From the NCBI RefSeq assembly GCF_007004665.1, contig NZ_ML660052.1, forward strand, positions 992,001 to 1,056,000: a stretch of 64,000 bases of DNA, in the 5' to 3' direction. Below are positions 1-64,000 of the stretch, piece after piece. Source of the DNA: Denitrobaculum tricleocarpae (GTDB taxonomy: Bacteria; Pseudomonadota; Alphaproteobacteria; Kiloniellales; Kiloniellaceae). The translations under genes and the position numbers were made by a program. The stretch's first letter is position 1. Every line of letters begins with the position of its first letter. The notes beneath the pieces were generated by a model. That model was not told the origin of the DNA. It was given only the letters and a program-made list of their open reading frames with translations, and ran no database searches.

Positions 1-1
1 A

Positions 2-1105
2 CTATCCCTTTACCGCACCGATGAGCAGGCCGCGGGTGATGAAGCGTTGGAGGAGACCGGTCATCGCGATAACCGGCAGAATCATGATCACGATCAGAAC
101 CGACATGTACCACCACTGCGGACCGCGCGTGGCGTTCTGGGCCGCGACCAGCAAAGGCATGGTCTGCGCATCGGCAGTCGAGAGGAAGAGGGCGAGCAGA
201 TACTCGTTCCAGGAGAGGATCAGCACCAGAAGGAAGGTCGCCGCCAGCCCCGGTTTCGCCAGGGGCATGACGATGGTCAGGAAGATCCGGAAGCGCGAGG
301 CGCCGTCCAGCTCGGCGCTTTCTTCCAGATCGACCGGAATGGTCGCGAAGAAGTCACGCATCAGCCAGACCACGATCGGCAGGTTGACCGCCATGTAGAC
401 GATGATCAGGGCAAAGTGGGTGTCGAGCAGACCGACCTGTTGAAACATGACGTAGATCGGCAGCACGGCGACCACCGGCGGCAGGATCCGCTGCGAGATG
501 ATCCAGAAGAGAATGTCGTTGTTGCCCAGGGACCGCTTGAAGCGTTTGGCCAGCGTGAGCAGGAACAACACGAAGAGCGCAGCGCCGACCGCCACGCCGA
601 TCTGCCAGGGGATGCCGGCTGCAATGGTAGAAATGACCACCGCCGCGAGGATCAGGATGAAGGCGAAGATCGACATGATCTTCGGGCGGTAGGTGATGCG
701 CGTGAGCGCGTAAGCCGCCATGGAACCGAAGAGCACCGCAAGCACCGTGCTGGCGAAGGCGATAATCAGTGAATTCAGGTAAGGCCGGAAGGTGTCGTTG
801 CCCAGATCGAAAAAGATGTAACTCCAGGCATGGCTGGAAGGCTCGAAATCAATGAAGGGCAGATAGACCGGACCGTCCGAAACGTGGATCGGCAGCTTGA
901 AGGAAGTCACCAGCAGCCAGTAGAGCGGGAAAAGCACCACGAAAGACCAGAAGATCAGGATCGTGTAGGTCAGCACCAGCCGAGCCGGTGAAAGCGACTT
1001 GATATCCTTGGGTTCGAAAATCCGCTGGAACAGCGTGCGCTGGAGTTTCGAGGGCAGGGCTTTCGAGGGAAGGGCCGGGGAAGATGATGTGGAGTCTGCG
1101 GTCAT
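2..1105 (-). CDS. Carbohydrate ABC transporter permease, MalG-like (CUT1)
   Basis: Inner-membrane permease subunit of a CUT1 sugar importer. The cytoplasmic EAA loop is visible at residues 261-280 (EESAELDGASRFRIF), where the ATPase docks, followed by the usual WNEY segment. The first membrane helix is near residues 41-65. At 367 aa it is about 80 residues longer than a normal MalG; the excess is a hydrophobic pair at about 143-188, between the second helix and the ILPPVV segment. Its ATG overlaps the TGA of the upstream permease (ATGA), so the two are translationally coupled. The stop codon is at 2-4. No ATP-binding subunit is in the window; it probably lies beyond the left edge. Confidence 0.9.
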   Translation of the reverse strand: MTADSTSSSPALPSKALPSKLQRTLFQRIFEPKDIKSLSPARLVLTYTILIFWSFVVLFPLYWLLVTSFKLPIHVSDGPVYLPFIDFEPSSHAWSYIFFDLGNDTFRPYLNSLIIAFASTVLAVLFGSMAAYALTRITYRPKIMSIFAFILILAAVVISTIAAGIPWQIGVAVGAALFVLFLLTLAKRFKRSLGNNDILFWIISQRILPPVVAVLPIYVMFQQVGLLDTHFALIIVYMAVNLPIVVWLMRDFFATIPVDLEESAELDGASRFRIFLTIVMPLAKPGLAATFLLVLILSWNEYLLALFLSTADAQTMPLLVAAQNATRGPQWWYMSVLIVIMILPVIAMTGLLQRFITRGLLIGAVKG

Positions 1106-2214
1106 GTGCCGGCCTCCCTGGTTTTCTGGGCGATGAAGTTAAAGAAGGACACGCAGGTCACGACCGTGACGAAGAGCAGCATGTAGCCGACCGCCGAGGA
1201 GCCGCCGAGGTCCTGGGTCCGCCAGGCGATGAAGGCATGCAGGGTCATGGATTCCGTTGCGATGCCCGGGCCGCCGTTGGTCAGGATGTTCGGCAGATCA
1301 ACGATCTTGAAGGCCTCGATCAGGCGGATCAGCACGACCGTCGCCACGACCGGCGCGATGGCCGGCCAGGAAATGTCCCGGAAGATCTGCCAGCCGCCGG
1401 CGCCATCCATCTTGGCGGCCTCGACCTGCTCGCCCGGCTGGTTCTCCAGCGCGGCCAACAGCACAATGAACATGAAGGGTATCCACTGCCAGGAGTCCCC
1501 GATCAGGACCACCCAGCGCGCGGACCAGGCGTCGGCGGCCCAGGCAAAATCGCCATAACCCAGCCATTGCCAGAGAGGAGCGAAGGGGCCTTTGGAAACA
1601 TCTGCCAGCATGCGGAAGGCATAGGCGATGCCGACCGGCGTCACCATCAATGGGATGAAAAAGATCAGGCGGAAAAAATTCCGGCCCTGAATGCGCTGCG
1701 CACAGAGAAGCGCCAGACCCAGACCAATCGCCAGCTGGATCGAGACGCCGGCGAAAACATAGAACAGCGTGACCACTAGGCTGCCGGGAAAGCCCTTCCC
1801 GTTGAGCACGGCCATACAGAGCAGAACCAACCCGGTCAGGACCGTGGCGGTGATTACGCGCCCGATGAAGCCAAAGACTCCCGCTTTCCCGCTGCGCAGG
1901 GTGCGCCAGAGCCAGAGGCCGAACCCGGCTACGATCAGCGCAAGGAAACACCATTCGAATAGTGTGATCCGGCCGAAGGTTCCGAGGAAATGATACTGCT
2001 GGGATCCGAACAGCAGTTTCTCGAAATTGCGCAGGCCGACGAATTTCAACTCGTAGCCGCCGCGTACCAGCTTGAAGCGGGACAGCGCGAGATAAAGCGA
2101 CAGCAGCAGCGGATAAATCGAGAGGGCCAGAATAATCAGCACCGTCGGGAGAATCAGCAGCGTCGGCGCTTGCCGGTCGCTCCATTCCGAGACCTTGGCT
2201 GGGATGGAAAACAT
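1102..2214 (-). CDS. Carbohydrate ABC transporter permease, MalF-like (CUT1)
   Basis: Partner permease of the same importer. The EAA-type loop is at about 262-280 (EQVEAAKMDGAGGWQIF). At 370 aa it is longer than the usual 290-310 aa. The extra stretch sits after the first periplasmic loop and contains two additional hydrophobic segments, at about 85-104 and 117-136, roughly where the partner permease also has an extra pair. The ATG at 2214 has only a weak AGAAAGA ribosome site. It lies downstream of the binding-protein gene, with a terminator-like hairpin between them, and overlaps the next permease by four bases. The substrate is unknown; the neighbouring dehydratase, SDR and hydrolase suggest a sugar or sugar acid. 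Confidence 0.9.
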   Translation of the reverse strand: MFSIPAKVSEWSDRQAPTLLILPTVLIILALSIYPLLLSLYLALSRFKLVRGGYELKFVGLRNFEKLLFGSQQYHFLGTFGRITLFEWCFLALIVAGFGLWLWRTLRSGKAGVFGFIGRVITATVLTGLVLLCMAVLNGKGFPGSLVVTLFYVFAGVSIQLAIGLGLALLCAQRIQGRNFFRLIFFIPLMVTPVGIAYAFRMLADVSKGPFAPLWQWLGYGDFAWAADAWSARWVVLIGDSWQWIPFMFIVLLAALENQPGEQVEAAKMDGAGGWQIFRDISWPAIAPVVATVVLIRLIEAFKIVDLPNILTNGGPGIATESMTLHAFIAWRTQDLGGSSAVGYMLLFVTVVTCVSFFNFIAQKTREAGT

Positions 2215-2362
2215 ATCTTTCTACCCGCTTGAATCCGATCGCTGTCTGCGTGCAGAAAAAGAATCGCGCAGAGAGCTCTTATTCATTTGGCTGTGGATTG
2301 CTGTGCGCCGGTGATTTCGAGAATCAGCACGCCGCAGTTCAGCCCCTACGATTGAGGTAAGA

Positions 2363-2402
2363 TAAAAAAGCACCGGGGAAGGGGATTGCGCCTCTTCCCC
2401 GG
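2363..2402 (-). terminator. Intrinsic terminator / attenuator after the binding-protein gene
   Basis: Read on the minus strand, a 9-bp perfect stem (CCGGGGAAG at 2402-2394 pairing with CTTCCCCGG at 2381-2373) is followed by TGC and a run of six T (2369-2364). It lies 15 bases past the binding-protein stop and 148 bases before the first permease start. This is the classical position of a partial terminator that keeps binding protein more abundant than permeases. Confidence 0.8.
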
Positions 2403-2417
2403 CAGGGAGAGTAATGG

Positions 2418-3914
2418 CTACTGGCCGAGCGTTGCCTTGTAGAGCCGAAGCTGCTCATCGGCACCGAGGTCTTCGTTCAACTCGTTCCAGCCCTCCTCGA
2501 TGGCTTCCATGGTGGCGGCCTTGTCGATTTCACCGGCCAGGAGGCGCGCGATAGCGGTGTCCAGGACAACCTGCTGATAATTCTGGTTCTTGGGAATGCG
2601 CAGATCCAGCATCATGTTGGGGCTGTCGAGGCTTGCTCCGATCGCGCCGAGATAGTTCTTGGCCGCTTTCTCGCTCATGCCCGCTTCCACCCAAAGGCTT
2701 AGATCGCCGAACTGGGACAGGCGGTAGGGGTTGAACCCGGTCTTGCCGATGGTGACATCGCTGTTCGACTGCGCGGGCTGACTCATATAGGAGAAGAAGT
2801 CGTAGGCGGCGTCTTTGACTTTCTGGTCGGCGGAGGCATTGATGCCGCCGGACCATCCGCCGAAGGCGGCGAAGGGTGCCCGGTTGACGCCGTTCACTGC
2901 ATGCGGGCAGCGATCGGCATCACAGGCGACAAGCTTACCGGTTTCACGGTCAAGCACGTCGCGGGAACCCGGCAGCATAACCGCGCCGACCTTGTCGACG
3001 ACATTGGAGTTGTCCGGGTCGATCGCCAGGGTACCAATGTCACCCCAGTCGATGGTTAGGGCGCAGCGGCCCGCTGTGAAGAGGCCGCGCGTGTCGCCGA
3101 CATCCAGGTTGATTTCATCGGGCGGGCCGTAATTCGTGGACTCGGTATAAACGTCAAGCGCAGCACCGAAGGCTTCATTGTTGACCAACGGACTCATGTC
3201 CTTGGCATCAAAAAACGCGCCCTGCTTGGTCCCCTGGGTCTGGAGGTAACCGCCGGCGATAGAGAGGATCGTCCAATAGGCCTGTGCGTTGCGTTTTTTA
3301 GAAATACAGGACCCGTAGTCGGCTTCGCCATCGCCGTTCATGTCCTTGCCGTGCAGCGTTTTGGCGATCGAGAGATAGTCTCCCCAGGTCTCCGGCGGCG
3401 AGAGGCCTTCAGCCTCCAGTATGTCGCTGCGGTAGTAGACCATGTGGAAATCGCCATCCAGCGTCAGAAGATAGGTTCTGCCGTTGTACTGCTGAGAAAA
3501 CTCGCGGAAGAAACCCGCGATGTCGTCGGTCTTCAGGTCTTTATCCGCCGCAACCTTGTCGGTCAGGTCTTCCAGGTAACCTGGTTCGACATAGTCGACC
3601 ATCCACTGCGGCGCCAGGACCGCCGCATCGATGGAATTCGTGCCCGTCGCGAAATCGGTCAGGAGCTTTGTGTAGAGATCGGAGAAGGGGACCGTGACGA
3701 CATTGATCTCCGCCCCGGTCAGCGCCTTGAATTCCGGTGCGCGGCGCTGAAGCGGCTCTGCGATCTGGGGGCCTGTGAAGGTCATGATGTCGACCTTCAC
3801 GCCATCGTATTTCTTCTCCGCGGAAGCTGCGGAGGCTGCAAGAGCGACCGCGCAAAGGCTGGTCGTGGTAACTGCTGCCAGCCGGCGCAGTGACTTGAAT
3901 TTCGTTGAATGCAT
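2418..3914 (-). CDS. ABC transporter extracellular solute-binding protein (family 1)
   Basis: Periplasmic receptor for the two permeases downstream. The N-terminus is a Sec signal peptide (RR, then a hydrophobic stretch ending ASAASA, about residues 10-32) with no lipobox. The mature part has the family-1 pattern (PEFKALTGAEINVVTVPFSDLYTK; later DYGSC and AFGGWSGGINA). The 498 aa are long for the family; one insert near residues 305-325 carries two cysteines (ACDADRCPH) and could form a disulfide in the periplasm. Start ATG 3914 is preceded by a strong GGGAGGGAAG ribosome site. It follows the GntR regulator on the same strand by about 100 bases. The substrate cannot be read from sequence. Confidence 0.9.
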   Translation of the reverse strand: MHSTKFKSLRRLAAVTTTSLCAVALAASAASAEKKYDGVKVDIMTFTGPQIAEPLQRRAPEFKALTGAEINVVTVPFSDLYTKLLTDFATGTNSIDAAVLAPQWMVDYVEPGYLEDLTDKVAADKDLKTDDIAGFFREFSQQYNGRTYLLTLDGDFHMVYYRSDILEAEGLSPPETWGDYLSIAKTLHGKDMNGDGEADYGSCISKKRNAQAYWTILSIAGGYLQTQGTKQGAFFDAKDMSPLVNNEAFGAALDVYTESTNYGPPDEINLDVGDTRGLFTAGRCALTIDWGDIGTLAIDPDNSNVVDKVGAVMLPGSRDVLDRETGKLVACDADRCPHAVNGVNRAPFAAFGGWSGGINASADQKVKDAAYDFFSYMSQPAQSNSDVTIGKTGFNPYRLSQFGDLSLWVEAGMSEKAAKNYLGAIGASLDSPNMMLDLRIPKNQNYQQVVLDTAIARLLAGEIDKAATMEAIEEGWNELNEDLGADEQLRLYKATLGQ

Positions 3915-4015
3915 TCTTCCCTCCCGTGATGAACAGTGAAACCTTCTTGGTCTTTTCGTTTTTATCCCCGGTCAAAACTGCCGCGTGGGCAGCGGTGTTC
4001 AATTGCCTTTCCTTC

Positions 4016-4708
4016 TTATTCGAATAGTTCCGGCCGCTCCTTCATTCGTTTTTGCAGCGGCGCAATACCTGCGGCCAGATGGCGGGTCATGGCCTCGCCG
4101 GCGGCATCGGGCGAACCCTTGCGCAGGGCGTCAACGATGGCCAGGTGCTCGTGGTAAGTCTCTATCGGCCGATCGACCACCGTCAGCATCATCTTTCGCA
4201 CCCGGTCAAGCTGCGCACGGGAGCTGTCGATGGCCCGGCGCACCTTGGTGAAACCCAGGAAATCGCAAATCATTTGATGAAACTCGATATCCAGCCGATG
4301 AAAGGCGTCAAGATCATCGGCCTCCAGGTTGGCTTTCTGATAGCGAACGTTCCGGTCCAGGTCGTTGAGAACCTCGCGGGTGATCCGAAGCGCCACCTCC
4401 CGCACGGTTTCAACCTCAAGCGCGCGGCGCAGGAATGCGCCCTCGAGCACGTCACCCGTCCGGATCTTGGAGACATAGGTTCCGTGCTGGGGGAAGATCT
4501 CGACCAGGCCTTCTTCTGCGAGCCGGTTGATCGCTTCACTTATAGGCGTGCGCGAGATCCCGAGCTGCGCTGCGATCTCTTCTTTCTTGATCACCATGGT
4601 CGGCGGAAGGGTAAGGTCAATGATGGCGCTGCGGAGGATCGCGTAGACCTGTGAAGACCGCGATTGCCTTGGGTCGATGACCGCATTCTCCGGAAGCGGA
4701 TGTTGCAT
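4016..4708 (-). CDS. GntR-family transcriptional regulator (FCD type)
   Basis: DNA-binding regulator with an N-terminal winged helix (about residues 23-80: AILRSAIIDL...LGISRTPISEAINRLAEEGLVEIF) and a C-terminal FCD ligand domain with the usual metal-binding acidic and histidine residues (DAFHRLDIEFHQM; HEHLAIVDAL). The frame stays open to an ATG at 4723, but that codon lies inside a TGCTAA repeat array and has no ribosome site. ATG 4708 has AGGG upstream and is preferred, leaving the array as upstream operator DNA. It stands at the head of the transporter genes and diverges from the dehydratase, so it most likely controls both arms in response to a pathway sugar acid. Confidence 0.85.
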   Translation of the reverse strand: MQHPLPENAVIDPRQSRSSQVYAILRSAIIDLTLPPTMVIKKEEIAAQLGISRTPISEAINRLAEEGLVEIFPQHGTYVSKIRTGDVLEGAFLRRALEVETVREVALRITREVLNDLDRNVRYQKANLEADDLDAFHRLDIEFHQMICDFLGFTKVRRAIDSSRAQLDRVRKMMLTVVDRPIETYHEHLAIVDALRKGSPDAAGEAMTRHLAAGIAPLQKRMKERPELFE

Positions 4709-4722
4709 CCCAATGCCCTGCA

Positions 4723-4747
4723 TGCTAATTGTGCTAACATGCTAGCT
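4723..4747. promoter_or_regulatory. Candidate GntR operator: three TGCTA repeats
   Basis: TGCTAA at 4723, TGCTAA at 4732 and TGCTAG at 4740 recur at 9- and 8-base spacing, and GCTA/TAGC (4733-4746) forms a short inverted pair. The array lies just upstream of the preferred regulator start in the divergent region (4709-4970). Binding by the regulator is inference. Confidence 0.4.
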
Positions 4748-4970
4748 GGGGTCAGAAGTAAGTCAAGATGAAATCCGGTTTGCCCTCATCAAGCAGCATC
4801 GGCCCGGGCGTCTGACGATTCGATCCCGGGCTTTAGGCAGTTCGGTATTTAAGTGGCGATCGAATTCAAGGGACATGAATTTGAACAGCCTACGGCCCGG
4901 ATAGATTGGGTTGTCGGCGCGCAGGCTGCGTCTGCCGACCGGCCAGAGGGTCCAGCGTGGAAGGAACAAG

Positions 4971-6506
4971 GTGCTCGAAGACTCTGAAACCCTGACGATA
5001 CGGCTGTCGGCGGACGACAATGTTGTTGTCGCGCGGCGGAATATCGCTGGAGATACGCGGGTGGTCTCCGAGGGCGTGACGGCGGTGGATGGCGTGCCTC
5101 AGGGTCATAAGCTGGCGACCAAGGCGATCGCCGCAAATGAGCCTGTCCGCAAATACAATCAGATCATCGGTTTCGCGACACGTCCGATCGCAGCCGGTGA
5201 GCATGTGCACGAGCATAACTGTGCGGTCCAGGAATTTGCCCGCGACTATGACTTCTGCGCCGATGTCAGGCCGGTGCCCTTCGTGGGTGATGGCGCGCAA
5301 CGCAATTTCGCAGGATACCGGCGCGCCAATGGACGGGTCGGGACACGGAACTATATCGGCGTTCTGACCTCTGTGAATTGCTCTGCGACAGTGGCGCGTT
5401 TCATTGCCGACGCCTTTAACCGCAGTGGCATGCTCGACGACTATCCGAATATCGACGGCGTGGTGTCGTTCGTTCACGGCACGGGTTGCGGCATGGCCAG
5501 CTCGGGCGAGGGGTTCGAGAACTTTCAAAGGACACTCTGGGGATACGCGTCCCACCCGAATTTTGCCGGCATCCTGATGATCGGGCTGGGCTGCGAAGTC
5601 TTTCAGATTCCCCGCCTGATGGAGACCTATGGCCTGAGCGATACCGATAGCTTCCAGACCATGACCATTCAGGCGAGTGGCGGCACCCGCAAGTCCATCG
5701 AGGCCGGTGTCGAGCGGATCAAGGCGATGCTTCCTGCGGCCAATGCCTGCAAGCGCGAAGACGCGCCGGCAAGCGAACTGACCCTGGCCCTGCAGTGCGG
5801 CGGATCCGACGGTTATTCCGGCATTACCGCGAACCCGGCGCTGGGAGCAGCGGCGGACCTCCTGGTCCGCAACGGCGGCACCGCAATTCTCTCGGAAACG
5901 CCTGAGATCTACGGCGCTGAGCACTTACTGACCCGGCGGGCTGTCAATCGGCAGGTTGGGGAGAAACTGATCGAGCGGATCCATTGGTGGGAAGACTACA
6001 CCCGGCGCAACGGCGGCGAGATGAACAACAATCCTTCGCCGGGCAATAAGTTGGGCGGCCTGACTACGATCCTGGAAAAATCTCTCGGGGCGGCGGCGAA
6101 GGGCGGAACCATGCCGCTGAGCGGGGTCTATCTCTACGGCGAGCCCATTGATACTAAGGGCTTCGTCTTCATGGACAGCCCCGGCTACGATCCCTGTTCG
6201 ATCACGGGGCAGGTCGCGTCAGGCGCCAATGTCGTCTGCTTTACCACCGGACGCGGCTCGGTATTCGGCTACAAGCCGTCTCCTTCGATCAAGCTGGCAA
6301 CCAACTCACTGATGTATGAGAATATGTCCGAGGACATGGACATAAATTGCGGTCCGATCGCGGAAGGTGCCGTCTCGGTCGAAGAGAAGGGCGCGGAGAT
6401 ATTCGAAAAGATTCTCGCCGTGGCTTCGGGCACGCCCTCCAAGAGTGAGGAACTGGGCTTCGGCGATAATGAGTTCGTGCCCTGGCAGATCGGCGCGGTG
6501 ATGTAA
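4971..6506 (+). CDS. UxaA-family sugar-acid dehydratase (altronate/galactarate dehydratase type)
   Basis: Dehydrates a sugar acid to its 2-keto-3-deoxy derivative. The protein has the fused architecture of the family: an N-terminal SAF domain (about residues 5-80, with VVARRNIAGDT and the AAGEHVHEHN segment) and a large UxaA domain with conserved Cys-rich loops (HGTGCGM; GLGCEVFQ; LQCGGSDGYSG; SPGYDPCSITGQ). GTG 4971 is chosen because AAGGA lies at 4960-4965; the frame is open to ATG 4911 but those 20 residues are Arg-rich and unlike the family. It begins a plus-strand operon with an SDR and an FAH hydrolase. Substrate candidates are altronate, galactarate, fuconate or a pentonate; the sequence does not decide. 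Confidence 0.85.
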   Translation: MLEDSETLTIRLSADDNVVVARRNIAGDTRVVSEGVTAVDGVPQGHKLATKAIAANEPVRKYNQIIGFATRPIAAGEHVHEHNCAVQEFARDYDFCADVRPVPFVGDGAQRNFAGYRRANGRVGTRNYIGVLTSVNCSATVARFIADAFNRSGMLDDYPNIDGVVSFVHGTGCGMASSGEGFENFQRTLWGYASHPNFAGILMIGLGCEVFQIPRLMETYGLSDTDSFQTMTIQASGGTRKSIEAGVERIKAMLPAANACKREDAPASELTLALQCGGSDGYSGITANPALGAAADLLVRNGGTAILSETPEIYGAEHLLTRRAVNRQVGEKLIERIHWWEDYTRRNGGEMNNNPSPGNKLGGLTTILEKSLGAAAKGGTMPLSGVYLYGEPIDTKGFVFMDSPGYDPCSITGQVASGANVVCFTTGRGSVFGYKPSPSIKLATNSLMYENMSEDMDINCGPIAEGAVSVEEKGAEIFEKILAVASGTPSKSEELGFGDNEFVPWQIGAVM

Positions 6507-6638
6507 GTGGGCCGCTGCGGGTCGGAAATGAGTGACATTTAACGCTGTATGACAGCGCTTCCCGGTCGAGCGCGGCTTGCCGGTTGAGCCTGAAACGAGA
6601 CAGCGGTGAAGAGAAGACGTCTGGAGGGACTGAGTTTT

Positions 6639-7370
6639 ATGGGCGACAGACTGCGCGGCAAGACGGCGCTGGTGACGGCGGCTGCACAGGGAATTGGCCG
6701 GGCGACCGCCGAGCTGTTCGAGGCCGAAGGGGCGCGCGTTTGGGCGACCGATATCAATGAGGACGCCCTGGCCGACGTGAAGGTCAGCAACCGGCGCCGG
6801 CTGGATGTCACCGACGATACCATGATCGCCGAACTCGCGGCTGAAGTCGGGACTTTGGACGTGCTCTTCAACTGCGCCGGTTTTGTGCACGCGGGGTCAA
6901 TCCTGGAGTGCAGTGAGGCGGACTGGGACTTCGCCATCAATCTCAACGTCAAATCCATGTACCGGACCATCCGTGCTTTTCTGCCGAAAATGCTCGAAGC
7001 CGGCAGTGGCTCGATCGTCAACATGGCTTCGGTCGCCGGCAGCGTCAAAGGGGTGCCGAACCGCTTCGCCTACGGCATGACAAAAGCGGCGGTGGTGGGG
7101 CTGACCAAGTCGGTCGCGGCGGATTTCGTACAAAAGGGCATCCGCTGCAATGCCATCTGCCCGGGAACAGTTCAGTCGCCGTCGCTTGAGCAGCGGCTTG
7201 CCGAGCAGGGCGATTACGATGCCGCGCGCGCCGCCTTTATCGCGCGCCAGCCGATCGGACGGCTGGGCGAGCCCGCGGAAATTGCCGAGCTGGCGCTCTA
7301 TCTCGCGAGCGATGCGGCAGGCTATACGACCGGTCAGATCCATATTATCGACGGTGGCTGGTCGAACTGA
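6639..7370 (+). CDS. SDR dehydrogenase, likely 2-keto-3-deoxy-sugar-acid dehydrogenase
   Basis: NAD(P)-dependent short-chain dehydrogenase of 243 aa. It shows the Rossmann motif (TAAAQGIGRA), the NCAG structural motif, Ser in NMASVAGS, and the catalytic YGMTK, ending in GQIHIIDGGWSN. It resembles 2-keto-3-deoxy-L-fuconate dehydrogenase and BDH2-type enzymes. ATG 6639 follows GGAGGG at 6621-6626; an earlier in-frame start at 6606 would add 11 residues. It lies between the dehydratase and an FAH-family hydrolase, which fits oxidation of the C4 hydroxyl of a 2-keto-3-deoxy acid to a 2,4-diketo acid. The family is clear; the substrate is inferred from the neighbours. Confidence 0.85.
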   Translation: MGDRLRGKTALVTAAAQGIGRATAELFEAEGARVWATDINEDALADVKVSNRRRLDVTDDTMIAELAAEVGTLDVLFNCAGFVHAGSILECSEADWDFAINLNVKSMYRTIRAFLPKMLEAGSGSIVNMASVAGSVKGVPNRFAYGMTKAAVVGLTKSVAADFVQKGIRCNAICPGTVQSPSLEQRLAEQGDYDAARAAFIARQPIGRLGEPAEIAELALYLASDAAGYTTGQIHIIDGGWSN

Positions 7371-7428
7371 TATCCAAGACTCCTGATTTTAAAACAGACT
7401 TCGAAAATTCCTGTAAGAGGACAACGCC

Positions 7429-8274
7429 ATGAAACTGCTTCGCTATGGCCCGCAAGGCGCCGAAAAGCCTGGAATGCTGGACTCCACCGGCACAATTCGC
7501 GACCTTTCCGCTGTCGTGGAGGATGTGAATGGCGCCTCTTTGTCGCCGGATGCGCTGGCAAAGCTCGCCGCCGTCGATCCGGCGTCTCTTCCTGCCGTTG
7601 ACGGCGCGACACGCCTCGGCCCCTGCGTGGCCGATGCCGGTAAGTTCGTTGCTATTGGTTTGAACTACTCCGACCATGCGGCCGAATCCGGGTTGGAGGT
7701 GCCGCCGGAGCCGGTTGTCTTCATGAAAGCGACCTCCTCGATCTGCGGTCCGAACGACAACGTCGAGATCCCGCGCGGCTCGGAAAAGACCGACTGGGAA
7801 GTCGAGCTCGGTGTGGTCATCGGCAGCACGGCCAAGTACATCAGTGAAGCGGATGCGCTGAAGCATGTTGCGGGATACTGCGTGATCAACGATGTTTCCG
7901 AACGCGGTTTCCAGATCGAACGCAGCGGTCAATGGGTGAAAGGCAAGTCAGCCGATACCTTCGGACCGCTCGGTCCCTGGCTTGTCACCAAGGATGAGGT
8001 CGCTGACCCGCAGGCGCTTTCCATGTGGCTCGATGTGAACGGCGAGCGCCAGCAGACCGGCAACACCAACACCATGGTCTACGGCGTTGCCTTTATCGTG
8101 TCTTATCTTAGCCAGTTCATGACCCTGCATCCGGGGGACATCATCACCACAGGGACGCCGCCGGGCGTCGGTATGGGGCAGAAACCGCCCCGCTATCTGA
8201 AACCCGGCGACGTCGTGTCGCTTGGGATCGAGGGCCTTGGTGATCAGCGGCAGGACGTAGTCGCCGCAAAGTGA
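7429..8274 (+). CDS. Fumarylacetoacetate hydrolase (FAH) family protein, likely 2,4-diketo-3-deoxy acid hydrolase
   Basis: 281 aa with the FAH fold hallmarks: GLNYSDHA, then the metal-binding acidic cluster in TDWEVELGVVIG and INDVSERGFQIE, and the closing TGTPPGVGMG segment. Enzymes of this subgroup hydrolyse acylpyruvates; paired with a UxaA dehydratase and an SDR, the expected reaction is cleavage of a 2,4-diketo-3-deoxy acid to pyruvate plus a small hydroxy acid. Start ATG 7429 is preceded by AAGAGG. It is the last gene of the operon, closed by a strong terminator at 8374. Alternatives within the family (ureidoglycolate lyase, 2-keto-pentenoate hydratase-like) fit the context less well. 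Confidence 0.85.
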   Translation: MKLLRYGPQGAEKPGMLDSTGTIRDLSAVVEDVNGASLSPDALAKLAAVDPASLPAVDGATRLGPCVADAGKFVAIGLNYSDHAAESGLEVPPEPVVFMKATSSICGPNDNVEIPRGSEKTDWEVELGVVIGSTAKYISEADALKHVAGYCVINDVSERGFQIERSGQWVKGKSADTFGPLGPWLVTKDEVADPQALSMWLDVNGERQQTGNTNTMVYGVAFIVSYLSQFMTLHPGDIITTGTPPGVGMGQKPPRYLKPGDVVSLGIEGLGDQRQDVVAAK

Positions 8275-8373
8275 GTTATGGATTGCGGTGCTCCGGTGTT
8301 GCCTGAGCGGCCGTGTCATGATCTGGCGGTCTGAAGTTTAGACCAAATAAAACAAGTCTTCATTCTATGGTTG

Positions 8374-8405
8374 AAAAAGAGCGGTCTTCTGACCGCTCTT
8401 TTTTT
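8374..8405 (+). terminator. Intrinsic terminator of the dehydratase-SDR-FAH operon
   Basis: AAAAAGAGCGGTC (8374-8386), loop TTCT, GACCGCTCTTTTT (8391-8403), continuing in a T run to 8405. This is a perfect 13-bp stem with a U tract, 100 bases past the FAH stop. Confidence 0.92.
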
Positions 8406-8607
8406 ATGTCTAGGAACCACAAATGTAAGGGTTCCCGCGTAAGGGGAATTACCAATACTTATTTCCCGCGTAATGATTATTATTGTTCGTACGGGTTCTA
8501 TTTAAATCATCTGTAAACGAATATTAAATACAATTTAAATTTGTCATAAATTCTGTATATACTTTTATTGCCTAAAGTAAAACTGGGGATTTTACGGGGG
8601 ATATGGC
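8406..8607. other. AT-rich leader upstream of the GNAT gene
   Basis: About 200 bases of markedly AT-rich DNA, in contrast to the G+C-rich genes on both sides. It holds a TATACT element (8558-8563) that could be a -10 box, but no well-spaced -35 box. No gene is seen in it. Confidence 0.5.
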
Positions 8608-9648
8608 ATGACGGCGTCCTTGTCACCGCGCAAGCAGGGTTTGTACATTATCGCCGGTTTTCGGGAGTCCGATGCCGGCGCGATTGTTCAGCTTTTCAGA
8701 GAAGCCTACGGCGACAACTACCTTAAAGCTTCGATCTACGATCCGGAGACCTTCATTGCCGGAAACCGAAGCCAGCAATTGATCTCTGTCGTTGCCCGAA
8801 CCGCGAGCGGTGAGGTCGTCGGGCACGTCGGGTTGTCCCGCTGTGCGCCTTCACCGAAGGTTCTTGAAATCGGTCAGGCCGTGGTCGGCGGCAATCACCG
8901 CTCCGGCGGTCTGCTGGCTGCCATGATGTCCATTGCCATCGAGCACGCCCGTGGCGCGCTGGAATGCGAGCTGCTGTTCGGGGCGGCGGTTTGTAACCAT
9001 GCCTATTCGCAAAAGGCCTGCCTCTCCTTGGGTCTGACGGAGATTGGCTATGAAATGGATTATCTGCCCGAGCGCATGTTTGTTGCGGCCCATGGTCCGA
9101 TCGGCCGTGTGGCTACGCTGAATTATGCCCGAAGCTTTGCGCCGGACAACGATACCGACGTCTATCTGCCGCCGTGTTATGCCGGAAACGTGCGTGACGT
9201 CGTCGAGCATCTGGGGGACCGTCGCCGCTTTCATGAGGCGGATGCAAGTGCCCAGCCGGGCGGGGAGAGCGAACTGACGGTTGGCGATATGCCGGATTGC
9301 GACGTTGTCGCGATCAACCTTACGCATGCAGGAGCGGACTTCGAAACCCGATTGCTGTCGCTTGAGCAAGAGGCACGTTCGAACGGCCGCGCAATGATCA
9401 AGGTTGCGGTCAATCTCGGCCAACCGGAAGTGGCGCAGGTGGTCGAGGTGCTTCGGTCGCGGGAATACTTCTGCGGTTGCGTTCTGCCCCGCTGGTTCGG
9501 AAGCGATGCCTTGCTGATGATCAAGACGTTCGGCGCTCCCAACTTTGCTGGACTTAAGATCAAGTCCGAACGCTCGCATGACCTGCGCGACCGGGTGGAA
9601 CAGGATTATCTTTCAGTCGTTGCAGCCCGAAAGGCTGTCGCGGCGTGA
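8608..9648 (+). CDS. GNAT-fold acetyltransferase-like protein with unknown C-terminal half
   Basis: 346 aa. Residues 12-165 look like a GNAT acyltransferase domain: FRESDAGAIVQLFREAYGD at the start, then VVGHVGLSR and VLEIGQAVVGGNHRSGGLLAAMM, which matches the acyl-CoA pyrophosphate-binding region, and CNHAYSQKACLSLGL near its end. The C-terminal half (about 200-330) has no motif I recognise; it has alternating hydrophobic strands and may be a second degenerate GNAT domain. The gene is monocistronic, between a terminator and a hairpin, behind an AT-rich leader. No signal peptide or membrane segment is seen. The substrate is unknown. Confidence 0.7.
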   Translation: MTASLSPRKQGLYIIAGFRESDAGAIVQLFREAYGDNYLKASIYDPETFIAGNRSQQLISVVARTASGEVVGHVGLSRCAPSPKVLEIGQAVVGGNHRSGGLLAAMMSIAIEHARGALECELLFGAAVCNHAYSQKACLSLGLTEIGYEMDYLPERMFVAAHGPIGRVATLNYARSFAPDNDTDVYLPPCYAGNVRDVVEHLGDRRRFHEADASAQPGGESELTVGDMPDCDVVAINLTHAGADFETRLLSLEQEARSNGRAMIKVAVNLGQPEVAQVVEVLRSREYFCGCVLPRWFGSDALLMIKTFGAPNFAGLKIKSERSHDLRDRVEQDYLSVVAARKAVAA

Positions 9649-9656
9649 CGAAGATT

Positions 9657-9674
9657 CCCCGGCACACGCCGGGG
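9657..9674. terminator. GC-rich hairpin between convergent genes
   Basis: CCCCGGC (9657-9663), loop ACAC, GCCGGGG (9668-9674), between the GNAT stop and the SNase-like gene's stop. There is no U tract on either strand, so termination is only suggested by position. Confidence 0.4.
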
Positions 9675-9702
9675 CGTGCAAGACCGGGCAGCGCAAGCAG
9701 CC

Positions 9703-10197
9703 TTACTCCCAGACCGGCTCGATGTCATTCCGCCAAAGGCCGCGCCGTTCGGCACGGGCTTTTGTCTCTTCTTCGAGATAGCGTTCCGCACCTGCCGCAT
9801 TTGTGAGGGCCCAGCCCTGCTCGACCAGCCAGGCGTTGAGTTCCGGACCACCGACACCGCCCAGGTAGCAAAGCCCCAGAAAGGTTCCGCTTGCGGTCCG
9901 GCCCCGGTCAAGACAGGTGATCCAGTGATTGCCCACCCGGTTCAGGGTGGCCCAGCGCGCGTCGCGGCCACAGCTCCAGGCTGTTTGGCTCTCTGTGCAG
10001 CTTTGGTCGTTGCCCGGGGCCCGAAGCCCTTCCAGCTGAACAAGCGTGCCGCCGATTTCAATAATGGCCGGACTGAAAACCTGAGACTGCTTACCCTCGA
10101 CTTTGGCATTGGCGTCGGCCGTGCCCAAAAGCGCAAAGAGCCCGGCGAGACAGGCAAGAGGAAAGAGAAGGAGCGGGAATCGTACTTTGTTTTTCAT
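9703..10197 (-). CDS. Secreted thermonuclease (SNase)-like protein
   Basis: 164 aa with a clear Sec signal peptide (MKNKVRFP, hydrophobic core, cleavage near ADANA at about residue 31), followed by a staphylococcal-nuclease-like OB fold: AIIEIGGTLVQLEGLRAP, WSCGRDARWATLNRVG, ITCLDRGR, LGLCYLGGVGGPELNAWLVEQGWAL, and the closing EEETKARAERRGLWRND. The last segment is very typical of SNase-like proteins. The strict catalytic Arg/Glu set is not obvious, so nuclease activity is uncertain. ATG 10197 is chosen over the longer open frame, whose first 57 residues are Arg-rich shadow of the PilZ gene. It lies 38 bases after the PilZ gene and may be cotranscribed with it. Confidence 0.8.
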   Translation of the reverse strand: MKNKVRFPLLLFPLACLAGLFALLGTADANAKVEGKQSQVFSPAIIEIGGTLVQLEGLRAPGNDQSCTESQTAWSCGRDARWATLNRVGNHWITCLDRGRTASGTFLGLCYLGGVGGPELNAWLVEQGWALTNAAGAERYLEEETKARAERRGLWRNDIEPVWE

Positions 10198-10235
10198 GAG
10201 TGCAAGTGTTGCACGAGTCCCGGTCTGAGATACAG

Positions 10236-10625
10236 CTAGACTTCTTTGAGGTTGCGAACGACGCTTGTCGCGTCCAGACACTCCTCGGGCAGCAGGCCGT
10301 CGAGGACGTTGGCGACGTCTCTGGGATCGTCGGTAAACCTCAAGCCCCAGACGCCATCTTCCTGCCACACGACTTCGACATCAAGGTCGGTCGAACGTGC
10401 GAGGCGCAACTTGACGACTTCCTTGCCCTCAGGTGCGCCGTCGAGGCAGACGCGTGCGCCCGTGATGGAGAGGTCGATGACGGCGCAATCGAGTGTCTCG
10501 ATTTCATTGATGAGGCAGCCGGACAGAACGACCTGGGCCCGTTTGTACTGGCGCTGCTCAGCCACGTCTTGGGAATGAACTGTGGTTTTCATGACGTTCA
10601 TCACTTCTTCGCCGTAGAAACTCAT
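10236..10625 (-). CDS. PilZ domain protein (possible c-di-GMP receptor)
   Basis: About 129 aa consisting of a single PilZ domain. The Arg-rich switch motif is present as QRQYKR, and the second motif as DLSITGARV, followed by a beta barrel (VVKLRLARSTDLDVEVVW, GVWGLRF). These two motifs are what PilZ domains use to bind cyclic di-GMP. The exact start is unclear: ATG 10625 is used, but ATG 10601 or 10592, behind GAAGAAG, are also possible. No flagellar or polysaccharide gene adjoins it, so the output is unknown. Cytosolic. Confidence 0.8.
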   Translation of the reverse strand: MSFYGEEVMNVMKTTVHSQDVAEQRQYKRAQVVLSGCLINEIETLDCAVIDLSITGARVCLDGAPEGKEVVKLRLARSTDLDVEVVWQEDGVWGLRFTDDPRDVANVLDGLLPEECLDATSVVRNLKEV

Positions 10626-10827
10626 TGCGGCGCGCAAGGCTCAGACCTCAAACCTCAAACCCTTGCCACTCGGAGACCGCCCGCCATAGCCCCGCGGGCC
10701 TGGGATGTCTTTAGAGTTGCCGATAACCCGAAGTCTGCCGCAGCTTGATTAAGAAAGGATCAAAAAATCAACCAGATCGCTAAATTTCCTCAAAGTGAAC
10801 GCCCGCCTCGATCTATGCACGCACAGG

Positions 10828-11304
10828 TTACGATTGATCTTGGGATGTCCGGCCACAGTCAACTGCGGGCGTGTCTTTTGCCGAGGAGAGGGCAATTGCA
10901 GTATGGCTCCGGATCACCCCTTCAATTGTCTTGATTTTATCAGTAATTGTGCGTTCCAGAGCCAAGGCATTACTTGCACGAATTTTTAGCAGATAGTCGA
11001 AGTCGCCGGTCACATGGTGGCATTCCTGAACTTCGGGAAGTTTGACGACCTTGTCGAGGAAGCCTGCGACTGTTTTCGGATGACTTAAAGTGATCTGGAC
11101 GAAGGCGCAAATGTCGAGGCCGAGGGCAATGGGATCCAGGATGGCAACCTGGGCTTTGATAATGCCGCGTGCCTGCAGCCTTTTCAGGCGATCATGAACT
11201 GTTGACGGGGAGAGACCGCATTGCTTCGCCAGTTCAGCGTAGGACTGCCTGCAATCATCCTGGATCAGGGCCAGAAGCCTGCGGTCAGATTGATCAACTT
11301 CCAT
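10828..11304 (-). CDS. Lrp/AsnC-family transcriptional regulator
   Basis: 158 aa. It has an N-terminal winged helix (DRRLLALIQDDCRQSYAELAKQCGLSPSTVHDRLKRLQARGIIKAQ) and a C-terminal RAM/AsnC ligand domain (ITLSHPKTVAGFLDKV, HHVTGDFDYLLKI). Such proteins sense amino acids. It diverges from a LysE-type exporter across an AT-rich 75-base region, the classic arrangement in which the Lrp-type protein controls the exporter gene. The final 15 residues (DTPAVDCGRTSQDQS) form a hydrophilic tail. Confidence 0.92.
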   Translation of the reverse strand: MEVDQSDRRLLALIQDDCRQSYAELAKQCGLSPSTVHDRLKRLQARGIIKAQVAILDPIALGLDICAFVQITLSHPKTVAGFLDKVVKLPEVQECHHVTGDFDYLLKIRASNALALERTITDKIKTIEGVIRSHTAIALSSAKDTPAVDCGRTSQDQS

Positions 11305-11379
11305 GAAGATAATAATCCGTGATTTATCCGAATAAAGGTGATAATTTCCGGAAAATATACGGAAATATGGCTAATTTCA

Positions 11380-12015
11380 ATGATTATGTTGTTTTTTCAA
11401 GGCTTATTGTTAGGCTTGTCGGTTGCCGCTCCCGTCGGCCCGATCGGCGTGCTTTGCATCCGGCGCAGCCTGAGCCAGGGGATGGGGGTGGGGTTTGCGT
11501 CCGGTCTCGGGGCCGCCGTTGCCGATGCTTTTTACGGGGCCGTTGCCGCCTTTGGCCTTACGGCGATATCGAGCTTTCTGATCGAGATAGAGGGTGCGCT
11601 GCTTCTGGGGGGCGGACTGTTTCTTCTGTGGCTCGGTGTGAAGACTTTTCGAGCGGTTCCGGCCCCGCTGGGTTCGGGCGGGCAAAATGGCGGCGCTGCC
11701 AGTGCCTTCCTCTCCTGTGTCGTTTTAACGCTTGCCAACCCCGCGACGATCTTTTCCTTCGTGGCTCTTTTTTCGGGACTTGGCTTTGCCGGTTCAAGTA
11801 CAGCACAGGCCCATGGCTACGGCGGGGCTGTCATTCTGGTGGCGGGTGTTTTTTTGGGTTCGGCACTCTGGTGGCTGGGCCTGAGCGGCAGTGTCGGTTT
11901 GTTCCGGAACCGGATGACGTCACACGCGCTGAAGCGGATTAATCAGCTGTCGGGCAGCATTCTGACAGTCTTTGGCCTTGCCGCCCTGATGCGGTTCGTC
12001 TGGCCCGACATCTGA
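11380..12015 (+). CDS. LysE-family amino-acid exporter
   Basis: About 211 aa inner-membrane protein with six hydrophobic segments and the LysE/RhtB signature at the N-terminus (GLLLGLSVAAPVGPIGVLCIRRSLSQG), then LLGGGLFLLWLGVKTFR and LTLANPATIFSFVALFSGLG. ATG 11380 or 11386 is the likely start; the frame is open to GTG 11338 but that extension is polar and covers the divergent promoter. It exports an amino acid or similar solute, probably under control of the adjacent Lrp-type regulator. The gene ends 9 bases before a palindromic repeat. Confidence 0.88.
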   Translation: MIMLFFQGLLLGLSVAAPVGPIGVLCIRRSLSQGMGVGFASGLGAAVADAFYGAVAAFGLTAISSFLIEIEGALLLGGGLFLLWLGVKTFRAVPAPLGSGGQNGGAASAFLSCVVLTLANPATIFSFVALFSGLGFAGSSTAQAHGYGGAVILVAGVFLGSALWWLGLSGSVGLFRNRMTSHALKRINQLSGSILTVFGLAALMRFVWPDI

Positions 12016-12024
12016 TCCTATCCG

Positions 12025-12106
12025 CTAGTGTGATGTTTCTGAAGTTCGCCGCGTAGCATGCGGCGAATTTTAGAGACTGAATCACACTAGATTCAACGGG
12101 ACACTA
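12025..12106 (-). repeat. Palindromic repeat element, copy 1
   Basis: A 66-base imperfect palindrome (12025-12090) with 10-bp perfect ends (CTAGTGTGAT / ATCACACTAG) and a central TTCGCCGC / GCGGCGAA stem, extended by ATTCAACGGGACACTA to 12106, so the whole unit ends TAGTGT / ACACTA. The glpK stop codon (TAG, 12106-12104) is the element's terminal TAG. Copy 2 at 15591-15722 is nearly identical over the 66 bases but inverted. Confidence 0.9.
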
Positions 12107-13591
12107 TGAGCGGACCCGACGGACGGCATCCAGCCAGCCGGCGTAGCGGCTCTCGCGCTCGTCGCCGGACATGCGGGGTTCGAAACGGCCGGTGCTTTGC
12201 CATGTTTCGGCGATGCCCTCCGGACCTTTGAAAACACCGCTCTTGAGGCCGGCCAGGCTCGCGGCGCCCAACGCGGTGGTCTCGGCCACCACGGGACGCT
12301 CGACGGCGACGCCCAGGATGTCGGCCAGCATCTGCAGCATCCAGTTGTTGGCGACCATGCCGCCGTCAACCCGCAGAGTTTCCAGTCCGCTGGCACCGTC
12401 CGCTTCCATGGCTTTCAGCAGATCGCGGGTCTGATAGCAGACGGCCTCGAGGGTGGCGCGGGCAATCTCCGCCGGCCCCGTGGCGCGGGTCAGGCCGAAG
12501 ACGGCGCCGCGCGCGTCGGCGTCCCAATAGGGCGCGCCCAAACCAGTGAAGGCCGGAACCACGTATATCGCCTGCGTGGCATCCGCGGACTTCGCCAGTC
12601 CTTCGGTCTCGGCGGCTGAGGAGATGATCTTCAGCCCGTCGCGCAGCCACTGCACCGCGGCGCCCGCCACGAAGATACTGCCTTCCAGGGCGTAGGTGGT
12701 TTTACCGTCGATCCGATAGGCAACGGTGGTCAGCAGCCGATTGGCCGACGTCAGGGCATTTTCGCCCGTGTTCATGAGGGCGAAGCAGCCGGTGCCATAG
12801 GTCGACTTCATCATACCGGCGTCGAAGCAGGCCTGACCGACCGTGGCGGCCTGCTGGTCTCCTGCGATACCCAGGATCGGGATCGGCGCGCCAAAGAGAT
12901 TTGCGTCCGTCGCGCCAAATTCGGCATTGCTGTCGTAGACCTCGGGAAGCAGGGAAGCCGGTACTCCGAAGAGCTCAAGCAGATCCTCGTCCCAGGCCTG
13001 CCGGTGGATGTCGAACAGCATGGTCCGGGCGGCGTTTGTGGCGTCGGTCGCATGAACCTTGCCGCCGGTCAGACGCCACAGCAGGAAACAATCGATGGTC
13101 CCGAAGGCGAGCTCGCCACGCTCGGCCCGGGCGCGCAGCCCTTCCACGTTCTCGAGCAACCAGGCGATCTTCGTGGCCGAGAAGTAAGAGTCGATCAGTA
13201 GGCCGGTGCGCGCCTGGACCATCGGTTCATGGCCATCCTTCTTGAGGCGGTCGCAGAGTGGGGCGGAGCGCCGGTCCTGCCAGACGATCGCCTTGTGCAC
13301 CGCTTCTCCGGTCTTACGGTCCCAGATCACCGTTGTCTCGCGCTGGTTGGTAATGCCCAGGGCCGCGATATCGGTGGCGGCCACTCTGGCATTGGAGAGG
13401 GCGCCTTTGACCACGCCGACGGTGTCGCGCCAGATATCCTCGACATCGTGCTCAACCCACCCGGACTGGGGGAAATGTTGCGGCAGTTCCTGCTGGGCCT
13501 GCCCCATCGGCCGACCGGCATCATCGAATATCAATGCCCGGCTGCTGGTCGTGCCCTGATCGATGGCAAGCAGTGATCGCGCTGAAGACAT
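12104..13591 (-). CDS. glpK: Glycerol kinase
   Basis: Phosphorylates glycerol to sn-glycerol 3-phosphate with ATP. The FGGY-kinase motifs are all present: [15 protein letters not shown] at the N-terminus, the [15 protein letters not shown] segment, [27 protein letters not shown] and [13 protein letters not shown] 13591 (495 aa) is chosen because it follows GGGAGA and starts directly at the kinase fold; the open frame continues 74 codons upstream without family features. No glycerol facilitator or G3P dehydrogenase is adjacent. The TAG stop is contributed by a palindromic repeat. Confidence 0.97.
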
Positions 13592-13885
13592 GGCGTCTTT
13601 CTCCCTGGTCTGCCGCCGCCGGAAATTAGCTCTAACCGGTCTTTGCGGCCTTAATCTCGAAACGAGTCCGGAATATAGAGCAGGAACCTTCTCGACGGAA
13701 AGAGCCAAGAAAAGACCCTGTACAAGACCTGCCGCAGCGGCAAATGCGCCGCGCATCTGAGCCATTCCACATGGCGGAAAGCCTTCTGCTTGTGAATCCA
13801 CGGCGCTTGGCAATAATTGCGCCGTAATCCCTCACGTTCCAGCCAACGGAAACGAGGGACCTCTGTCCAGCAAGGAGAAAACTCA

Positions 13886-15109
13886 GTGCCTCAAATCAAT
13901 GCCGATCGCCTGCTTGCCGACCTGCGGCATCTTCGTTCCATCGGTGCGGTCGATAACGGGGTGGTTCGGCCCGCGCTCTCCGAGAAAGACATGGAAGCAC
14001 GGCATTGGCTCAAAGCGCAGTATGAGGCGGCTGGCCTGGACGCTACGATTGATGGCGTCGGCAATGTCCTGGGCCGCTCCCCCAACGCCGGCAAGGCGCT
14101 TTTGATCGGGTCGCATTCCGATACTCAACCAACGGGTGGTTGGCTGGATGGGGCCATGGGGGTGATCTATGGTCTCGAAGTCGCTCGTGCGCTGCGCGAA
14201 GATCCCGATACCGCGCATCTGGCGGTCGATGCCGTCTCTCTTCAAGACGAGGAGTCGCGGTTTTTCGGCTGCATGGGCAGCCGCTCGCTCTGTGGTTTCT
14301 TCACGCCCGAGATGGAGGCCGGTGCGCGGGACAAGGACGGTGTTCTGCTTGCCGACGCGCTTAAGGACGCCGGATTAAAGGATGCGCCGCGCATCAGGTT
14401 GGATCGTGAGCGTTATCTGGGTTTCCTTGAAGCGCATATCGAGCAGGGACCGCATCTGGAAGAAGACGGCAACGCTATTGGCGTTGTGACCTCGATCGTC
14501 GGCCTGGGCGGCTTGCAGATCAAGTTCGAGGGCCAGCAAAATCACGCCGGCACCACCATGATGTCGATCCGCAAGGATGCCTCGGCGGCACTATATGCGC
14601 TGGCCAACGCGATCAACGAGGAGTTTCCGAAGGTCGCGGGTCCGCGCTCGGTCTGGACCATGGGCCGCGCTGTGATCAAGCCGGGCGCGGCTTCGATCGT
14701 GCCGGGTTACGCGGAGCTGGATTTGCAATACCGGGATGCCTCGACGACGGTGCTGGATGCTTTCGAAGCAACGGTGGCGCGGTTGATTGGCGAGATCAAT
14801 GCACGCGGTGGCGCTAGAGTCTCGGCGGAGCCGGCCCGGGTCCGGGTCGCGCCCGCACATATGGATGAGGGCTTTCGAAAACACATTGCCGCCGCGGCGG
14901 GAAAACATGCACCCGGGAAGTGGACGGAAATGCCCAGCGGGGCTTTCCACGACGCGGGTGTGATCGCCGACTTCATGCCCTGTGCTATGCTCTTCATTCC
15001 CTCCATTGGGGGAATCAGCCACGACTTCGCGGAGGACAGTCACGACCAGGACATCGCGCGCGGCTGTCAGGTCCTCGCCGACGCCGCGGCTTCGATCCTA
15101 TCTGCGTAA
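13886..15109 (+). CDS. M20-family Zn-dependent amidohydrolase (N-carbamoyl-amino-acid hydrolase / allantoate amidohydrolase type)
   Basis: 407 aa. The metal ligands of the family are recognisable: HSDT in LLIGSHSDTQPTGG, DEE in LQDEESRFFG, His in LEAHIEQGP, and the C-terminal SIGGISHDFAED. The dimerisation/substrate segment has NHAGTTMM. These enzymes hydrolyse N-carbamoyl-L-amino acids, ureidopropionate or allantoate in the cytosol. GTG 13886 is chosen because AAGGAG lies 8 bases upstream; the open frame to 13817 has no such site. It is followed closely by a NUDIX gene. The exact substrate is undecided. Confidence 0.88.
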   Translation: MPQINADRLLADLRHLRSIGAVDNGVVRPALSEKDMEARHWLKAQYEAAGLDATIDGVGNVLGRSPNAGKALLIGSHSDTQPTGGWLDGAMGVIYGLEVARALREDPDTAHLAVDAVSLQDEESRFFGCMGSRSLCGFFTPEMEAGARDKDGVLLADALKDAGLKDAPRIRLDRERYLGFLEAHIEQGPHLEEDGNAIGVVTSIVGLGGLQIKFEGQQNHAGTTMMSIRKDASAALYALANAINEEFPKVAGPRSVWTMGRAVIKPGAASIVPGYAELDLQYRDASTTVLDAFEATVARLIGEINARGGARVSAEPARVRVAPAHMDEGFRKHIAAAAGKHAPGKWTEMPSGAFHDAGVIADFMPCAMLFIPSIGGISHDFAEDSHDQDIARGCQVLADAAASILSA

Positions 15110-15133
15110 CTCTTGAACAAGCAGTCCGGGAGC

Positions 15134-15580
15134 ATGCGAAAACGCCCTTCAGCGCGGCTCTTGGTTTTAGATCCTCAGAACCGGATTCTGCTGTTCCACT
15201 TCCGGTTCGATGAGGGTCCATTGGCCGGGAAGCAGTATTGGGCGACACCCGGCGGCGCGCTTGAACCAGGCGAGAACTATCAGGAAGCCGCATGGCGCGA
15301 ACTCTATGAAGAGACTGGTATCTCAGGCGATGTCGGTGAGGAAGTTGCTCAAAGAGATGTAATTTTCGAAACACCGTCAGGTGACAGTGTGATGGCCGAT
15401 GAGCGTTATTTCCTGGTGCGCGTCTCCGACAACCGTATCGATAAGAGCGGCCAAGGCGCCGCAGAGTCGCAGTACATGCGGGCTCACAAATGGTGGTCCC
15501 CGGAAGACATCAGGGAAACCTCCGAAGTCGTGTTCCCGGAAGAGCTTGAGGCTCTTCTGATGCAGTTGAGCGTCAAATGA
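15134..15580 (+). CDS. NUDIX hydrolase
   Basis: 148 aa single-domain hydrolase. The NUDIX box is complete, GGALEPGENYQEAAWRELYEETGI, shown here as GGALEPGE...REL.EETGI, with its catalytic glutamates. It cleaves a nucleoside diphosphate linked to another group; the substrate is not readable. ATG 15134 gives a natural start (MRKRPSARLLVLD); a TTG at 15113 is also possible. It lies just after the amidohydrolase stop and is probably cotranscribed. Its TGA lies 10 bases before the palindromic repeat copy 2. Confidence 0.88.
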   Translation: MRKRPSARLLVLDPQNRILLFHFRFDEGPLAGKQYWATPGGALEPGENYQEAAWRELYEETGISGDVGEEVAQRDVIFETPSGDSVMADERYFLVRVSDNRIDKSGQGAAESQYMRAHKWWSPEDIRETSEVVFPEELEALLMQLSVK

Positions 15581-15590
15581 CGGCAGGCTC

Positions 15591-15722
15591 TAGTATCCCG
15601 AATCTGAAATTCACTTCATTGAATTTCAGATTCAACGGGACACTAACTCATTGAATCTAGTGTGATTCAGTTTCTAAAATTCGCCGCACATTATGCGGTG
15701 AACTTCAGAAACATCACACTAG
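15591..15722 (+). repeat. Palindromic repeat element, copy 2 (composite)
   Basis: Two nested palindromes. 15591-15645 runs TAGTATCCCG ... CGGGACACTA, with an AATCTGAAATTCA / TGAATTTCAGATT stem. 15657-15722 is the 66-base CTAGTGTGAT ... ATCACACTAG palindrome also found at 12025. It is inverted relative to copy 1. The terminal CTAG supplies the TAG stop codon (15721-15719) of the minus-strand amidohydrolase. It also follows the NUDIX stop, where it could act as a terminator-like structure. Confidence 0.9.
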
Positions 15723-17185
15723 TGCCGGTGTCTGAGGGCGCGGCCTGGCCTGGCACCGGTGAAGGCGCCGTCGCTCCAGACCTTGCGGCCGTTGACGAAG
15801 ACGCTGTCGATGCCCTTGGCCGGTGTCGTCGGGTGCTCGAAACTGGCCGAATCTTCGATTTCCTCCGCGTCGAAGATCACGAGGTCAGCAAAAGCACCCG
15901 GCCGAATCACGCCGCGATCCTTGAGCTTGAATTGTTCGGCGGTCATGGACGTCATTTTGCGGACGGCGGTTTCCAGGGTGAAGAGGCCTTCATCTCTGGC
16001 GTAGTGGCCTAACACGCGGGGGAAGGTGCCCCAGAGGCGCGGATGCGGATGCTCGTCGCCGGGTATGCCGTCCGATCCGATCAGGGTGTGCGGGTAGGCG
16101 AGGATGCGCCGGACGTCGTCTTCATCCATGGAAAAGAAGATTCCGCCGGCGGGCAGGAGCGACTCGATCGTCTCGTCGACTGAGAGCGCCATATCCTTAG
16201 CGACATCTTCCAGATCCCAGCCCGAGTACTTGGGATGAGGCACGGACCAGGTGACGAGAACCTTTGACGCCGTCATCAGGCGTCCGGCATCCAGCATGGT
16301 TGAGCCCGCGATGTAGGGGTAGGCGTCCAGCGCTATCGCTTGAGTCTTGCGAGCCTGATCGATGGCGGCGAGGGTCTCCGCCGAGCGGCCATGGTTGTTG
16401 CGGCCGACGCATTTGTGATGAGAGATCAGGACGGGAATGGCGGCGTCCCGCCCGATCCTCGCGGTCTCGGCGATGGAGTCCGCGATGTGATCGGCTTCGT
16501 CACGCATATGGGTGGTATGGATGGCGTCGAATTCGCTGAAGCCTTCCAAGATCTCGATCACCTCTTCGGTGGTGGCTTCACGGGCCGGAGGATAGAAAAG
16601 CCCGGTGGAGAAGCCGGCGGCGCCCGCTTCCATGCATTCGCCTAGGCTTTTGCGCATCGCCGCGACTTCGTCCTGTGTGGCCGTCCGGTCCAGGCGTTCC
16701 ATGGCCGACAGCCTTAGCGTCGAATGGCCGACCTGACAAACGGCATTAACGGCGGCCGGGTCTTTGTCCAAAGCATCCAGATAAGCGCCAAAGCTGGGAT
16801 GAAAGTCCTTTGGGTTGCCGGAGAGGAGATCGATCGGCGAGGGCGGCCTGCGATCGATGGTGAGCGGTGCGATACTGACCCCACAGTTTCCGGTCACGAC
16901 TGTCGTGACGCCCTGACTGATCTTGCAGGACATGTCGGGTGTGGCCAGAAGCGCGTGGTCATCGTGGGTGTGAGAGTCGATAAAACCCGGCGCGAGCACC
17001 TTGCCACTTGCGTCGATCTCGCTTGCGCCCTTGGCCTGGGAGAGGTCGCCGACTGCGGTGATACGATCCCCGTCGACGGCGAGGTCGCCGCTTACCGACG
17101 CGGTGCCGCTGCCGTCGATGATGCGCGCGTTTCTGATGATGAGATCGTGGTGCGCGCTCTGCGCGATGTTCGTATTTTCTGTCAC
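15719..17185 (-). CDS. N-acyl-D-amino-acid deacylase family amidohydrolase
   Basis: 488 aa of the D-aminoacylase branch of the amidohydrolase superfamily. It shows the N-terminal beta strand DLIIRNARIIDGSG, the metal motif GFIDSHTHDDHAL, VVTGNCGVS with the bridging Cys, THMRDEADHI, LISHHKCVG and the C-terminal GSDGIPG and PGAFADLVIFD. These enzymes release free D-amino acids from N-acyl forms; dipeptidase-like alternatives cannot be excluded. It diverges from an aminotransferase gene at 17293. The last residues (RALRHRH) end at a TAG provided by the palindromic repeat, so the natural C-terminus may have been altered by insertion. Confidence 0.88.
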   Translation of the reverse strand: MTENTNIAQSAHHDLIIRNARIIDGSGTASVSGDLAVDGDRITAVGDLSQAKGASEIDASGKVLAPGFIDSHTHDDHALLATPDMSCKISQGVTTVVTGNCGVSIAPLTIDRRPPSPIDLLSGNPKDFHPSFGAYLDALDKDPAAVNAVCQVGHSTLRLSAMERLDRTATQDEVAAMRKSLGECMEAGAAGFSTGLFYPPAREATTEEVIEILEGFSEFDAIHTTHMRDEADHIADSIAETARIGRDAAIPVLISHHKCVGRNNHGRSAETLAAIDQARKTQAIALDAYPYIAGSTMLDAGRLMTASKVLVTWSVPHPKYSGWDLEDVAKDMALSVDETIESLLPAGGIFFSMDEDDVRRILAYPHTLIGSDGIPGDEHPHPRLWGTFPRVLGHYARDEGLFTLETAVRKMTSMTAEQFKLKDRGVIRPGAFADLVIFDAEEIEDSASFEHPTTPAKGIDSVFVNGRKVWSDGAFTGARPGRALRHRH

Positions 17186-17292
17186 GGGACTGTCCGTTTT
17201 TATGGAAGTGTCTTCTTAGATAGCAGAATATCGCGCTATGGGTTAGAGGGGTCGGCGCGATAAGGGGCTCCTAGGCTGTTGAAGGCGCGTTG

Positions 17293-18405
17293 ATGGAGAT
17301 GCAGATGCTGGCGGATAAAAGCGATTTCATCGGATTGGAGGGCGTGACCCATTTGGCGACCGGTGGTGAACCGCCGCTGCTAAAAACACACAGGGATGCT
17401 TTCGAAGACTTTGCCCGTGACAAGGCAGATGGTCAGAACGGTTACCGCCGTCACTGGCAGGTTGCGGAAGAGGTGCGGGCGCAACTGGGTCAGCTTGTCG
17501 GTATGACACCGGAAGACATCGCCTTGACCGGGAGTGCGTCCGAGGGAATTTCCCGGGTCATTTCCTCGATCGACTGGCGGGCCGGTGACTCGGTGGTCAC
17601 GCCGGCAGCAGAATTTGCCTCTGGGCGCTATGGATTGGCGCGCCTCGAAAAACTCGGAGTGCAGGTTAGAATGGTGCCTTCCAAAAACGGTCTCATTGAG
17701 ATCGATGACCTGGTCGACGTCTGCGATTCAAGTACGCGTTTGCTGCTGGTCAGCCAGGTCAGCTATCTGACCGGACAGCAGATCGATGTTGCGCGGCTTT
17801 CGAAGGCAATGAGCGACCGGCAGACCGCACTCATGATCGATGCCAGTCACGCGCTCGGTGTTGTGCCGGTCGATGCCCGGCACAGCGATTTTGTCGTGAG
17901 TTGTGGTTACAAGTGGCTGCTCTCGACTCACACAGGCATCTTGATCTGGAACCGCGCACGTCGACCTGGTTTCGAGCCCTTGGGTGTTGGCTGGAATTCG
18001 GCGACAGAGGGCGAACTGCCGGGGAGTTACCATCTTCTCGAGACTGCGGAACGTGCGGAAGTCGGCAATCCGAACCATCTTGACGTCTATCTCATGCGCA
18101 GGTCCTTAGACTATCTATCGGGGATCGGCATCGACAGGATCGCTGCCAATGCCCGGGCACTGGGCGGCGATCTGCGTCGGGAGCTTGTTGCGCTGGGCAC
18201 AGAGGTTCTTACACCGGAATCCGAGGCGGCGCGGGCCGGCAGCATCGCCTTTGCGCATGCCGATTGCGAGAGGATTATGCAGACTCTGGCCAGCGAGAAA
18301 ATCCTTGTCTGGGGTGACGACGGCCGCATCCGGCTCTCGGTTCATGCCTTTGTCGACCAAAACGACATCGCGCGGTTTTTAGAGCGGGTGCGACCCATTC
18401 TGTAA
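17293..18405 (+). CDS. Class V PLP-dependent aminotransferase family protein
   Basis: 370 aa fold-type I PLP enzyme of the class V / cysteine-desulfurase-like family. The PLP-lysine motif is SCGYKWLLS, preceded by the Asp motif LMIDASHALGV; TGSASEGISRVI is the N-terminal cofactor-binding loop. The C-terminus (RIRLSVHAFVDQNDIARFL) is typical. The desulfurase catalytic Cys loop is not evident, so transamination or racemisation of an amino acid is more likely than desulfuration. ATG 17293 follows GAAGG. It diverges from the D-aminoacylase-like gene, which suggests a shared role in amino-acid use; this is inference. Confidence 0.85.
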   Translation: MEMQMLADKSDFIGLEGVTHLATGGEPPLLKTHRDAFEDFARDKADGQNGYRRHWQVAEEVRAQLGQLVGMTPEDIALTGSASEGISRVISSIDWRAGDSVVTPAAEFASGRYGLARLEKLGVQVRMVPSKNGLIEIDDLVDVCDSSTRLLLVSQVSYLTGQQIDVARLSKAMSDRQTALMIDASHALGVVPVDARHSDFVVSCGYKWLLSTHTGILIWNRARRPGFEPLGVGWNSATEGELPGSYHLLETAERAEVGNPNHLDVYLMRRSLDYLSGIGIDRIAANARALGGDLRRELVALGTEVLTPESEAARAGSIAFAHADCERIMQTLASEKILVWGDDGRIRLSVHAFVDQNDIARFLERVRPIL

Positions 18406-18441
18406 AACCGGTAGTCGGCTCCCGCCGCGCCGCGCGAGGGC

Positions 18442-20229
18442 TTAAAACTGTGCCTCGTCCATTGCCATCACGCTTTCGGCGCCCTCGATCGCCGCCGCAT
18501 AACCACTGGCCTGGGGCAGGATGTTGTCGAGATAAAAGCGGGCAGTCTTGATTTTGGCATCATAGAACAGGCTATTGCCCTCGCCGCTGGCGAGTTTCGC
18601 GCTGGCTGTCAGTGCAGACTTGCAGAGCAGCCAACCGCCAACAACGGTTCCGAAGAGATTGAGATAGGGCGTGGCGGCCGCGGCTGCGGTCACCATATCT
18701 TCAGCCCCTGTTTTCAGCAGAGATTCGGTCGATTTCGCTAACGAACGGATCTGTTCGATTGTCGGCGCCGCGAGGGTGGAGACGCGCGTATCCTCGCTTG
18801 CCGATACCTGCGCCAGTGTCTCCAGCATTTCCTCGATCAGGCCGCGGGCCGTTTCGCCGCCGTCACGCAACAGCTTGCGCGTGAGCAGGTCGAGCGCCTG
18901 AATGCCCGTGGTGCCCTCGTAGATCGGCAAAATCCGAGCATCCCGGTAGTGCTGCGCCGCGCCGGTTTCCTCAATGAAGCCCATGCCGCCGTGAATTTGC
19001 ACGCCGAGCGAAGTGAGGTTGCAGCCCAGCTCCGTCGCCCAACCTTTGGTGATTGGGGTCAAGAGGTTGGCCCGGGCGTCGCTCTTTGCGCGGACGGTCG
19101 CGTCGGGGTGTCGATGGGCACGGTCAATTTCGGCGGCGTTGAGATAGGCGATACAACGCATGGCCTCGGTGCCGGCGCGCATGGTCATGAGCATGCGCCG
19201 GACGTCCGGATGCTGAATGATCGCGGTCGCTTTTGGGTCGCTGCTGCCGATGGCGCGGCTTTGCACACGGTCCCGCGCAAAGGCGGTTGCCTGCTGATAG
19301 GCGCGGTCCGCTATGGCGACCCCCTGCATGCCGACCGCGAGCCGTGCGTTGTTCATCATGGTGAACATGCAGGCCATGCCGTTGTTCTCTTCTCCCACCA
19401 GATATCCGACGGCGCCGCCATTGTCGCCGTAGGCCATGACGCAGGTCGGCGACGCATGAACACCAAGCTTGTGCTCAAGCGAGACGCAGCGCAGATCGTT
19501 TCGTGGTCCGGCCGTGCCGTCGGCATTGACCAGAAATTTGGGAACGATGAAAAGGCTGATGCCTTTGGTTCCGGCAGGCGCATCCGGCAAGCGGGCCAGA
19601 ACAAGATGGACGATGTTGTCCGTATAGTCGTGTTCGCCCCAGGTGATATAGATTTTCTGGCCGGTGATCAGGTAGTGGTCACCGTTCCGCTCGGCCTTGG
19701 TCTTCAAAGCCCCGACGTCTGATCCGGCCTGCGGCTCGGTCAGGTTCATGGTGCCGGTCCACTCACCGGAAATCAGCTTTGTGAGATAGGTTTGCTTCTG
19801 TTCTTCCGTCGCATGGGTCTCGAGCAGATCGACGGCACCCTGATTGAGGAGCGGGCAGAGCGCAAAGCTCATATTGGCCGCGTTCCACATTTCTGTTACT
19901 GCGGTCGAGAGCGCCCAGGGCAATCCCTGTCCGCCATAATCCGGGTCAAAGGGCAGGGAGTTCCAGCCGCTCTCCACATATTGCTGATAAGCCTCGCGGA
20001 ATCCCTTTGGAGTCCGGACCACCCCGTTTTCGAAGCCCAATCCTTCCCGGTCCCCGCTGTGGTTCAGGGGCGCGAGCACCTCGTTGGCCAACCGGCCCGC
20101 TTCGCCCAGCACGGCGTCAACGAGATCCGGTGTTGCATCTTCATACCCCGGCATTCCGGCGATCTCAGACAAACCGGCGATTTCGTCGAGTACGAATCGC
20201 ATGTCATCGAGTGGGGCGGTATAGGTCAT
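18442..20229 (-). CDS. Acyl-CoA dehydrogenase, DmdC-like (long form with C-terminal domain)
   Basis: 595 aa FAD-dependent acyl-CoA dehydrogenase with the extra C-terminal domain of the long subgroup. Motifs: MNLTEPQAGSDVG (FAD and substrate binding), YITWGEHD, GMGFIEETGAAQHYRDARILPIYEGTTGIQALDLL (shown in part: YRDARILPIYEGTTGIQ), and the C-terminal region ending AMDEAQF. Proteins of this length and style include 3-methylmercaptopropionyl-CoA dehydrogenase (DmdC) of DMSP demethylation, and also medium-chain enzymes. ATG 20229 is preceded by GGGAGAG. No dmdB or dmdD is adjacent, so a DMSP role is only a possibility. Confidence 0.85.
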   Translation of the reverse strand: MTYTAPLDDMRFVLDEIAGLSEIAGMPGYEDATPDLVDAVLGEAGRLANEVLAPLNHSGDREGLGFENGVVRTPKGFREAYQQYVESGWNSLPFDPDYGGQGLPWALSTAVTEMWNAANMSFALCPLLNQGAVDLLETHATEEQKQTYLTKLISGEWTGTMNLTEPQAGSDVGALKTKAERNGDHYLITGQKIYITWGEHDYTDNIVHLVLARLPDAPAGTKGISLFIVPKFLVNADGTAGPRNDLRCVSLEHKLGVHASPTCVMAYGDNGGAVGYLVGEENNGMACMFTMMNNARLAVGMQGVAIADRAYQQATAFARDRVQSRAIGSSDPKATAIIQHPDVRRMLMTMRAGTEAMRCIAYLNAAEIDRAHRHPDATVRAKSDARANLLTPITKGWATELGCNLTSLGVQIHGGMGFIEETGAAQHYRDARILPIYEGTTGIQALDLLTRKLLRDGGETARGLIEEMLETLAQVSASEDTRVSTLAAPTIEQIRSLAKSTESLLKTGAEDMVTAAAAATPYLNLFGTVVGGWLLCKSALTASAKLASGEGNSLFYDAKIKTARFYLDNILPQASGYAAAIEGAESVMAMDEAQF

Positions 20230-20793
20230 GTTCTCTCCCTAGGAACTTTGCTCTGAATTCGGTTGCACATTCAGAGGAAGGCGTCCGTTCTTATTCATTT
20301 TGGCCGGGCAATCCTGCGCGCAAGGCAGGCTGTTTTTTGCTCCCCGAGCCTATTGATTTAGCAACTCTCGGCGTGAAGTTCCACTGTCAGCAGGCTGGAA
20401 AGAGAGTGAGACGGTTTTGAGCGGTCAATTATTAACAACAGCACAGGGTTTAAACGTTATCCGGATCTGAATTTTGTCTAATAATGCTAGAGAATTTTTG
20501 ATTTTTTATCAATTATGGGTGTGCTAATTCGAGCGGCGCATTAACGCTTCCTTTACGATTTGTTAATACAATCATTTGTGTGAAAACTAACACCGTTGTG
20601 TCTGTTTGACGCCGGGTCGAAATTTCGGCCCTGCCGGGCGAATTGAACCGTAGATGCAGGTGTAAGGTGCGGTTTGGTCGGCTTGCGCTGAAGCCAGAGT
20701 ATGATCCTTCCGGGGTGAAAAAAGAACGAAGGGTCATCCTCCGGTTTTTGGGGAGGGAGCCTGATGTAGTACTTGAGTTTGAGGTCGAGGAAG
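20230..20793. other. Divergent intergenic region, partly AT-rich
   Basis: About 560 bases between the acyl-CoA dehydrogenase and the histidine kinase. The stretch 20430-20600 is AT-rich. TTAA-N7-TTTAC at 20541-20556 is one mismatch from a CtrA site (TTAA-N7-TTAAC). No convincing gene is seen. Confidence 0.45.
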
Positions 20794-22107
20794 ATGGCGG
20801 ACGCCCTGAATCAGACGGGGGCCAATAAGGCGACGGCGGAGCGTGCGTCCGGCGAGGAGACTGCGAGTCGCCAGGACTGGAACACCGTCCTCGAACTGCT
20901 GGCCACCGGCGCGCCGCTGCAGCTCTCCTTGGAAGCCATCATAGGCAAGGTCGAAGGGCTCTATGCGGGTATGCGATGTGCAATCATGGCGCTCGACTCC
21001 GAAGAACTGACACTGCGTCATCTGGCCGCGCCGAGCGTCGCGGACTGGTACGTCTCCGCCATTAACGGACTCAAGGTTGGACCGAGCGGACACTGCTGTG
21101 CGGTGTCCGCCTATACGAGACGGCGTGTCGTGATCGAAGACATCGCGGCTGATGCCCAATGGGCTGCCGCTGATTCTAAGGCTGTAGAGGCAGAACTGCG
21201 GGCCTGTTGGTGTCAGCCCATCTTTGCAATGACAGGTGATTTGCTCGGCACCTTTGCGGTTTATCATGAAGAGAAGCACGTCCCCTCTACATCTGAGCTG
21301 GAGGAGGTGATGACGGCGGCGCGCCTGACCGGTATTGCCATGGAGCGCACGCGCAACGAGTTCGAACTTCGTCTTGCCAAGGAAACCGCAGAGCGCGCGA
21401 GCCGCTCGAAGTCCGAGTTTCTGGCCAGCGTGAGCCACGAGTTGCGTACGCCCCTCAATGCCATCCTGGGTTTTTCGGAGATCATGAAAGACGGGTTGCT
21501 GGGGCCAAAGGGCGTGGAGAAATTTCCGGCCTATGCCAGCGACATACACAGCTCCGCGCGCCATCTGCTCGATCTGATCAACGACGTTCTCGATCTTTCG
21601 CGTTTTGAATCAGGCCACGGCGAACTGCATCCTGAAGCGGTCGAGGTCAGCGCACTGGTAGAGGCCTCCATCAGTCTTGTCAGAGAGCAGGCGACGCGGA
21701 GCGACGTGCGTTTGCGGGCTTCGCTCGATGAGGGCCTGCCCATACTCTACGCCGATCCTCTGAAAATGAAGCAGGTCATTGTCAATCTGATGACGAACGC
21801 AATCAAGTTTTCACCCTCGGGCGCGTCCGTCATCATTCGTGCGCATCTTCTCGAAAACGACGATCTCGAGATCTCGGTGACGGACAGCGGTGTCGGAATG
21901 AGTCAATCCGATATCAAGGTCGCTCTTGAGCCTTTCCGGCAGGTCGAGAGTGTCGCGACGCGGAGCCGTCAGGGTGTCGGCCTGGGTTTGCCCTTGAGTA
22001 AAACCCTCGTCGAGCTGCACAAGGGAACCTTGGAGATTGAGAGCCAATCGGGGCAGGGAACGACCGTGAGAGTGCGTCTTCCAGCCGACCGGATGACGGT
22101 TCTTTAA
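20794..22107 (+). CDS. Soluble GAF-domain sensor histidine kinase
   Basis: About 437 aa with no membrane segment, so a cytosolic sensor. Residues 20-170 form a GAF domain (LQLSLEAIIGKVEGLY, AINGLKVGPSGHCCAVSAYTRR, CWCQPIFAMTGDLLGTFAVYH); it holds a CC pair and a CWC, which could be redox or ligand sites. A short helix leads into HisKA with the phospho-acceptor His (FLASVSHELRTPLNAILGF) and a complete HATPase_c domain (N box LMTNAIKFSP, G1 DSGVGMS, G2 GVGLGLPLSKTLV). ATG 20794 follows GAGG at 20781; TTG 20773 would add 7 residues. No response regulator is adjacent, so its partner is elsewhere. Confidence 0.9.
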   Translation: MADALNQTGANKATAERASGEETASRQDWNTVLELLATGAPLQLSLEAIIGKVEGLYAGMRCAIMALDSEELTLRHLAAPSVADWYVSAINGLKVGPSGHCCAVSAYTRRRVVIEDIAADAQWAAADSKAVEAELRACWCQPIFAMTGDLLGTFAVYHEEKHVPSTSELEEVMTAARLTGIAMERTRNEFELRLAKETAERASRSKSEFLASVSHELRTPLNAILGFSEIMKDGLLGPKGVEKFPAYASDIHSSARHLLDLINDVLDLSRFESGHGELHPEAVEVSALVEASISLVREQATRSDVRLRASLDEGLPILYADPLKMKQVIVNLMTNAIKFSPSGASVIIRAHLLENDDLEISVTDSGVGMSQSDIKVALEPFRQVESVATRSRQGVGLGLPLSKTLVELHKGTLEIESQSGQGTTVRVRLPADRMTVL

Positions 22108-22140
22108 GCTCTTCGTGCCAGGCTGTCTTCGCTTGCCGGA

Positions 22141-23280
22141 TCAAAACCTGATGACCTGCCGCACCGTCTTTCCCGCCGCAAGCCGGTCGAAGCCGCTGTT
22201 GATTTCCTCAAGCGCGATGACATCGCTCATCAAACGGTCGACGGGTAGCTGACCGCGGCGATAGAGCTCGATGTAACGCGGTATGTCGCGCATCGGCACG
22301 CAGGAACCTATATAGCTGCCTTTGATCGTGCGTTCTTCAGCGACCATGTTCACATGCTGCAGCTCCCAGCGATGGTCCGGGTGCGGCAGGCCGGCGCTGA
22401 CCGTGGTGCCGCCGCGCCTGGTTATCCGGTAGGCCTGTTCCATGGCCTTGACCGAACCGGCCAGTTCAAATGCGAAGTCGACACCCCCGCCGGTCATATC
22501 CTTGACGGCCTCGATGGCGTTGGGATCTGCGGCGTTGACCGTACCTGTCGCCCCCAGTTCGCTGGCCAGGGCGAGTTTACTCTCCTGCAGATCCAGGGCG
22601 ACGATGTGACGGGCGCCGGAGAGTCTGGCACCGAGGAGGGCGTTGAGACCGACGCCGCCAAGCCCGAGCACCGCGACGCTGCTGCCTGGCGGCACCTGCG
22701 CCGTGTTGACGACCGCGCCCACACCTGTCAGGACCGCGCAGCCGAAGAGCGCGGCTTCTTCATGACTGAGTTCCTCGTCATCGACCTTGATCAGTGAGCG
22801 GCGTGAAACCACCGCATACTCGGCAAAGGCGGAAACACCCATGTGGTGGTGCAAAAGCGGGTCTGCAGGAGCGCTTGTCCGTTCCAGGCGCCGCGCGCCC
22901 GAGAGCAGAGTCCCAGCCGTGTTGGTTTCTGCGCCGGGCTCGCAAAGCGCAGGCCGGCCTTCCGCGCAGGGCAGACAGCTCCCGCAGCTCGGCACGAAGA
23001 CCATGACCACCTTGTCGCCCGCTTTCAGGTCGTCGACACCCGGACCGCATTCCGCCACCACGCCTGCGGCCTCATGGCCGATGACCATGGGCATTGGACG
23101 GGGACGGCTGCCGTTGATAACCGAGAGGTCGGAATGGCAAAGACCGGCCGCCTTGACCTCAATCAGAACTTCGCCGGGCCCGGGCGGCGCGAGTTCAACC
23201 TCTTCGATGGTCAGGGGCTTGGTCTCGGCATAGGGTTGGGCCGTGCCCAGGGCATGCAAAACCGCGGCTTTGATTTTCAT
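22141..23280 (-). CDS. Zinc-dependent alcohol dehydrogenase (MDR family)
   Basis: 379 aa NAD(P)-dependent medium-chain dehydrogenase. Catalytic zinc ligands are seen in AAGLCHSDL and IGHEAAGVV, and the structural-zinc cysteines in CGSCLPCAEGRPALC. The Rossmann motif is VLGLGGVGLNAL. It resembles class III-like and aryl/alkyl alcohol dehydrogenases, with an insert around HHHMGVSAFAEYAV. It is the last gene of the minus-strand DHPS-type cluster but is separated from the next upstream gene by 145 bases, so cotranscription is uncertain. The substrate is unknown. Confidence 0.85.
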   Translation of the reverse strand: MKIKAAVLHALGTAQPYAETKPLTIEEVELAPPGPGEVLIEVKAAGLCHSDLSVINGSRPRPMPMVIGHEAAGVVAECGPGVDDLKAGDKVVMVFVPSCGSCLPCAEGRPALCEPGAETNTAGTLLSGARRLERTSAPADPLLHHHMGVSAFAEYAVVSRRSLIKVDDEELSHEEAALFGCAVLTGVGAVVNTAQVPPGSSVAVLGLGGVGLNALLGARLSGARHIVALDLQESKLALASELGATGTVNAADPNAIEAVKDMTGGGVDFAFELAGSVKAMEQAYRITRRGGTTVSAGLPHPDHRWELQHVNMVAEERTIKGSYIGSCVPMRDIPRYIELYRRGQLPVDRLMSDVIALEEINSGFDRLAAGKTVRQVIRF

Positions 23281-23425
23281 TGTGTCTCCCTCGCAGGCAG
23301 CGCGGTGCGCAACCTTCTCTCTTATTTTTGTGCGCTCGTCTCAGTCGGTACGGAGTCGAGTGCGGGCAGTTTAATCACATGCAGGCGAGGGAGATAGCCT
23401 GTTGTGACGCACAGATATCAGCGCT

Positions 23426-24424
23426 TCACGAGGGGCGAAGAACGATCTTGGCGGCAGCTGTCGCACCCTTGCTGAGATCCTCGAAGGCCATGGCGCCTTC
23501 CGACAACGGGCGCTGTTCGATCCAGTCGAGTTTGCCCAGGGCGCCGCTCTGCATGGCTGCCACCGTCGCCCGGAAATCGACCATGCTATAGGTATAGCTG
23601 CCGATAAACGCGATTTCCTGCAGGGTGATTTTCCGGATGTCGATCCCCTCCTTGCTGTCTTGCAGGCCGATATGCACGACGGTTCCGCCGGGCCGCACGG
23701 CGGCGAGAGCTGCGGCGCGGGTTGCGCCGCTGCCCACGGCGTCGATCACCACATCGATGGAGTTTTCGTCCGGGAACGGGCCGGAAATCGGATCATAGAC
23801 CTCGCCGATATCCTGTGCTTCGGCGGTTTGCCGGCGCAGCGGATTGGTGTCGCCAAGCTGAATTTGCCGGCAGCCATGACTGCAGAGGACCAGGGCCGCC
23901 GAGAGGCCGACGGCGCCGCCGCCCAGAACCAGCGCTTTGACCTCGCACAGTGGCCGGTCGCTTGCCTTGGCGGCCAGGAGCACGCCATGCAGGGCGGTCG
24001 CGATCGGTTCCGCCAGGGCGGCCTTCGCACTGTCCATGCCTTCCGGAATATCGATCAGGTTGCGTTCCGGGATAGTGATCATCTCGGCAAAGGCGCCCTG
24101 CCGCGGCTGCATGGAGATGATCTGGCGGTTGGGACAAAGATTGATGCGTCCGGAGAGGCAGAGCGAACACTGGCCGCAGCTGACCAGGGGGTTGATGACG
24201 ACGCGCCGCCCTTTTGTGCCACCCTCGATCACCACGCCGCTGGCTTCGTGGCCCAGGATCAAAGGCGCCGGTCTGCGCTGGTCGTGGCCCTTGAAGGCGT
24301 GCATGTCGGAGCCGCAGATCCCGACGGCATCGATCTTGACCAGGCACTCGCCATCACCCGCCAGTGGATCTGTTTCGTCCCGGTAAATCAGGGTTTCGGG
24401 AGCCGTGTAGACCAATGCTTTCAT
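23426..24424 (-). CDS. Zinc-binding dehydrogenase, HpsP-like candidate
   Basis: 332 aa medium-chain polyol-type dehydrogenase. Catalytic zinc: VGICGSDMHAF and LGHEASGVV; structural zinc: SCGQCSLCLSGRINLC; Rossmann: VLGGGAVGLSAAL. It lies 25 bases after an SDR gene and downstream of a HisD-like dehydrogenase and TRAP genes. In bacteria that degrade 2,3-dihydroxypropane-1-sulfonate, an MDR (HpsP) and an SDR (HpsO) are thought to interconvert the DHPS enantiomers by oxidation at C2 and re-reduction. The family is clear; the sulfonate role is inferred from gene context. Confidence 0.82.
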   Translation of the reverse strand: MKALVYTAPETLIYRDETDPLAGDGECLVKIDAVGICGSDMHAFKGHDQRRPAPLILGHEASGVVIEGGTKGRRVVINPLVSCGQCSLCLSGRINLCPNRQIISMQPRQGAFAEMITIPERNLIDIPEGMDSAKAALAEPIATALHGVLLAAKASDRPLCEVKALVLGGGAVGLSAALVLCSHGCRQIQLGDTNPLRRQTAEAQDIGEVYDPISGPFPDENSIDVVIDAVGSGATRAAALAAVRPGGTVVHIGLQDSKEGIDIRKITLQEIAFIGSYTYSMVDFRATVAAMQSGALGKLDWIEQRPLSEGAMAFEDLSKGATAAAKIVLRPS

Positions 24425-24449
24425 CTTCTTGTCCTATTGGGGTCTTTTC

Positions 24450-25226
24450 CTACTTGGCCGTAAAGCCGCCGTCCACGTTGATGACCTGTCCGGTGATATA
24501 GCGGGCGGCTTGTGAGGCCAGAAAAACCGTGATGCCGTCCAGATCCTCGAGCTTTCCGTTCCGGCCCATCGCCGTCTGCCCGGCATTGTGCGCGGCCCGT
24601 TCCGGGTCGGCAAAGACGGCTTCGGTGAGTTCGGTCGGAAAAAATCCGGGGGCGATGGCATTGGCGGTGATCCCGTCGGCGGACCAGGCTTCCGCCATGG
24701 CCCGGGTCAGCTGTGCGATGCCGCCCTTCGAGGCGCCATAGGCGCTGCAGTTCGGAAACGCACGGAAAGACTGAAGCGAGGCGATGTTGATGATGCTGCC
24801 ATGCTGTGCCGCGCGCATGGCCGGAACACAGGCGCGGGCGAGAAAGAAGGGCACCGTGAGGTTGAGCTTCAGGGTCAGGTCCCAGCTTTCCGGTGTGATG
24901 TCGTCCGGGGCTTCGCGCAGATTGATCCCTGCCGCATTTACCAGAGCGGTGGGCGCTCCAAAGGCCGCACCAGCTTCTTTCACCAGATCAGTGAAGTCCG
25001 CGTGTTGTGCAAGGTCGGCGGCCAGAATAACCGCTCGGCCTGCATTCGCGGCTTCGATTTCGGCTTTGGCGGACTCCAGCTGTTCCTGGCGGCGGCCCAG
25101 CAGGATGACGTCGGCGCCGGCCTGGGCCAGGGCCCATGCCATGCGCCGTCCGATCCCCGAGGTCGCACCCGTACAGAGTGCGACCTCTCCGGTCAGATCG
25201 AAGGCGGAGAGATTCGCCGCCGTCAT
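24450..25226 (-). CDS. SDR-family dehydrogenase, HpsO-like candidate
   Basis: 258 aa classical short-chain dehydrogenase: Rossmann CTGATSGIGRRMA, structural VNAAGINL, catalytic Ser in NIASLQSF and YGASKGG, closing GQVINVDGGF. ATG 25226 follows GGGAAG; the open frame reaches 25259 but would then overlap the HisD-like gene. It lies 25 bases downstream of that gene and 25 bases upstream of the zinc dehydrogenase, so the three form a tight unit. It is likely one of the two C2 dehydrogenases of a DHPS pathway; a gluconate-5-dehydrogenase-like role is the main alternative from sequence alone. Confidence 0.85.
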   Translation of the reverse strand: MTAANLSAFDLTGEVALCTGATSGIGRRMAWALAQAGADVILLGRRQEQLESAKAEIEAANAGRAVILAADLAQHADFTDLVKEAGAAFGAPTALVNAAGINLREAPDDITPESWDLTLKLNLTVPFFLARACVPAMRAAQHGSIINIASLQSFRAFPNCSAYGASKGGIAQLTRAMAEAWSADGITANAIAPGFFPTELTEAVFADPERAAHNAGQTAMGRNGKLEDLDGITVFLASQAARYITGQVINVDGGFTAK

Positions 25227-25251
25227 ACTGCGCTTCCCATCATCGACGTCT

Positions 25252-26583
25252 TCACGCACTCAGCTCGAAGTCTTCATCCGGGAAGTACTTGGCCAGACGG
25301 ACGTCGCCGCTGCGGGCATGACCTTCCATGCCTTCCAGACGCGAAATCCGTGCCGTCACGGCGGCCACATCCCGGTTGGCGTCACGGGTCGAGCGCTGAT
25401 ATGTGACCGTCTTGATGAACTTGCTGACCGAGAGGCCGCCGGTGTAACGGGCCGCGCCCTTGGTGGGCAGGATGTGATTGGTGCCGGACGTCTTGTCGCC
25501 GAAGGAAACCGTGGTCTCTTCGCCCAGGAACAACGAGCCGTAGTTGCGCAGGTTATCCAGCCACCACTGCGGATCATCGGCCTGAACCTGCAGATGTTCG
25601 GCGGCGTAGTCGTCGCTGATCTTGACCGCTTCCTCGCGGCTCGGGGTCACGATGACTTCGCCGTAGTCGCGCCAGGCATTCCGTGCCGAGGTCCGGTTGG
25701 GTTCGGGCAGTGACTCAATGGCGTCGGGCATCAGGCGCATGACTTCCTCGGCGTGCTCGCGGGAAGTGGAAATCAGCCAGGCCGGGCTGTTGGGGCCGTG
25801 CTCGGCCTGTCCGGCCAGATCGGTCGCGACGATCCAGGGATCGGCATTCTCGTCCGAAATCACCAGGATCTCCGTGGGGCCGGCGAACATGTCGATACCG
25901 ACGCGCCCGAACAGCAGGCGCTTGGCTTCCGCGACATACTGATTGCCCGGCCCGGCAAGAATGTCGGCCTTGTGGCCGGTGAAGAGGCCGAAGGCCATGG
26001 CCGCGATGCCCTGCACGCCGCCCAGGGCCAGAACCTGGTCCACGCCGGCGAGCTTTAAGGTATAGAGGATCGCCGGATGCACGCCGCCGTCCCGGTTGGG
26101 GGGCGAGCAGGCGATGACGTTGTCGACGCCCGCGACCTTCGCGGTGGTCACGCTCATAATGGCCGAGGCGACGTGGGAATAGCGGCCGCCCGGGATATAG
26201 CAGCCCGCGGTCTGAACCGGGATCAGTTTCTGACCCGCGAAAAGGCCGGGGGACAGCTCTGTCTCGAACTCGCTCATGCTGGCGAGCTGTGCCTGGGCAA
26301 AGCCCTGAACCCGGTCGTGGGCGAACTGCAGATCGTCCTTGAGGCGCTGCGGGACCTTTTCCGCGGCGGCATCGATCACGTCCTGGGGAACCAGGATATC
26401 GCCTTCCCACTTGTCGAACTTGCGGGTGTACTCGATGGCCTTGGCTTCGCCGCCTTCCTCGATCTCACGCAACATGCCCGCAACCAGATCGCGCACATCC
26501 GCCTCACCTGTCGCGGAGGTCATTTCAGCCTTTTTGAGGTATTCGGCTTGGGGGTAATTGGCCAAAGGATCTTTAGCGGACAC
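25252..26583 (-). CDS. hpsN: HisD-family dehydrogenase, likely sulfopropanediol 3-dehydrogenase
   Basis: 443 aa member of the histidinol dehydrogenase family. Family landmarks: GCYIPGGRYSHVASAIMSV, ADILAGPGNQYVAEAKR, GPTEILVISDENADP, AGQAEHGPNSPA (metal-binding Gln and His), AAEHLQV (catalytic Glu-His), TSGTNHILPT and GHARSGDVRL near the end. It starts at GTG 26583 behind AGGAGAACC. It sits with TRAP transporter, SDR and zinc dehydrogenase genes and not with his genes, the arrangement of HpsN, which oxidises (R)-2,3-dihydroxypropane-1-sulfonate to (R)-sulfolactate with two NAD. True histidine biosynthesis is unlikely; another polyol is possible. The sulfolactate-cleaving enzymes are not in the window. 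Confidence 0.72.
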   Translation of the reverse strand: MSAKDPLANYPQAEYLKKAEMTSATGEADVRDLVAGMLREIEEGGEAKAIEYTRKFDKWEGDILVPQDVIDAAAEKVPQRLKDDLQFAHDRVQGFAQAQLASMSEFETELSPGLFAGQKLIPVQTAGCYIPGGRYSHVASAIMSVTTAKVAGVDNVIACSPPNRDGGVHPAILYTLKLAGVDQVLALGGVQGIAAMAFGLFTGHKADILAGPGNQYVAEAKRLLFGRVGIDMFAGPTEILVISDENADPWIVATDLAGQAEHGPNSPAWLISTSREHAEEVMRLMPDAIESLPEPNRTSARNAWRDYGEVIVTPSREEAVKISDDYAAEHLQVQADDPQWWLDNLRNYGSLFLGEETTVSFGDKTSGTNHILPTKGAARYTGGLSVSKFIKTVTYQRSTRDANRDVAAVTARISRLEGMEGHARSGDVRLAKYFPDEDFELSA

Positions 26584-26661
26584 GGTTTGGTTCTCCTATA
26601 TCTTCAAGATGTACAAGGTCTGGAACAACTCGCTGGTCGTCGGGCTGGATTTCGTTTTGCT

Positions 26662-27972
26662 CTAATCCAGGGCCCAGAGCGAGAGTTCCGGTATAAACGC
26701 GAGCATCAGCACGACACTCAGCATTGCGATAACGTAGGGTCCCGCGCGCGCCGCGATACTCAGGACCGAAGTACCGGTCAGCCCAGACACCACAAAGAGA
26801 TTTAGTCCGAGTGGCGGCGTGATAAAGCCGACGCCCAGGGCCGTGACCATCATGATACAGAAGTGAATATCGTCCATCCCGATCTCCCGCGCCAGAGGCA
26901 AAAGGATCGGCGAGAGAATGACGATGTTCGGTGTGGTCTCCATGACGCAGCCCGCCAGGATCAGAATTCCGATCATGATCAGGGTCAGCAGCACGGTGCT
27001 GTCGGTCAGGGAGGTCATGCCCTGCACGAAGCCCTGCGGGACCTGAAGCGCGGCGAGGGTCTGGGCGAGAGGCAGGGACAGCGCGATGATCGGCAGGATC
27101 ACGCCGTTTACCTTGGCGGAACTCTCCAGCATCTTGGGAAAGTCCGAGAGGCTGATGGTGCCCTGAAAAAGGCCGATGATGATGGTGGTGACGACGGCCA
27201 CGGCTGCGGCCTCCGTGGGCGTGAAGATGCCCGAATAGATCCCGCCCAGGATCACGATGGGAACGAGCAGAGCGAAACGCCCTTCGTAGATCGACTTCAG
27301 CCAGCGCTGCAGGGAAAAGCCCATTTCGGCATTTTCGAAGCGGTGAATGCGGTTCATCACGATGTTGGTCAGCATGATGGAGAGCATGACCATGACGCCG
27401 GGGACCGCTGCCGCCAGAAACAAGGTCGAGGCCGATACGCCCAGCACCAGACCGATGATGATGTAGGCGATGGACGGCGGAATCAGAATGCCGGTGCAGG
27501 CACCGGAGGCCACCAGCGCGCAGGCGTAGGGCTTTGGGTAGCCCTGTTCCGTGAGGCGGTCGATGGTCATGCGCCCGACGGCGGCGGCACCGGCTGCGTC
27601 AGAGCCGGAGATGCAGGCAAAGAAGCCGCAACCCAAGACGGTTGCAGTGCCGAAGCCGGTCTTGAAACCACCCGCCGTGGCCTCGGCAATATCCAGGAGT
27701 TTGTTTGAGAGCCCGGTGCGCACCAGAACGTCACCGGTCAGAATGAAGAGCGGCACGGCGATCAGGGCGAAGGCGTCAATTCCGTCGAAAAGTGATTCAC
27801 CCAGTAGAGAGAGGGGCAGGGTTTCGGTCAGGACCAGCATCGCCACCGCGCCGAGCCCCAACGCCACCCAGACCGGCACGGCGAGGGCGATCAAAAGGAT
27901 CATACCCAGGAGGGGGACGTAGAACTCCCACCCAAGATCCAGAGCCACCTGCTGTTGATAGAGCTGATACAT
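26662..27972 (-). CDS. TRAP transporter large membrane subunit (DctM-type)
   Basis: 436 aa, about 11-13 membrane helices. It is the channel-forming subunit of a tripartite ATP-independent (Na+-driven) importer. DctM signatures: VPLFILTGDVLVRTGLSNKL, GCGFFACISGSDAAGAAAVG, LVASGACTGILIPPSIAYIIIG, FTPTEAAAVAVV and the C-terminal MMVTALGVGFITPPLGLNLFVVSG. ATG 27972 (MYQLYQQQ) is chosen; it is 10 bases after the small-subunit stop. With the small and binding subunits it makes a complete importer beside DHPS-type dehydrogenases, hence candidate HpsL/HpsM-like roles. Confidence 0.93.
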   Translation of the reverse strand: MYQLYQQQVALDLGWEFYVPLLGMILLIALAVPVWVALGLGAVAMLVLTETLPLSLLGESLFDGIDAFALIAVPLFILTGDVLVRTGLSNKLLDIAEATAGGFKTGFGTATVLGCGFFACISGSDAAGAAAVGRMTIDRLTEQGYPKPYACALVASGACTGILIPPSIAYIIIGLVLGVSASTLFLAAAVPGVMVMLSIMLTNIVMNRIHRFENAEMGFSLQRWLKSIYEGRFALLVPIVILGGIYSGIFTPTEAAAVAVVTTIIIGLFQGTISLSDFPKMLESSAKVNGVILPIIALSLPLAQTLAALQVPQGFVQGMTSLTDSTVLLTLIMIGILILAGCVMETTPNIVILSPILLPLAREIGMDDIHFCIMMVTALGVGFITPPLGLNLFVVSGLTGTSVLSIAARAGPYVIAMLSVVLMLAFIPELSLWALD

Positions 27973-27982
27973 AAATCTGACC

Positions 27983-28498
27983 TCAATCAAACAGACGGTT
28001 GCCGTCGAACACCGCGCGTCCCTGGCGCAGATCGATGAGATCACGCCGGATGGACTGCAGGAGACGGAACAGCATCATGGAAAAGCCCAGAGGAACAGCG
28101 GCCAGGAACCAGGCCTGGCTGATCCGCAAGCCGTGGGTGACTGAGCCGAACTTCAATGAGACCTGAAGGGTTTCCAGCGACCAGTAAATGGCAAGCACCG
28201 CGAGGATCAGGGTTGCGAAGTCGCCAAAGAGATAGACGGCGGCTTTCCCGCGCGGCGGCAGGTAATGCAGCAAGACATCGATCCGGATATGGGCGCGCTC
28301 CCGAACGGCAGCCGAGGCACCGATCCATGCCAGATAGATAAAGGCATAGCGGGCGATCTCTTCTCCCCAGATGGAGGAGTAGCTGAGCGTGAAACGGCGG
28401 ATGACCTCCATCGCGATCGTGACAACGATCGTCGAGTAGAAGATCAGCAAAAGCCAGCGTTCGCCGTTGCGATCCAGTTTTTTCAAGAAGCCGTTCAT
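27983..28498 (-). CDS. TRAP transporter small membrane subunit (DctQ-type)
   Basis: 171 aa with four hydrophobic segments. The DctQ pattern is seen: WLLLIFYSTIVVTIAMEVIRRF, SSIWGEEIARYAFIYLAWIGASAAVRERAHIRIDVL (shown in part: SIWGEEIARYAFIYLAWIG) and the final SQAWFLAAVPLGFSMMLFRLL. ATG 28498 is preferred to TTG 28516. It is placed between the binding protein (126 bases upstream, with a long hairpin) and the large subunit (10 bases downstream). Confidence 0.92.
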   Translation of the reverse strand: MNGFLKKLDRNGERWLLLIFYSTIVVTIAMEVIRRFTLSYSSIWGEEIARYAFIYLAWIGASAAVRERAHIRIDVLLHYLPPRGKAAVYLFGDFATLILAVLAIYWSLETLQVSLKFGSVTHGLRISQAWFLAAVPLGFSMMLFRLLQSIRRDLIDLRQGRAVFDGNRLFD

Positions 28499-28540
28499 AG
28501 CTGTTTCTTTTCGCAAAGAAGGCGGGTCTCAAAGAAGGCC

Positions 28541-28606
28541 GGCCGGTGGCTCACCTCTGCGCAGGAGGACCCGCGAGAGGACCCACGGGAGGCAAAGTCA
28601 CCGGCC
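28541..28606 (-). promoter_or_regulatory. Long stem between TRAP binding-protein and permease genes
   Basis: GGCCGGTG (28541-28548) pairs with CACCGGCC (28599-28606) across a 50-base loop in the dctP-dctQ gap. Such intergenic stems often stabilise or attenuate the upstream binding-protein transcript. There is no U tract. Confidence 0.35.
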
Positions 28607-28624
28607 GCGCGTGCAAAGACCGCG

Positions 28625-29797
28625 CTAGACGTCGTGGACGTAGAGACGGCCTGGTGTGTTGGCGGCCTCCAGCAACTTGTCGAAGGTTGCTATGGATCCG
28701 GCCAGTTCCGTCTTGGTCGCGTCCCAGTCCGAAAGCTGGTGGCCTGCTTTCGCCACCCACTGCTCCATCTCGGTTTCGTTCGGCGCGTAGAACTGCACGC
28801 CTGCCTTGGAGAGCTCTGACATGGCATAGGCACGTGCGCCGGGGACTTTGGCCAGGTTCTGCTGCGAAGTGATGTCGCTGGCGAACTCAACCTTTTCCTG
28901 AAGGTCGCCGGGCAGTGCGTTGAACCATTCCAGATTACAGGAGTAGACCTGTGCATCGGGGACCGAACGGTTGAAGGTCACCCAGGAGAGCACGTCCTTG
29001 AAGCCGAAGACGTGAAGGGCTTCCACCGAGGGATCCAGGGCATCGGCGACACCCTGCTTGATGGCGGAAGGCGTTTCGCCCCAGGCCACCGGTGTCGGGT
29101 TGGCACCGAGCAGGCGATAGAATTGCTGCAGGATCTTCGAGCCGGGCACGCGGAACTTGATGCCCGTCATCTGTTCCGGTGTCTTGATCGGGCCTTCGAT
29201 GCCCTGACGCAGGGCCACGACACGGGGATCGATGCAAACGTACCAGAGTGGCTTGAAGCCTTTGGCTTCGACCTTGGGATTGATCTCGTTCTTCCAGGTG
29301 TCAGAGGTCACCAGGTTGATGAACTTCTGGTTCTCGCCGCACCAGTAGGGAACGTTGATCAGATCGACCGCGGGGGCGAAGGGCGCGAAGTTGGAGAGGG
29401 AGTGTTGTGCGGCCTGGATGGTACCGGCCTGAACCTTTTGCGCCAGCGCACCACCGGCACCGAGCTGACCGCCGGGTGCGAGCTTCACGTAGATCTCGCC
29501 GTTCGTTGTGTTCTGGATGTTCTCTTTGAAGTCCAGCTGCATGATCGGATAGCTGCGCGAGGCGCCCAGAATGTAGGCCGTCGCAATGGTCATGGTATGC
29601 TTGGCGGCTTTCTTGCGTTCGGCTTCTTCCTTGGCGGTCTGTGCCAGGGCGTCCGAGGACATCAGCGTCCCGGCGGCGCCGGCGACCAGAGCGGTGGTGA
29701 AACCGAACTTGCCGGCGGTTTCCAGGAACCGCCGCCGCTCGACAGAGCGCGGTGTTTCCTGTTTTTGTCCTGATTGAGGTGATTTTTCGTTGGACAT
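28625..29797 (-). CDS. TRAP transporter solute-binding protein (DctP-type), Tat-exported
   Basis: 390 aa periplasmic receptor. The N-terminus has a twin-arginine signal (VERRRFLETAGKFGF, then a hydrophobic stretch ending SSDALAQ at about residue 53), so export is probably folded, by the Tat route. The mature part shows the DctP pattern (GGQLGAGGALAQKVQAGTIQ, GIKFRVPGSKILQQFYRLLGANPTPVAWGET - positions about 215-245). The Arg in KFRVPGS is the usual carboxylate or anion contact, compatible with a sulfonate or organic acid ligand. Start ATG 29797 lies behind AGGGAGC. It is transcribed ahead of the two membrane subunits. Confidence 0.93.
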   Translation of the reverse strand: MSNEKSPQSGQKQETPRSVERRRFLETAGKFGFTTALVAGAAGTLMSSDALAQTAKEEAERKKAAKHTMTIATAYILGASRSYPIMQLDFKENIQNTTNGEIYVKLAPGGQLGAGGALAQKVQAGTIQAAQHSLSNFAPFAPAVDLINVPYWCGENQKFINLVTSDTWKNEINPKVEAKGFKPLWYVCIDPRVVALRQGIEGPIKTPEQMTGIKFRVPGSKILQQFYRLLGANPTPVAWGETPSAIKQGVADALDPSVEALHVFGFKDVLSWVTFNRSVPDAQVYSCNLEWFNALPGDLQEKVEFASDITSQQNLAKVPGARAYAMSELSKAGVQFYAPNETEMEQWVAKAGHQLSDWDATKTELAGSIATFDKLLEAANTPGRLYVHDV

Positions 29798-29855
29798 GAG
29801 TTTGCTCCCTGAGAGTTATTTTTGGACCCGTCGCCTGTTCGAGGAGGTCTTCGGG

Positions 29856-30170
29856 TCAGTTGGCCGCTTCACGCCGCAAGGTCGCGACGACAAAGCAGAT
29901 AGCGGCGGCGAAGAGGGTGACGAATTCCCCCACATCGCCGAGATTGATAAGACTTTGCATGTCGGTGACGCTGGCGATCTTTCCGCTCAGCACATTCAGG
30001 GCGTAGAGGCCAAAAAAGCCCGCTGACCCCAAAAGCGCCCAACGCCCTGCTTTTTGTCCGGGTGCTTTGTTTTTTGAGGGGCCTGCGCCAGAACCAAGGC
30101 CCGGCCCAGATTCTTGCCCGGCATCTGGCCTGCTGTCTTGTGTGCTGCCTGTGATGTCCTGACTCGACAT
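29856..30170 (-). CDS. Small membrane protein heading the TRAP operon (function unknown)
   Basis: 104 aa. The first 42 residues are polar and low-complexity (Gly, Ser, Pro, Gln, Asp); then come two predicted membrane segments (RWALLGSAGFFGLYALNVLSG and FVTLFAAAICFVVATL), ending RREAAN. I do not recognise a family. It is supported as a real gene by a strong GGAGGG ribosome site and by its place as the first gene after the LacI operator, 58 bases ahead of the TRAP binding protein. It could be an accessory subunit of the importer; that is inference. Confidence 0.7.
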   Translation of the reverse strand: MSSQDITGSTQDSRPDAGQESGPGLGSGAGPSKNKAPGQKAGRWALLGSAGFFGLYALNVLSGKIASVTDMQSLINLGDVGEFVTLFAAAICFVVATLRREAAN

Positions 30171-30229
30171 TGAAATCCCTCCAAGGCTGATCCGGTTCGC
30201 AAAAGAAAGCGTCCGATTCTGTGTTTTAT

Positions 30230-30247
30230 AATGTAAGCGCTTACATT
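30230..30247. promoter_or_regulatory. LacI-family operator O1 (perfect palindrome)
   Basis: AATGTAAGCGCTTACATT is an 18-base perfect palindrome with the CG-centred core typical of LacI/GalR operators. It lies 60 bases upstream of the TRAP-operon start and 178 bases upstream of the LacI-type gene, in the divergent region. Confidence 0.85.
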
Positions 30248-30404
30248 TTTTTAAACTAGAGCACCGTTGTTATTTCAGAGTCAAGCCCATAGAATCGGCG
30301 TTTATCACGAATCCTCGCTGAAAAATCGCTTAAACTTAGAAAAATACAGGTGTATTTGAAAAATTCATCTCGAACAGAAAAATGCAACAATCGAGAAAAA
30401 GAAA

Positions 30405-30416
30405 GAAAGCGCTTAC
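30405..30416 (+). promoter_or_regulatory. LacI-family operator O2 (imperfect)
   Basis: GAAAGCGCTTAC differs from the O1 core GTAAGCGCTTAC at one base. It ends 8 bases before the regulator ATG at 30425, where binding would block its own translation start region or promoter escape. Confidence 0.65.
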
Positions 30417-30424
30417 GAAGACCG

Positions 30425-31444
30425 ATGAAAAAAGCTCCGACTCTCGAAGATGTTGCCCGTGAGGCGGGGGTCTCCACGGCCAGCGTGTCACGCTATCTCA
30501 ACATGCCGGATCTCGTCCGGCCGCTGCGCAAGGAAAAGATCGAGGCCGCGATTGCCGCGCTGGGGTATGTGCCGCATGGCGCGGCGCGGGCTCTGGCGTC
30601 GCAGCGCACCCATACGATCGGGGCGGTCATTCCAACGTTCGACAACGCGATCTTCGCCCGCGGGGTTCAGTCTTTTCAGCGGCGTCTGCACGCTGATAGC
30701 TTCACGCTCCTGCTTGCCAGCTTCGATTACGATCTGGAAGACGAGGTCCGTCAGGTCGATGCGCTTCTGACACGCGGCGTCGATGCGCTGTTGCTGGTCG
30801 GCTGCATGCATTCGCCAAAAATCTATGAGCGCCTTGATAAAAAGGGACTGCCCTACGTTCACACCTGGGCGTTCGACCGCTCGGGCGCCAAGCCCTGCGT
30901 CGGCTTCGACAACCGTCTGGCCGCCAGACGTGCCGCCAGCTATCTGATCGACATCGGACACAGCGCGGTTGCAATGATCGCCGGGATCACCGGCGGCAAT
31001 GACCGCGCCAGCGAACGTGCTGCCGGTGTGCGAGAAGCCTTGGAGGAACGAGGCCTCGCGTTACTGCCGGAGTATTACATTGAAAAGCCTTACGACGTCT
31101 CAGAAGGCCGCAGTGCCATGCGTCAACTTCTGGCCCAGGATGTCCCGCCGACCGCGGTGATCTGCGGCAACGATGTACTGGCCCTGGGGGCATTACTGGA
31201 GTGCCAGGCGCGCGGTGTCTCAGTACCCCGGGACATATCGATCACCGGCTTTGATGATCTGCCGCTGACATCCCACCTTCAACCTTCTCTGACGACTCTG
31301 CATGTTCCTGCCGGCGAGATGGGCCGCCGGGCAGCCGAGTATCTCCTTGCGCGGCTGGGCGACGTCCCCATGCCGGATTCAACCGAGCTGGAGGTCGGGC
31401 TGATCGTGCGTGGAACCACGGCGCCGCCAGGCCGGCAAAAGTAA
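30425..31444 (+). CDS. LacI-family transcriptional regulator
   Basis: 339 aa. The N-terminal helix-turn-helix is clear (TLEDVAREAGVSTASVSRYLN), with the hinge helix GAARALASQRT, followed by a periplasmic-binding-like effector domain (TIGAVIPTFDNAIFARGVQ; IAGITGGNDRASERAAGVREAL; ICGNDVLALGALLE; SITGFDDLPLTSHLQPSLTTL). ATG 30425 is chosen over the open frame to 30350, which is polar. Two matching palindromes (30230, 30405) mark it as controlling itself and the divergent TRAP/dehydrogenase operon, most likely as a repressor released by the imported substrate or an intermediate. Confidence 0.93.
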   Translation: MKKAPTLEDVAREAGVSTASVSRYLNMPDLVRPLRKEKIEAAIAALGYVPHGAARALASQRTHTIGAVIPTFDNAIFARGVQSFQRRLHADSFTLLLASFDYDLEDEVRQVDALLTRGVDALLLVGCMHSPKIYERLDKKGLPYVHTWAFDRSGAKPCVGFDNRLAARRAASYLIDIGHSAVAMIAGITGGNDRASERAAGVREALEERGLALLPEYYIEKPYDVSEGRSAMRQLLAQDVPPTAVICGNDVLALGALLECQARGVSVPRDISITGFDDLPLTSHLQPSLTTLHVPAGEMGRRAAEYLLARLGDVPMPDSTELEVGLIVRGTTAPPGRQK

Positions 31445-31672
31445 CGTGAAGTTGATAAGCCTCGCCTCGGTATTGGGAGTGAACGCTTGAAAAAAAATCA
31501 CACTCTGCGAGGCTGGGTCTGTTCAGCCGTGGACGGTTGAATGGCGAACTGCGAAGTCCGAGGACAAACTGCCAATCCCCGGGGGGCGTTACCAAGCGGC
31601 CGCGACTCGCCGCGAACGGCAGACCAGGGTTGCGTCGTCTAATAAAGACGCGGAGCAAGGGAGTGGGGGACT

Positions 31673-32602
31673 ATGAGAGATAAACTGAAACTTGGTGCCA
31701 TCGGCGCCATCGTCGTGACCGGGGTTTCCGTCGGCGCCCTCTCGGCCTTGGGCACCGGCCTGGAGACCTGGAAATCGGGCAAGAACCATAACCGGATCAT
31801 CCAGGTTCAGAACGAGGGCGGCGTTCAGGCCGACAGCGGCAAGGTCGGCGTGGCTTTCTACAGCAACTCGGCCTTTCAGATCACTTCACCGCGCGGCATC
31901 ACGGTGATGGTCGATCCCTGGCGCAACGACCCCTCCGGGGCCTGGGGCCTCTGGTACCGCATGGATTTCCCGAAGGTCGAGGTCGACATAGGGATGTCGA
32001 CCCATGCGCACTTCGATCATGATGCCATCGACAAGCTGGACGCGAATATGCTGCTCGACCGCATGGCGGGCAGTTTCGAACTGGGTGATGTCAAGATCAC
32101 CGGGATTGCCGACAAGCATCAATGCGTCGCGCCGGGCACCGTCGCCTGGACGGAAGCGGTCAAACAGTTTGAAGGCCGGGACGATGTCTGCCCGCCGACG
32201 AATGCGCGTCACTTCGACAACACCCTGTTCGTGATCGAGACCGGCGGTATGAAGTTCCTGATGTGGGGCGACAACCGTCCGAACCCGCCGCAGAAGGTCT
32301 GGGACCAGATCGGGCAGGTGGATGTCGTCTTCGTTCCCGTCGACGGGTCCAAGCACATTCTCGATTATGAGCAGGCGGACTCTGTCGTAGCCAAGGTGGG
32401 TGCCAAGATCGCTATTCCGCATCACTATCTCGTGCCGGAGACGACTTTCTTCACCTCGACGCTGCAACCGGCGACCGAGTGGGTGGAAACCCACGAGAAC
32501 ACCATGTTGGACAAGCCGTCGATCGAGATCGCGGCGGCGGACCTTGAAGGCAAGTCGGGTCACGTGTACTACTTCGGTTCGAACAACATGGTCAAAAACT
32601 GA
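31673..32602 (+). CDS. Metallo-beta-lactamase-fold hydrolase (UlaG-like), exported or membrane-anchored
   Basis: 309 aa. An N-terminal hydrophobic segment (about residues 8-28) may be a signal anchor. The metal motif is HAHFDHDA in place of the usual HxHxDH, preceded by ITVMVDPWR and followed by FLMWGDNR and the late His pair AIPHHYLVPE, which is the UlaG/L-ascorbate-6-P lactonase-like arrangement. The start ATG 31673 follows GGGAG. It is 13 bases upstream of a HupE/UreJ-type gene and probably cotranscribed. The substrate is unknown. Confidence 0.82.
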   Translation: MRDKLKLGAIGAIVVTGVSVGALSALGTGLETWKSGKNHNRIIQVQNEGGVQADSGKVGVAFYSNSAFQITSPRGITVMVDPWRNDPSGAWGLWYRMDFPKVEVDIGMSTHAHFDHDAIDKLDANMLLDRMAGSFELGDVKITGIADKHQCVAPGTVAWTEAVKQFEGRDDVCPPTNARHFDNTLFVIETGGMKFLMWGDNRPNPPQKVWDQIGQVDVVFVPVDGSKHILDYEQADSVVAKVGAKIAIPHHYLVPETTFFTSTLQPATEWVETHENTMLDKPSIEIAAADLEGKSGHVYYFGSNNMVKN

Positions 32603-32615
32603 TCCGGGAACCGCA

Positions 32616-33911
32616 GTGGCTTTTGCCTTGGTCGGCTTTGTAAAAAGCGGGGGATTCGGTTGGCGCGTTGCCCGCTTCGTTACGTTGTTTTCGGTCCTCA
32701 TAGGATTGGCGGGCACCGCAGCCGCCCACTTCAACCTCAACGTCAATATCCGCATCATTCATGTCGAAGAACGCGCGGAAGACCTGCGGGTTCTGATCCG
32801 TCTGCCCATGGCTTATCTGGTCGCTGACAAACTGGGGCCGGAGCAGGCGGATGGTTCGCGCACGCCGGCGCCTTACACGACCAACGTTACCGAGGACGGG
32901 ATGCTGGTCCACTATCTGGACGCGGACGCATTGCGGCGAGATCCGGACGGTCTGGCCACGCTGATCGGCGAGGGTCATGTTATCCGGAGCGGGGGCAAGA
33001 CGCTTGTCCCGGAACTGGGGCGGCTGCGCGCTTATCCTGCCCTCAAGCAGGTGCCCTTTGCCACCTTGGATGAAGCCGACAGTGCATTGGATGGAGAGAT
33101 CTATCCGGCTGATTTTGAAGTCGCCTATGTCGGCGACACCGTTATCGATGCCGAGATTATCTATCGGACGCCAGCCGGTCTGGGTGATTACACGATCGGG
33201 AGTTCACTGAACCCGGGACTTTCGGGGCAGGAGGATACCGCCAATCTGCTCCTGGTTCATGGAACGGGAGATCCTTTAATTTTCCGGGTTCGCGGCCTGT
33301 TGTCGGAACCGATCGAAGTTTCCCATTCGCTCTTCGATGCAGTGCTCACATTTGTCTATGAAGGGGTGCGGCATATTCTGGAGGGGGCGGACCACGTTCT
33401 CTTCGTCATTTGCCTGGTCTTGGGCGCACGCCTGATCAAGGATTTGCTGTGGCGGATCACCGGTTTCACCCTGGGACACAGTGTGACACTGGCTCTTGGA
33501 TTTTTCGGCTTCGTGCCGCAGGCCGCCTGGTTCGTACCGCTGGTGGAGATCGGCATTGCGCTCTCGATCGTCTATGCCGCCATTATCGCCATCGGCGAGA
33601 AGCAATTCAAAAGCACGATCCTTGTCACAACCCTGATCGGGTTGCTGCACGGTCTGGGTTTTTCCTTCGTGCTGCGCGAGATCCTGAAGCTGGACGCGCC
33701 CAATATCTGGCAGAGCCTGCTGGCCTTTAACCTGGGGGTCGAGATCGGTCAGGTCGCAATTGCGCTGGTCATCTGGCCGAGCCTCTGGGCGCTGGCCAGG
33801 TACCTGCCCGCGAAAGTCCATATGGTCCGCTTTGGCCTGGCGTTGCCCTGCATCGGTTTTGCCGCGATTTGGATCGGGGAGCGTACTGTCCTCTTCTTCG
33901 GCGCTCTTTAA
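32616..33911 (+). CDS. HupE/UreJ-type membrane protein with N-terminal exported domain
   Basis: 431 aa. Residues 15-36 form a signal peptide (FVTLFSVLIGLAGTAAAH); then about 220 residues of soluble, periplasmic domain; then a C-terminal HupE/UreJ membrane module with about seven helices (GVRHILEGADHVLFVICLVLGARL, FTLGHSVTLALGF, VEIGIALSIVYAAI, LLHGLGFSFVLREI, FNLGVEIGQVAIAL). His and Asp residues within the helices (RHILEGADH, GHS, HGLG) are the conserved metal-type sites of the family, which is linked with nickel or other metal uptake. GTG 32616 is chosen, with GGGAA upstream; the longer frame overlaps the preceding gene. Confidence 0.85.
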   Translation: MAFALVGFVKSGGFGWRVARFVTLFSVLIGLAGTAAAHFNLNVNIRIIHVEERAEDLRVLIRLPMAYLVADKLGPEQADGSRTPAPYTTNVTEDGMLVHYLDADALRRDPDGLATLIGEGHVIRSGGKTLVPELGRLRAYPALKQVPFATLDEADSALDGEIYPADFEVAYVGDTVIDAEIIYRTPAGLGDYTIGSSLNPGLSGQEDTANLLLVHGTGDPLIFRVRGLLSEPIEVSHSLFDAVLTFVYEGVRHILEGADHVLFVICLVLGARLIKDLLWRITGFTLGHSVTLALGFFGFVPQAAWFVPLVEIGIALSIVYAAIIAIGEKQFKSTILVTTLIGLLHGLGFSFVLREILKLDAPNIWQSLLAFNLGVEIGQVAIALVIWPSLWALARYLPAKVHMVRFGLALPCIGFAAIWIGERTVLFFGAL

Positions 33912-33934
33912 AATGTCATGCCTCAGGTAGATTT

Positions 33935-35383
33935 TCAGTCCACGACCTTGTGCGGGTTCATGATGCCCGCGGGATCCAGCGCGGCTTTGATCTTTTTCAT
34001 CATCTCTATTTCCACCGTGGACTTGTAGTGCGCGTTGGATTGAACCTTAAGGCGGCCGATGCCGTGCTCGGCGCTGATCGAGCCGCCCAGTTCGACGACG
34101 ATGTCATGAACGATTTCGTTCATCTCGTCCCAGCGCGCGAGGTAGGCCGCCTTGTCAGCCCCCACCGGCTGGCTGAGATTGAAGTGAATGTTGCCGTCGC
34201 CGATATGGCCGAAAGGCACGGGCCGGATGCCGGGAATGCGTTCGCTGACCGCGGCCATTGCGCGCTCCAGGAACTCGGGCACCCGTGAGATCGGCACCGA
34301 AACATCATGCTTGATCGAGCCGCCTTCGTGTTTCTGCGCCTCGACCATGGCCTCGCGGATCCGCCACAGGGCCGCCGCCTGGGCTTCACTGGCGGCAACG
34401 GTCGCATCCAGCACCAGCTCTTCCTCGAAGGCTTCCGAGAGGATGGTCATCATGGTCTCTGACAGGCTGCCGTCTTCGATACCGGCCACCAGGTCGACCA
34501 GGACGTACCAGTCGTGGGGTTGCTCCAGAGGATCGGTGACGCCCGCGATGTGTTTGACCGAGCTGTCGATGCTGATCCGGGGGATGATCTCGAAGCTGCT
34601 GACGGCTTCACCGGAAAGGGTCCGGCAGCGTCCCAGCAGCTCGACAGCGGCAGCGGGATTGGGCACGGCTGCAAAGGCCGTGACCTTGTCCCGCGGTTTG
34701 GCGAAAAGCTTCAGGACAGCGGCTGTAATGATCCCCAGTGTGCCTTCGCCGCCGACGAAAAGGTGCTTCATATCGTAGCCGGTGTTGTCCTTGCGCAGGC
34801 CGCGCAGTCCATGCCAGATCTGTCCGTCGGGCAGGACAACCTCCAGCCCTAAGACAAGATCCCGGGCGTTGCCGTAGCGCAGCACATTGATGCCACCCGC
34901 ATTGGTGCTCAGGTTCCCGCCGATCTGACAGGTGCCTTCCGCGCCCAGGCTGAGCGGGAAGAGCCGGTCGGCGTTATCTGCCGCCGCCTGGATGTTTTGC
35001 AGGATACAGCCCGCTTCCACGGTCATGGTGTAATTGGTGGCGTCGATTTCCCGGATCGCATTCATCCGCGAGAGGCTCAGGACAATCGCTTTGTCCGAGG
35101 TGATGGGAATCCCGCCGCCGACCAGGCCTGTGTTCCCGCCCTGCGGAACCACAGCCATTTCATATTTGGCGCAAATCTCCACAACGGCCGCGACCTCTTC
35201 AGTCGAGGCCGGTTTGATCACGCAGGGCGCATCGCCCAGATAGAGGCCACGCATTTCCTGCAGATGCGGCGCGAGATCCTCGGCGGCCGTCAGAATGGCT
35301 TTGGCGCCGACGACGGCTTCGATTTCCGCCAGGAAGTCGCCAAGACGACCATCGGATGTCTGTTTTGGAGCTTCTGTGTTCAT
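33935..35383 (-). CDS. FAD-linked oxidoreductase (GlcD / D-2-hydroxyacid dehydrogenase type)
   Basis: 482 aa, VAO/PCMH flavoprotein fold. The FAD pyrophosphate loop is PQGGNTGLVGGG, followed by GNLSTNAGG and LFVGGEGTLGIIT; the C-terminus has the metal/substrate-binding FGHIGDGNIHFN and SAEHGIGRLK. These motifs are shared by glycolate oxidase GlcD, D-lactate and D-2-hydroxyglutarate dehydrogenases. ATG 35383 is used; GTG 35410 would add 9 residues. It follows the Sua5-type gene by 56 bases on the same strand. Substrate undecided. Confidence 0.88.
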   Translation of the reverse strand: MNTEAPKQTSDGRLGDFLAEIEAVVGAKAILTAAEDLAPHLQEMRGLYLGDAPCVIKPASTEEVAAVVEICAKYEMAVVPQGGNTGLVGGGIPITSDKAIVLSLSRMNAIREIDATNYTMTVEAGCILQNIQAAADNADRLFPLSLGAEGTCQIGGNLSTNAGGINVLRYGNARDLVLGLEVVLPDGQIWHGLRGLRKDNTGYDMKHLFVGGEGTLGIITAAVLKLFAKPRDKVTAFAAVPNPAAAVELLGRCRTLSGEAVSSFEIIPRISIDSSVKHIAGVTDPLEQPHDWYVLVDLVAGIEDGSLSETMMTILSEAFEEELVLDATVAASEAQAAALWRIREAMVEAQKHEGGSIKHDVSVPISRVPEFLERAMAAVSERIPGIRPVPFGHIGDGNIHFNLSQPVGADKAAYLARWDEMNEIVHDIVVELGGSISAEHGIGRLKVQSNAHYKSTVEIEMMKKIKAALDPAGIMNPHKVVD

Positions 35384-35439
35384 GGCTTGGAATTTAGTGC
35401 CTTCAGGCACGCGGGGCCAGTCCTGATGCGCACCAGGTT

Positions 35440-36420
35440 CTAGTGACGAGGTGCCGCGGCTCGGGCCAAACGGTCGTTGATGGCGATTCCCAGGCCCTGT
35501 TCCGGCACCGGCATGACGGCGATTCCCGCCAGTTTTTCGCGGTCCAGGCGATGCAGGTGGTTAAAAAGACTTGCCGCCGCTTCTGTAAGGTCCCCACTTG
35601 CGCTGAGGTTCACGGTGACGGCGGCCCCTTCGAGCGGCTTTGGGCCGAAGGCCAACAGTGCTTCGTTCGCGTTGACGGAGGTCGCGCCGAGCCGGATCGG
35701 CAGGGAAGGGGCGTAGTGGCTGGTCATCATGCCCGGCGATTTGATGTCGCTGTCGGCTGTGGCTTCGTCCACTGTTCCGAGCACCGCCTCCAGCTGCGCC
35801 CGGGTAATGCCGCCGGGCCGCAGGATAACCGGCCGCGGGCCGGAGAGATCGATCACGGTGGATTCCAGCCCCACCTCGCAGGCGCCACCGTCGAGGATCA
35901 AGGGAACCCGCTCGCCGAGCGATGCCGCCACGTGGATGGCGGAGGTCGGGCTGATCCTGCCCGAGGCGTTTGCGCTGGGGGCCGCAAGAGGCCGCTGCAC
36001 CGCATGCAACAGATTTTGCCCGATTTCGTGCCGGGGCACCCTGACGGCGAGGCTGGGCAGACCGGCGCTGCAGAGGAGAGAAATCCGCGAGTCCGCTTTT
36101 CGCGGAAGCACCAGAGTCAGCGGGCCGGGCCAGAAGGCCTCCGCGAGCGCTTCGGCCCAGGGGTTGATCTCCACCTCACGGGCGGCGGCTTCCAGGGTCT
36201 CGAAATGTACGATCAGCGGATTGAAACTTGGCCGTCCCTTGGTCTCGAAAATGCGCGCCACGGCCCGGTCGTTGGTGGCATCCGCCCCCAGCCCGTAAAC
36301 GGTCTCGGTCGGAAAGGCGACGACCTCACCGGCCTGCAGCAGGTCTGCGGCAGCTCGGTAGGCTTCGGCATCGGGCGTCAGGATACGGCCTGCAAGGCGG
36401 TGTGTGGGCTCCTGGGACAT
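35440..36420 (-). CDS. sua5: L-threonylcarbamoyladenylate synthase (Sua5 type)
   Basis: 326 aa. Makes threonylcarbamoyl-AMP from threonine, bicarbonate and ATP for the t6A37 modification of tRNAs. The YrdC domain shows FPTETVYGLGADATN, KGRPSFNPLIVH and PSANASGRISPT; the additional C-terminal Sua5 domain (after about residue 215, SPGMMTSHYAPSLP) identifies the long Sua5 form rather than short TsaC. Start ATG 36420. Confidence 0.94.
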   Translation of the reverse strand: MSQEPTHRLAGRILTPDAEAYRAAADLLQAGEVVAFPTETVYGLGADATNDRAVARIFETKGRPSFNPLIVHFETLEAAAREVEINPWAEALAEAFWPGPLTLVLPRKADSRISLLCSAGLPSLAVRVPRHEIGQNLLHAVQRPLAAPSANASGRISPTSAIHVAASLGERVPLILDGGACEVGLESTVIDLSGPRPVILRPGGITRAQLEAVLGTVDEATADSDIKSPGMMTSHYAPSLPIRLGATSVNANEALLAFGPKPLEGAAVTVNLSASGDLTEAAASLFNHLHRLDREKLAGIAVMPVPEQGLGIAINDRLARAAAPRH

Positions 36421-36596
36421 GGCGGCGCAGTCTAGTCAAAAGCTTTGGCAGGTCAAAAGGTATGCCGTCCTTTCCGGTGTGATTCCCCTAAAAGTGGCGG
36501 CGGGAGCGGGATTTATTCTCAAACCTTGCTCTGCCGCCTTGACGACACATTTCGCACCTGCAAAATGTTAACCGTCTGCAAACGGGAGAACTCAGC

Positions 36597-37235
36597 ATGG
36601 CCGGGAAAATTTTGACTGTTGCACAGCAAAAAGGCGGTGCCGGAAAAACGACCGTCACGGCCCATCTCGCGGTTGCTTTCACCGCCGCGAAGAAGTCTGT
36701 CGCCGTGGTCGATATCGACCCGCAGCAATCCCTGACCATGTGGTACCGCCTGCGCGAGGAGCATCTGGGCGATGCCGGCGCCGGACTGCTGGTGTCTGCG
36801 GTCAAGGGCTGGCGGTCACGGGCCGAGATCGACAAGCTGGCCCGGGATCATGACATCGTCCTGGTCGACAGCCCGCCCCATGCCGAGACGGAAGCTAAGA
36901 TCGCAGTCCGCTCGGCGAGCCTGGTGATTATACCGGTGCAGCCCTCGCCGATGGATGTCTGGGCGACCAAACCCACTCTGGAACTGGCGCAGCAGGAGCG
37001 TGTGCCGTCCCTGCTCGTGCTCAACCGTGTGCCGCCACGGGCCAATCTGACCGAGGAAATGCTCGCCGAAATCAAGGGCTACGGTGCCAAGATCGCCAAG
37101 GCGCGCCTGGGCAACCGCGTGGCCTTCGCCGCGGCCCTGGCCGAAGGACGGGCCGTTGGCGAGGTTCAGCCGCGCGGGCTGGCCGCCAGCGAAATCCGTG
37201 CCCTGTCCAAGGAAATCCTGCGCGCAGCGGGATAG
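36597..37235 (+). CDS. ParA-family ATPase (orphan)
   Basis: 212 aa P-loop ATPase of the ParA/MinD class. The deviant Walker A is QQKGGAGKTT with its signature lysine, Walker A-prime VVDIDPQQS and Walker B IVLVDSPPH. It has no N-terminal DNA-binding domain and no ParB-type partner next to it. Such short chromosomal ParAs position cargo such as protein clusters or plasmid-like loci on the nucleoid. Start ATG 36597 follows GGGAGA. It converges with an SDR gene, 15 bases apart. Confidence 0.88.
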   Translation: MAGKILTVAQQKGGAGKTTVTAHLAVAFTAAKKSVAVVDIDPQQSLTMWYRLREEHLGDAGAGLLVSAVKGWRSRAEIDKLARDHDIVLVDSPPHAETEAKIAVRSASLVIIPVQPSPMDVWATKPTLELAQQERVPSLLVLNRVPPRANLTEEMLAEIKGYGAKIAKARLGNRVAFAAALAEGRAVGEVQPRGLAASEIRALSKEILRAAG

Positions 37236-37250
37236 CAGTATCAGGTTGTT

Positions 37251-38009
37251 TTAGCCGCGTCCCACCAAGGGCATCTTGGTCGCCATCACGGTGATGAACT
37301 GAATGTTCACGTCCAGCGGCAGGCCCGCCATATGCACCACCGCATCCGCCACATGCTTGACGTCCATGGTCGGTTCGACCGCCATGGTGCCGTTGGCCTG
37401 CGGCACGCCGACGGCCATGGCCGTGGTCATGTCGGTGGCTGCGTTGCCGATATCGATCTGTCCGCAGGCAATGTCGAAGGGCCGCCCGTCCAGTGACGTG
37501 GACTTGGTCAACCCGGTGATCGCGTGTTTACTTGCGGTGTAAGGCGCTGAGCCGGGACGCGGAGACTGGGCGGAAATCGAACCGTTGTTGATGATCCGTC
37601 CCCCCATCGGTTTCTGGCGCTTCATCATCTTGAAGGCCTCGCGGGTACAGTGAAACGCACCCGTCAGGTTAACGCTGATCACGGTGGCCCACTGTTCGGG
37701 GGTGATCTCGTCAGGTGTCAGGGGCGGCACATTGGTGCCCGCGTTGTTGAAAAGAACGTCCAGGCGTCCGAATTTTTGCTCGATCTTGGAAAAGAGGCTG
37801 GCAACATCGTTGGCATTACCGACATCGCAGGTCACGGCGAGCGCCGGTGTTTCGGTGGCGCCCGCTTCCTTGATGCTTTCCTCCAGGGGGCGGAGCCGGC
37901 GGCCCGTCAGGACTGTTGCATAACCGGCCTTCAGCAGCGCCATGGCGGCGTGTTTGCCGATTCCGCTTCCTGCACCGGTCACCAGTGCGACTTTATGATC
38001 CGCCGTCAT
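37251..38009 (-). CDS. SDR-family oxidoreductase
   Basis: 252 aa. Rossmann [12 protein letters not shown], structural NNAGT, catalytic Ser in [10 protein letters not shown] and YTASKHA. The closing segment is not the usual DGG but [22 protein letters not shown], typical of a subgroup of SDRs annotated without known substrate. It stands alone between an orphan ParA and the NPC-repeat lipoprotein gene. Confidence 0.88.
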
Positions 38010-38185
38010 TTATCTACCCAATTTTCCGAAGTGTTTTGAAACGATGGGCCTGTGCCCGGTTCACTCTTGCGAGACAGAATAGCACTTTAACTTCTTGTGA
38101 CTCCAGACTTCGGTGGCGTCAATTGGACATAAAGGACAGGGGACATGGTACCCGTGGTACCGGGCCGATCAGATCGGAAATGAGA
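38010..38185. other. Intergenic DNA with GGTACC palindrome and GGACA repeats
   Basis: Between the SDR start and the NPC-gene terminator. GGTACC-CGT-GGTACC (38147-38161) is a short hairpin, preceded by three GGACA words (38125-38145). It may be the relic of a REP-like palindrome; no gene is seen. Confidence 0.35.
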
Positions 38186-38237
38186 AAAAGAAACGGCGGC
38201 AGCCCCTGTTTCGGTGTCACAGAGTCTGCCGCCGTTT
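38182..38237 (-). terminator. Intrinsic terminator downstream of the NPC-repeat gene
   Basis: On the minus strand, AAACGGCGGCAG (38237-38226) pairs perfectly with CTGCCGCCGTTT (38202-38191), followed by CTTTTTCTC. The 12-bp stem has a 23-base loop and lies about 150 bases past the stop of the lipoprotein gene. Confidence 0.7.
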
Positions 38238-38385
38238 ATGGCTGCTGCGTATGAATACCGGTCCGGACCGATTTGTGCGCGTTGGGTTCAACCGCTTTCT
38301 CTGACCCATTCGAACGCGCTGTGCCTTGCAAGCGCTGATTCAGATGGGGCTTCGAATAAATACCTTCGTTTGAACGTGAAGCGCG

Positions 38386-38778
38386 CTAGCTCGCTGCGCA
38401 GGGGTTCTTCTTGGCTGCGCAGGGATTGCAAGGGTTGCAGGGGTTCTTTGCCGCACAGGGGTTTTTCGCAGCGCAGGGATTGCAGGGGTTCTTGGCAGCG
38501 CAGGGGTTACAGGGGTTTTTCGCTGCACAAGGATTGCACGGGTTCTTGGCGGCGCAGGGGTTGCAGGGATTGCAGGGGTTCTTGGCGGCGCAGGGATTAC
38601 AGGGATTACAGGGATTACACGGGTTCTTCGCCGCACAGGGGTTGCAAGGGTTGTAGCCTTTGTCCTTGCCCTTGCTGGCGCAAGCGCTCAGCAGGGTTGC
38701 GCTGGCCAGTGCCACGCCGCCCATGATGACGTTCCGGCGGCTGGTGGACGCAAGCATTTTCGTTTTCTGTGTTGTCAT
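38386..38778 (-). CDS. Tat-type lipoprotein made of Asn-Pro-Cys repeats
   Basis: 130 aa. The N-terminus has a twin-arginine motif ([11 protein letters not shown]), a hydrophobic stretch and a lipobox (LLSAC) at Cys33, so the mature 98-residue protein should be lipid-anchored at its first Cys. After a short SKGKDKGY linker, residues 43-130 consist of 20 NPC triplets in runs of 1-4, separated by AAK. Adjacent triplets create 11 CNPC (CxxC) motifs; the mature protein is about 21% Cys and has no His. Synonymous codons vary between repeats, which argues for selection on the protein. Metal binding or thiol buffering in the periplasm is plausible but unproven; I know no named function. It is monocistronic with its own terminator. 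Confidence 0.88.
38392..38655 (-). repeat. Coding tandem repeat (NPC / AAK units)
   Basis: A 9-base unit for Asn-Pro-Cys, interspersed with a 9-base unit for Ala-Ala-Lys, fills most of the lipoprotein gene. Third-base differences (AAC/AAT, CCC/CCT) show that the copies are not freshly duplicated. Slippage-driven length variation is expected. Confidence 0.9.
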
Positions 38779-39075
38779 GGATAGAAGCTCCTGAATTTCA
38801 TTGGCCCGCCTTCAAAAAACAGAAACAGCCTCAGAATCTGTCGTCCGGTCGGGCATTCGCCACATAAACAAATGAGAACAGCTCTCGGGTATGCGCCGCA
38901 GAGCGCGACGACCCGGGCAGTCTCCAAGTTCAGGTGAATGCGAGCAAATCAGGTCTCAACACAAAAGCGTGACATTAAGTGAGCCGTTCCCGATTCCTCG
39001 CGCAAATACGGACCACTTGGCTGGAGAGCAAGCTGATCGGTAACTTGACGAAAAAATCGAGAAGGATCCGGACGA
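38779..39075. other. Intergenic region upstream of the NPC-repeat gene
   Basis: Holds the promoter of the lipoprotein gene and the 3' flank of cysQ. No further gene, repeat or clear site is seen. Confidence 0.4.
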
Positions 39076-39948
39076 TCAGCCCTCAGTTTCAGCGCTTTCG
39101 AAACCTGCATCCAGATGAACCCCCTCGGCGATGAAGTCGGGGTTTTCGAATCCGGCCTTGCCGTAGTCCAAAGGCTCGTTCTCCAGGGTCCAGACGTCAC
39201 CGCCGGCGGCCAGCAATACCGCGTGCCCGGCAGCGGTGTCCCATTCCATGGTACGCCCGAAGCGCGGATAAAGGTCCGCTTGACCACTCGCCACCAGACA
39301 GAATTTGAGTGAGCTGCCTGCGGTTACCCGATCGTTGATCTTGCGGCTGGCCAGGAATTGCTCGAGTTTTTCGCCGGTGCCATGGCGGCGGCTCGCGACG
39401 ACGGTCGCACCCTCGTCCGGGATTTCCCGAACCGAGATCTTCATGGGCGGGTTGTCGGTTTCCGAGAAGTTGGCCGTGCCTTCTCCTGCGCCGGTCCAGG
39501 TCATGGCCAGCGCCGGCGCATGAACGACGCCTGCGACCGGCACACCGTGCTCAATCAGCGCGATGTTGACGGTGAATTCGCCGTTGCGCGAAATAAACTC
39601 CTTGGTGCCGTCGAGGGGATCGACCAACCAGAAGAAATCCCCGTCGATTTCCGGGATCTCACCGGCAGACGCGGCTTCTTCCGATACCACCGGAATGTGC
39701 GGCGTCAGTGTGTTGAGGGCGCCCAGGATGAAGGTCTCGGCGGCTTCGTCTGCATCGGTCACCGGGGAGGCATCGTCTTTCTGGCGCACCGTAATCTCTT
39801 CGGCGTCGACGTAATACTGCAGGATGACCTTGCCCGCCCGCTCGGCGATTAGCCGCAGTGCGGCCATCAGATCATCGCTTTCTGATTCTTCGGAAGATGC
39901 CGGGCGCACCGCGGCTGCCGATATCGCCTCGTCGGTCTTGTCGCTCAT
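39076..39948 (-). CDS. cysQ: 3'(2'),5'-bisphosphate nucleotidase CysQ
   Basis: 290 aa inositol-monophosphatase-fold phosphatase. It shows the Mg-binding motifs VSEEA (EE), WLVDPLDGTKEF (DPxDGT) and the C-terminal WDTAAGHAVLLAAGG. CysQ hydrolyses PAP, the by-product of sulfate activation, to AMP. The N-terminal 30 residues are an acidic, Ser-rich extension beyond the usual fold. ATG 39948 is preferred to GTG 39957. It is 78 bases downstream of the CoxL-like gene on the same strand. Confidence 0.92.
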   Translation of the reverse strand: MSDKTDEAISAAAVRPASSEESESDDLMAALRLIAERAGKVILQYYVDAEEITVRQKDDASPVTDADEAAETFILGALNTLTPHIPVVSEEAASAGEIPEIDGDFFWLVDPLDGTKEFISRNGEFTVNIALIEHGVPVAGVVHAPALAMTWTGAGEGTANFSETDNPPMKISVREIPDEGATVVASRRHGTGEKLEQFLASRKINDRVTAGSSLKFCLVASGQADLYPRFGRTMEWDTAAGHAVLLAAGGDVWTLENEPLDYGKAGFENPDFIAEGVHLDAGFESAETEG

Positions 39949-40026
39949 CGCTGTCACTTTGCGTCTGCGGGCTCAGCTGCAATAAAACCGGGCCTGGTGA
40001 TCCATGGCCCGTTTCTAACGGCTTCT

Positions 40027-42390
40027 TTATTCAGCCGCCACCCGATTCGCGTCGGCGGATTGAATCAGCCGCCAGATTTTCTCCGGGGTGGCCGGCATAT
40101 CGACATGCCGGACCCCCAGGGGCGCGAGTGCGTCGACAATTGCATTGATCACGGCCGGCGGCGCACCGATGCATCCGGCCTCGCCCGCGCCTTTCATGCC
40201 CATGTCGTTGGTGGCGCAGGGCATGTCCTCGACCATGGTCAGTTCGATGTCCGGAATATCGTCGGCGCGCGGCATACAGTAGTCCAGGTAGGAACCGGTG
40301 AGCAGTTGCCCCGTCTCCGGGTCGTAAACCGTCTGTTCCAGGAGCGCCTGACCGATGCCCTGCACAGTGCCGCCATGGACCTGGCCCGCTGCCATCAGGG
40401 GATTTATGACCGTGCCGAAATCGTCATAGATGACATAGCGCACCACTTTGGCGACACCGGTCTCCGCGTCGATTTCCACTTCGCAGATGTGGCTGCCATT
40501 GGGATAGGTCTTGGGAGGCGTGTCCGTGAATTTGGCGGTCTCGTCGATCCCTTCTTTCAAGGCTTCGGCCGCCTCCGGAGGCAGGCCGGTCCCCGTTTGG
40601 GCGGCTTGCGCAACGTCCGCCAGAGAGACCCGGCGATCGGTGCCCGCGATGGAGAGGATGCCCGCGTTGTACTCGATGTCGTCCGTTGCCGCTTCCAGCA
40701 AGTGCCCGGCGATTTCCCGGGCGCGGGCGATCACTTTCTCGGAAGCGCCGGTGATTGCCATGCCGCCCATCAGAACGGAGCGGGAGCCGCCGGTGCCGCC
40801 GCCGGAGGCGAGTTCATTGGTATCGCCCTGGCGCAGCTCGATCTGCTCCGGTTCCAGACCGAGCCGGTCGCCGATGATCTGAGCGTAAGCAGTGGCGTGA
40901 CCCTGTCCGTTGTTCTGGGTGCCGATGAAAAGCGTGATCCCGCCGTCAGCGTTCACTTTGATACGCGCTTCTTCCTCGCCAATGCCGCCGCAGGCTTCGA
41001 TGTAGGACGCCATGCCCTGTCCGCGCAGTTTGCCGCGCGTCTTGGCCTCTGCACGGCGTGCTTCGAAGTCGCCCCAGCCGGCGGCCTCCTGGGCCCGGCG
41101 CATGATTTGGGCAAAGTCGCCCGTGTCGTATGTGATGCCTGTGCAGGTCTTAAAGGGCATGGCATCCGGCGGTATAAAGTTCCGGCGGCGCATCTCGTCG
41201 GGGGCAATAGCAATCTCGCGAGCGGCGTAGTCGATCAGGCGCTCGATCGCGTAGGCGGCTTCCGGCCGGCCGGCACCGCGATAGGCATCGACCGGGACAG
41301 TGTTGGTAAAGACGCACTTCACCTCGACGTAAAGCGTCGGGATCGTATAGACGCCACAGAGCAGGTAAGATCCGCAGAGCGTGGGGATGTACGGCCCGAA
41401 GTTCGAGAGATAGGCACCCAGATCAGCGATGGTCAAAACCTTCAGAGCGATGATCTTGCCGTTTTCGTCCAGGCCGGCTTCCAGGCTCGTCACATGGTCG
41501 CGGCCCTGGCTGTCGCTCATAAAGCTCTCGCTGCGGTCACCGGTCCAACGGACAGGCCGCTTCAGCCGCCGCGCCGCAAACATCACCAGAACCTGCTCCG
41601 GATAAACAAAGATCTTCATGCCGAAGCCGCCGCCCACATCCTGGGTCCGGACCCGGATCTTTTCCGGCGGGACCTGGAAGATACGCTCGGCCAGCTGATT
41701 GCGCAGCGAGAAGACGCCCTGACTGCCGCTGACCAGGGTCATCTGATCGCTCTCGGGATCGTAGCTGGCCAAAGCGCCTCTGGGTTCCATCGCATTGACC
41801 ACGACCCGGTTATTGATCAGCTCCAGCCTGACGACCTTGTGGGCCTTCCCGATTACGGCCTCGGTGGCCGCCCGGTCGCCCTCTTCCCAGTCCAGGCAGA
41901 GGTTTCCGGGGGCCTCGTCCCAGACTTGCGGCGTGCTGGCTTCCAGGGCCTTGTCGGAGCGCACGTTGGCGGGCAGATCCGCGTAGTCGACAAAAATCAG
42001 TTCGGCGGCGTCTCTGGCTTGCTCGAGCGTTTCCGCGACCACAAAGGCGACGGGATCGCCGATGTGCCGGACTCGGCCGTTGGCCAACGCGGGACGGGGC
42101 GGCATGATGGGTGTCGTGCCGTTTTTGCCGGGGATGGGCGTCATGCATGGAATATTCTGGACACCGTCAGCTGTCAGGTCTTCATGGCTGTACACCCCCA
42201 AAACACCCGGCGCGGCCTTGGCATCTTCCAGGTCCATGGAACGGATGTCGGCATGGGCATAGGGACTGCGCAGAACATAGCCGAAGACCTCGCCGTCTTC
42301 TTTGATGTCGTCCGTATAGCGGCCATAGCCGGTCAAAAGACGCTCATCCTCGACGCGCCGCAATCCTTGGCCGACCCCGAATTTCACCAT
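40027..42390 (-). CDS. Xanthine dehydrogenase-family molybdopterin-binding subunit (CoxL form II-like)
   Basis: 787 aa large subunit of a molybdenum hydroxylase. The N-terminal a/b hammerhead is visible (LLTGYGRYTDDI), then the molybdopterin-binding domains with GGGFGMK and AYRGAGRPEA; the latter replaces the AYRCSFR of true CO dehydrogenase and marks form II. The active-site Glu is in MGMKGAGEAGCIGAPPAV. It probably oxidises an aldehyde, aromatic or purine-like substrate. The FAD (CoxM) and iron-sulfur (CoxS) partners are not adjacent, which is unusual. Start ATG 42390. cysQ follows on the same strand. Confidence 0.92.
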   Translation of the reverse strand: MVKFGVGQGLRRVEDERLLTGYGRYTDDIKEDGEVFGYVLRSPYAHADIRSMDLEDAKAAPGVLGVYSHEDLTADGVQNIPCMTPIPGKNGTTPIMPPRPALANGRVRHIGDPVAFVVAETLEQARDAAELIFVDYADLPANVRSDKALEASTPQVWDEAPGNLCLDWEEGDRAATEAVIGKAHKVVRLELINNRVVVNAMEPRGALASYDPESDQMTLVSGSQGVFSLRNQLAERIFQVPPEKIRVRTQDVGGGFGMKIFVYPEQVLVMFAARRLKRPVRWTGDRSESFMSDSQGRDHVTSLEAGLDENGKIIALKVLTIADLGAYLSNFGPYIPTLCGSYLLCGVYTIPTLYVEVKCVFTNTVPVDAYRGAGRPEAAYAIERLIDYAAREIAIAPDEMRRRNFIPPDAMPFKTCTGITYDTGDFAQIMRRAQEAAGWGDFEARRAEAKTRGKLRGQGMASYIEACGGIGEEEARIKVNADGGITLFIGTQNNGQGHATAYAQIIGDRLGLEPEQIELRQGDTNELASGGGTGGSRSVLMGGMAITGASEKVIARAREIAGHLLEAATDDIEYNAGILSIAGTDRRVSLADVAQAAQTGTGLPPEAAEALKEGIDETAKFTDTPPKTYPNGSHICEVEIDAETGVAKVVRYVIYDDFGTVINPLMAAGQVHGGTVQGIGQALLEQTVYDPETGQLLTGSYLDYCMPRADDIPDIELTMVEDMPCATNDMGMKGAGEAGCIGAPPAVINAIVDALAPLGVRHVDMPATPEKIWRLIQSADANRVAAE

Positions 42391-42716
42391 GCCTAAACCC
42401 CGTATCGCTGTGGAAGTACCTGTCGCCGCAGGATCATAGGTAAGTGATGTAGGGCGACCAACCGCAATTTCTCGGCCTGTCCGGCCTGAGTTACCTTCGT
42501 CACAGCATCGATTTGGGGCCGGGCATTACGCTTCGCTTGGGCTTCTTACTACCGCGCTACGCTGCCATGCGTTTTCCGCATGGCAGATCTGTTGTTTGCG
42601 CCCGGCAAAACCGACAGTTGTCACGCGAATCTAACGGGCCGTTAATCTATCTACGGCATAAGCGGAAGAGACTAACTCCGCGGGTGCAATCCGGTGATGC
42701 TGGGAGATCGGAAAAC
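42391..42716. other. Divergent intergenic region with a perfect hairpin
   Basis: CTGCCATGCG (42562-42571), loop TTTTC, CGCATGGCAG (42577-42586) forms a 10-bp perfect stem without U tract. It is in the leader of the small membrane-protein gene and upstream of the CoxL-like gene. No other element is recognised. Confidence 0.5.
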
Positions 42717-42848
42717 ATGGAATTGATCTACGCTGGCGTCCTTTGGGGTGCGATCGGATTGGGTTTAGCTTGTATCCTGCTGTGCGCGCGGGGCGAAAAG
42801 ACACCGCCTGTGTCCGAGCAGCCCTCGCCGGAGCTGTCCGACCTCTAA
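42717..42848 (+). CDS. Small single-pass membrane protein
   Basis: 43 aa: MELIYAGVLWGAIGLGLACILLC forms one membrane segment (about residues 4-23), followed by a short polar tail (ARGEKTPPVSEQPSPELSDL). ATG 42717 follows GGGAG 10 bases upstream. The frame is open further upstream, but that part runs through a hairpin and is not protein-like. No family recognised; the gene precedes a vWA protein gene by 143 bases. Confidence 0.55.
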   Translation: MELIYAGVLWGAIGLGLACILLCARGEKTPPVSEQPSPELSDL

Positions 42849-42991
42849 AGCCTTTGCGTTGGCCTGTATCCGGTGCTTCTGCAGCGGACGGACACAACTT
42901 TGCCTAAAACTCGCCTTTTCTCAGCCCTGTGCCGGTCGTGATGTCCTGGCCTCTTCTTATCTGTTCATATTTCAGACAAGAGGGTGTTGCC

Positions 42992-44179
42992 ATGGGACGA
43001 CTGACGGCTGCCGCGATGGCGGCGACCTGCATAATTTTGGCCGGGCTGCCGTTGGCAGCTCAGCAGCCTTCCAGCGATGCGCATTTCAAGCGCGATCATC
43101 AGGGCCAGGGCGAATCCCCAACCGAAAATGGACAACAGCAGATCAAGCCAAAGATCGATGTGGTCTTTCTGCTGGATACGACCGGATCCATGGCCAATCT
43201 GATCCAGGGCGCCAAGGTCAAAATCTGGTCGATCGCGAAGGAGATGCTGGACGCCGAGGTGGCGCCGGATCTGCGGATGGGACTGATCGGGTACCGGGAC
43301 CGGGGTGACGCCTATGTCACGCGCAGCTTCGACCTGACCGATGATATCGACCGGATTTACGCGGAGCTGCTGAAGTTCGAAGCCGATGGCGGCGGCGACA
43401 CCCCGGAGTCGGTCAATCAGGCCCTTGACGACGCGATCAACGGCTTGAGCTGGGACCGGGGGCGCTCGGTTTACCGTGTGGCCTTTCTGGTCGGCGATGC
43501 GCCGCCAAAAATGAATTACACCGACGACGTTAAATACCACGTCACCGCGCGGCGTGCGGCGAAGCGCGATATCGTGATCAACACGGTTTTGGCCGGCAGC
43601 GCCCGGGACACGGCTGAGGTCTGGCGTGAAATCGCCCGGCTGGCCCAGGGGCGCTTCGCTGCCATTCCGCAAAGCGGCAATATGCAGGTTATCGAGACTC
43701 CCTACGATCAGGATATTCAGTCGCTCAATCAGCGCCTGAACCGCACGGCGCTGCCTTACGGCGGACGCGCTCAGCAGGACGAGGTGCTGGGAAAAATTGA
43801 ACGGTCTGCGGCTGCGCCCAGCTCGGTCATCGCCGATAAATCCGCTTATCAGAAATCAAAGGGCGCAGAAGAAGAAATCGTCACTGGCCGCGGTGAGTTG
43901 ATCAACGATCTGGCCTCCGGCCGCGTGACACTCGATGCGGTCAAGCCCGAGGATCTCCCTGCCGAACTTCAGGGCTTGAGCCGCGAAGAGCAGGAAGCCG
44001 CGATCGCGGCACGGGCCGCGGAGCGAGAGTCGCTCCGACGGAAGATCAATGATCTGGTGACCCTGCGCGATGGCTACATCAAGAAAGAACTGGCCAGGCA
44101 GGGTGACACCGACTCCTTCGACGGCGAGGTCGGTGCGATCATCCGTGAACAGGGGGCGGCAAAAGGCATCGCTTATTGA
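42992..44179 (+). CDS. Exported von Willebrand factor A (vWA) domain protein
   Basis: 395 aa. A Sec signal peptide (LTAAAMAATCIILAGLPLAAQQ, about 3-24) leads to a vWA domain with an intact MIDAS site: DVVFLLDTTGSMANL (DxTxS), the Thr in GGGDTPESVNQAL, and FLVGDAPP. The C-terminal third (from about residue 265) is charged and coiled-coil-like (EEEIVTGRGELINDL; REEQEAAIAARAAERESLRRKINDL - in parts). It is likely periplasmic, binding a protein or substrate through Mg2+. ATG 42992 is chosen because GAGGGTG precedes it and the signal peptide begins there. Function unknown. Confidence 0.85.
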   Translation: MGRLTAAAMAATCIILAGLPLAAQQPSSDAHFKRDHQGQGESPTENGQQQIKPKIDVVFLLDTTGSMANLIQGAKVKIWSIAKEMLDAEVAPDLRMGLIGYRDRGDAYVTRSFDLTDDIDRIYAELLKFEADGGGDTPESVNQALDDAINGLSWDRGRSVYRVAFLVGDAPPKMNYTDDVKYHVTARRAAKRDIVINTVLAGSARDTAEVWREIARLAQGRFAAIPQSGNMQVIETPYDQDIQSLNQRLNRTALPYGGRAQQDEVLGKIERSAAAPSSVIADKSAYQKSKGAEEEIVTGRGELINDLASGRVTLDAVKPEDLPAELQGLSREEQEAAIAARAAERESLRRKINDLVTLRDGYIKKELARQGDTDSFDGEVGAIIREQGAAKGIAY

Positions 44180-44205
44180 TCGCGCAGGCGATTGGCTGAT
44201 CCCTG

Positions 44206-45114
44206 CTACGCGGTCGAGGGGGGCTTGAAAAAATCCCGAGCCGCGTGGCCGAGGACGGCGAAAATCACGATGGCCCCGCCGATGAAGCTGGCGCCGGGCG
44301 GCAGTTCTGACAGGATCAGCCAGGCAAACAGGACGGCAAAGGGGGTTTCGGCGGATCCCAGCAGGCCGGATTCGGCGGCCGGGATCAGACGCGTGCCTTC
44401 GGTCAGAAGGATGGCGGCGGCCGCAAAGACCACGCCGAAGAGGACCAGCAGAACTGCGTCGCTTTGCGAAACGGCCAGGGGGTCGGTGACGAACCAGCCC
44501 AGAACGAAGAGCTGAAGCGCCGATGCGGCGGCGGCCAGGACGACCGGCGTCTCCGTAAAGACCCGGATCAGAACCATATAAAGCGCCATGCCCAGGGTCA
44601 TGCCGAGCGCCAGGACATCACCCGCCAGGGCCCCGCTTGCGGCGCTGGCGCCGACCATGACCGCCACCCCCAGCAGGGACGTGGTTGCGGCAAGCATGGT
44701 CGACGGCCGAACGCCTACGCCGCGGATCATCCATTCCAGGGCCGCCGCGATGAAGGGCGCGGTGGCGTAGATGATCGCGACGTTTGCGACGTAGGTCAGT
44801 TTGAAGGCGTTGATGAAGGCGAGAGTCGAGAGACTGCCGATGCTGGCGAGCAGCCAGCCGCGCCAGCCGAGCGAGAAAGTCACGGCTATCCCGGCGCCGC
44901 GCTTGCGTTCCCGCCAGAGAACATAGAGTGTGATGAAGACCGCGCCAAAGAGGCCCCGCCAGCAGGCGATGGTCCAGGCATTGCTCTCGATCATCTTGGT
45001 CAGAACGCCGGCCAGACTGAAAACGACCGCCGAGGCCAGCACGAGCAGCACCCCGATCAGGTGGCCCCTGGCATTGCCTGCCGTGCTGCTGTCAGCCGCG
45101 GGAAGTGTGGTCAT
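44206..45114 (-). CDS. DMT-superfamily (EamA) transporter
   Basis: 302 aa with ten hydrophobic segments in two EamA repeats. The first repeat begins LIGVLLVLASAVVFSLAGVLTKMI, with ACWRGLFGAVFITLYVLWRER; the second contains GDVLALGMTLGMALYMVLIRVF, LLVLFGVVFAAAAILLTEGTRLIPAAESGLLGSAETPFAVL (in part) and ends LGHAARDFF. Such proteins export or import small metabolites such as amino acids. ATG 45114. It converges with the vWA gene. Confidence 0.9.
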   Translation of the reverse strand: MTTLPAADSSTAGNARGHLIGVLLVLASAVVFSLAGVLTKMIESNAWTIACWRGLFGAVFITLYVLWRERKRGAGIAVTFSLGWRGWLLASIGSLSTLAFINAFKLTYVANVAIIYATAPFIAAALEWMIRGVGVRPSTMLAATTSLLGVAVMVGASAASGALAGDVLALGMTLGMALYMVLIRVFTETPVVLAAAASALQLFVLGWFVTDPLAVSQSDAVLLVLFGVVFAAAAILLTEGTRLIPAAESGLLGSAETPFAVLFAWLILSELPPGASFIGGAIVIFAVLGHAARDFFKPPSTA

Positions 45115-45161
45115 TTCTGTTCAGGGCCCCGATCTTGAGAGAATAACCGATACTACCGAGG

Positions 45162-45232
45162 CACTCCTGACAAGGTTCTGTCAGGAGTGATCGCGCCTCA
45201 GATAAAAAGATTCGAAATGAGGATCTGAGGCG
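45162..45232. repeat. Two adjacent perfect inverted repeats
   Basis: CACTCCTGACA (45162-45172) / TGTCAGGAGTG (45179-45189): 11-bp stem, 6-base loop. CGCCTCAGAT (45194-45203) / ATCTGAGGCG (45223-45232): 10-bp stem, 19-base loop. Both lie in the 315-base gap between the EamA gene and the patatin gene. Neither has a U tract, so they are not obvious terminators. The rest of the gap (45115-45429) shows no gene. Confidence 0.75.
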
Positions 45233-45429
45233 ATGGCGCCACTGTTAAAGATCTATCTCTTGAGCGGTGTGCGCATGCAGTGCAATTCAGCTTATCACCA
45301 TGTAGATGTGGGACCGCATCGTATTTCGGGTCCTACCGAGTTTGAAAGCTCAAGCACCTACCGCAGTAACACCTTGGATCGTCAAAGCCGGGTGGGTTCT
45401 GACTGTTCTTTAAGGCGCCGTTTCACTGC

Positions 45430-47247
45430 CTACTCTTTATCGCCACCGTCGCTGGGAGTAATGGCTTGGGCATGTTCAGGAATTCGGTCGGCGCTGGCAA
45501 CTAATCGCAGTCGTGCATCGAAGCTTGGCAAACTGCCTTTTCGGACGCTCTTATTGCCAGGTTTAGCGTGATCGTTCTTTGCTTTGGTGCCGATATCGGC
45601 CAGCGCTTTTGCAAGCCCACCCAAGACATCGCAACGCCAGGTTTCGGTGTTGCGGTAGGCCTCAGGCTGATAGTCACAGAAGATCTGTTTATAGGTCTTA
45701 TAGGTCGGTTCTGTTGCCTCGGCACCATCTGGGGCCGCGTCGTAGGAATTCGCGAATTTTTCTAAGTCGCCTTCGGTCGTTTTGAGAAGTGAGATCGCGC
45801 GAAGATAGCGATGTTCGTTCATTTTGAAATTACCGAGCAACAGCTGTCCGGCCTGACGACCATATTTGCTAAGGCAGCAGATGGTCTCTGGTGACATGTC
45901 CAGGTTCATGCCGCCCTCCGCGGAATCGTCAAGCCGAATCTCAACGATACGCTCGGCGTATCCTGGCATGAGCGATTGCAACGAGTCTTGCCAGTCTTTT
46001 GCTGTATTCACGATTGAGCCCAGAAAACCCAAGATACCTGTAATCGGCTGGATCGGAAGGTTTGTGCTCTGCTGGACTCCGGAGGGCAAGTGCACGCGCT
46101 CACAATTGTGGCGCGCTTTATCGAAGCTTGTCAGCGAGATGCCGAAGGTCGGCCGCCGCGGCAAGAGAGCGTCAAAGAAATGGATCGGAAAGTTTGATGA
46201 GATCCCGCCATCTGAGAAAAGACAACGTCGAATCTTCTTCGCATTGTCACCGTCGACTTTTAACTGATCGTCAAACCGATAGAGTGGAACGGCCCGTATA
46301 AGGCCCGGGAAGCTCAGACTCATTCGTGCCACCAACACGACCGGGAAATCGCGACCGATCGGCAAGTGATAGAGATCGTCCGGAATTGCCGGATTTTTGT
46401 GTTCCAGACGCTCTCCCATCTTCACCAGATGATCGACGACACGCTCGGGCAACACCTGCATCATTTCGCGCACTGAAAACAAGTGATGCCGGCTTTTAAG
46501 CGGCAATTGATAGGGGCGACGGGACGAGAGGTCTGTCGTCATTGTTGCTACGTTGATGTCCCGGTCATTCAACTGACCCACTGTGAGCGGTGTTTCCGGC
46601 TTTCCCGCTGCGTTGAGATTGTTTGCAATGGAGTCGATTTTATCGGCTATCCAGTCCGTCAGGCCTGGTTTCAGGTTGCCGGAGGTTCGCAGACCCGGGC
46701 AGAGACCGAAATCATGGTCTGGCAGATCCCCGAAGATTGCAGTCTTCAGCGCCAAAACCACGAGAACCACGCCCGCTGCAATACCCAGAAATACGCCCAG
46801 GACTGCCAGCCAGAGTTCGCCGCGCATAATGCCTGCCGCAACAACGGCAGCTCCAAGGCCAACGCCAATCGCGACCCGGTTTTTGTAAGCTCTCAGCACC
46901 GCGGGCAGTAAGGCTGCGATCGTACTCTTACTTTTGGGTTTCTCGACAACCGACATTAAAATGTCGAACAGAGGTTGGAGTTGCGGAGATGCTTGGAACA
47001 AAGAGCGCATGTCCTGCCCAAGTTCTCTCGATAGCTCGCGAATCTCGTCGAACCCGGCCTTAGTGCCGAGATTATCTGGATCCTGCCGGCGATATTCGGC
47101 TGCTGATGCCATGACAGCGCCAATAGCACCAGCGGATGTGCCGCCCAGATTGTGTAACCGGTATTCCTCAGCGATTTCAGCGATGGCGTGAGGATAGACG
47201 ACCCCCGACGTGATTCCACCCTTCATGATCAAGTCGCATCCTAGCAT
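45430..47247 (-). CDS. Patatin-like phospholipase with inserted membrane segments
   Basis: 605 aa. The patatin elements are complete: oxyanion loop MKGGITSGVVYP (about residues 8-19), nucleophile Ser38 in LGGTSAGAIGA (GxSxG), and catalytic Asp346 in FSDGGISSNFP. Between Ser and Asp lie about 300 residues, including two strongly hydrophobic segments (about 124-141 and 145-171), so the enzyme is probably membrane-anchored. A further 255 residues follow the Asp. ATG 47247 is preferred because GAGGGGGGAGG precedes it. By eye the gene has lower G+C than its neighbours and AT-rich flanks, which suggests acquisition. It likely hydrolyses membrane phospholipids. Confidence 0.85.
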   Translation of the reverse strand: MLGCDLIMKGGITSGVVYPHAIAEIAEEYRLHNLGGTSAGAIGAVMASAAEYRRQDPDNLGTKAGFDEIRELSRELGQDMRSLFQASPQLQPLFDILMSVVEKPKSKSTIAALLPAVLRAYKNRVAIGVGLGAAVVAAGIMRGELWLAVLGVFLGIAAGVVLVVLALKTAIFGDLPDHDFGLCPGLRTSGNLKPGLTDWIADKIDSIANNLNAAGKPETPLTVGQLNDRDINVATMTTDLSSRRPYQLPLKSRHHLFSVREMMQVLPERVVDHLVKMGERLEHKNPAIPDDLYHLPIGRDFPVVLVARMSLSFPGLIRAVPLYRFDDQLKVDGDNAKKIRRCLFSDGGISSNFPIHFFDALLPRRPTFGISLTSFDKARHNCERVHLPSGVQQSTNLPIQPITGILGFLGSIVNTAKDWQDSLQSLMPGYAERIVEIRLDDSAEGGMNLDMSPETICCLSKYGRQAGQLLLGNFKMNEHRYLRAISLLKTTEGDLEKFANSYDAAPDGAEATEPTYKTYKQIFCDYQPEAYRNTETWRCDVLGGLAKALADIGTKAKNDHAKPGNKSVRKGSLPSFDARLRLVASADRIPEHAQAITPSDGGDKE

Positions 47248-47500
47248 GACCTCCCCCCTCACTTTTTGTGGACGGCAACTAATAAGCGCTATTTACCATG
47301 ATCACGTACAATCATGAGGGGATCAATTCATTTATTTTTCTCTTTAAAGGTGGGGCTTTACGATACGTTGGCCCTCGCTGCCCCGCCGGCCTTGGCAGGG
47401 AGGCGCGCAAAAGACCATTCCGAAGCGTTATCGAAATTGAAGTTGTTGATGCGCAACGGCTGCCACTTGCCGAAGGGGGATATTCCGAGAGAGAGCCCCC

Positions 47501-48460
47501 TCAGGCGAAGGCTTCTTCCCAACTGCCCTGGGTGGCCGCCTTGGTGTACTCGGTCGCGCGGTTCTCGAAGAAGTTGACGTGTTCGACACCGTTGAGCATT
47601 GCGTCGAGCCAGGGCAGGGGGTTCTTCTCAGTGCGGTAAAGCGGCTGGAGACCGAGCTGGTTGAGACGGCGGTCGGCGATATAGCGGATATAGGCTTTTA
47701 CCTCTTCGGCGGTCAAACCCTCGATGCCGTCCATTTCGAAGGCCAGGTCGATGAAGGCGTCCTCATGGGTGACGATGGTCTCGCAGGCTTTGTAAAGCTC
47801 GCGTTCGAAATCGTCGGTCCAGACCTCCGGGTTTTCACCGATAAAGGTCTTGAAGAGGCGGATCGCCGACTGGGTGTGCAGGGTTTCGTCGCGAACCGAC
47901 CAGGAGACGATCTGGCCCATGCCCTTCATTTTATTGAAGCGCGGGAAGTTGAGCAGGATCGCGAAGCTGGCGAAAAGCTGCAGGCCTTCGGTAAAGGCTC
48001 CGAAGACCGCGAGGGTCAGCGCGATGTCCTCCTTCGTCTCGACACCGAATTCCTGCATGTAATCGTACTTGTCCTTCATCTCCTTGTAGTGAAGGAAGGC
48101 GGAGTACTCGGATTCTGGCATGCCGATGGTGTCGAGCAGGTGCGAATAGGCCGCGATATGCACCGTCTCCATGTTGGAGAAAGCGGAGAGCATCATCTGC
48201 ACTTCGGTCGGCTGAAAGACCTGGCTGTAATGCTTCATGTAGCAGTTGTTCACTTCCACGTCCGACTGCGTGAAGAAACGGAAGATCTGCGACAGCAGGT
48301 TCTTTTCAGCATCGCTCAGCTTCTGTTGCCAATCCTTGACGTCGTCGGCGAGCGGCACTTCCTCCGGGAGCCAGTGGATCCGCTGTTGCATCAACCAGGC
48401 GTCATAGGCCCAGGGGTAGCGGAAGGGCTTGTAAACCGGGCTTGCATCCAACAGGGACAT
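47501..48460 (-). CDS. nrdB: Ribonucleoside-diphosphate reductase, small (beta) subunit, class I
   Basis: 319 aa ferritin-like subunit holding the metal cofactor and tyrosyl radical. Metal ligands and radical Tyr region: QSDVEVNNCYMKHY, ENMETVHIAAYSHLLDTIG (METVHIAAYSHLL), FTEGLQLFASF, SVRDETLHTQ. The C-terminus FFENRATEYTKAATQGSWEEAFA contains the tail that docks to NrdA. Start ATG 48460 has AGAGGAGA upstream. It is downstream of nrdA, separated by 259 bases that hold a hairpin and a tandem 12-base repeat. Confidence 0.96.
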   Translation of the reverse strand: MSLLDASPVYKPFRYPWAYDAWLMQQRIHWLPEEVPLADDVKDWQQKLSDAEKNLLSQIFRFFTQSDVEVNNCYMKHYSQVFQPTEVQMMLSAFSNMETVHIAAYSHLLDTIGMPESEYSAFLHYKEMKDKYDYMQEFGVETKEDIALTLAVFGAFTEGLQLFASFAILLNFPRFNKMKGMGQIVSWSVRDETLHTQSAIRLFKTFIGENPEVWTDDFERELYKACETIVTHEDAFIDLAFEMDGIEGLTAEEVKAYIRYIADRRLNQLGLQPLYRTEKNPLPWLDAMLNGVEHVNFFENRATEYTKAATQGSWEEAFA

Positions 48461-48524
48461 GGGGTGTTCTCCTCTGCGGCAGGGCGAACCGAGATCCGCG
48501 GCCTTGCCGGATAATTCATTTCGC

Positions 48525-48584
48525 TTCGCAGAAACGTTCGCAGAAACGAAGGCCTCTCACGCCCTACTTGAACTGGTGAGAGGC
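48525..48584 (-). repeat. Tandem 12-base repeat and hairpin in the nrdA-nrdB gap
   Basis: TTCGCAGAAACG occurs twice in tandem (48525-48536, 48537-48548). Next to it GCCTCTCAC (48552-48560) pairs with GTGAGAGGC (48576-48584). The stem lies between nrdA and nrdB and could tune the relative amount of the two subunits. Confidence 0.6.
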
Positions 48585-48719
48585 TCTTAAAAAGTAAACT
48601 GCGTTCCGGTTCCTGAAACGCTGAAAATCGGTCTAGGCGGTCAAATGACCAGGATCTTGTTTGCCTGAAGCCATCAGGCTTATCATCGCATTACCGGAGG
48701 ACGTTTTACCGAAGGACGT

Positions 48720-50753
48720 CTACTGGCAGGCGAGACACTCTTCGTAGTCCGTGCTGGATGGTGCCGCTGCTCTGTCCTGGCCCTTACTGTCGATCTTGCC
48801 CAAATGGGGAACAGATGCGACGGGCTCGTTGAGATTTGCGGATTCAGCCCGCTGCATCGACTTCGAGCGGCAGTAGTAAAGGGATTTCACACCCTTTTTC
48901 CAGGCCTGGAAGTGGATCTGATGCAGGTCGCGCTTGTGCACGTCGGCCGGCACGAAGACGTTCAGAGACTGGGCCTGGCAGATGAATGGCGTGCGGTCGG
49001 CCGCATGCTCGATCAGCCAGCGCTGATCCAACTCGAACGCGGTCTTGAACACGTCTTTCTCGTCGTCGGACAGGAAATCCAGGTGCTGGACCGAACCCTC
49101 GTTCAGGGTAATCGAAGTCCAGGTGTCCTCGTCGTTGTGGCCTTTTTCTTCCAGCAGTGCTTCGAGGTACTTGTTCCTGACGTTGAACGAGCCTGAGAGG
49201 GTCTTGTGGGTGTAGCTATTGGCCGCGACGGGTTCGATGCCCGGCGATGATCCGCCGCAAATGATCGAAATGGACGCGGTGGGCGCGATCGCGATCTTGT
49301 TGGAAAACCGCTCCTTGATGTTGAACTCTTCAGCATCGAGGCAGGCGCCGCGCTCCTCAGCAAGCAGCTTCGAAGCGGCATCGGCCTGATCGCGAATCTG
49401 CTTAAAGATCTTTTTATTCCAGACCTTTGCCATCACCCCTTCCATGGGGATGCCGTTCTTCTGCAGGAAGGAGTGGAAGCCCATCACGCCCAGACCGACC
49501 GACCGCTCGCGCTCGGCGGAATAGCGCGCCCGCGTCATGGAATCCGGGGCTTTGGCAATGAAGTCGCTGAGCACATTGTCGAGGAAGCGCATAATATCCT
49601 CGACCAGTCCTTCGTTATCCTGCCACTCGCTGTACTTATCCAGGTTCAGGGAGGACAGGCAGCAGACCGCCGTGCGGTCGACACCATGATGATCGATCCC
49701 GGTCGGCAGCGTGATTTCGCTGCAGAGATTGGACATCTTGACGTTCAGCCCGGCCAGCTTGTGATGCTCGGGGATCGCACGATTGATGTGATCGCCGTAA
49801 ATAATGTAGGGCTCGCCGGTCTCGATCCGGGCGGTCAGGATGCGGATCCAGAGTTCGCGTGCTTTGACCTTGCGGATCACCGCATTGTCTTTCGGGCTGG
49901 TGAGCGCCCATTCGTCGTCGTTTTCAACGGCGCGCATAAAGGCATCGGTCAGCAGAACGCCGTGATGCAGGTTTAGCGCCTTACGGTTCGGATCCCCGCC
50001 GGTCGGACGGCGCAGCTCGATGAATTCCTCGATTTCAGGGTGGGTCACCGGCATGTAACAGGCTGCCGATCCCCGGCGCAGAGAGCCCTGGCTGATGGCC
50101 AGAGTCAGCGAATCCATAACCCGGATGAAAGGAATCACGCCACTGGTCTTACCATTGTGGCCGACCCTCTCGCCGATGGAGCGCAGATTGCCCCAGTAGC
50201 TGCCGATGCCGCCGCCGCGGGCGGCGAGCCAGACGTTTTCATTCCAGAGATCGACAATGCCGTCGAGCGAATCACCGGCTTCGTTCAAAAAGCAGGAAAT
50301 CGGCAGGCCACGGGTGGTGCCGCCGTTGGACAGGACCGGCGTCGAGGGCATGAACCAGAGACGCGAAATCGCGTCGTAAAGCCGCTGTGCATGGGCGGTG
50401 TCGTCGGCAAAATGCGCCGCAACCCTGGCAAAGAGATCCTGAAAACTCTCGCCGTCCATCAGGTAACGGTCGGTCAGGGTCGCTTTACCGAATTCGGTCA
50501 GCAGGTCATCGCGTGTGCGGTTCATGACAACGCGGATGCCGCGTTCATTCTGGAAAATATCGCGGATCTCGCCATCGCCGAGCAGCGCATCATCCAGTTC
50601 GTCATGCTCTTCCGGCGCCATCTCGAGTTCGGCGAACATCTCGGCCTGAAGCGGCGGAGTTTCGGCCTGAAATGCCTCGAGTGACAACTTATCCACAGAC
50701 TCTTCCGAAATTGTCATGACACCTTCACGCAATAATACCCCCGAACCGTCCAT
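48720..50753 (-). CDS. nrdA: Ribonucleoside-diphosphate reductase, large (alpha) subunit, class I
   Basis: 677 aa catalytic subunit that reduces NDPs to dNDPs. Landmarks: STPVLSNGGTTRGLPISCFLN (first active-site Cys; in part), GGGIGSYWGNLR, NLCSEITLP, VGLGVMGFHSFLQ, TASISIICGGSSPGIEP, the radical-transfer pair SLYYCRS and the C-terminal redox pair ECLACQ. No N-terminal ATP-cone is visible, so dATP overall-activity control seems absent from this subunit. ATG 50753 is supported by GAGGGAG 7 bases upstream. A second ATG at 50717 has a weaker site. Confidence 0.96.
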   Translation of the reverse strand: MDGSGVLLREGVMTISEESVDKLSLEAFQAETPPLQAEMFAELEMAPEEHDELDDALLGDGEIRDIFQNERGIRVVMNRTRDDLLTEFGKATLTDRYLMDGESFQDLFARVAAHFADDTAHAQRLYDAISRLWFMPSTPVLSNGGTTRGLPISCFLNEAGDSLDGIVDLWNENVWLAARGGGIGSYWGNLRSIGERVGHNGKTSGVIPFIRVMDSLTLAISQGSLRRGSAACYMPVTHPEIEEFIELRRPTGGDPNRKALNLHHGVLLTDAFMRAVENDDEWALTSPKDNAVIRKVKARELWIRILTARIETGEPYIIYGDHINRAIPEHHKLAGLNVKMSNLCSEITLPTGIDHHGVDRTAVCCLSSLNLDKYSEWQDNEGLVEDIMRFLDNVLSDFIAKAPDSMTRARYSAERERSVGLGVMGFHSFLQKNGIPMEGVMAKVWNKKIFKQIRDQADAASKLLAEERGACLDAEEFNIKERFSNKIAIAPTASISIICGGSSPGIEPVAANSYTHKTLSGSFNVRNKYLEALLEEKGHNDEDTWTSITLNEGSVQHLDFLSDDEKDVFKTAFELDQRWLIEHAADRTPFICQAQSLNVFVPADVHKRDLHQIHFQAWKKGVKSLYYCRSKSMQRAESANLNEPVASVPHLGKIDSKGQDRAAAPSSTDYEECLACQ

Positions 50754-50768
50754 TCTAGCACTCCCTCG

Positions 50769-50777
50769 TTATCCACA
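50769..50777 (+). promoter_or_regulatory. DnaA box upstream of nrdA
   Basis: TTATCCACA matches the consensus exactly. It lies just 5' of the nrdA start; a second TTATCCACA at 50689-50697 falls inside the first nrdA codons, and TGTGGAACA (50795-50803) is a partial match on the other strand. DnaA control of nrdAB is established in Escherichia coli. Confidence 0.55.
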
Positions 50778-50804
50778 GCCGTGGACAGTTTAACTGTGGA
50801 ACAA

Positions 50805-50820
50805 ACACAACATGTTGCGT
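50805..50820. promoter_or_regulatory. Candidate NrdR box
   Basis: ACACAACATGTTGCGT is a near-palindrome close to the NrdR consensus (ACAC..AT.TTGTGT-like). A second weaker palindrome, ACAGTTTAACTGT, lies at 50785-50797. The remainder of the divergent gap (to 51202) holds one hairpin, CCGGGGT/ACCCCGG at 51139-51158, and no gene. Confidence 0.4.
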
Positions 50821-51202
50821 GACAACTTTGTGAAGATACCATAGTTGGTAGAGTTGAAAACCAGAACAAATCATGAACTTTCGACTTTATACAGTCTGTG
50901 TCCGGCCCGCAACAACGGGGGGCTGAAAAACCCTGGTATCCTGTGCTTTTCCGGCTGTTTTGATGCTTATTTGGAGAACTTGCCAAGGTTGAATCTGATT
51001 TCGCGCCGCTGGCCTAAGGTTCAGAAATAATTGCAAGAATAGATAAAATTTGAGCGAAAAATTGCCCCTTCCTTCTTAACCGGAATGAAGGATTTTCCTG
51101 TCAGCCTTTTTCTGACGTTGCCGAGTTTCAGCTCCGCGCCGGGGTTTTTCGACCCCGGGCAGGGCAGGGGATGAGGCGGTTCACACTGTTCGGAGACTTT
51201 TT

Positions 51203-51970
51203 ATGATGCGACGCGGGATTATCGCCATCTTTGCTTTGGCGTTTCTGGCCGGATGCGCGCAGCCAACCGTGAAACACTTTCCGGAAGGAAAGCAGCTTTC
51301 ACAGTTTAAAGTTATGACTTGGCAGCATTGGGACCAGCTCGGCGATCGGGTGGTAACGGATATGATTGCGTCCCTGCAGTCTGTTCCGGAACTGGATGCC
51401 GCGAGCGGCGCGATCGAAGATGAACTCTATCAGCGCAGTCTGCTTGGCGGCCGGCCTTTCTATGTGCAGGGCCTGGCAGCCGACATGCCGTTCAGCACGG
51501 CATTCAAGGGCATTCTGCAGCAGAACCTCTTGAACAAGAACATGGCCGTGTCCTCCTCTTCGGAGCAGGCGATCGTGGTCAACTACCGGGTTCAGCCTTT
51601 CTTCTACGATGAGCGGAGCAATAAGTTCCCCGCGACCTCGACCATCCTGTGGTCGGTTGCGTCCGGACTGGGCCTTGCCGCGTTTGACGCCGTGCCGACC
51701 GAAGCCGCGGTTGCGGGCGGTATTGTTGGCGGTCAGATCATTACGGCCTTGATGGATTATGGTGCCGTGACCGATGCGGAAGTCGTCGTGACGACAAGCA
51801 TCCTCTATGGCGACGCCATCCTCTATCAGAACACCGAGGCGCTTTACATCAAGCCTGAAGATCTCACGCTCTACATGACCCGCAACCCGGGCGTTGTTGC
51901 GCCGCGGCCGACCGAACCCCGCATTACCGAACGTATGCAGGTTCAGCGCGTGCCGGTGGTCAGCGAATAG
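51203..51970 (+). CDS. Predicted outer-membrane-type lipoprotein, function unknown
   Basis: 255 aa. Signal peptide with lipobox (IIAIFALAFLAGCAQP; Cys at residue 18). The mature protein has a central region (ELYQRSLLGGRPFYVQGLAADMPF) and a hydrophobic glycine-rich stretch at about 148-195 (SVASGLGLAAFDAVPTEAAVAGGIVGGQ, in part). I do not recognise a family. The gene is 9 bases upstream of an FlgO-like lipoprotein gene and is surely cotranscribed with it, so the two products may form a complex at the outer membrane. ATG 51203 or 51206. Confidence 0.8.
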   Translation: MMRRGIIAIFALAFLAGCAQPTVKHFPEGKQLSQFKVMTWQHWDQLGDRVVTDMIASLQSVPELDAASGAIEDELYQRSLLGGRPFYVQGLAADMPFSTAFKGILQQNLLNKNMAVSSSSEQAIVVNYRVQPFFYDERSNKFPATSTILWSVASGLGLAAFDAVPTEAAVAGGIVGGQIITALMDYGAVTDAEVVVTTSILYGDAILYQNTEALYIKPEDLTLYMTRNPGVVAPRPTEPRITERMQVQRVPVVSE

Positions 51971-51979
51971 TTACGAGGA

Positions 51980-52573
51980 ATGATGACGATGCACCGCAAG
52001 ACCAAAATTTTCTCGGCCCTATCGCTGGCGACTCTCCTGCTTTCGGGCTGCGTTCTCGATGGAAACCGACCCATCAAAAACCCCGAGCCTGTTGATGCCC
52101 ACATCGGCACGCAGACTTACTTTGCGACCGACACCCTGGTTGACACCACGCTTCAGCCGCTTGACCGCGGCGAGCCGGTTCTGGTTGCCAGCCTGGTCGA
52201 TATCGACGATCTGCGCCGCTCCTCGACACTGGGCCGTATGGTTGCCGAACAGGTCTCGGGTCGCCTAGCCCAGCTCGGCTATCACGTGACCGAGATGAAG
52301 CTGCGCGGATCCGTTGCCATCAAGCAGCAGGCAGGCGAGCTGGTTCTCTCACGTCAGCTCCAGCATCTGGGGCAGGAGCACGAAGCTCAGGCCGTGGTTG
52401 CCGGTACCTATGCCGTCGGCTCCAATCAGGTTCACATCAACCTGCGCCTGTTGCGCTCGACCGATGGCCGCGTGCTCTCCGCCGTGGATTACACGCTGCC
52501 GCTGGGACAGGACACCCGTGCTCTGGTTCCTGCAAAACATGAGAACGGCTGGCTGGTCCTTCCGGAAGGATAA
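51980..52573 (+). CDS. FlgO-domain lipoprotein
   Basis: 197 aa. Signal peptide with lipobox (LSLATLLLSGCVLDG). The mature part matches the FlgO domain: PVLVASLVDIDDLRRSSTLGRMVAEQVSGRLAQLGYHVTEMKLRG (shown in parts), then VVAGTYAVGSNQVHINLRLLRSTDGRVLSAVDYTLPL. FlgO is an outer-membrane component around the flagellum in vibrios; no flagellar gene is near, so here it may serve another envelope role. GAGGA at 51975 fits a start at ATG 51980, 51983 or 51989. A strong terminator follows. Confidence 0.85.
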   Translation: MMTMHRKTKIFSALSLATLLLSGCVLDGNRPIKNPEPVDAHIGTQTYFATDTLVDTTLQPLDRGEPVLVASLVDIDDLRRSSTLGRMVAEQVSGRLAQLGYHVTEMKLRGSVAIKQQAGELVLSRQLQHLGQEHEAQAVVAGTYAVGSNQVHINLRLLRSTDGRVLSAVDYTLPLGQDTRALVPAKHENGWLVLPEG

Positions 52574-52637
52574 GCCGGAACCCCTTCTGGGCAGGCGATC
52601 ATCTCAGGATGACCCTGTCCGACGTAACGATCTCTTG

Positions 52638-52671
52638 AGACACGCCCGCCAGGCACTTGGCGGGCGTGTCT
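52638..52671 (+). terminator. Intrinsic terminator of the lipoprotein operon
   Basis: AGACACGCCCGCCA (52638-52651), loop GGCACT, TGGCGGGCGTGTCT (52658-52671), then TGTTTG. A 14-bp perfect stem with a short T-rich tail. Confidence 0.85.
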
Positions 52672-52723
52672 TGTTTGAGCTACAAGACATGCCTTCCTGA
52701 TTCTTTGCTCGAGGCCCCTGTCT

Positions 52724-53503
52724 ATGCTCGCCGTGATCTCTCCCGCCAAAAAACTCGACTTTTCGGAGGATTGGCAGCAGCCCTTCGCCAAGGCCTACTC
52801 TTCGCCGGCGTTTCAGGAAGATACCGAGATCCTGATCGATACGGCACGGACACTCGGCCGCAACGACATCTCGAGGCTCATGAGTCTGAGCGAGAATCTG
52901 GCCTCTTTGAATTACGACCGCTATCAGGCCTTCTCAAAGACCAGTGGTCCGGAAAACGCCAAACCTGCCGTCCTGGCGTTTCGCGGCGATACCTACGTCG
53001 GGCTGGACGCAGACAGTTTGGCCGATCAGGACTTCGCCTACGCCCAGGAGCACCTTCGGATTCTCTCGGGGCTCTATGGTTTGCTGCGGCCCCTGGATCT
53101 GATCCAGCCCTACCGTCTGGAAATGGGGACTCGTCTGAAAAACCCGCGCGGAACCAATCTCTACAGCTTTTGGGGCGACCGACTGACCGAAGCGTTGAAT
53201 TCTGCTGGCCGGGACAGCCGTTCCGGGATCCTGGTGAACTTGGCGTCGAGCGAGTACTTTAAGGCGGTGCGGCCCAAGAAGCTGGAAGGCCGCCTGATCA
53301 CACCGGTTTTTAAAGAAGAAAAAGACGGTGTGGCCAAGGTCATCGGTTTTTCGGCGAAACGCGCCCGGGGCATGATGGCGCGTTTCATCGTCAAGAACCG
53401 TCTGACCCGGGCAGTGGATCTTTTGGAATTCGACGATGGCGGATACCGCTTTGAACGTGAGATTTCAAATGACGATGCGCCGGTATTCGTCCGGCGTCAC
53501 TGA
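52724..53503 (+). CDS. yaaA: Peroxide stress protein YaaA (UPF0246)
   Basis: 259 aa. The family start ISPAKKLDF is exact, with MSLSENLASLNYDRYQAF, FRGDTYVGLDA, ILSGLYGLLRPLDLIQPYRLEMGT, LVNLASSEYFKAV and KRARGMMARFI. YaaA lowers intracellular free iron under peroxide stress in Escherichia coli, and a DNA-binding or iron-related role has been proposed. Cytosolic. ATG 52724 has GAGG 9 bases upstream. A short DUF2842 gene follows. Confidence 0.96.
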   Translation: MLAVISPAKKLDFSEDWQQPFAKAYSSPAFQEDTEILIDTARTLGRNDISRLMSLSENLASLNYDRYQAFSKTSGPENAKPAVLAFRGDTYVGLDADSLADQDFAYAQEHLRILSGLYGLLRPLDLIQPYRLEMGTRLKNPRGTNLYSFWGDRLTEALNSAGRDSRSGILVNLASSEYFKAVRPKKLEGRLITPVFKEEKDGVAKVIGFSAKRARGMMARFIVKNRLTRAVDLLEFDDGGYRFEREISNDDAPVFVRRH

Positions 53504-53586
53504 ACCGGGTTGCCCACGCCCATTTGACGGACCGCGGATTCGAATTAGATGAACTCGCGCTATTCGTGATGAGGAAAGAGAAGACC

Positions 53587-53781
53587 GTGAAGCGTGTCGC
53601 CGTTTATATGCTGATCGCCCTGGCGCTGGCGATCTACATCATGATCGTTATCTCCGTCGGCACGGCAATCCTGCCGGACCACTGGGCTGCGCAACTGGTG
53701 TTTTATGGTGTGACAGGCATCATCTGGATCTTCCCGCTGATGCGCATCATCGAATTTTTCTACAAGCGGCGCGAATCCTGA
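53587..53781 (+). CDS. DUF2842 small membrane protein
   Basis: 64 aa with two membrane segments (VAVYMLIALALAIYIMIVISVGTAIL and AQLVFYGVTGIIWIFPLMRIIEFF, in part), as in the alphaproteobacterial DUF2842 family. Start GTG 53587 is chosen because AGGAAAGAGAAG precedes it; ATG 53569 would add 6 residues. Function unknown. It lies 83 bases after yaaA. Confidence 0.7.
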   Translation: MKRVAVYMLIALALAIYIMIVISVGTAILPDHWAAQLVFYGVTGIIWIFPLMRIIEFFYKRRES

Positions 53782-53796
53782 GGCGGATTCACAGGC

Positions 53797-53867
53797 TTGG
53801 AGCAGGTCCACCCATTGGAGCAGGTCCACCCAAAGGCAGCACCTGCTCCAAAAAACGGATCGTTTTT
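53797..53867. terminator. Tandem 18-base repeat with bidirectional terminator
   Basis: TTGGAGCAGGTCCACCCA occurs twice in exact tandem (53797-53814, 53815-53832). TGGAGCAGGT of the second copy pairs with ACCTGCTCCA (53841-53850), and AAAAACG-GAT-CGTTTTT (53851-53867) follows, giving T runs in both directions. It lies between the convergent DUF2842 and TPR genes. Confidence 0.65.
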
Positions 53868-53913
53868 CCTTACGAACGGGAAGTGATGTGGCGCAAAGCC
53901 TGCGCGGGCAACT

Positions 53914-54372
53914 TCACCCGCCGGCGGATTTGTACTCTGCGATCTTGCCCTTGAGCTCCCGGTATTCATCGCAACCGAAGAAGCAGAGGCCGTCCAGGAT
54001 TTCCAGTTGTTTCTCGGCCTTTTCCAGCTGCGACGTCTGCAGATAGAGCTCACCCAGATATTCGTTTGCGCCCAGGTGATCGGGTTCGATGCTCAAGGCT
54101 TTCTGATAATACTCCAGGGCTTCGTCGAACCGGCCCAGTTTGCGGTGCGAATAGCCCAGGTAGTTGTAGGCATCGGCGTTCTTGGGCTCGGCCTTGGTCA
54201 CTTTCTTCAGGGAGATGATCGCTGCCGGGTAGTCACCTGCCTTGATTTTCGCCTCGGCAGCTGTGAAATCCGCATTCCGGCTGCTCGAGGAGTCGTCCCA
54301 GCCGCCGGCGGCAAAGGCGCTTCCGTTGATCAGAAGCAAGGTAAGGGCAAAAGCAGATAAGAACTTGTTCAT
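53914..54372 (-). CDS. Exported tetratricopeptide-repeat protein
   Basis: 152 aa. Signal peptide MNKFLSAFALTLLLINGSAFAAGG. Three TPR-like units follow: FTAAEAKIKAGDYPAAIISLKKV, NADAYNYLGYSHRKLGRFDEALEYYQKAL (in part) and HLGANEYLGELYLQTSQLEKAEKQL, then a CFFGC motif whose cysteines could pair. ATG 54372 is preferred to the longer frame. It diverges from an ECF sigma-factor gene. A periplasmic protein-interaction role is likely. Confidence 0.82.
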   Translation of the reverse strand: MNKFLSAFALTLLLINGSAFAAGGWDDSSSSRNADFTAAEAKIKAGDYPAAIISLKKVTKAEPKNADAYNYLGYSHRKLGRFDEALEYYQKALSIEPDHLGANEYLGELYLQTSQLEKAEKQLEILDGLCFFGCDEYRELKGKIAEYKSAGG

Positions 54373-54554
54373 TGGTATGCGCCTCATTATGTTCGGCTTA
54401 ACAACCTGTTGGGGTGCTGTCGGCATATATTTGGTTTCGGATCATGCCGGCAAAAGCCATACTTGGTGATGATGCCACGACAACACCGCTCAACGATGTT
54501 TTATTCCTTCGGCACAAAGATTTTTTCATTACACAATTTTTTCGGTCTTTATGT

Positions 54555-54580
54555 GGAATAAATTCGAACCCCCAAGCGTT
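54555..54580 (+). promoter_or_regulatory. Candidate ECF-type promoter upstream of the sigma gene
   Basis: GGAAT (54555-54559) and CGTT (54577-54580) are separated by 17 bases, close to the general ECF pattern GGAAC-N16/17-CGTT. It lies 46 bases before the sigma ATG, consistent with autoregulation. Confidence 0.45.
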
Positions 54581-54626
54581 GTCACTGCAGAAGGACGCAT
54601 GTGCTCGTGATGCGCAGGTGCAATTG

Positions 54627-55157
54627 ATGTCGGAACGGACCGACGGCTTTGAGCAGGCGCTGATCGACCTTCTGCCACGTTTGAGGAGGTTCGGTTGCAG
54701 TCTGACCGGCTCCCTGGACACGGCGGATGATCTGGTTCAGGCGTCCTGTGAACGTGCGCTGACCCGAGTGCATCAGTGGATGCCGGGGACGCGCCTGGAC
54801 TCATGGGTGTTTTCGATTATGCAATCGATTTGGCATAACGAGTTGAGATCCCGCAAGGTGCGGCGGGGGACCGGTTTGGCGGATACCGAGCATCTGGTCG
54901 ACGTCTCGGCTGAGAGCGAGGTTGAGGCCGGTTTGCTGCTCGGCGATCTGGAAAAGGTCTTCGCACGCTTTCCGGAGCAGCAGCGGACGTTACTCATGTT
55001 GGTCAGTGTTGAAGGTTACAGTTACAAAGAGGCTTCCGAGATTCTGGACATTCCGATCGGCACGGTCATGAGCCGGCTCTCCAGGGCCCGCCTGACACTG
55101 GCCGAGCATATGTCCGATTTTCTGCCCGAAGCGGCCTCCGGCGAAGGACTTACGTAG
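54627..55157 (+). CDS. ECF-family RNA polymerase sigma factor
   Basis: 176 aa. Sigma region 2: LIDLLPRLRRFGCSLTGSLDTADDLVQASCERAL and the RLDSWVFSIMQSIWHNELRSR segment; region 4: LMLVSVEGYSYKEASEILDIPIGTVMSRLSRARLTL (helix-turn-helix; in parts). ATG 54627 (MSERTDGFEQ) gives the normal ECF length; the open frame to 54414 covers the promoter. The stop overlaps the ribosome site of the anti-sigma gene 4 bases downstream, so the pair is coupled. The stress sensed is unknown; a catalase-family gene lies nearby. Confidence 0.92.
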   Translation: MSERTDGFEQALIDLLPRLRRFGCSLTGSLDTADDLVQASCERALTRVHQWMPGTRLDSWVFSIMQSIWHNELRSRKVRRGTGLADTEHLVDVSAESEVEAGLLLGDLEKVFARFPEQQRTLLMLVSVEGYSYKEASEILDIPIGTVMSRLSRARLTLAEHMSDFLPEAASGEGLT

Positions 55158-55161
55158 GATC

Positions 55162-56031
55162 ATGTCTGTAGAGAACATCACTCCGGGCAACTTAAACGAC
55201 TTTCTCGTCGCCTATGTGGACGGCGAACTTTCGGCCGCCGAAATGGGCCGGGTCGAGACGTTGTTGGCCGATGATCCGAAAGCCCGGAAGCTGAGAGATA
55301 TCCTGCGGGCTCAGAGTGAATCACTCAAAGGCCTGCATCGTGGAATCGTCGAGCAGCCCGTACCTGCGAATCTGATCTCGGCAATTCGGAGCGGCGCAGG
55401 CACGAGCGGTGGCGCGGATCTGCAGGCCGCCAACCATTCTTCTTCTGAAGTCAGGCATCCTGCAGCCGTGGTTTCGTCGTCCGATGCAAGAGCGGGCGGC
55501 AGCCGGACGCGGCTGTGGTTGGTCGCGGCTTCCGTGGCATTTCTTTGTGTCGGCGCTGCGGGCGGTTTTGTCGCCGGTGAGCGCTATGGCATTGTGCCGG
55601 CCGCGCAAAACGATTGGCTCACGCAGGTCGCCGATTATCACGGCATCTACGCAAAAGAGAAACGGCATCTCGTCGAAGTCTCCGCCGATGAAACACCGCA
55701 CATCGAGAGCTGGCTCGGCAATCGTTTGGGCCGGACGCTCACAGTTCCGGATCTCTCCGCGAGCGGCGCCGAGTTCAAAGGGGCGCGTCTGCTGGGTATT
55801 AACGGTAAACCGGTTGCGCAGTTGATCTACCAGATACCGGGCGGAGACCCCTTTGCGCTTTGCGTGATGCCGAGCGCTGCGGGCGACATGACACCGGTTG
55901 CGGCGCAAAGAGCGGATCTCAACATGGTTGAGTGGCGTCAGGACGGCTACGCTTATGTGGTCGTGGGCTGGGAGGATGAGTCCGCGTTACGGGCGCTGGC
56001 GGAACCGGCAAGAGAGACGCTCGATCTCTAA
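55162..56031 (+). CDS. Membrane anti-sigma factor
   Basis: 289 aa. The N-terminal cytosolic part (LNDFLVAYVDGELSAAEMGRVETLLADDPKARKLRD, in part) is the typical anti-sigma helical domain but without the HxxxCxxC zinc motif. A single membrane segment lies at about 118-138 (LWLVAASVAFLCVGAAGGF), and the remaining 150 residues are periplasmic, with GARLLGINGKPVAQLIYQ and FALCVMPS. It should hold the adjacent sigma factor inactive until a periplasmic signal is received. Start ATG 55162 follows TAGGA. Confidence 0.88.
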   Translation: MSVENITPGNLNDFLVAYVDGELSAAEMGRVETLLADDPKARKLRDILRAQSESLKGLHRGIVEQPVPANLISAIRSGAGTSGGADLQAANHSSSEVRHPAAVVSSSDARAGGSRTRLWLVAASVAFLCVGAAGGFVAGERYGIVPAAQNDWLTQVADYHGIYAKEKRHLVEVSADETPHIESWLGNRLGRTLTVPDLSASGAEFKGARLLGINGKPVAQLIYQIPGGDPFALCVMPSAAGDMTPVAAQRADLNMVEWRQDGYAYVVVGWEDESALRALAEPARETLDL

Positions 56032-56059
56032 ATCCGATGGTTGGATCAGTTCCACCACA

Positions 56060-56368
56060 CTAACTTGCCGCTGAATGCCTGTTTGCCAGCTGCAGGGATA
56101 TCTCTTTCAGAACGCCCCGGAGCTCCTTGCCCTGCGCGAGGCCTTCGCCGCGCGCATCGAAAACTGCAAACCCCTTCTCGCTGACTTCGAGAACAAAATC
56201 GCTCGACGGGATCTGCTTTTCGGTCGAATTTCTGAGACTGATATTAAACGCCAGACTTGACGCGTTGTCTTGCTGTGTAAGCGAAAATCCGTTCGAGCGG
56301 CACCATTTCAGCAGAGCGTCCTGATCCGATATACGAAGTCTTTTCCGTCCTTGATACTGCGTCATCAT
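56060..56368 (-). CDS. Small hypothetical protein
   Basis: 102 aa, soluble, no signal peptide. The sequence looks folded (RLRISDQDALLKWCRSNGFSLTQ; SSDFVLEVSEKGFAVFDARGEG), but I recognise no family. ATG 56368 or 56365; the ribosome site is weak. It converges with the anti-sigma gene, 28 bases apart. Moderate confidence that it is a true gene. Confidence 0.5.
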   Translation of the reverse strand: MMTQYQGRKRLRISDQDALLKWCRSNGFSLTQQDNASSLAFNISLRNSTEKQIPSSDFVLEVSEKGFAVFDARGEGLAQGKELRGVLKEISLQLANRHSAAS

Positions 56369-56882
56369 GATAGATTTGCTCTTGCTGTGCGTTGGTTTTC
56401 CGCCGTTTCGCCCCGGTTATAGCCGACAGCAACAGGGGCATAAAAGGAATTCCTGGTTTAGAGTCAGGTCCTTTGACACCGGCGTGCCCGGCTTGGGAGA
56501 AACCAATTTTAAATCATATGGTTAGCGCAGAGTTTTTACTCGCAATCCCGGCCTTTGGCAAGAAACGGACGTCTGACAGGTGGCACCTTTCAATCAAAGA
56601 GCGTAAAATTCGAGGCGTACGGAGCCAGGACAGGGCCGCTCCCTCTTGACGAAAAGACTTTGAGACGGGAACGTGAATGACCATCTACCTGTTTAGGTAA
56701 GACGGCGGCGGCACGGAGGTGAAGAACGGAAGAGAGTGCATTGACGCTGCTTCGGCCAAACTGTCGTTGGCAGGAAACCAGGTGAGGCGGATGCCGTCTC
56801 GGCGCGTGGTTCTGTCCGCACCGTGTCCGCGTGAAGAGCGTCTTTCAGAGTCCGAATGACTGAGGGAGGATAAGCAAGACCT
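56369..56882. other. Intergenic region, no clear gene
   Basis: About 510 bases between the hypothetical gene and the CBS gene. It holds a tiny open frame MTIYLFR (56677-56700) behind GGGAACGTGA, which may be chance. Promoters for both flanking genes must lie here. No repeat is noted. Confidence 0.4.
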
Positions 56883-57320
56883 ATGACGGTTAAAGCATTG
56901 CTCAAAGGCAAGGGCGGCAGCGGAGAAGTCTCGACGATCCGGTCCGATATCACCATTGACGCGGCTGTCCGCGTTCTGAAAGAGAAGAGGATCGGCGCAC
57001 TTGTAGTCTGCGATGACGGTAAAACGATCGCAGGAATACTTTCCGAACGTGACGTTGTTCGAGGTCTGGCGGACCATGGTGCTGTGCTCATGCAGATGCC
57101 GGTCGCCTCCCTGATGACCAGTACCGTCAAGACAACGCATCCCCGCGAGAAGGTCGATGACGTCATGTCGGAGATGACGCAAAGCCGGATCCGTCATCTG
57201 CCGGTGGTCCAGGACGGTGCGATTTGCGGCTTGGTGTCTATCGGCGATGTCGTGAAGTATCGGATGAAAGAGCTTGAGTCCGAAACAAGTGTTCTCCGGG
57301 ACTTCATTGTAGGGCGTTAG
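56883..57320 (+). CDS. CBS-pair domain protein
   Basis: 145 aa built of two CBS motifs (ITIDAAVRVLKEKRIGALVVCDDGKTIAGILSERDVVRGL, in part; then EKVDDVMSEMTQSRIRHLPVVQDGAICGLVSIGDVVKYRM, in part). Stand-alone CBS pairs bind adenine nucleotides and regulate partner proteins. Start ATG 56883 has GGAGGATAAG upstream. It converges with the catalase-family gene. Confidence 0.93.
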   Translation: MTVKALLKGKGGSGEVSTIRSDITIDAAVRVLKEKRIGALVVCDDGKTIAGILSERDVVRGLADHGAVLMQMPVASLMTSTVKTTHPREKVDDVMSEMTQSRIRHLPVVQDGAICGLVSIGDVVKYRMKELESETSVLRDFIVGR

Positions 57321-57458
57321 GGCAGGTCTGAAGCAGGCGGATCCGAAGACTTTTTGATCTTTCCCGCCGGCAGAGCTATCTTCGGCTGGTTAAACAACGG
57401 CCGCAAGGTGACAGGCCTGGCGGATCGCTCATTGTCTGCCGCGTCTGCCGCGCATTTC

Positions 57459-58643
57459 TCAGGTTGGTCTCCGGGCTCTTTTGAGACGAACGGGTTTGCG
57501 GATCGTCTTTTTGATCGCAGCTTTATCTTTGGCCTTCTTTTTGCCGCGGCGCATATCGCTCGACGCTTCATAGACCGGTTTTCTCAGCCTGTTGATGCTG
57601 CCCAGCGGCTGATGTTCCGCGAGGCAATGCCAGGGTGTAAACGACATCTTCTCGCACTGCGCCTCACGCCGTGCCGACGCTTTCCCCTGATCGGAACCCG
57701 GACGGTCTTGCGGCGCAGGTATGATCAGTCTCGCGACCGAGACGAATGGAGTCTTTGCTTCGTCCCATATGGCCGTGGCGTCTTCGATCTGAAGATTCTT
57801 TTCAGCCTTACCCCGGACCTGCAGCCTGAAATCGAAACAGATGTCTTCACGTTGCCGCACGCGCTGTCTTACCGCGCGGCGAAGATAGTTAGGGCCGGCC
57901 TGTGGCGGCACGGCTTGAGGTGCTTCGCCGCCCCAGGGAACGGCGGCAAATCGCATGATCCGATCCGGACCGAAAAGAAAAGGCGCTGCCCCGAAGTAGG
58001 CGACCTCCATTGGGTTCTCTACCGGCTTTGCCTGGATCATCTGGATGACGCCGGCGGTTTTCGCCGCGCGCTGTTTTTCTGCGGCCGAGGCACCGGAGTT
58101 AGGATCCAGGATGGGCTGCAACAAAGCGCCCACCGCAGCCGTTTCATTGTCGCCGGTTTGCTCAAGGACTTTGTTGAGCAAGAGATACTGCTTGCTGTCC
58201 ACGAAGGCGAAAGCCGGCGTGTTGATCATCAGGAAATCCTGGTTCTTGGCCCCGTCATCCGCGAGCAGAACCCGCCCGCCCACATCCAGCACCTTGATGG
58301 CCAGGCCCCGGCTGCCATTCTGCTGCGCCTGCGGATCTGACGTGCCCAGATCATGGGCGACTTTGATGGCTGCGTTCGAAAAGCGCACCCATGCGCGATA
58401 GCGCTTTCCGGGCGTCGCAAAAAGACCAGCCCGTAACGCCTCGGGGATATCCTGGCGAATTTCGAAGACGGCGCGCAGGCAGCCATGGGATTTCGGGTGG
58501 ACACCACGCAGGACCTTCTTGTTTTTCTGCCTGTAGCGCTTGTCCAGAAGCTTTGACGTGAGCTTTGTCAGTTCCCGGATTTCACGGGCTTCGCCGGTCG
58601 GGTCTGCAATCTTCTCGAACGGATTGTTCGGCGCCTTGGCCAT
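57459..58643 (-). CDS. Catalase-family (small catalase-like) heme protein
   Basis: 394 aa. It shows the core pattern of catalase-related proteins: distal-His region GVHPKSHGCLRAVFEI, YRAWVRFSNAA, SRGLAIKVLDVGG, QDFLMINTPAFAF, and near the C-terminus the proximal region LGSINRLRKPVYEASSDMRR with the expected Tyr heme ligand. It is shorter than true catalase and belongs with the catalase-like or allene-oxide-synthase-like group; activity may be peroxidase rather than catalase. The last 30 residues are strongly basic (KKKAKDKAAIKKTIRK). ATG 58643 follows GGGGGATACC. Confidence 0.82.
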   Translation of the reverse strand: MAKAPNNPFEKIADPTGEAREIRELTKLTSKLLDKRYRQKNKKVLRGVHPKSHGCLRAVFEIRQDIPEALRAGLFATPGKRYRAWVRFSNAAIKVAHDLGTSDPQAQQNGSRGLAIKVLDVGGRVLLADDGAKNQDFLMINTPAFAFVDSKQYLLLNKVLEQTGDNETAAVGALLQPILDPNSGASAAEKQRAAKTAGVIQMIQAKPVENPMEVAYFGAAPFLFGPDRIMRFAAVPWGGEAPQAVPPQAGPNYLRRAVRQRVRQREDICFDFRLQVRGKAEKNLQIEDATAIWDEAKTPFVSVARLIIPAPQDRPGSDQGKASARREAQCEKMSFTPWHCLAEHQPLGSINRLRKPVYEASSDMRRGKKKAKDKAAIKKTIRKPVRLKRARRPT

Positions 58644-58797
58644 CGGTATCCCCCCTACAACGATGATCGTTATCTCGGTGTGATTGGGTCGAACGCAGTT
58701 TCATTATTGCACGTATACAAATGAATGGCAATTTGGGGGATTTCAGATTTCTGAGACAGCTCTTCCGCATCCATTTGAAGGGCTGACATCAGTCGGC

Positions 58798-58828
58798 AAA
58801 AAAACAGGCAGCCGAAGCTGCCTGTTTT
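58798..58828 (-). terminator. Intrinsic terminator of the flavoprotein gene
   Basis: On the minus strand AAAACAGGCAGC (58828-58817), loop TTCG, GCTGCCTGTTTT (58812-58801), continuing in T to 58798. A perfect 12-bp stem with a UUCG tetraloop, 60 bases after the stop at 58888. Confidence 0.92.
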
Positions 58829-58887
58829 CGAAAAAGCTCATGCTGTCGCTCAAAGGCTGCGCTGTTACTGGAAGCCTTAGGTCCTTG

Positions 58888-61323
58888 TTACGCGCGCAAT
58901 GCCGCGTTCTCGGGATCGTACGGCGACTCTTCGATCACCCGGGCCGGAAAAAGTTCACCAAGGATATCGACCTTCAGCTCGGTCCCAGGCTCCGCCACTT
59001 CCGGCTTCACGTAGGCGAGGGCGAGGCTCTTGCCCACGCTGTGCCCGAAAGCGCCGGCCGTCACGCGGCCGATCATTGCATCGCCCTGGTAAAGCGGTTC
59101 ATTGCCCAGGCAGTCGGCATCCTTGACGTCGACCTCCAGCGTGATGAAGCGCTGCGGCACACCGGCTTCCTGCTGCCGCACCAGGGCTTCCCGTCCGACG
59201 AACTCACCCTTGTTGAGGCGCACGAAGCGGTTCAGGCCGGCCTCCAGAATGGAGTACTCGGTGGTCAGGTCGCTGCCCCACATGCGGTAGGACTTTTCGA
59301 TCCGCATGGAATCCATGGCCCGCATGCCGACCAGTCCGATTCCGAATTCCTCGCCCGCCTTCATCAGCGTATCGAAGATGTGGTTCTGGAATTCGATCGG
59401 GTGATGCAATTCCCAACCGAGACCGCCGACAAAGTTGACGCGCAGGGCCCGGACGTCCGATGCCATGCCGACCGAGATCGTCTGTGACGACAGCCAGGGG
59501 AAGGCTTCGTTAGAGAGGTCGGTGTCCGTCACCTTGGCCAGCACATCACGGGCATGCGGTCCGGCCAGAACGAAAACACCCCGGCTGGTGGTGATGTTGT
59601 TCAGGGTAACACTGCCGTCATCGGGCAGCTCCTTGAGCAGCAGATCGGAATCGTAGCGTTCGGCGGCGCCGGAGGAGATCAGGTAGAAACTCTCCGGTCC
59701 CATGCGGGTGATGGTGAATTCGCTGCGCACGCCACCTGAGGGAGTCAGATTGTGGGTCAGGGCGATCCGCCCGACCTTCTTGGGCAGCGCATTGGCGACC
59801 AGGCGGTCGAGAAAAGCTTCCGCACCGGGGCCGGAGACATCGAACTTGGAGAAGCTGGTCAGATCGATCAGGCCGACCTTTTCGCGCATCAGCTTGCACT
59901 CATTGGCGACGTGCTCGAAGTAGTTGGTGCGGCGGAAGCTCCAGTCGTCCTTGCGTTCGACACCTTCCGGCGCGAACCAGTTCGGGCGCTCCCAACCGTA
60001 GCGCTGCCCCCAGACCGCGCCCGCGGCGTCCAGTTTGTCGTGGCAGGGGCTGGTCTTGCAGGGCCGAGCCGCGGGGCGTTCTTCATCCGGATAATGGATG
60101 GTGAAGACGTTGGCGTAGGCTTCCTCGTTCTTCGCAACCGTATAGGCTTTGTTGGCGTAGGCTCCGAAACGACGCGGGTCCACGTCCAGCATATCGAGGC
60201 TGGACTCGCCCTGGCAGATCCATTCGGCCAGATATCTGCCCGCGCCGCCGGCGGCGGTAACGCCAAAGCTGAAGCCCTCGGCCAGCCAGTAGTTGCGCAG
60301 TCCGAAAGCCGGACCGATCATGGGGTTACCATCGGGCGTGTAGGAAATCGGGCCATTGACCACGTCCTTGATGCCCACTTCGCCGAAGATCGGCACGCGG
60401 TTGATGGCCGCTTCGATGTGCGGTTCCAGACGCTCCAGATCGCCGGGGAAAAGATCCTGGCCAAAGGAATCGGGAACGCCGTCGACGAAACAGGCAGGCG
60501 CGCCTTTCTCGTATGGACCGAGGATCAGGCCCTGCCGCTCTTCGCGCATGTAGTAGGAGGCATCGGATTCCCGCAGGACCGCCATTTCGGGCAGACCGGC
60601 TTTCTTGCGCTCTTCCAGCAGAGGGTGGGCGTCTGTCACGATGTACTGGTGCTCGACCGGAATGACGGGGATGTCCAAACCGACCATGGCCGCGGTCTGG
60701 CGGGCGTAGTTGCCGGTCGCGGTGATCACGTGCTCGCAGGTGATCTCGCCTTTGTTGGTCGTGATTTTCCACTCGCCGCCGGGCAGTTGCGCGATCGCGG
60801 TGACTTCCGTCTGGCGATAGATCTCGGCGCCGCCGTTGCGCGCACCGATGGCCAGGGCGTTGGTCAGATCGACCGGCGCGATGTGTCCGTCGTCGGGATG
60901 ATAAAGTGCGCCGACCAGGCCTTCGGTGTCGCATAGCGGCCAGAGTTCCTTGACCTGGGCGGGCGTGATCATCTCGTAGGGGACGCCGATGGTGTTCGCG
61001 GTCCCGCAATAGTGATGGTACTCGTCCATGCGTTCTTTGGTCGTCGCGAGGCGCAGGTTGCCGGTGACGTGGAAACTCACGTCCTGGCCGGTTTCTTCCT
61101 CCAGCGTTTTATAGAGATCGACCGAATACTTGTGAATCTGGCCGACGCTATAGCTCATGTTGAACAGCGGCAGCAGACCTGCAGCATGCCAGGTCGAGCC
61201 TGCGGTCAGTTCCGTCCGCTCCAGCAGGACCACATCCGACCAGCCCTGCTTGGTCAGGTGATAGAGAATGCTGGCGCCGACAACGCCACCGCCAACGACC
61301 ACGGCCCGTGCATGTGATTTCAT
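58888..61323 (-). CDS. FAD-dependent oxidoreductase with GcvT domain (dimethylglycine/sarcosine dehydrogenase type)
   Basis: 811 aa. The N-terminal DAO domain has the dinucleotide motif VVVGGGVVGASILYHL and LTAGSTWHAAGL, in which His46 is the expected covalent FAD attachment residue. A middle FAO-type linker follows (SYTPDGNPMIGPAFGLRNYW), then a GcvT aminomethyl-transferase domain (about 440-700: LIDLTSFSKFDVSGPGAEAFLDRL in part; SDVRALRVNFVGGLGWELH) and its C-terminal barrel (VTAGAFGHSVGKSLALAYV). It oxidatively demethylates dimethylglycine or a related N-methyl amine, passing the carbon to tetrahydrofolate. ATG 61323 follows GGGAGAAGAAG. It diverges from an MttB homologue. Confidence 0.92.
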   Translation of the reverse strand: MKSHARAVVVGGGVVGASILYHLTKQGWSDVVLLERTELTAGSTWHAAGLLPLFNMSYSVGQIHKYSVDLYKTLEEETGQDVSFHVTGNLRLATTKERMDEYHHYCGTANTIGVPYEMITPAQVKELWPLCDTEGLVGALYHPDDGHIAPVDLTNALAIGARNGGAEIYRQTEVTAIAQLPGGEWKITTNKGEITCEHVITATGNYARQTAAMVGLDIPVIPVEHQYIVTDAHPLLEERKKAGLPEMAVLRESDASYYMREERQGLILGPYEKGAPACFVDGVPDSFGQDLFPGDLERLEPHIEAAINRVPIFGEVGIKDVVNGPISYTPDGNPMIGPAFGLRNYWLAEGFSFGVTAAGGAGRYLAEWICQGESSLDMLDVDPRRFGAYANKAYTVAKNEEAYANVFTIHYPDEERPAARPCKTSPCHDKLDAAGAVWGQRYGWERPNWFAPEGVERKDDWSFRRTNYFEHVANECKLMREKVGLIDLTSFSKFDVSGPGAEAFLDRLVANALPKKVGRIALTHNLTPSGGVRSEFTITRMGPESFYLISSGAAERYDSDLLLKELPDDGSVTLNNITTSRGVFVLAGPHARDVLAKVTDTDLSNEAFPWLSSQTISVGMASDVRALRVNFVGGLGWELHHPIEFQNHIFDTLMKAGEEFGIGLVGMRAMDSMRIEKSYRMWGSDLTTEYSILEAGLNRFVRLNKGEFVGREALVRQQEAGVPQRFITLEVDVKDADCLGNEPLYQGDAMIGRVTAGAFGHSVGKSLALAYVKPEVAEPGTELKVDILGELFPARVIEESPYDPENAALRA

Positions 61324-61688
61324 TCTTCTTCTCCCAAAACGCCGCTGAAGCTCCGTCATGCCGGATTAAGCGCCCGGCCGGATCTTCTGCCCGGCAGAGC
61401 TTCTTCAGTCGCCCTTGTCTGCAGCCAGTATCGAGCCGCTATTTTAATGACAGCCGCAAGATGGCCGATAGGCTTTTTATGGTCCGAACCGTTTGCGACA
61501 CCGCGACGCCAGATTCCGACATGCGGGCTCCGTCGGGCGGCCTCGAGCGCCCGAACAGTGCTCTTCAGCTACCTCTTGCACCGTTTCGGCCGCGGGGCGC
61601 GTTTCCGAGGTTCGTGGTCGCGAATTCGACAGAGCCCACGCGGAAGGCGCGGGGATAATCGGGCTCAAGTTTTTTGGAGGATCGAGTT
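61324..61688. other. Divergent promoter region between the betaine-type genes
   Basis: 365 bases between the flavoprotein and MttB-like genes. It must hold both promoters. I see no clear operator, riboswitch or gene. Confidence 0.4.
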
Positions 61689-63260
61689 ATGACCGATACG
61701 GGGGCTGGCGCCGCTGGTGGGCGCCGCGGCCGTAGCGCGCGTGGCGGTGCGGGCGGCGCGGAAGCACGCCGGGCGGCGCGGCAAAGTGGCAAAGTCGAAC
61801 AGCTGCGCTACATCACGCGGAAAATTCCGGTTTTTGAGACCCTGAGCACCGAAGCGCTCGAGATGATCGAGTATAATGCCGACACCATTCTGGAAGAAGT
61901 CGGTATCGATTTCCGGGATGATCCGGAGGCGCTTGCGATCTGGAAAGAGGCGGGTGCGGATGTCCAGGGGGAGCGGGTCCGCTGTCCCCGCGGCATGTGT
62001 CGCAAACTGGCGCAAACAGCGCCCTCCGAATTTACGCAGCATGCCCGCAACCGGGAGCGCTCGGTTCAAATCGGCGGTAACAACACGGTCTTTGCCCCGG
62101 TCTATGGTCCGCCGTTCGTGCGCGACCTGGATGGCGGCCGCCGCTACGCGACGATCGAGGACTTCCGCAATTTTGTGAAGCTGGCCTATTCCATGCCGTC
62201 GGTCCACCATTCCGGCGGGACGGTCTGTGAGCCGGTGGACATTCCGGTGAATAAGCGCCACCTGGACATGCTCTACAGCCATATGCGCCTGTCGGACAAA
62301 CCCTACATGGGTTCGGTCACCGCGCCGGAGCGGGCGGAGGACTCCATCGCCATGTCGAAGATCCTCTTTGGCGATGACTTCGTGGACAACAACACGGTGA
62401 TGATCAGCCTGATCAACGCCAATTCGCCCATGACTTTCGACGACACTATGCTGGGCGCGCTGAAGGTTTACGCGCGCGCCAATCAGGCCTGCATCGTCAC
62501 GCCCTTTATCCTCTCCGGTGCGATGGCGCCGGTGACGCCCGCCGGTGTGCTGGCCCAGACCCTGGCCGAGGCTCTGGCCGGGATCGCCTTCAGCCAGCTG
62601 GTCAATCCCGGCGCGCCGGTGGTCTTCGGCAGCTTCGCGAGTTCGATCTCCATGCAGTCCGGTGCGCCCACCTTCGGCACGCCGGAACCGGCGCTTGTGC
62701 TCTACGGCGCGGCGGCGCTGGCACGGCGTCTCGGGGTGCCTTTCCGCTCCGGCGGTTCGCTCTGCGGCTCCAAGGTGCCCGACGCCCAGGCGGCCTATGA
62801 ATCGGCGCAAACCCTGATGCCCACGGCCATGGCGGGCGTGAACTTCGTGCTGCACGGCGCGGGCTGGCTGGAAGGCGGACTGATCTCCTCCTATGAAAAA
62901 TTCATCATGGACGCGGACCAGCTCGGGATGATGCAGACCATGCTGCAGGGCTATGATCTGACCGAAAACGGCCAGGCCATGGATGCGATCCGCGAGGTCG
63001 GGCCGGGCAGTCATTTCCTCGGCTGCGCCCATACCCAGGCCAATTTCCAGACCGCCTTCTACCGCTCGAACATCGCGGATAACAACAGCTTCGAGCAGTG
63101 GGAGGCCGAGGGCGCGCTGGACGCCAGCCAGCGGGCCAACAAGATTTACAAGCGGGTGCTGGCGGACTACGTGATGCCCGAAATGGATCCGGCCACGGAC
63201 GAGGCCCTGCTGGCCTTCATCGCCCGGAAAAAGGAGTCCATGCCCGACGCCTTCAGCTGA
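61689..63260 (+). CDS. Trimethylamine methyltransferase (MttB) family protein, non-pyrrolysine
   Basis: 523 aa TIM-barrel methyltransferase. The first 35 residues are a Gly/Arg/Ala-rich tail (AGGRRGRSARGGAGG); then the MttB-type domain (LRYITRKIPVFETLSTEALEMIE, in part; GGTVCEPVDIPVNKRH; FGSFASSISMQSGAPTFGTPEPAL, in part). There is no in-frame TAG, so no pyrrolysine; relatives include the glycine-betaine methyltransferase MtgB, which moves a methyl group to a corrinoid protein. ATG 61689 follows GGAGG. Facing a dimethylglycine-type dehydrogenase, it suggests stepwise demethylation of a quaternary amine. The corrinoid protein is not in the window. Confidence 0.9.
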   Translation: MTDTGAGAAGGRRGRSARGGAGGAEARRAARQSGKVEQLRYITRKIPVFETLSTEALEMIEYNADTILEEVGIDFRDDPEALAIWKEAGADVQGERVRCPRGMCRKLAQTAPSEFTQHARNRERSVQIGGNNTVFAPVYGPPFVRDLDGGRRYATIEDFRNFVKLAYSMPSVHHSGGTVCEPVDIPVNKRHLDMLYSHMRLSDKPYMGSVTAPERAEDSIAMSKILFGDDFVDNNTVMISLINANSPMTFDDTMLGALKVYARANQACIVTPFILSGAMAPVTPAGVLAQTLAEALAGIAFSQLVNPGAPVVFGSFASSISMQSGAPTFGTPEPALVLYGAAALARRLGVPFRSGGSLCGSKVPDAQAAYESAQTLMPTAMAGVNFVLHGAGWLEGGLISSYEKFIMDADQLGMMQTMLQGYDLTENGQAMDAIREVGPGSHFLGCAHTQANFQTAFYRSNIADNNSFEQWEAEGALDASQRANKIYKRVLADYVMPEMDPATDEALLAFIARKKESMPDAFS

Positions 63261-63272
63261 TCTTTCAGGCGG

Positions 63273-64000
63273 TTAGAGCGCGTTCTTCAGAGCATAGACC
63301 GGCTGCGGCTCCGGGATGCCCTTCATTTCGAAATGTCCTACAAATGTCACAGCCTGCGCGACGTTCTGCGCAAAGCTGTCGGACATGAGGACCGGCTGCC
63401 CCGTGGCCTTGGTCAGGGACTCGAGCCGGGCGGTCCGGTTCACGGTCGGGCCGATGACCGTAAAGGCCAGACGGTCCGGCGCGCCGACGTTGCCGTAGAT
63501 GACCTTGCCCAGGTCGAGGCCGAGCCCGAAGCGGATCTCGGGCTGGCCGTTCCGGCGCCGGGAGAAGTTCACGGTCGCCAGACTGTCGAAAGCATCGATC
63601 GCGGAGTCCAGCGCCGCCTGGCAGGCTTCCTGCGCGCCGGGATGCCCGCCCGAGACTCCAGCCGTGATCCCGCCCGTCACTCCAGCGGCGGTTGTCTCGC
63701 TTCTCCCGTTCCCAATCCCGCTGGCATCTGCGCCTGAATCCGTCCCTGAATCTGCGCCTGAGTTTGCCTCCGCATTCTCGCCGGCAGAGCCGACAGGACC
63801 TTCGGCCCTGTGACCGCCCGCATCTGTTTGGACATTCCCCGTGACATTCCCTGGGGCGGCGTCCGCGCAGGGAAACATGACCAGCATGGCGTCGCCGATG
63901 AAGCTCAGGACCTCGCCGCCGCGCGCGGTCACGGCGGAGGAGAGAAACTCGAAGTAGGCATTGAGCAGGTCGAAGAGTTCCTCCGGGGGCAGGGCGTCGG
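63273..64000 (-). CDS. Class III adenylate/guanylate cyclase, partial, with low-complexity insert
   Basis: The 5' part is cut by the right edge; 242 C-terminal residues are in the window. Before the first internal ATG (63932) the frame continues as LPPEELFDLLNAYFEFLSSAV, so the gene extends left-to-right beyond 64000. Cyclase motifs: FIGDAMLVMF (second metal Asp), IRFGLGLDLGKVIYGNVG, FTVIGPTVNRTARLE (transition-state Asn and Arg) and GHFEMKGIPEPQPVY at the end. Between MLVMFPCAD and QEACQAALDSAIDAF about 76 residues of Gly/Ala/Ser/Asp-rich sequence are inserted. The first metal-binding Asp lies off the window, so activity cannot be judged. Confidence 0.88.
   Translation of the reverse strand, partial: DALPPEELFDLLNAYFEFLSSAVTARGGEVLSFIGDAMLVMFPCADAAPGNVTGNVQTDAGGHRAEGPVGSAGENAEANSGADSGTDSGADASGIGNGRSETTAAGVTGGITAGVSGGHPGAQEACQAALDSAIDAFDSLATVNFSRRRNGQPEIRFGLGLDLGKVIYGNVGAPDRLAFTVIGPTVNRTARLESLTKATGQPVLMSDSFAQNVAQAVTFVGHFEMKGIPEPQPVYALKNAL

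Follow-up and report, generated by a model that had tools for sequence, protein, structure and literature searches.

What use does a bacterium, probably a marine one, have for an exported protein composed almost wholly of Asn-Pro-Cys (NPC) and Ala-Ala-Lys (AAK) triplets? The question is raised by a gene on the minus strand at 38386..38778 of the window, that is, of the whole 64,000-nucleotide stretch of Denitrobaculum tricleocarpae DNA analyzed here, for which the open reading frame and its translation give 130 residues plus a stop codon, from ATG to TAG. Residues 1-32 form a signal peptide (38683..38778, minus strand), with the same layout in three orthologues. It holds a twin-arginine pair, R14 R15 (38734..38739, minus strand), in the sequence SRRNVIM, which reads as a Tat-like motif under the rule for such signals. 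Next comes a lipobox, LSAC (38680..38691, minus strand), whose Cys33 is the predicted lipidation site and has Ala at the +2 position; by the +2 rule this residue would sort the lipoprotein to the outer membrane. The earlier note, made from the DNA letters, had recognized both the twin-arginine-type signal and the lipobox Cys, and this holds up well, with RR and LSAC kept in 4/4 orthologues. The genome also encodes TatC, and with RR motif, lipobox and TatC all in place the protein is probably exported by the Tat-type route.

The array itself (38389..38652, minus strand) comprises 20 NPC and 8 AAK units and contains 20 Cys. A script count reproduced the figures given in the earlier note: 20 NPC units, 11 CxxC motifs (every one of them CNPC), 21 Cys and no His in a mature protein of 98 residues from the lipobox Cys, 92 of which are C, N, P, A or K. 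After a first gap of 12, which is the linker, the Cys-to-Cys gaps (n = 20) are 3 or 6, with a single 7 at the C-terminal AAKK, and 19 of the 20 are multiples of three. No other part of the window comes close to this composition: it has 290 open stretches that reach 90 aa or more, and the richest 90-residue stretch holds 20 Cys in the lipoprotein versus 12 in the next-best frame.

At DNA level the array contains tandem repeats of 9-54 bp, matching at 64-100%, and a DNA-slippage artefact was considered and rejected because the protein is constant while the codons vary, eight different codon combinations being used among the 20 NPC units. A misread frame was also rejected, since competing frames, such as 38214-38726 on the plus strand and 38340-38636 on the minus strand, lack an export signal by eye. 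The gene is present at the same place in all four genus genomes searched, including the host genome (6.4 Mb, 34 contigs). It lies between an upstream gene for CysQ, a 3'(2'),5'-bisphosphate nucleotidase (39076..39957, minus strand; TIGR01331, 289.3 bits against a cut-off of 228.8), and a downstream SDR oxidoreductase gene (37251..38009, minus strand; PF00106), in a conserved order that likewise takes in XdhA-like, ParA, Sua5 and FAD-oxidase genes; CysQ and SDR are context here and are not claimed as parts of the system. Over the six orthologue pairs, aligned post-signal codons show 29-38 synonymous versus 0-4 nonsynonymous differences per pair, counts that are biased towards conservation because repeat alignment favours the pairing of like units. 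By eye, the nonsynonymous differences sit in the linker, ahead of the first NPC, and the repeat units are intact NPC or AAK save AAKK and a terminal AAS. The arrays differ in length by whole units. Judged by these comparisons, the gene is real and under selection at the protein level, as the conservation of the repeat across differing codons had first suggested.

Additionally, a block of about 30 bases, GTCACG(A/C)TTTTGTGTTGARACCTGATTTGC (38944..38973, minus strand; 166-195 bases before the start codon), is nearly unchanged in an upstream DNA alignment of the four genus genomes while the surrounding DNA differs, and is possibly a promoter or operator. It has one match in the host genome when up to 3 mismatches are allowed (none for the control), and a single control motif shared with the two other NPC genes of this genome, described below, was rejected on that ground; the upstream DNA of those two genes is conserved in blocks of its own. 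Carriage as mobile-element cargo was rejected as well, there being no match in a plasmid collection and no exact NPC pattern match in viral contigs.

Known families offer little guidance. Searches of Pfam and NCBIfam gave no credible model match (best E 0.17), including no metallothionein or Csp model and, at E<=1, no DUF2282 or related bufferin model; the protein has no CxxCH and no match to PF21342 in Pfam, the marks of a SoxA/TsdA-type haem domain. Metallothioneins and Csp copper-storage proteins are also Cys-rich, but the lipoprotein differs from them in its NPC layout and matches neither family model. One possibility, put forward in the earlier note, is that the chain is an unmodified thiol sponge, whose cysteines would bind Cu(I), Zn(II) or Cd(II) or buffer periplasmic oxidants. 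The 21 Cys in 98 residues, which sustain the earlier proposal of a thiol-rich module, and the lack of a recognized folded domain speak for such a sponge; the missing metallothionein, Csp and DUF2282 matches speak against it, and on the whole evidence, including that given below, we judge it rather unlikely.

The lipoprotein is not alone. Two more NPC/AAK proteins, of 123 aa and 392 aa, are encoded 3.4 kb apart on another contig of the host genome, C6. Both carry ordinary Sec-type signals by eye, so the family as a whole is not bound to export by Tat. The C-terminus of the larger resembles cytochrome P460 (PF16694, 26.8 bits, just under the cut-off of 27), a domain that is here fused to NPC arrays and that the lipoprotein lacks; a PDB sequence search with this paralogue alone gave a best E of 0.21, and one with the P460 fusions reached the P460 entry 7s5o at E 0.013. 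The C6 cluster (L009:8161-13145; about 36-41 kb on C6 of the host genome, G000) contains the two NPC genes and genes for DUF302, Sulf_transp (YeeE/YedE-like), DUF6969 and a nuclease-like protein.

In a family search, close matches of the lipoprotein were confined to the genus. The pattern NPCAAKNPC, however, was found by a pattern scan in at least 118 stretches of other genomes, a count that includes several from one genome, neighbours on one contig (L114 and L126) and the orthologue L067 itself. By record titles, about 96 of the 118 listed stretches are from Pseudomonadota (Alpha-, Beta-, Gamma- or unspecified), and the others are from Rokubacteria, Nitrospinota, Tectomicrobia, Deltaproteobacteria, two cyanobacteria, one Bacillota, one Acidobacteria and one untitled bacterium. 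The earlier note had allowed for a sequence without homologues in any relative, or with a repeat often broken by frameshifts; orthologues in four genus genomes and this wider NPC family dispose of the first worry, and the genus orthologues show no frequent frameshifts. A script extracted 149 NPC frames from 116 of the 118 listed stretches. Of 1461 Cys gaps counted across 93 NPC loci, 1170 are multiples of three, a proportion to be read with the collecting pattern in mind, which itself favours a spacing of 3 or 6. Eight short NPC frames from other genera carry signals unlike that of the lipoprotein, and a loose pattern picks up lipobox-like NPC forms elsewhere (e.g. L048, L091). Two cyanobacterial lipoproteins (L091:2137-2784 and L127:2643-3266) combine NPC-like units with a thioredoxin-like domain (by Pfam for L091). 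At G254:C4:45027-45107, an 18-bp DNA repeat mimics the NPC pattern and has an in-frame TAG inside. Since the array occurs alone or fused to haem or thioredoxin domains, it is a module, of which the lipoprotein is the predicted lipid-anchored, stand-alone form. We propose to define the family by tandem NPC and AAK-like units that come after an export signal, a definition that fits the lipoprotein.

A clue to the function of this module is its company. In a clustering of the neighbours of NPC loci, DUF6969 ranked first: an HMM finds it in 53 of the 118 listed loci, mostly as the gene that comes next on the same strand. In 42 of the 53 the nearest NPC frame is upstream on the same strand (median gap, 108 bp); of the 26 listed loci that have 2.5 kb on both sides, 12 have DUF6969. 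The host genome has one DUF6969 gene (C6:38519-39124, E 8.7e-81), between its two other NPC genes; none is adjacent to or near the lipoprotein gene. In a class sample of 289 alphaproteobacterial genomes, separate from the 118 stretches though species may overlap, DUF6969 is present in 62. These include 26 of the 27 genomes with at least two NPC pattern hits versus 36 of the 262 others (Fisher p 7e-19, computed over genomes that are not phylogenetically independent). The 27 were chosen by pattern-hit counts, with G254 dropped for the TAG in its repeat, and the sole one without DUF6969 is G029, whose assembly is in 810 contigs and has 7% contamination. DUF6969 is present in 10 members of a phylum sample (n = 269 genomes, some shared with the class sample); there, 13 genomes with close NPC hits, picked by eye as at least two within about 500 bases on one contig, divide into 6 with DUF6969 and 7 without, six of the 7 belonging to one family. 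The association is therefore strong within Alphaproteobacteria and partial outside the class, and possession of DUF6969, a trait of the host genome that we include in the family description, is not universal among NPC genomes.

DUF6969 also stays while the repeat changes. Among 29 DUF6969 genomes without a pattern hit, 27 were read (G056 and G093 were left out as partial matches), and in 9 of these a secreted-looking Cys-repeat protein lies within about 2.5 kb of DUF6969, its units being NPC variants or of other kinds (GAC, CSPC, GCCAAE, CGGSHAGD); the CGGSHAGD, GCCAAE and CSPC types do not hold the Cys spacing of 3 or 6. Examples are CGGSHAGD units at L161:4687-5073, GCCAAE units at L175:4679-4975, GAC units together with P460 at L168:1612-2793 and L190:5748-7046, and CSPC units at L171:4755-5174. 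At L173:2661-2816 a short repeat frame of the PCKGKAPCKGSAP type, with no visible export signal, precedes DUF6969 on the same strand by about 150 bases. At 17 of the 27 loci no Cys-repeat neighbour was seen, two of them, L174 and L178, lying on short contigs or at the end of these, and eight of those 17 DUF6969s group together in a quick tree (support 83).

An alignment of 35 DUF6969 rows (of the 46 then found) has 27 invariant columns, of which six are His (positions 56, 74, 76, 85, 87 and 119 of L038:7029-7781), and no export signal visible by eye. A PDB sequence search found no relative (best E 0.21), and no publication naming DUF6969 was found in the open-licence literature, which is weak evidence of absence. 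For a thiol sponge, DUF6969 would have an independent role, in regulation or thiol metabolism; the occurrence of NPC repeats without DUF6969 is consistent with that, but the tight pairing is left unexplained.

A secreted Cys-rich protein encoded beside a dedicated partner calls to mind the bufferins or oxazolins, described in PMC12452194 as Cys-rich RiPPs modified by MNIO enzymes, with secreted precursors, some of many repeats, encoded beside the modifying metalloenzyme, many of them in Pseudomonadota. The NPC system has the same outline, with secreted Cys-containing products, some many-repeat, and a putative enzyme encoded alongside. It differs in that DUF6969 takes the place of the MNIO enzyme and that there is no DUF2282 match, in a comparison that covered Pfam and NCBIfam models. 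Furthermore, MNIO is not in the same cluster: the host MNIO matches lie on C14 and C10, and the NPC genes on C1 and C6. Over the 289 class genomes MNIO occurs in 111, including 7 of the 27 NPC genomes versus 104 of the 262 others, and dependence on MNIO was rejected for want of any MNIO-NPC link.

What the chain might carry can be approached through the haem domains fused to NPC arrays in sister proteins. By haem content, the 149 NPC frames comprise 38 with a SoxA-like pattern, 16 with a P460 pattern, 16 with another CxxCH and 79 with none; by eye, several of the 16 others are SoxA-like or P460 forms that are truncated or variant. SoxY is the sulfur carrier of the Sox pathway, and by analogy the NPC array could be a multi-Cys arm that takes sulfane sulfur, thiosulfate-derived groups or electrons from SoxA/TsdA- or P460-type haem domains. 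Besides the number of such fusions, this carrier role draws on PF21342, above its cut-off in 3/3 SoxA-like NPC proteins tested (NPC cytochrome L036 is under it, at 15.1 bits), and on a profile of 24 SoxA-like NPC proteins that matches SoxA 1h31 at E 5e-5, with the SoxA Cys aligned to a Cys invariant in 24/24 rows. This likeness to the Cys-ligated cytochromes SoxA and TsdA has its limits: the sister haem domains are flanked by NPC arrays and score far below the NCBI SoxA cut-off (23-31 bits against 110), MauG-like di-haem proteins match the NPC-cytochrome profile nearly as well as SoxA does, and the lipoprotein has no haem domain. P460 proteins, moreover, are associated with hydroxylamine or NO chemistry.

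The recurring neighbours bear on both the carrier and the sponge. By tblastn, Sulf_transp (YeeE/YedE-like) is found in 17 and DUF302 in 14 of the 118 listed loci, and both are in the host C6 cluster; DUF302 and YeeE genes lie within Sulfitobacter sox clusters (PMC11034169), and the host genome has SoxA-type and SoxZ matches, all of which would suit a sulfur carrier. SoxZ, however, is present in 9 of the 27 NPC genomes versus 62 of the 262 others, which is no clear link, and a crude search of 165 loci gave no TusA motif and one SoxY-like C-terminus (L165), unlike SoxY by eye. On these grounds a simple Sox accessory role was rejected, and we hold the broader carrier role to be improbable. A sponge finds support in TVP38-type, MerA-like disulfide-reductase-type and ECF sigma genes (11, 9 and 13 of the 118 listed loci, respectively), but a crude motif search of the 165 loci showed a P-type ATPase motif in only 5 and no RND or CopC signature, and its 14 GMxCxxC metal-chaperone-like matches proved to be haem motifs in NPC frames. 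The genomic context appears somewhat to favour sulfur or redox over classical copper efflux; because SoxZ does not clearly track the NPC genomes, we do not choose between metal and sulfur as cargo.

Three further groups of neighbours deserve mention. The gene at L013:5910-6368 and nine relatives encode a conserved exported family beside NPC genes, marked by invariant Cys and the motif SCPLN. A single member matches Cupredoxin_1 weakly, under the cut-off, inspection by eye does not make out the usual His/Met ligands for copper, and a PDB sequence search with the cupredoxin-like neighbour gave a terpene synthase as best match (E 0.019). FGE-sulfatase-like proteins (L094:2986-3840 and relatives), with distant matches to EgtB/SenA/OvoA models, lie near NPC and DUF6969 genes in 16 of the 118 listed loci. 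Five-CxxCH cytochromes resembling c554/MtrC (L098:2011-3195, L064:6738-8000 and relatives) are near NPC genes in 15, frequently at loci in which the search gave no DUF6969.

In the open-licence literature, searches for the NPC repeat as sequence and for Cys-rich P460 or SoxA proteins gave nothing relevant, and a search for Asn-Pro-Cys repeats led to CdeC of the Clostridioides difficile exosporium, a Cys-rich protein with a 6-NPC repeat and redox-sensitive self-assembly, as reported in PMC7677010. On that analogy, the array could oxidize to disulfides and cross-link into an envelope layer, and an outer-membrane lipid anchor would fit a coat. CdeC, however, belongs to a spore structure of a Gram-positive bacterium, and a structural role leaves the haem fusions and the DUF6969 pairing unexplained; we regard it as very unlikely.

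The reading that we prefer, tentatively and at a little under even confidence, is that the Cys repeats act as polythiol chains in the envelope after being matured or loaded with the help of DUF6969, and that the lipoprotein is one such product. Its working part would be a Cys chain held in register, in which Cys recurs at intervals of three or six residues, for the most part as CNPC, and the cysteines may line up along an extended helix of the three-residue type, which offers such a register. Secreted Cys-repeat proteins made together with DUF6969 would then constitute a widespread system. DUF6969 may work in the cytoplasm as a metal-dependent maturation factor, modifying the cysteines of the repeat, or loading them, ahead of export; the copy on C6 would serve the lipoprotein. 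Once exported, the chain would bind or relay a soft ligand in the periplasm, whether a copper-type metal, sulfane sulfur or electrons, and the haem domains fused to the sister proteins would act on that ligand there.

A bolder form of this maturation proposal, which we advance with more reserve, is that DUF6969 proteins are metal-dependent enzymes of a new class, which would modify or load Cys in NPC, GAC, CSPC and other repeats before export, as an independent counterpart of the MNIO/bufferin pairing. The chains, whether free, lipid-anchored or joined to haem domains of the SoxA-like or P460-like kind, would carry out sulfur or metal chemistry of the envelope that has yet to be described.

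The theme of secreted Cys-rich proteins matured by dedicated enzymes is known, if recent, from MNIO and the bufferins. What is new here is DUF6969 as the partner of NPC Cys-repeat proteins, a second and apparently separate pairing that extends over Alpha-, Beta- and Gammaproteobacteria and in which many of the Cys-repeat polypeptides also contain haem domains. Should DUF6969 prove to be an enzyme, a large number of hypothetical genes would gain a testable function; if it is not, the pairing still marks an envelope system that awaits explanation.
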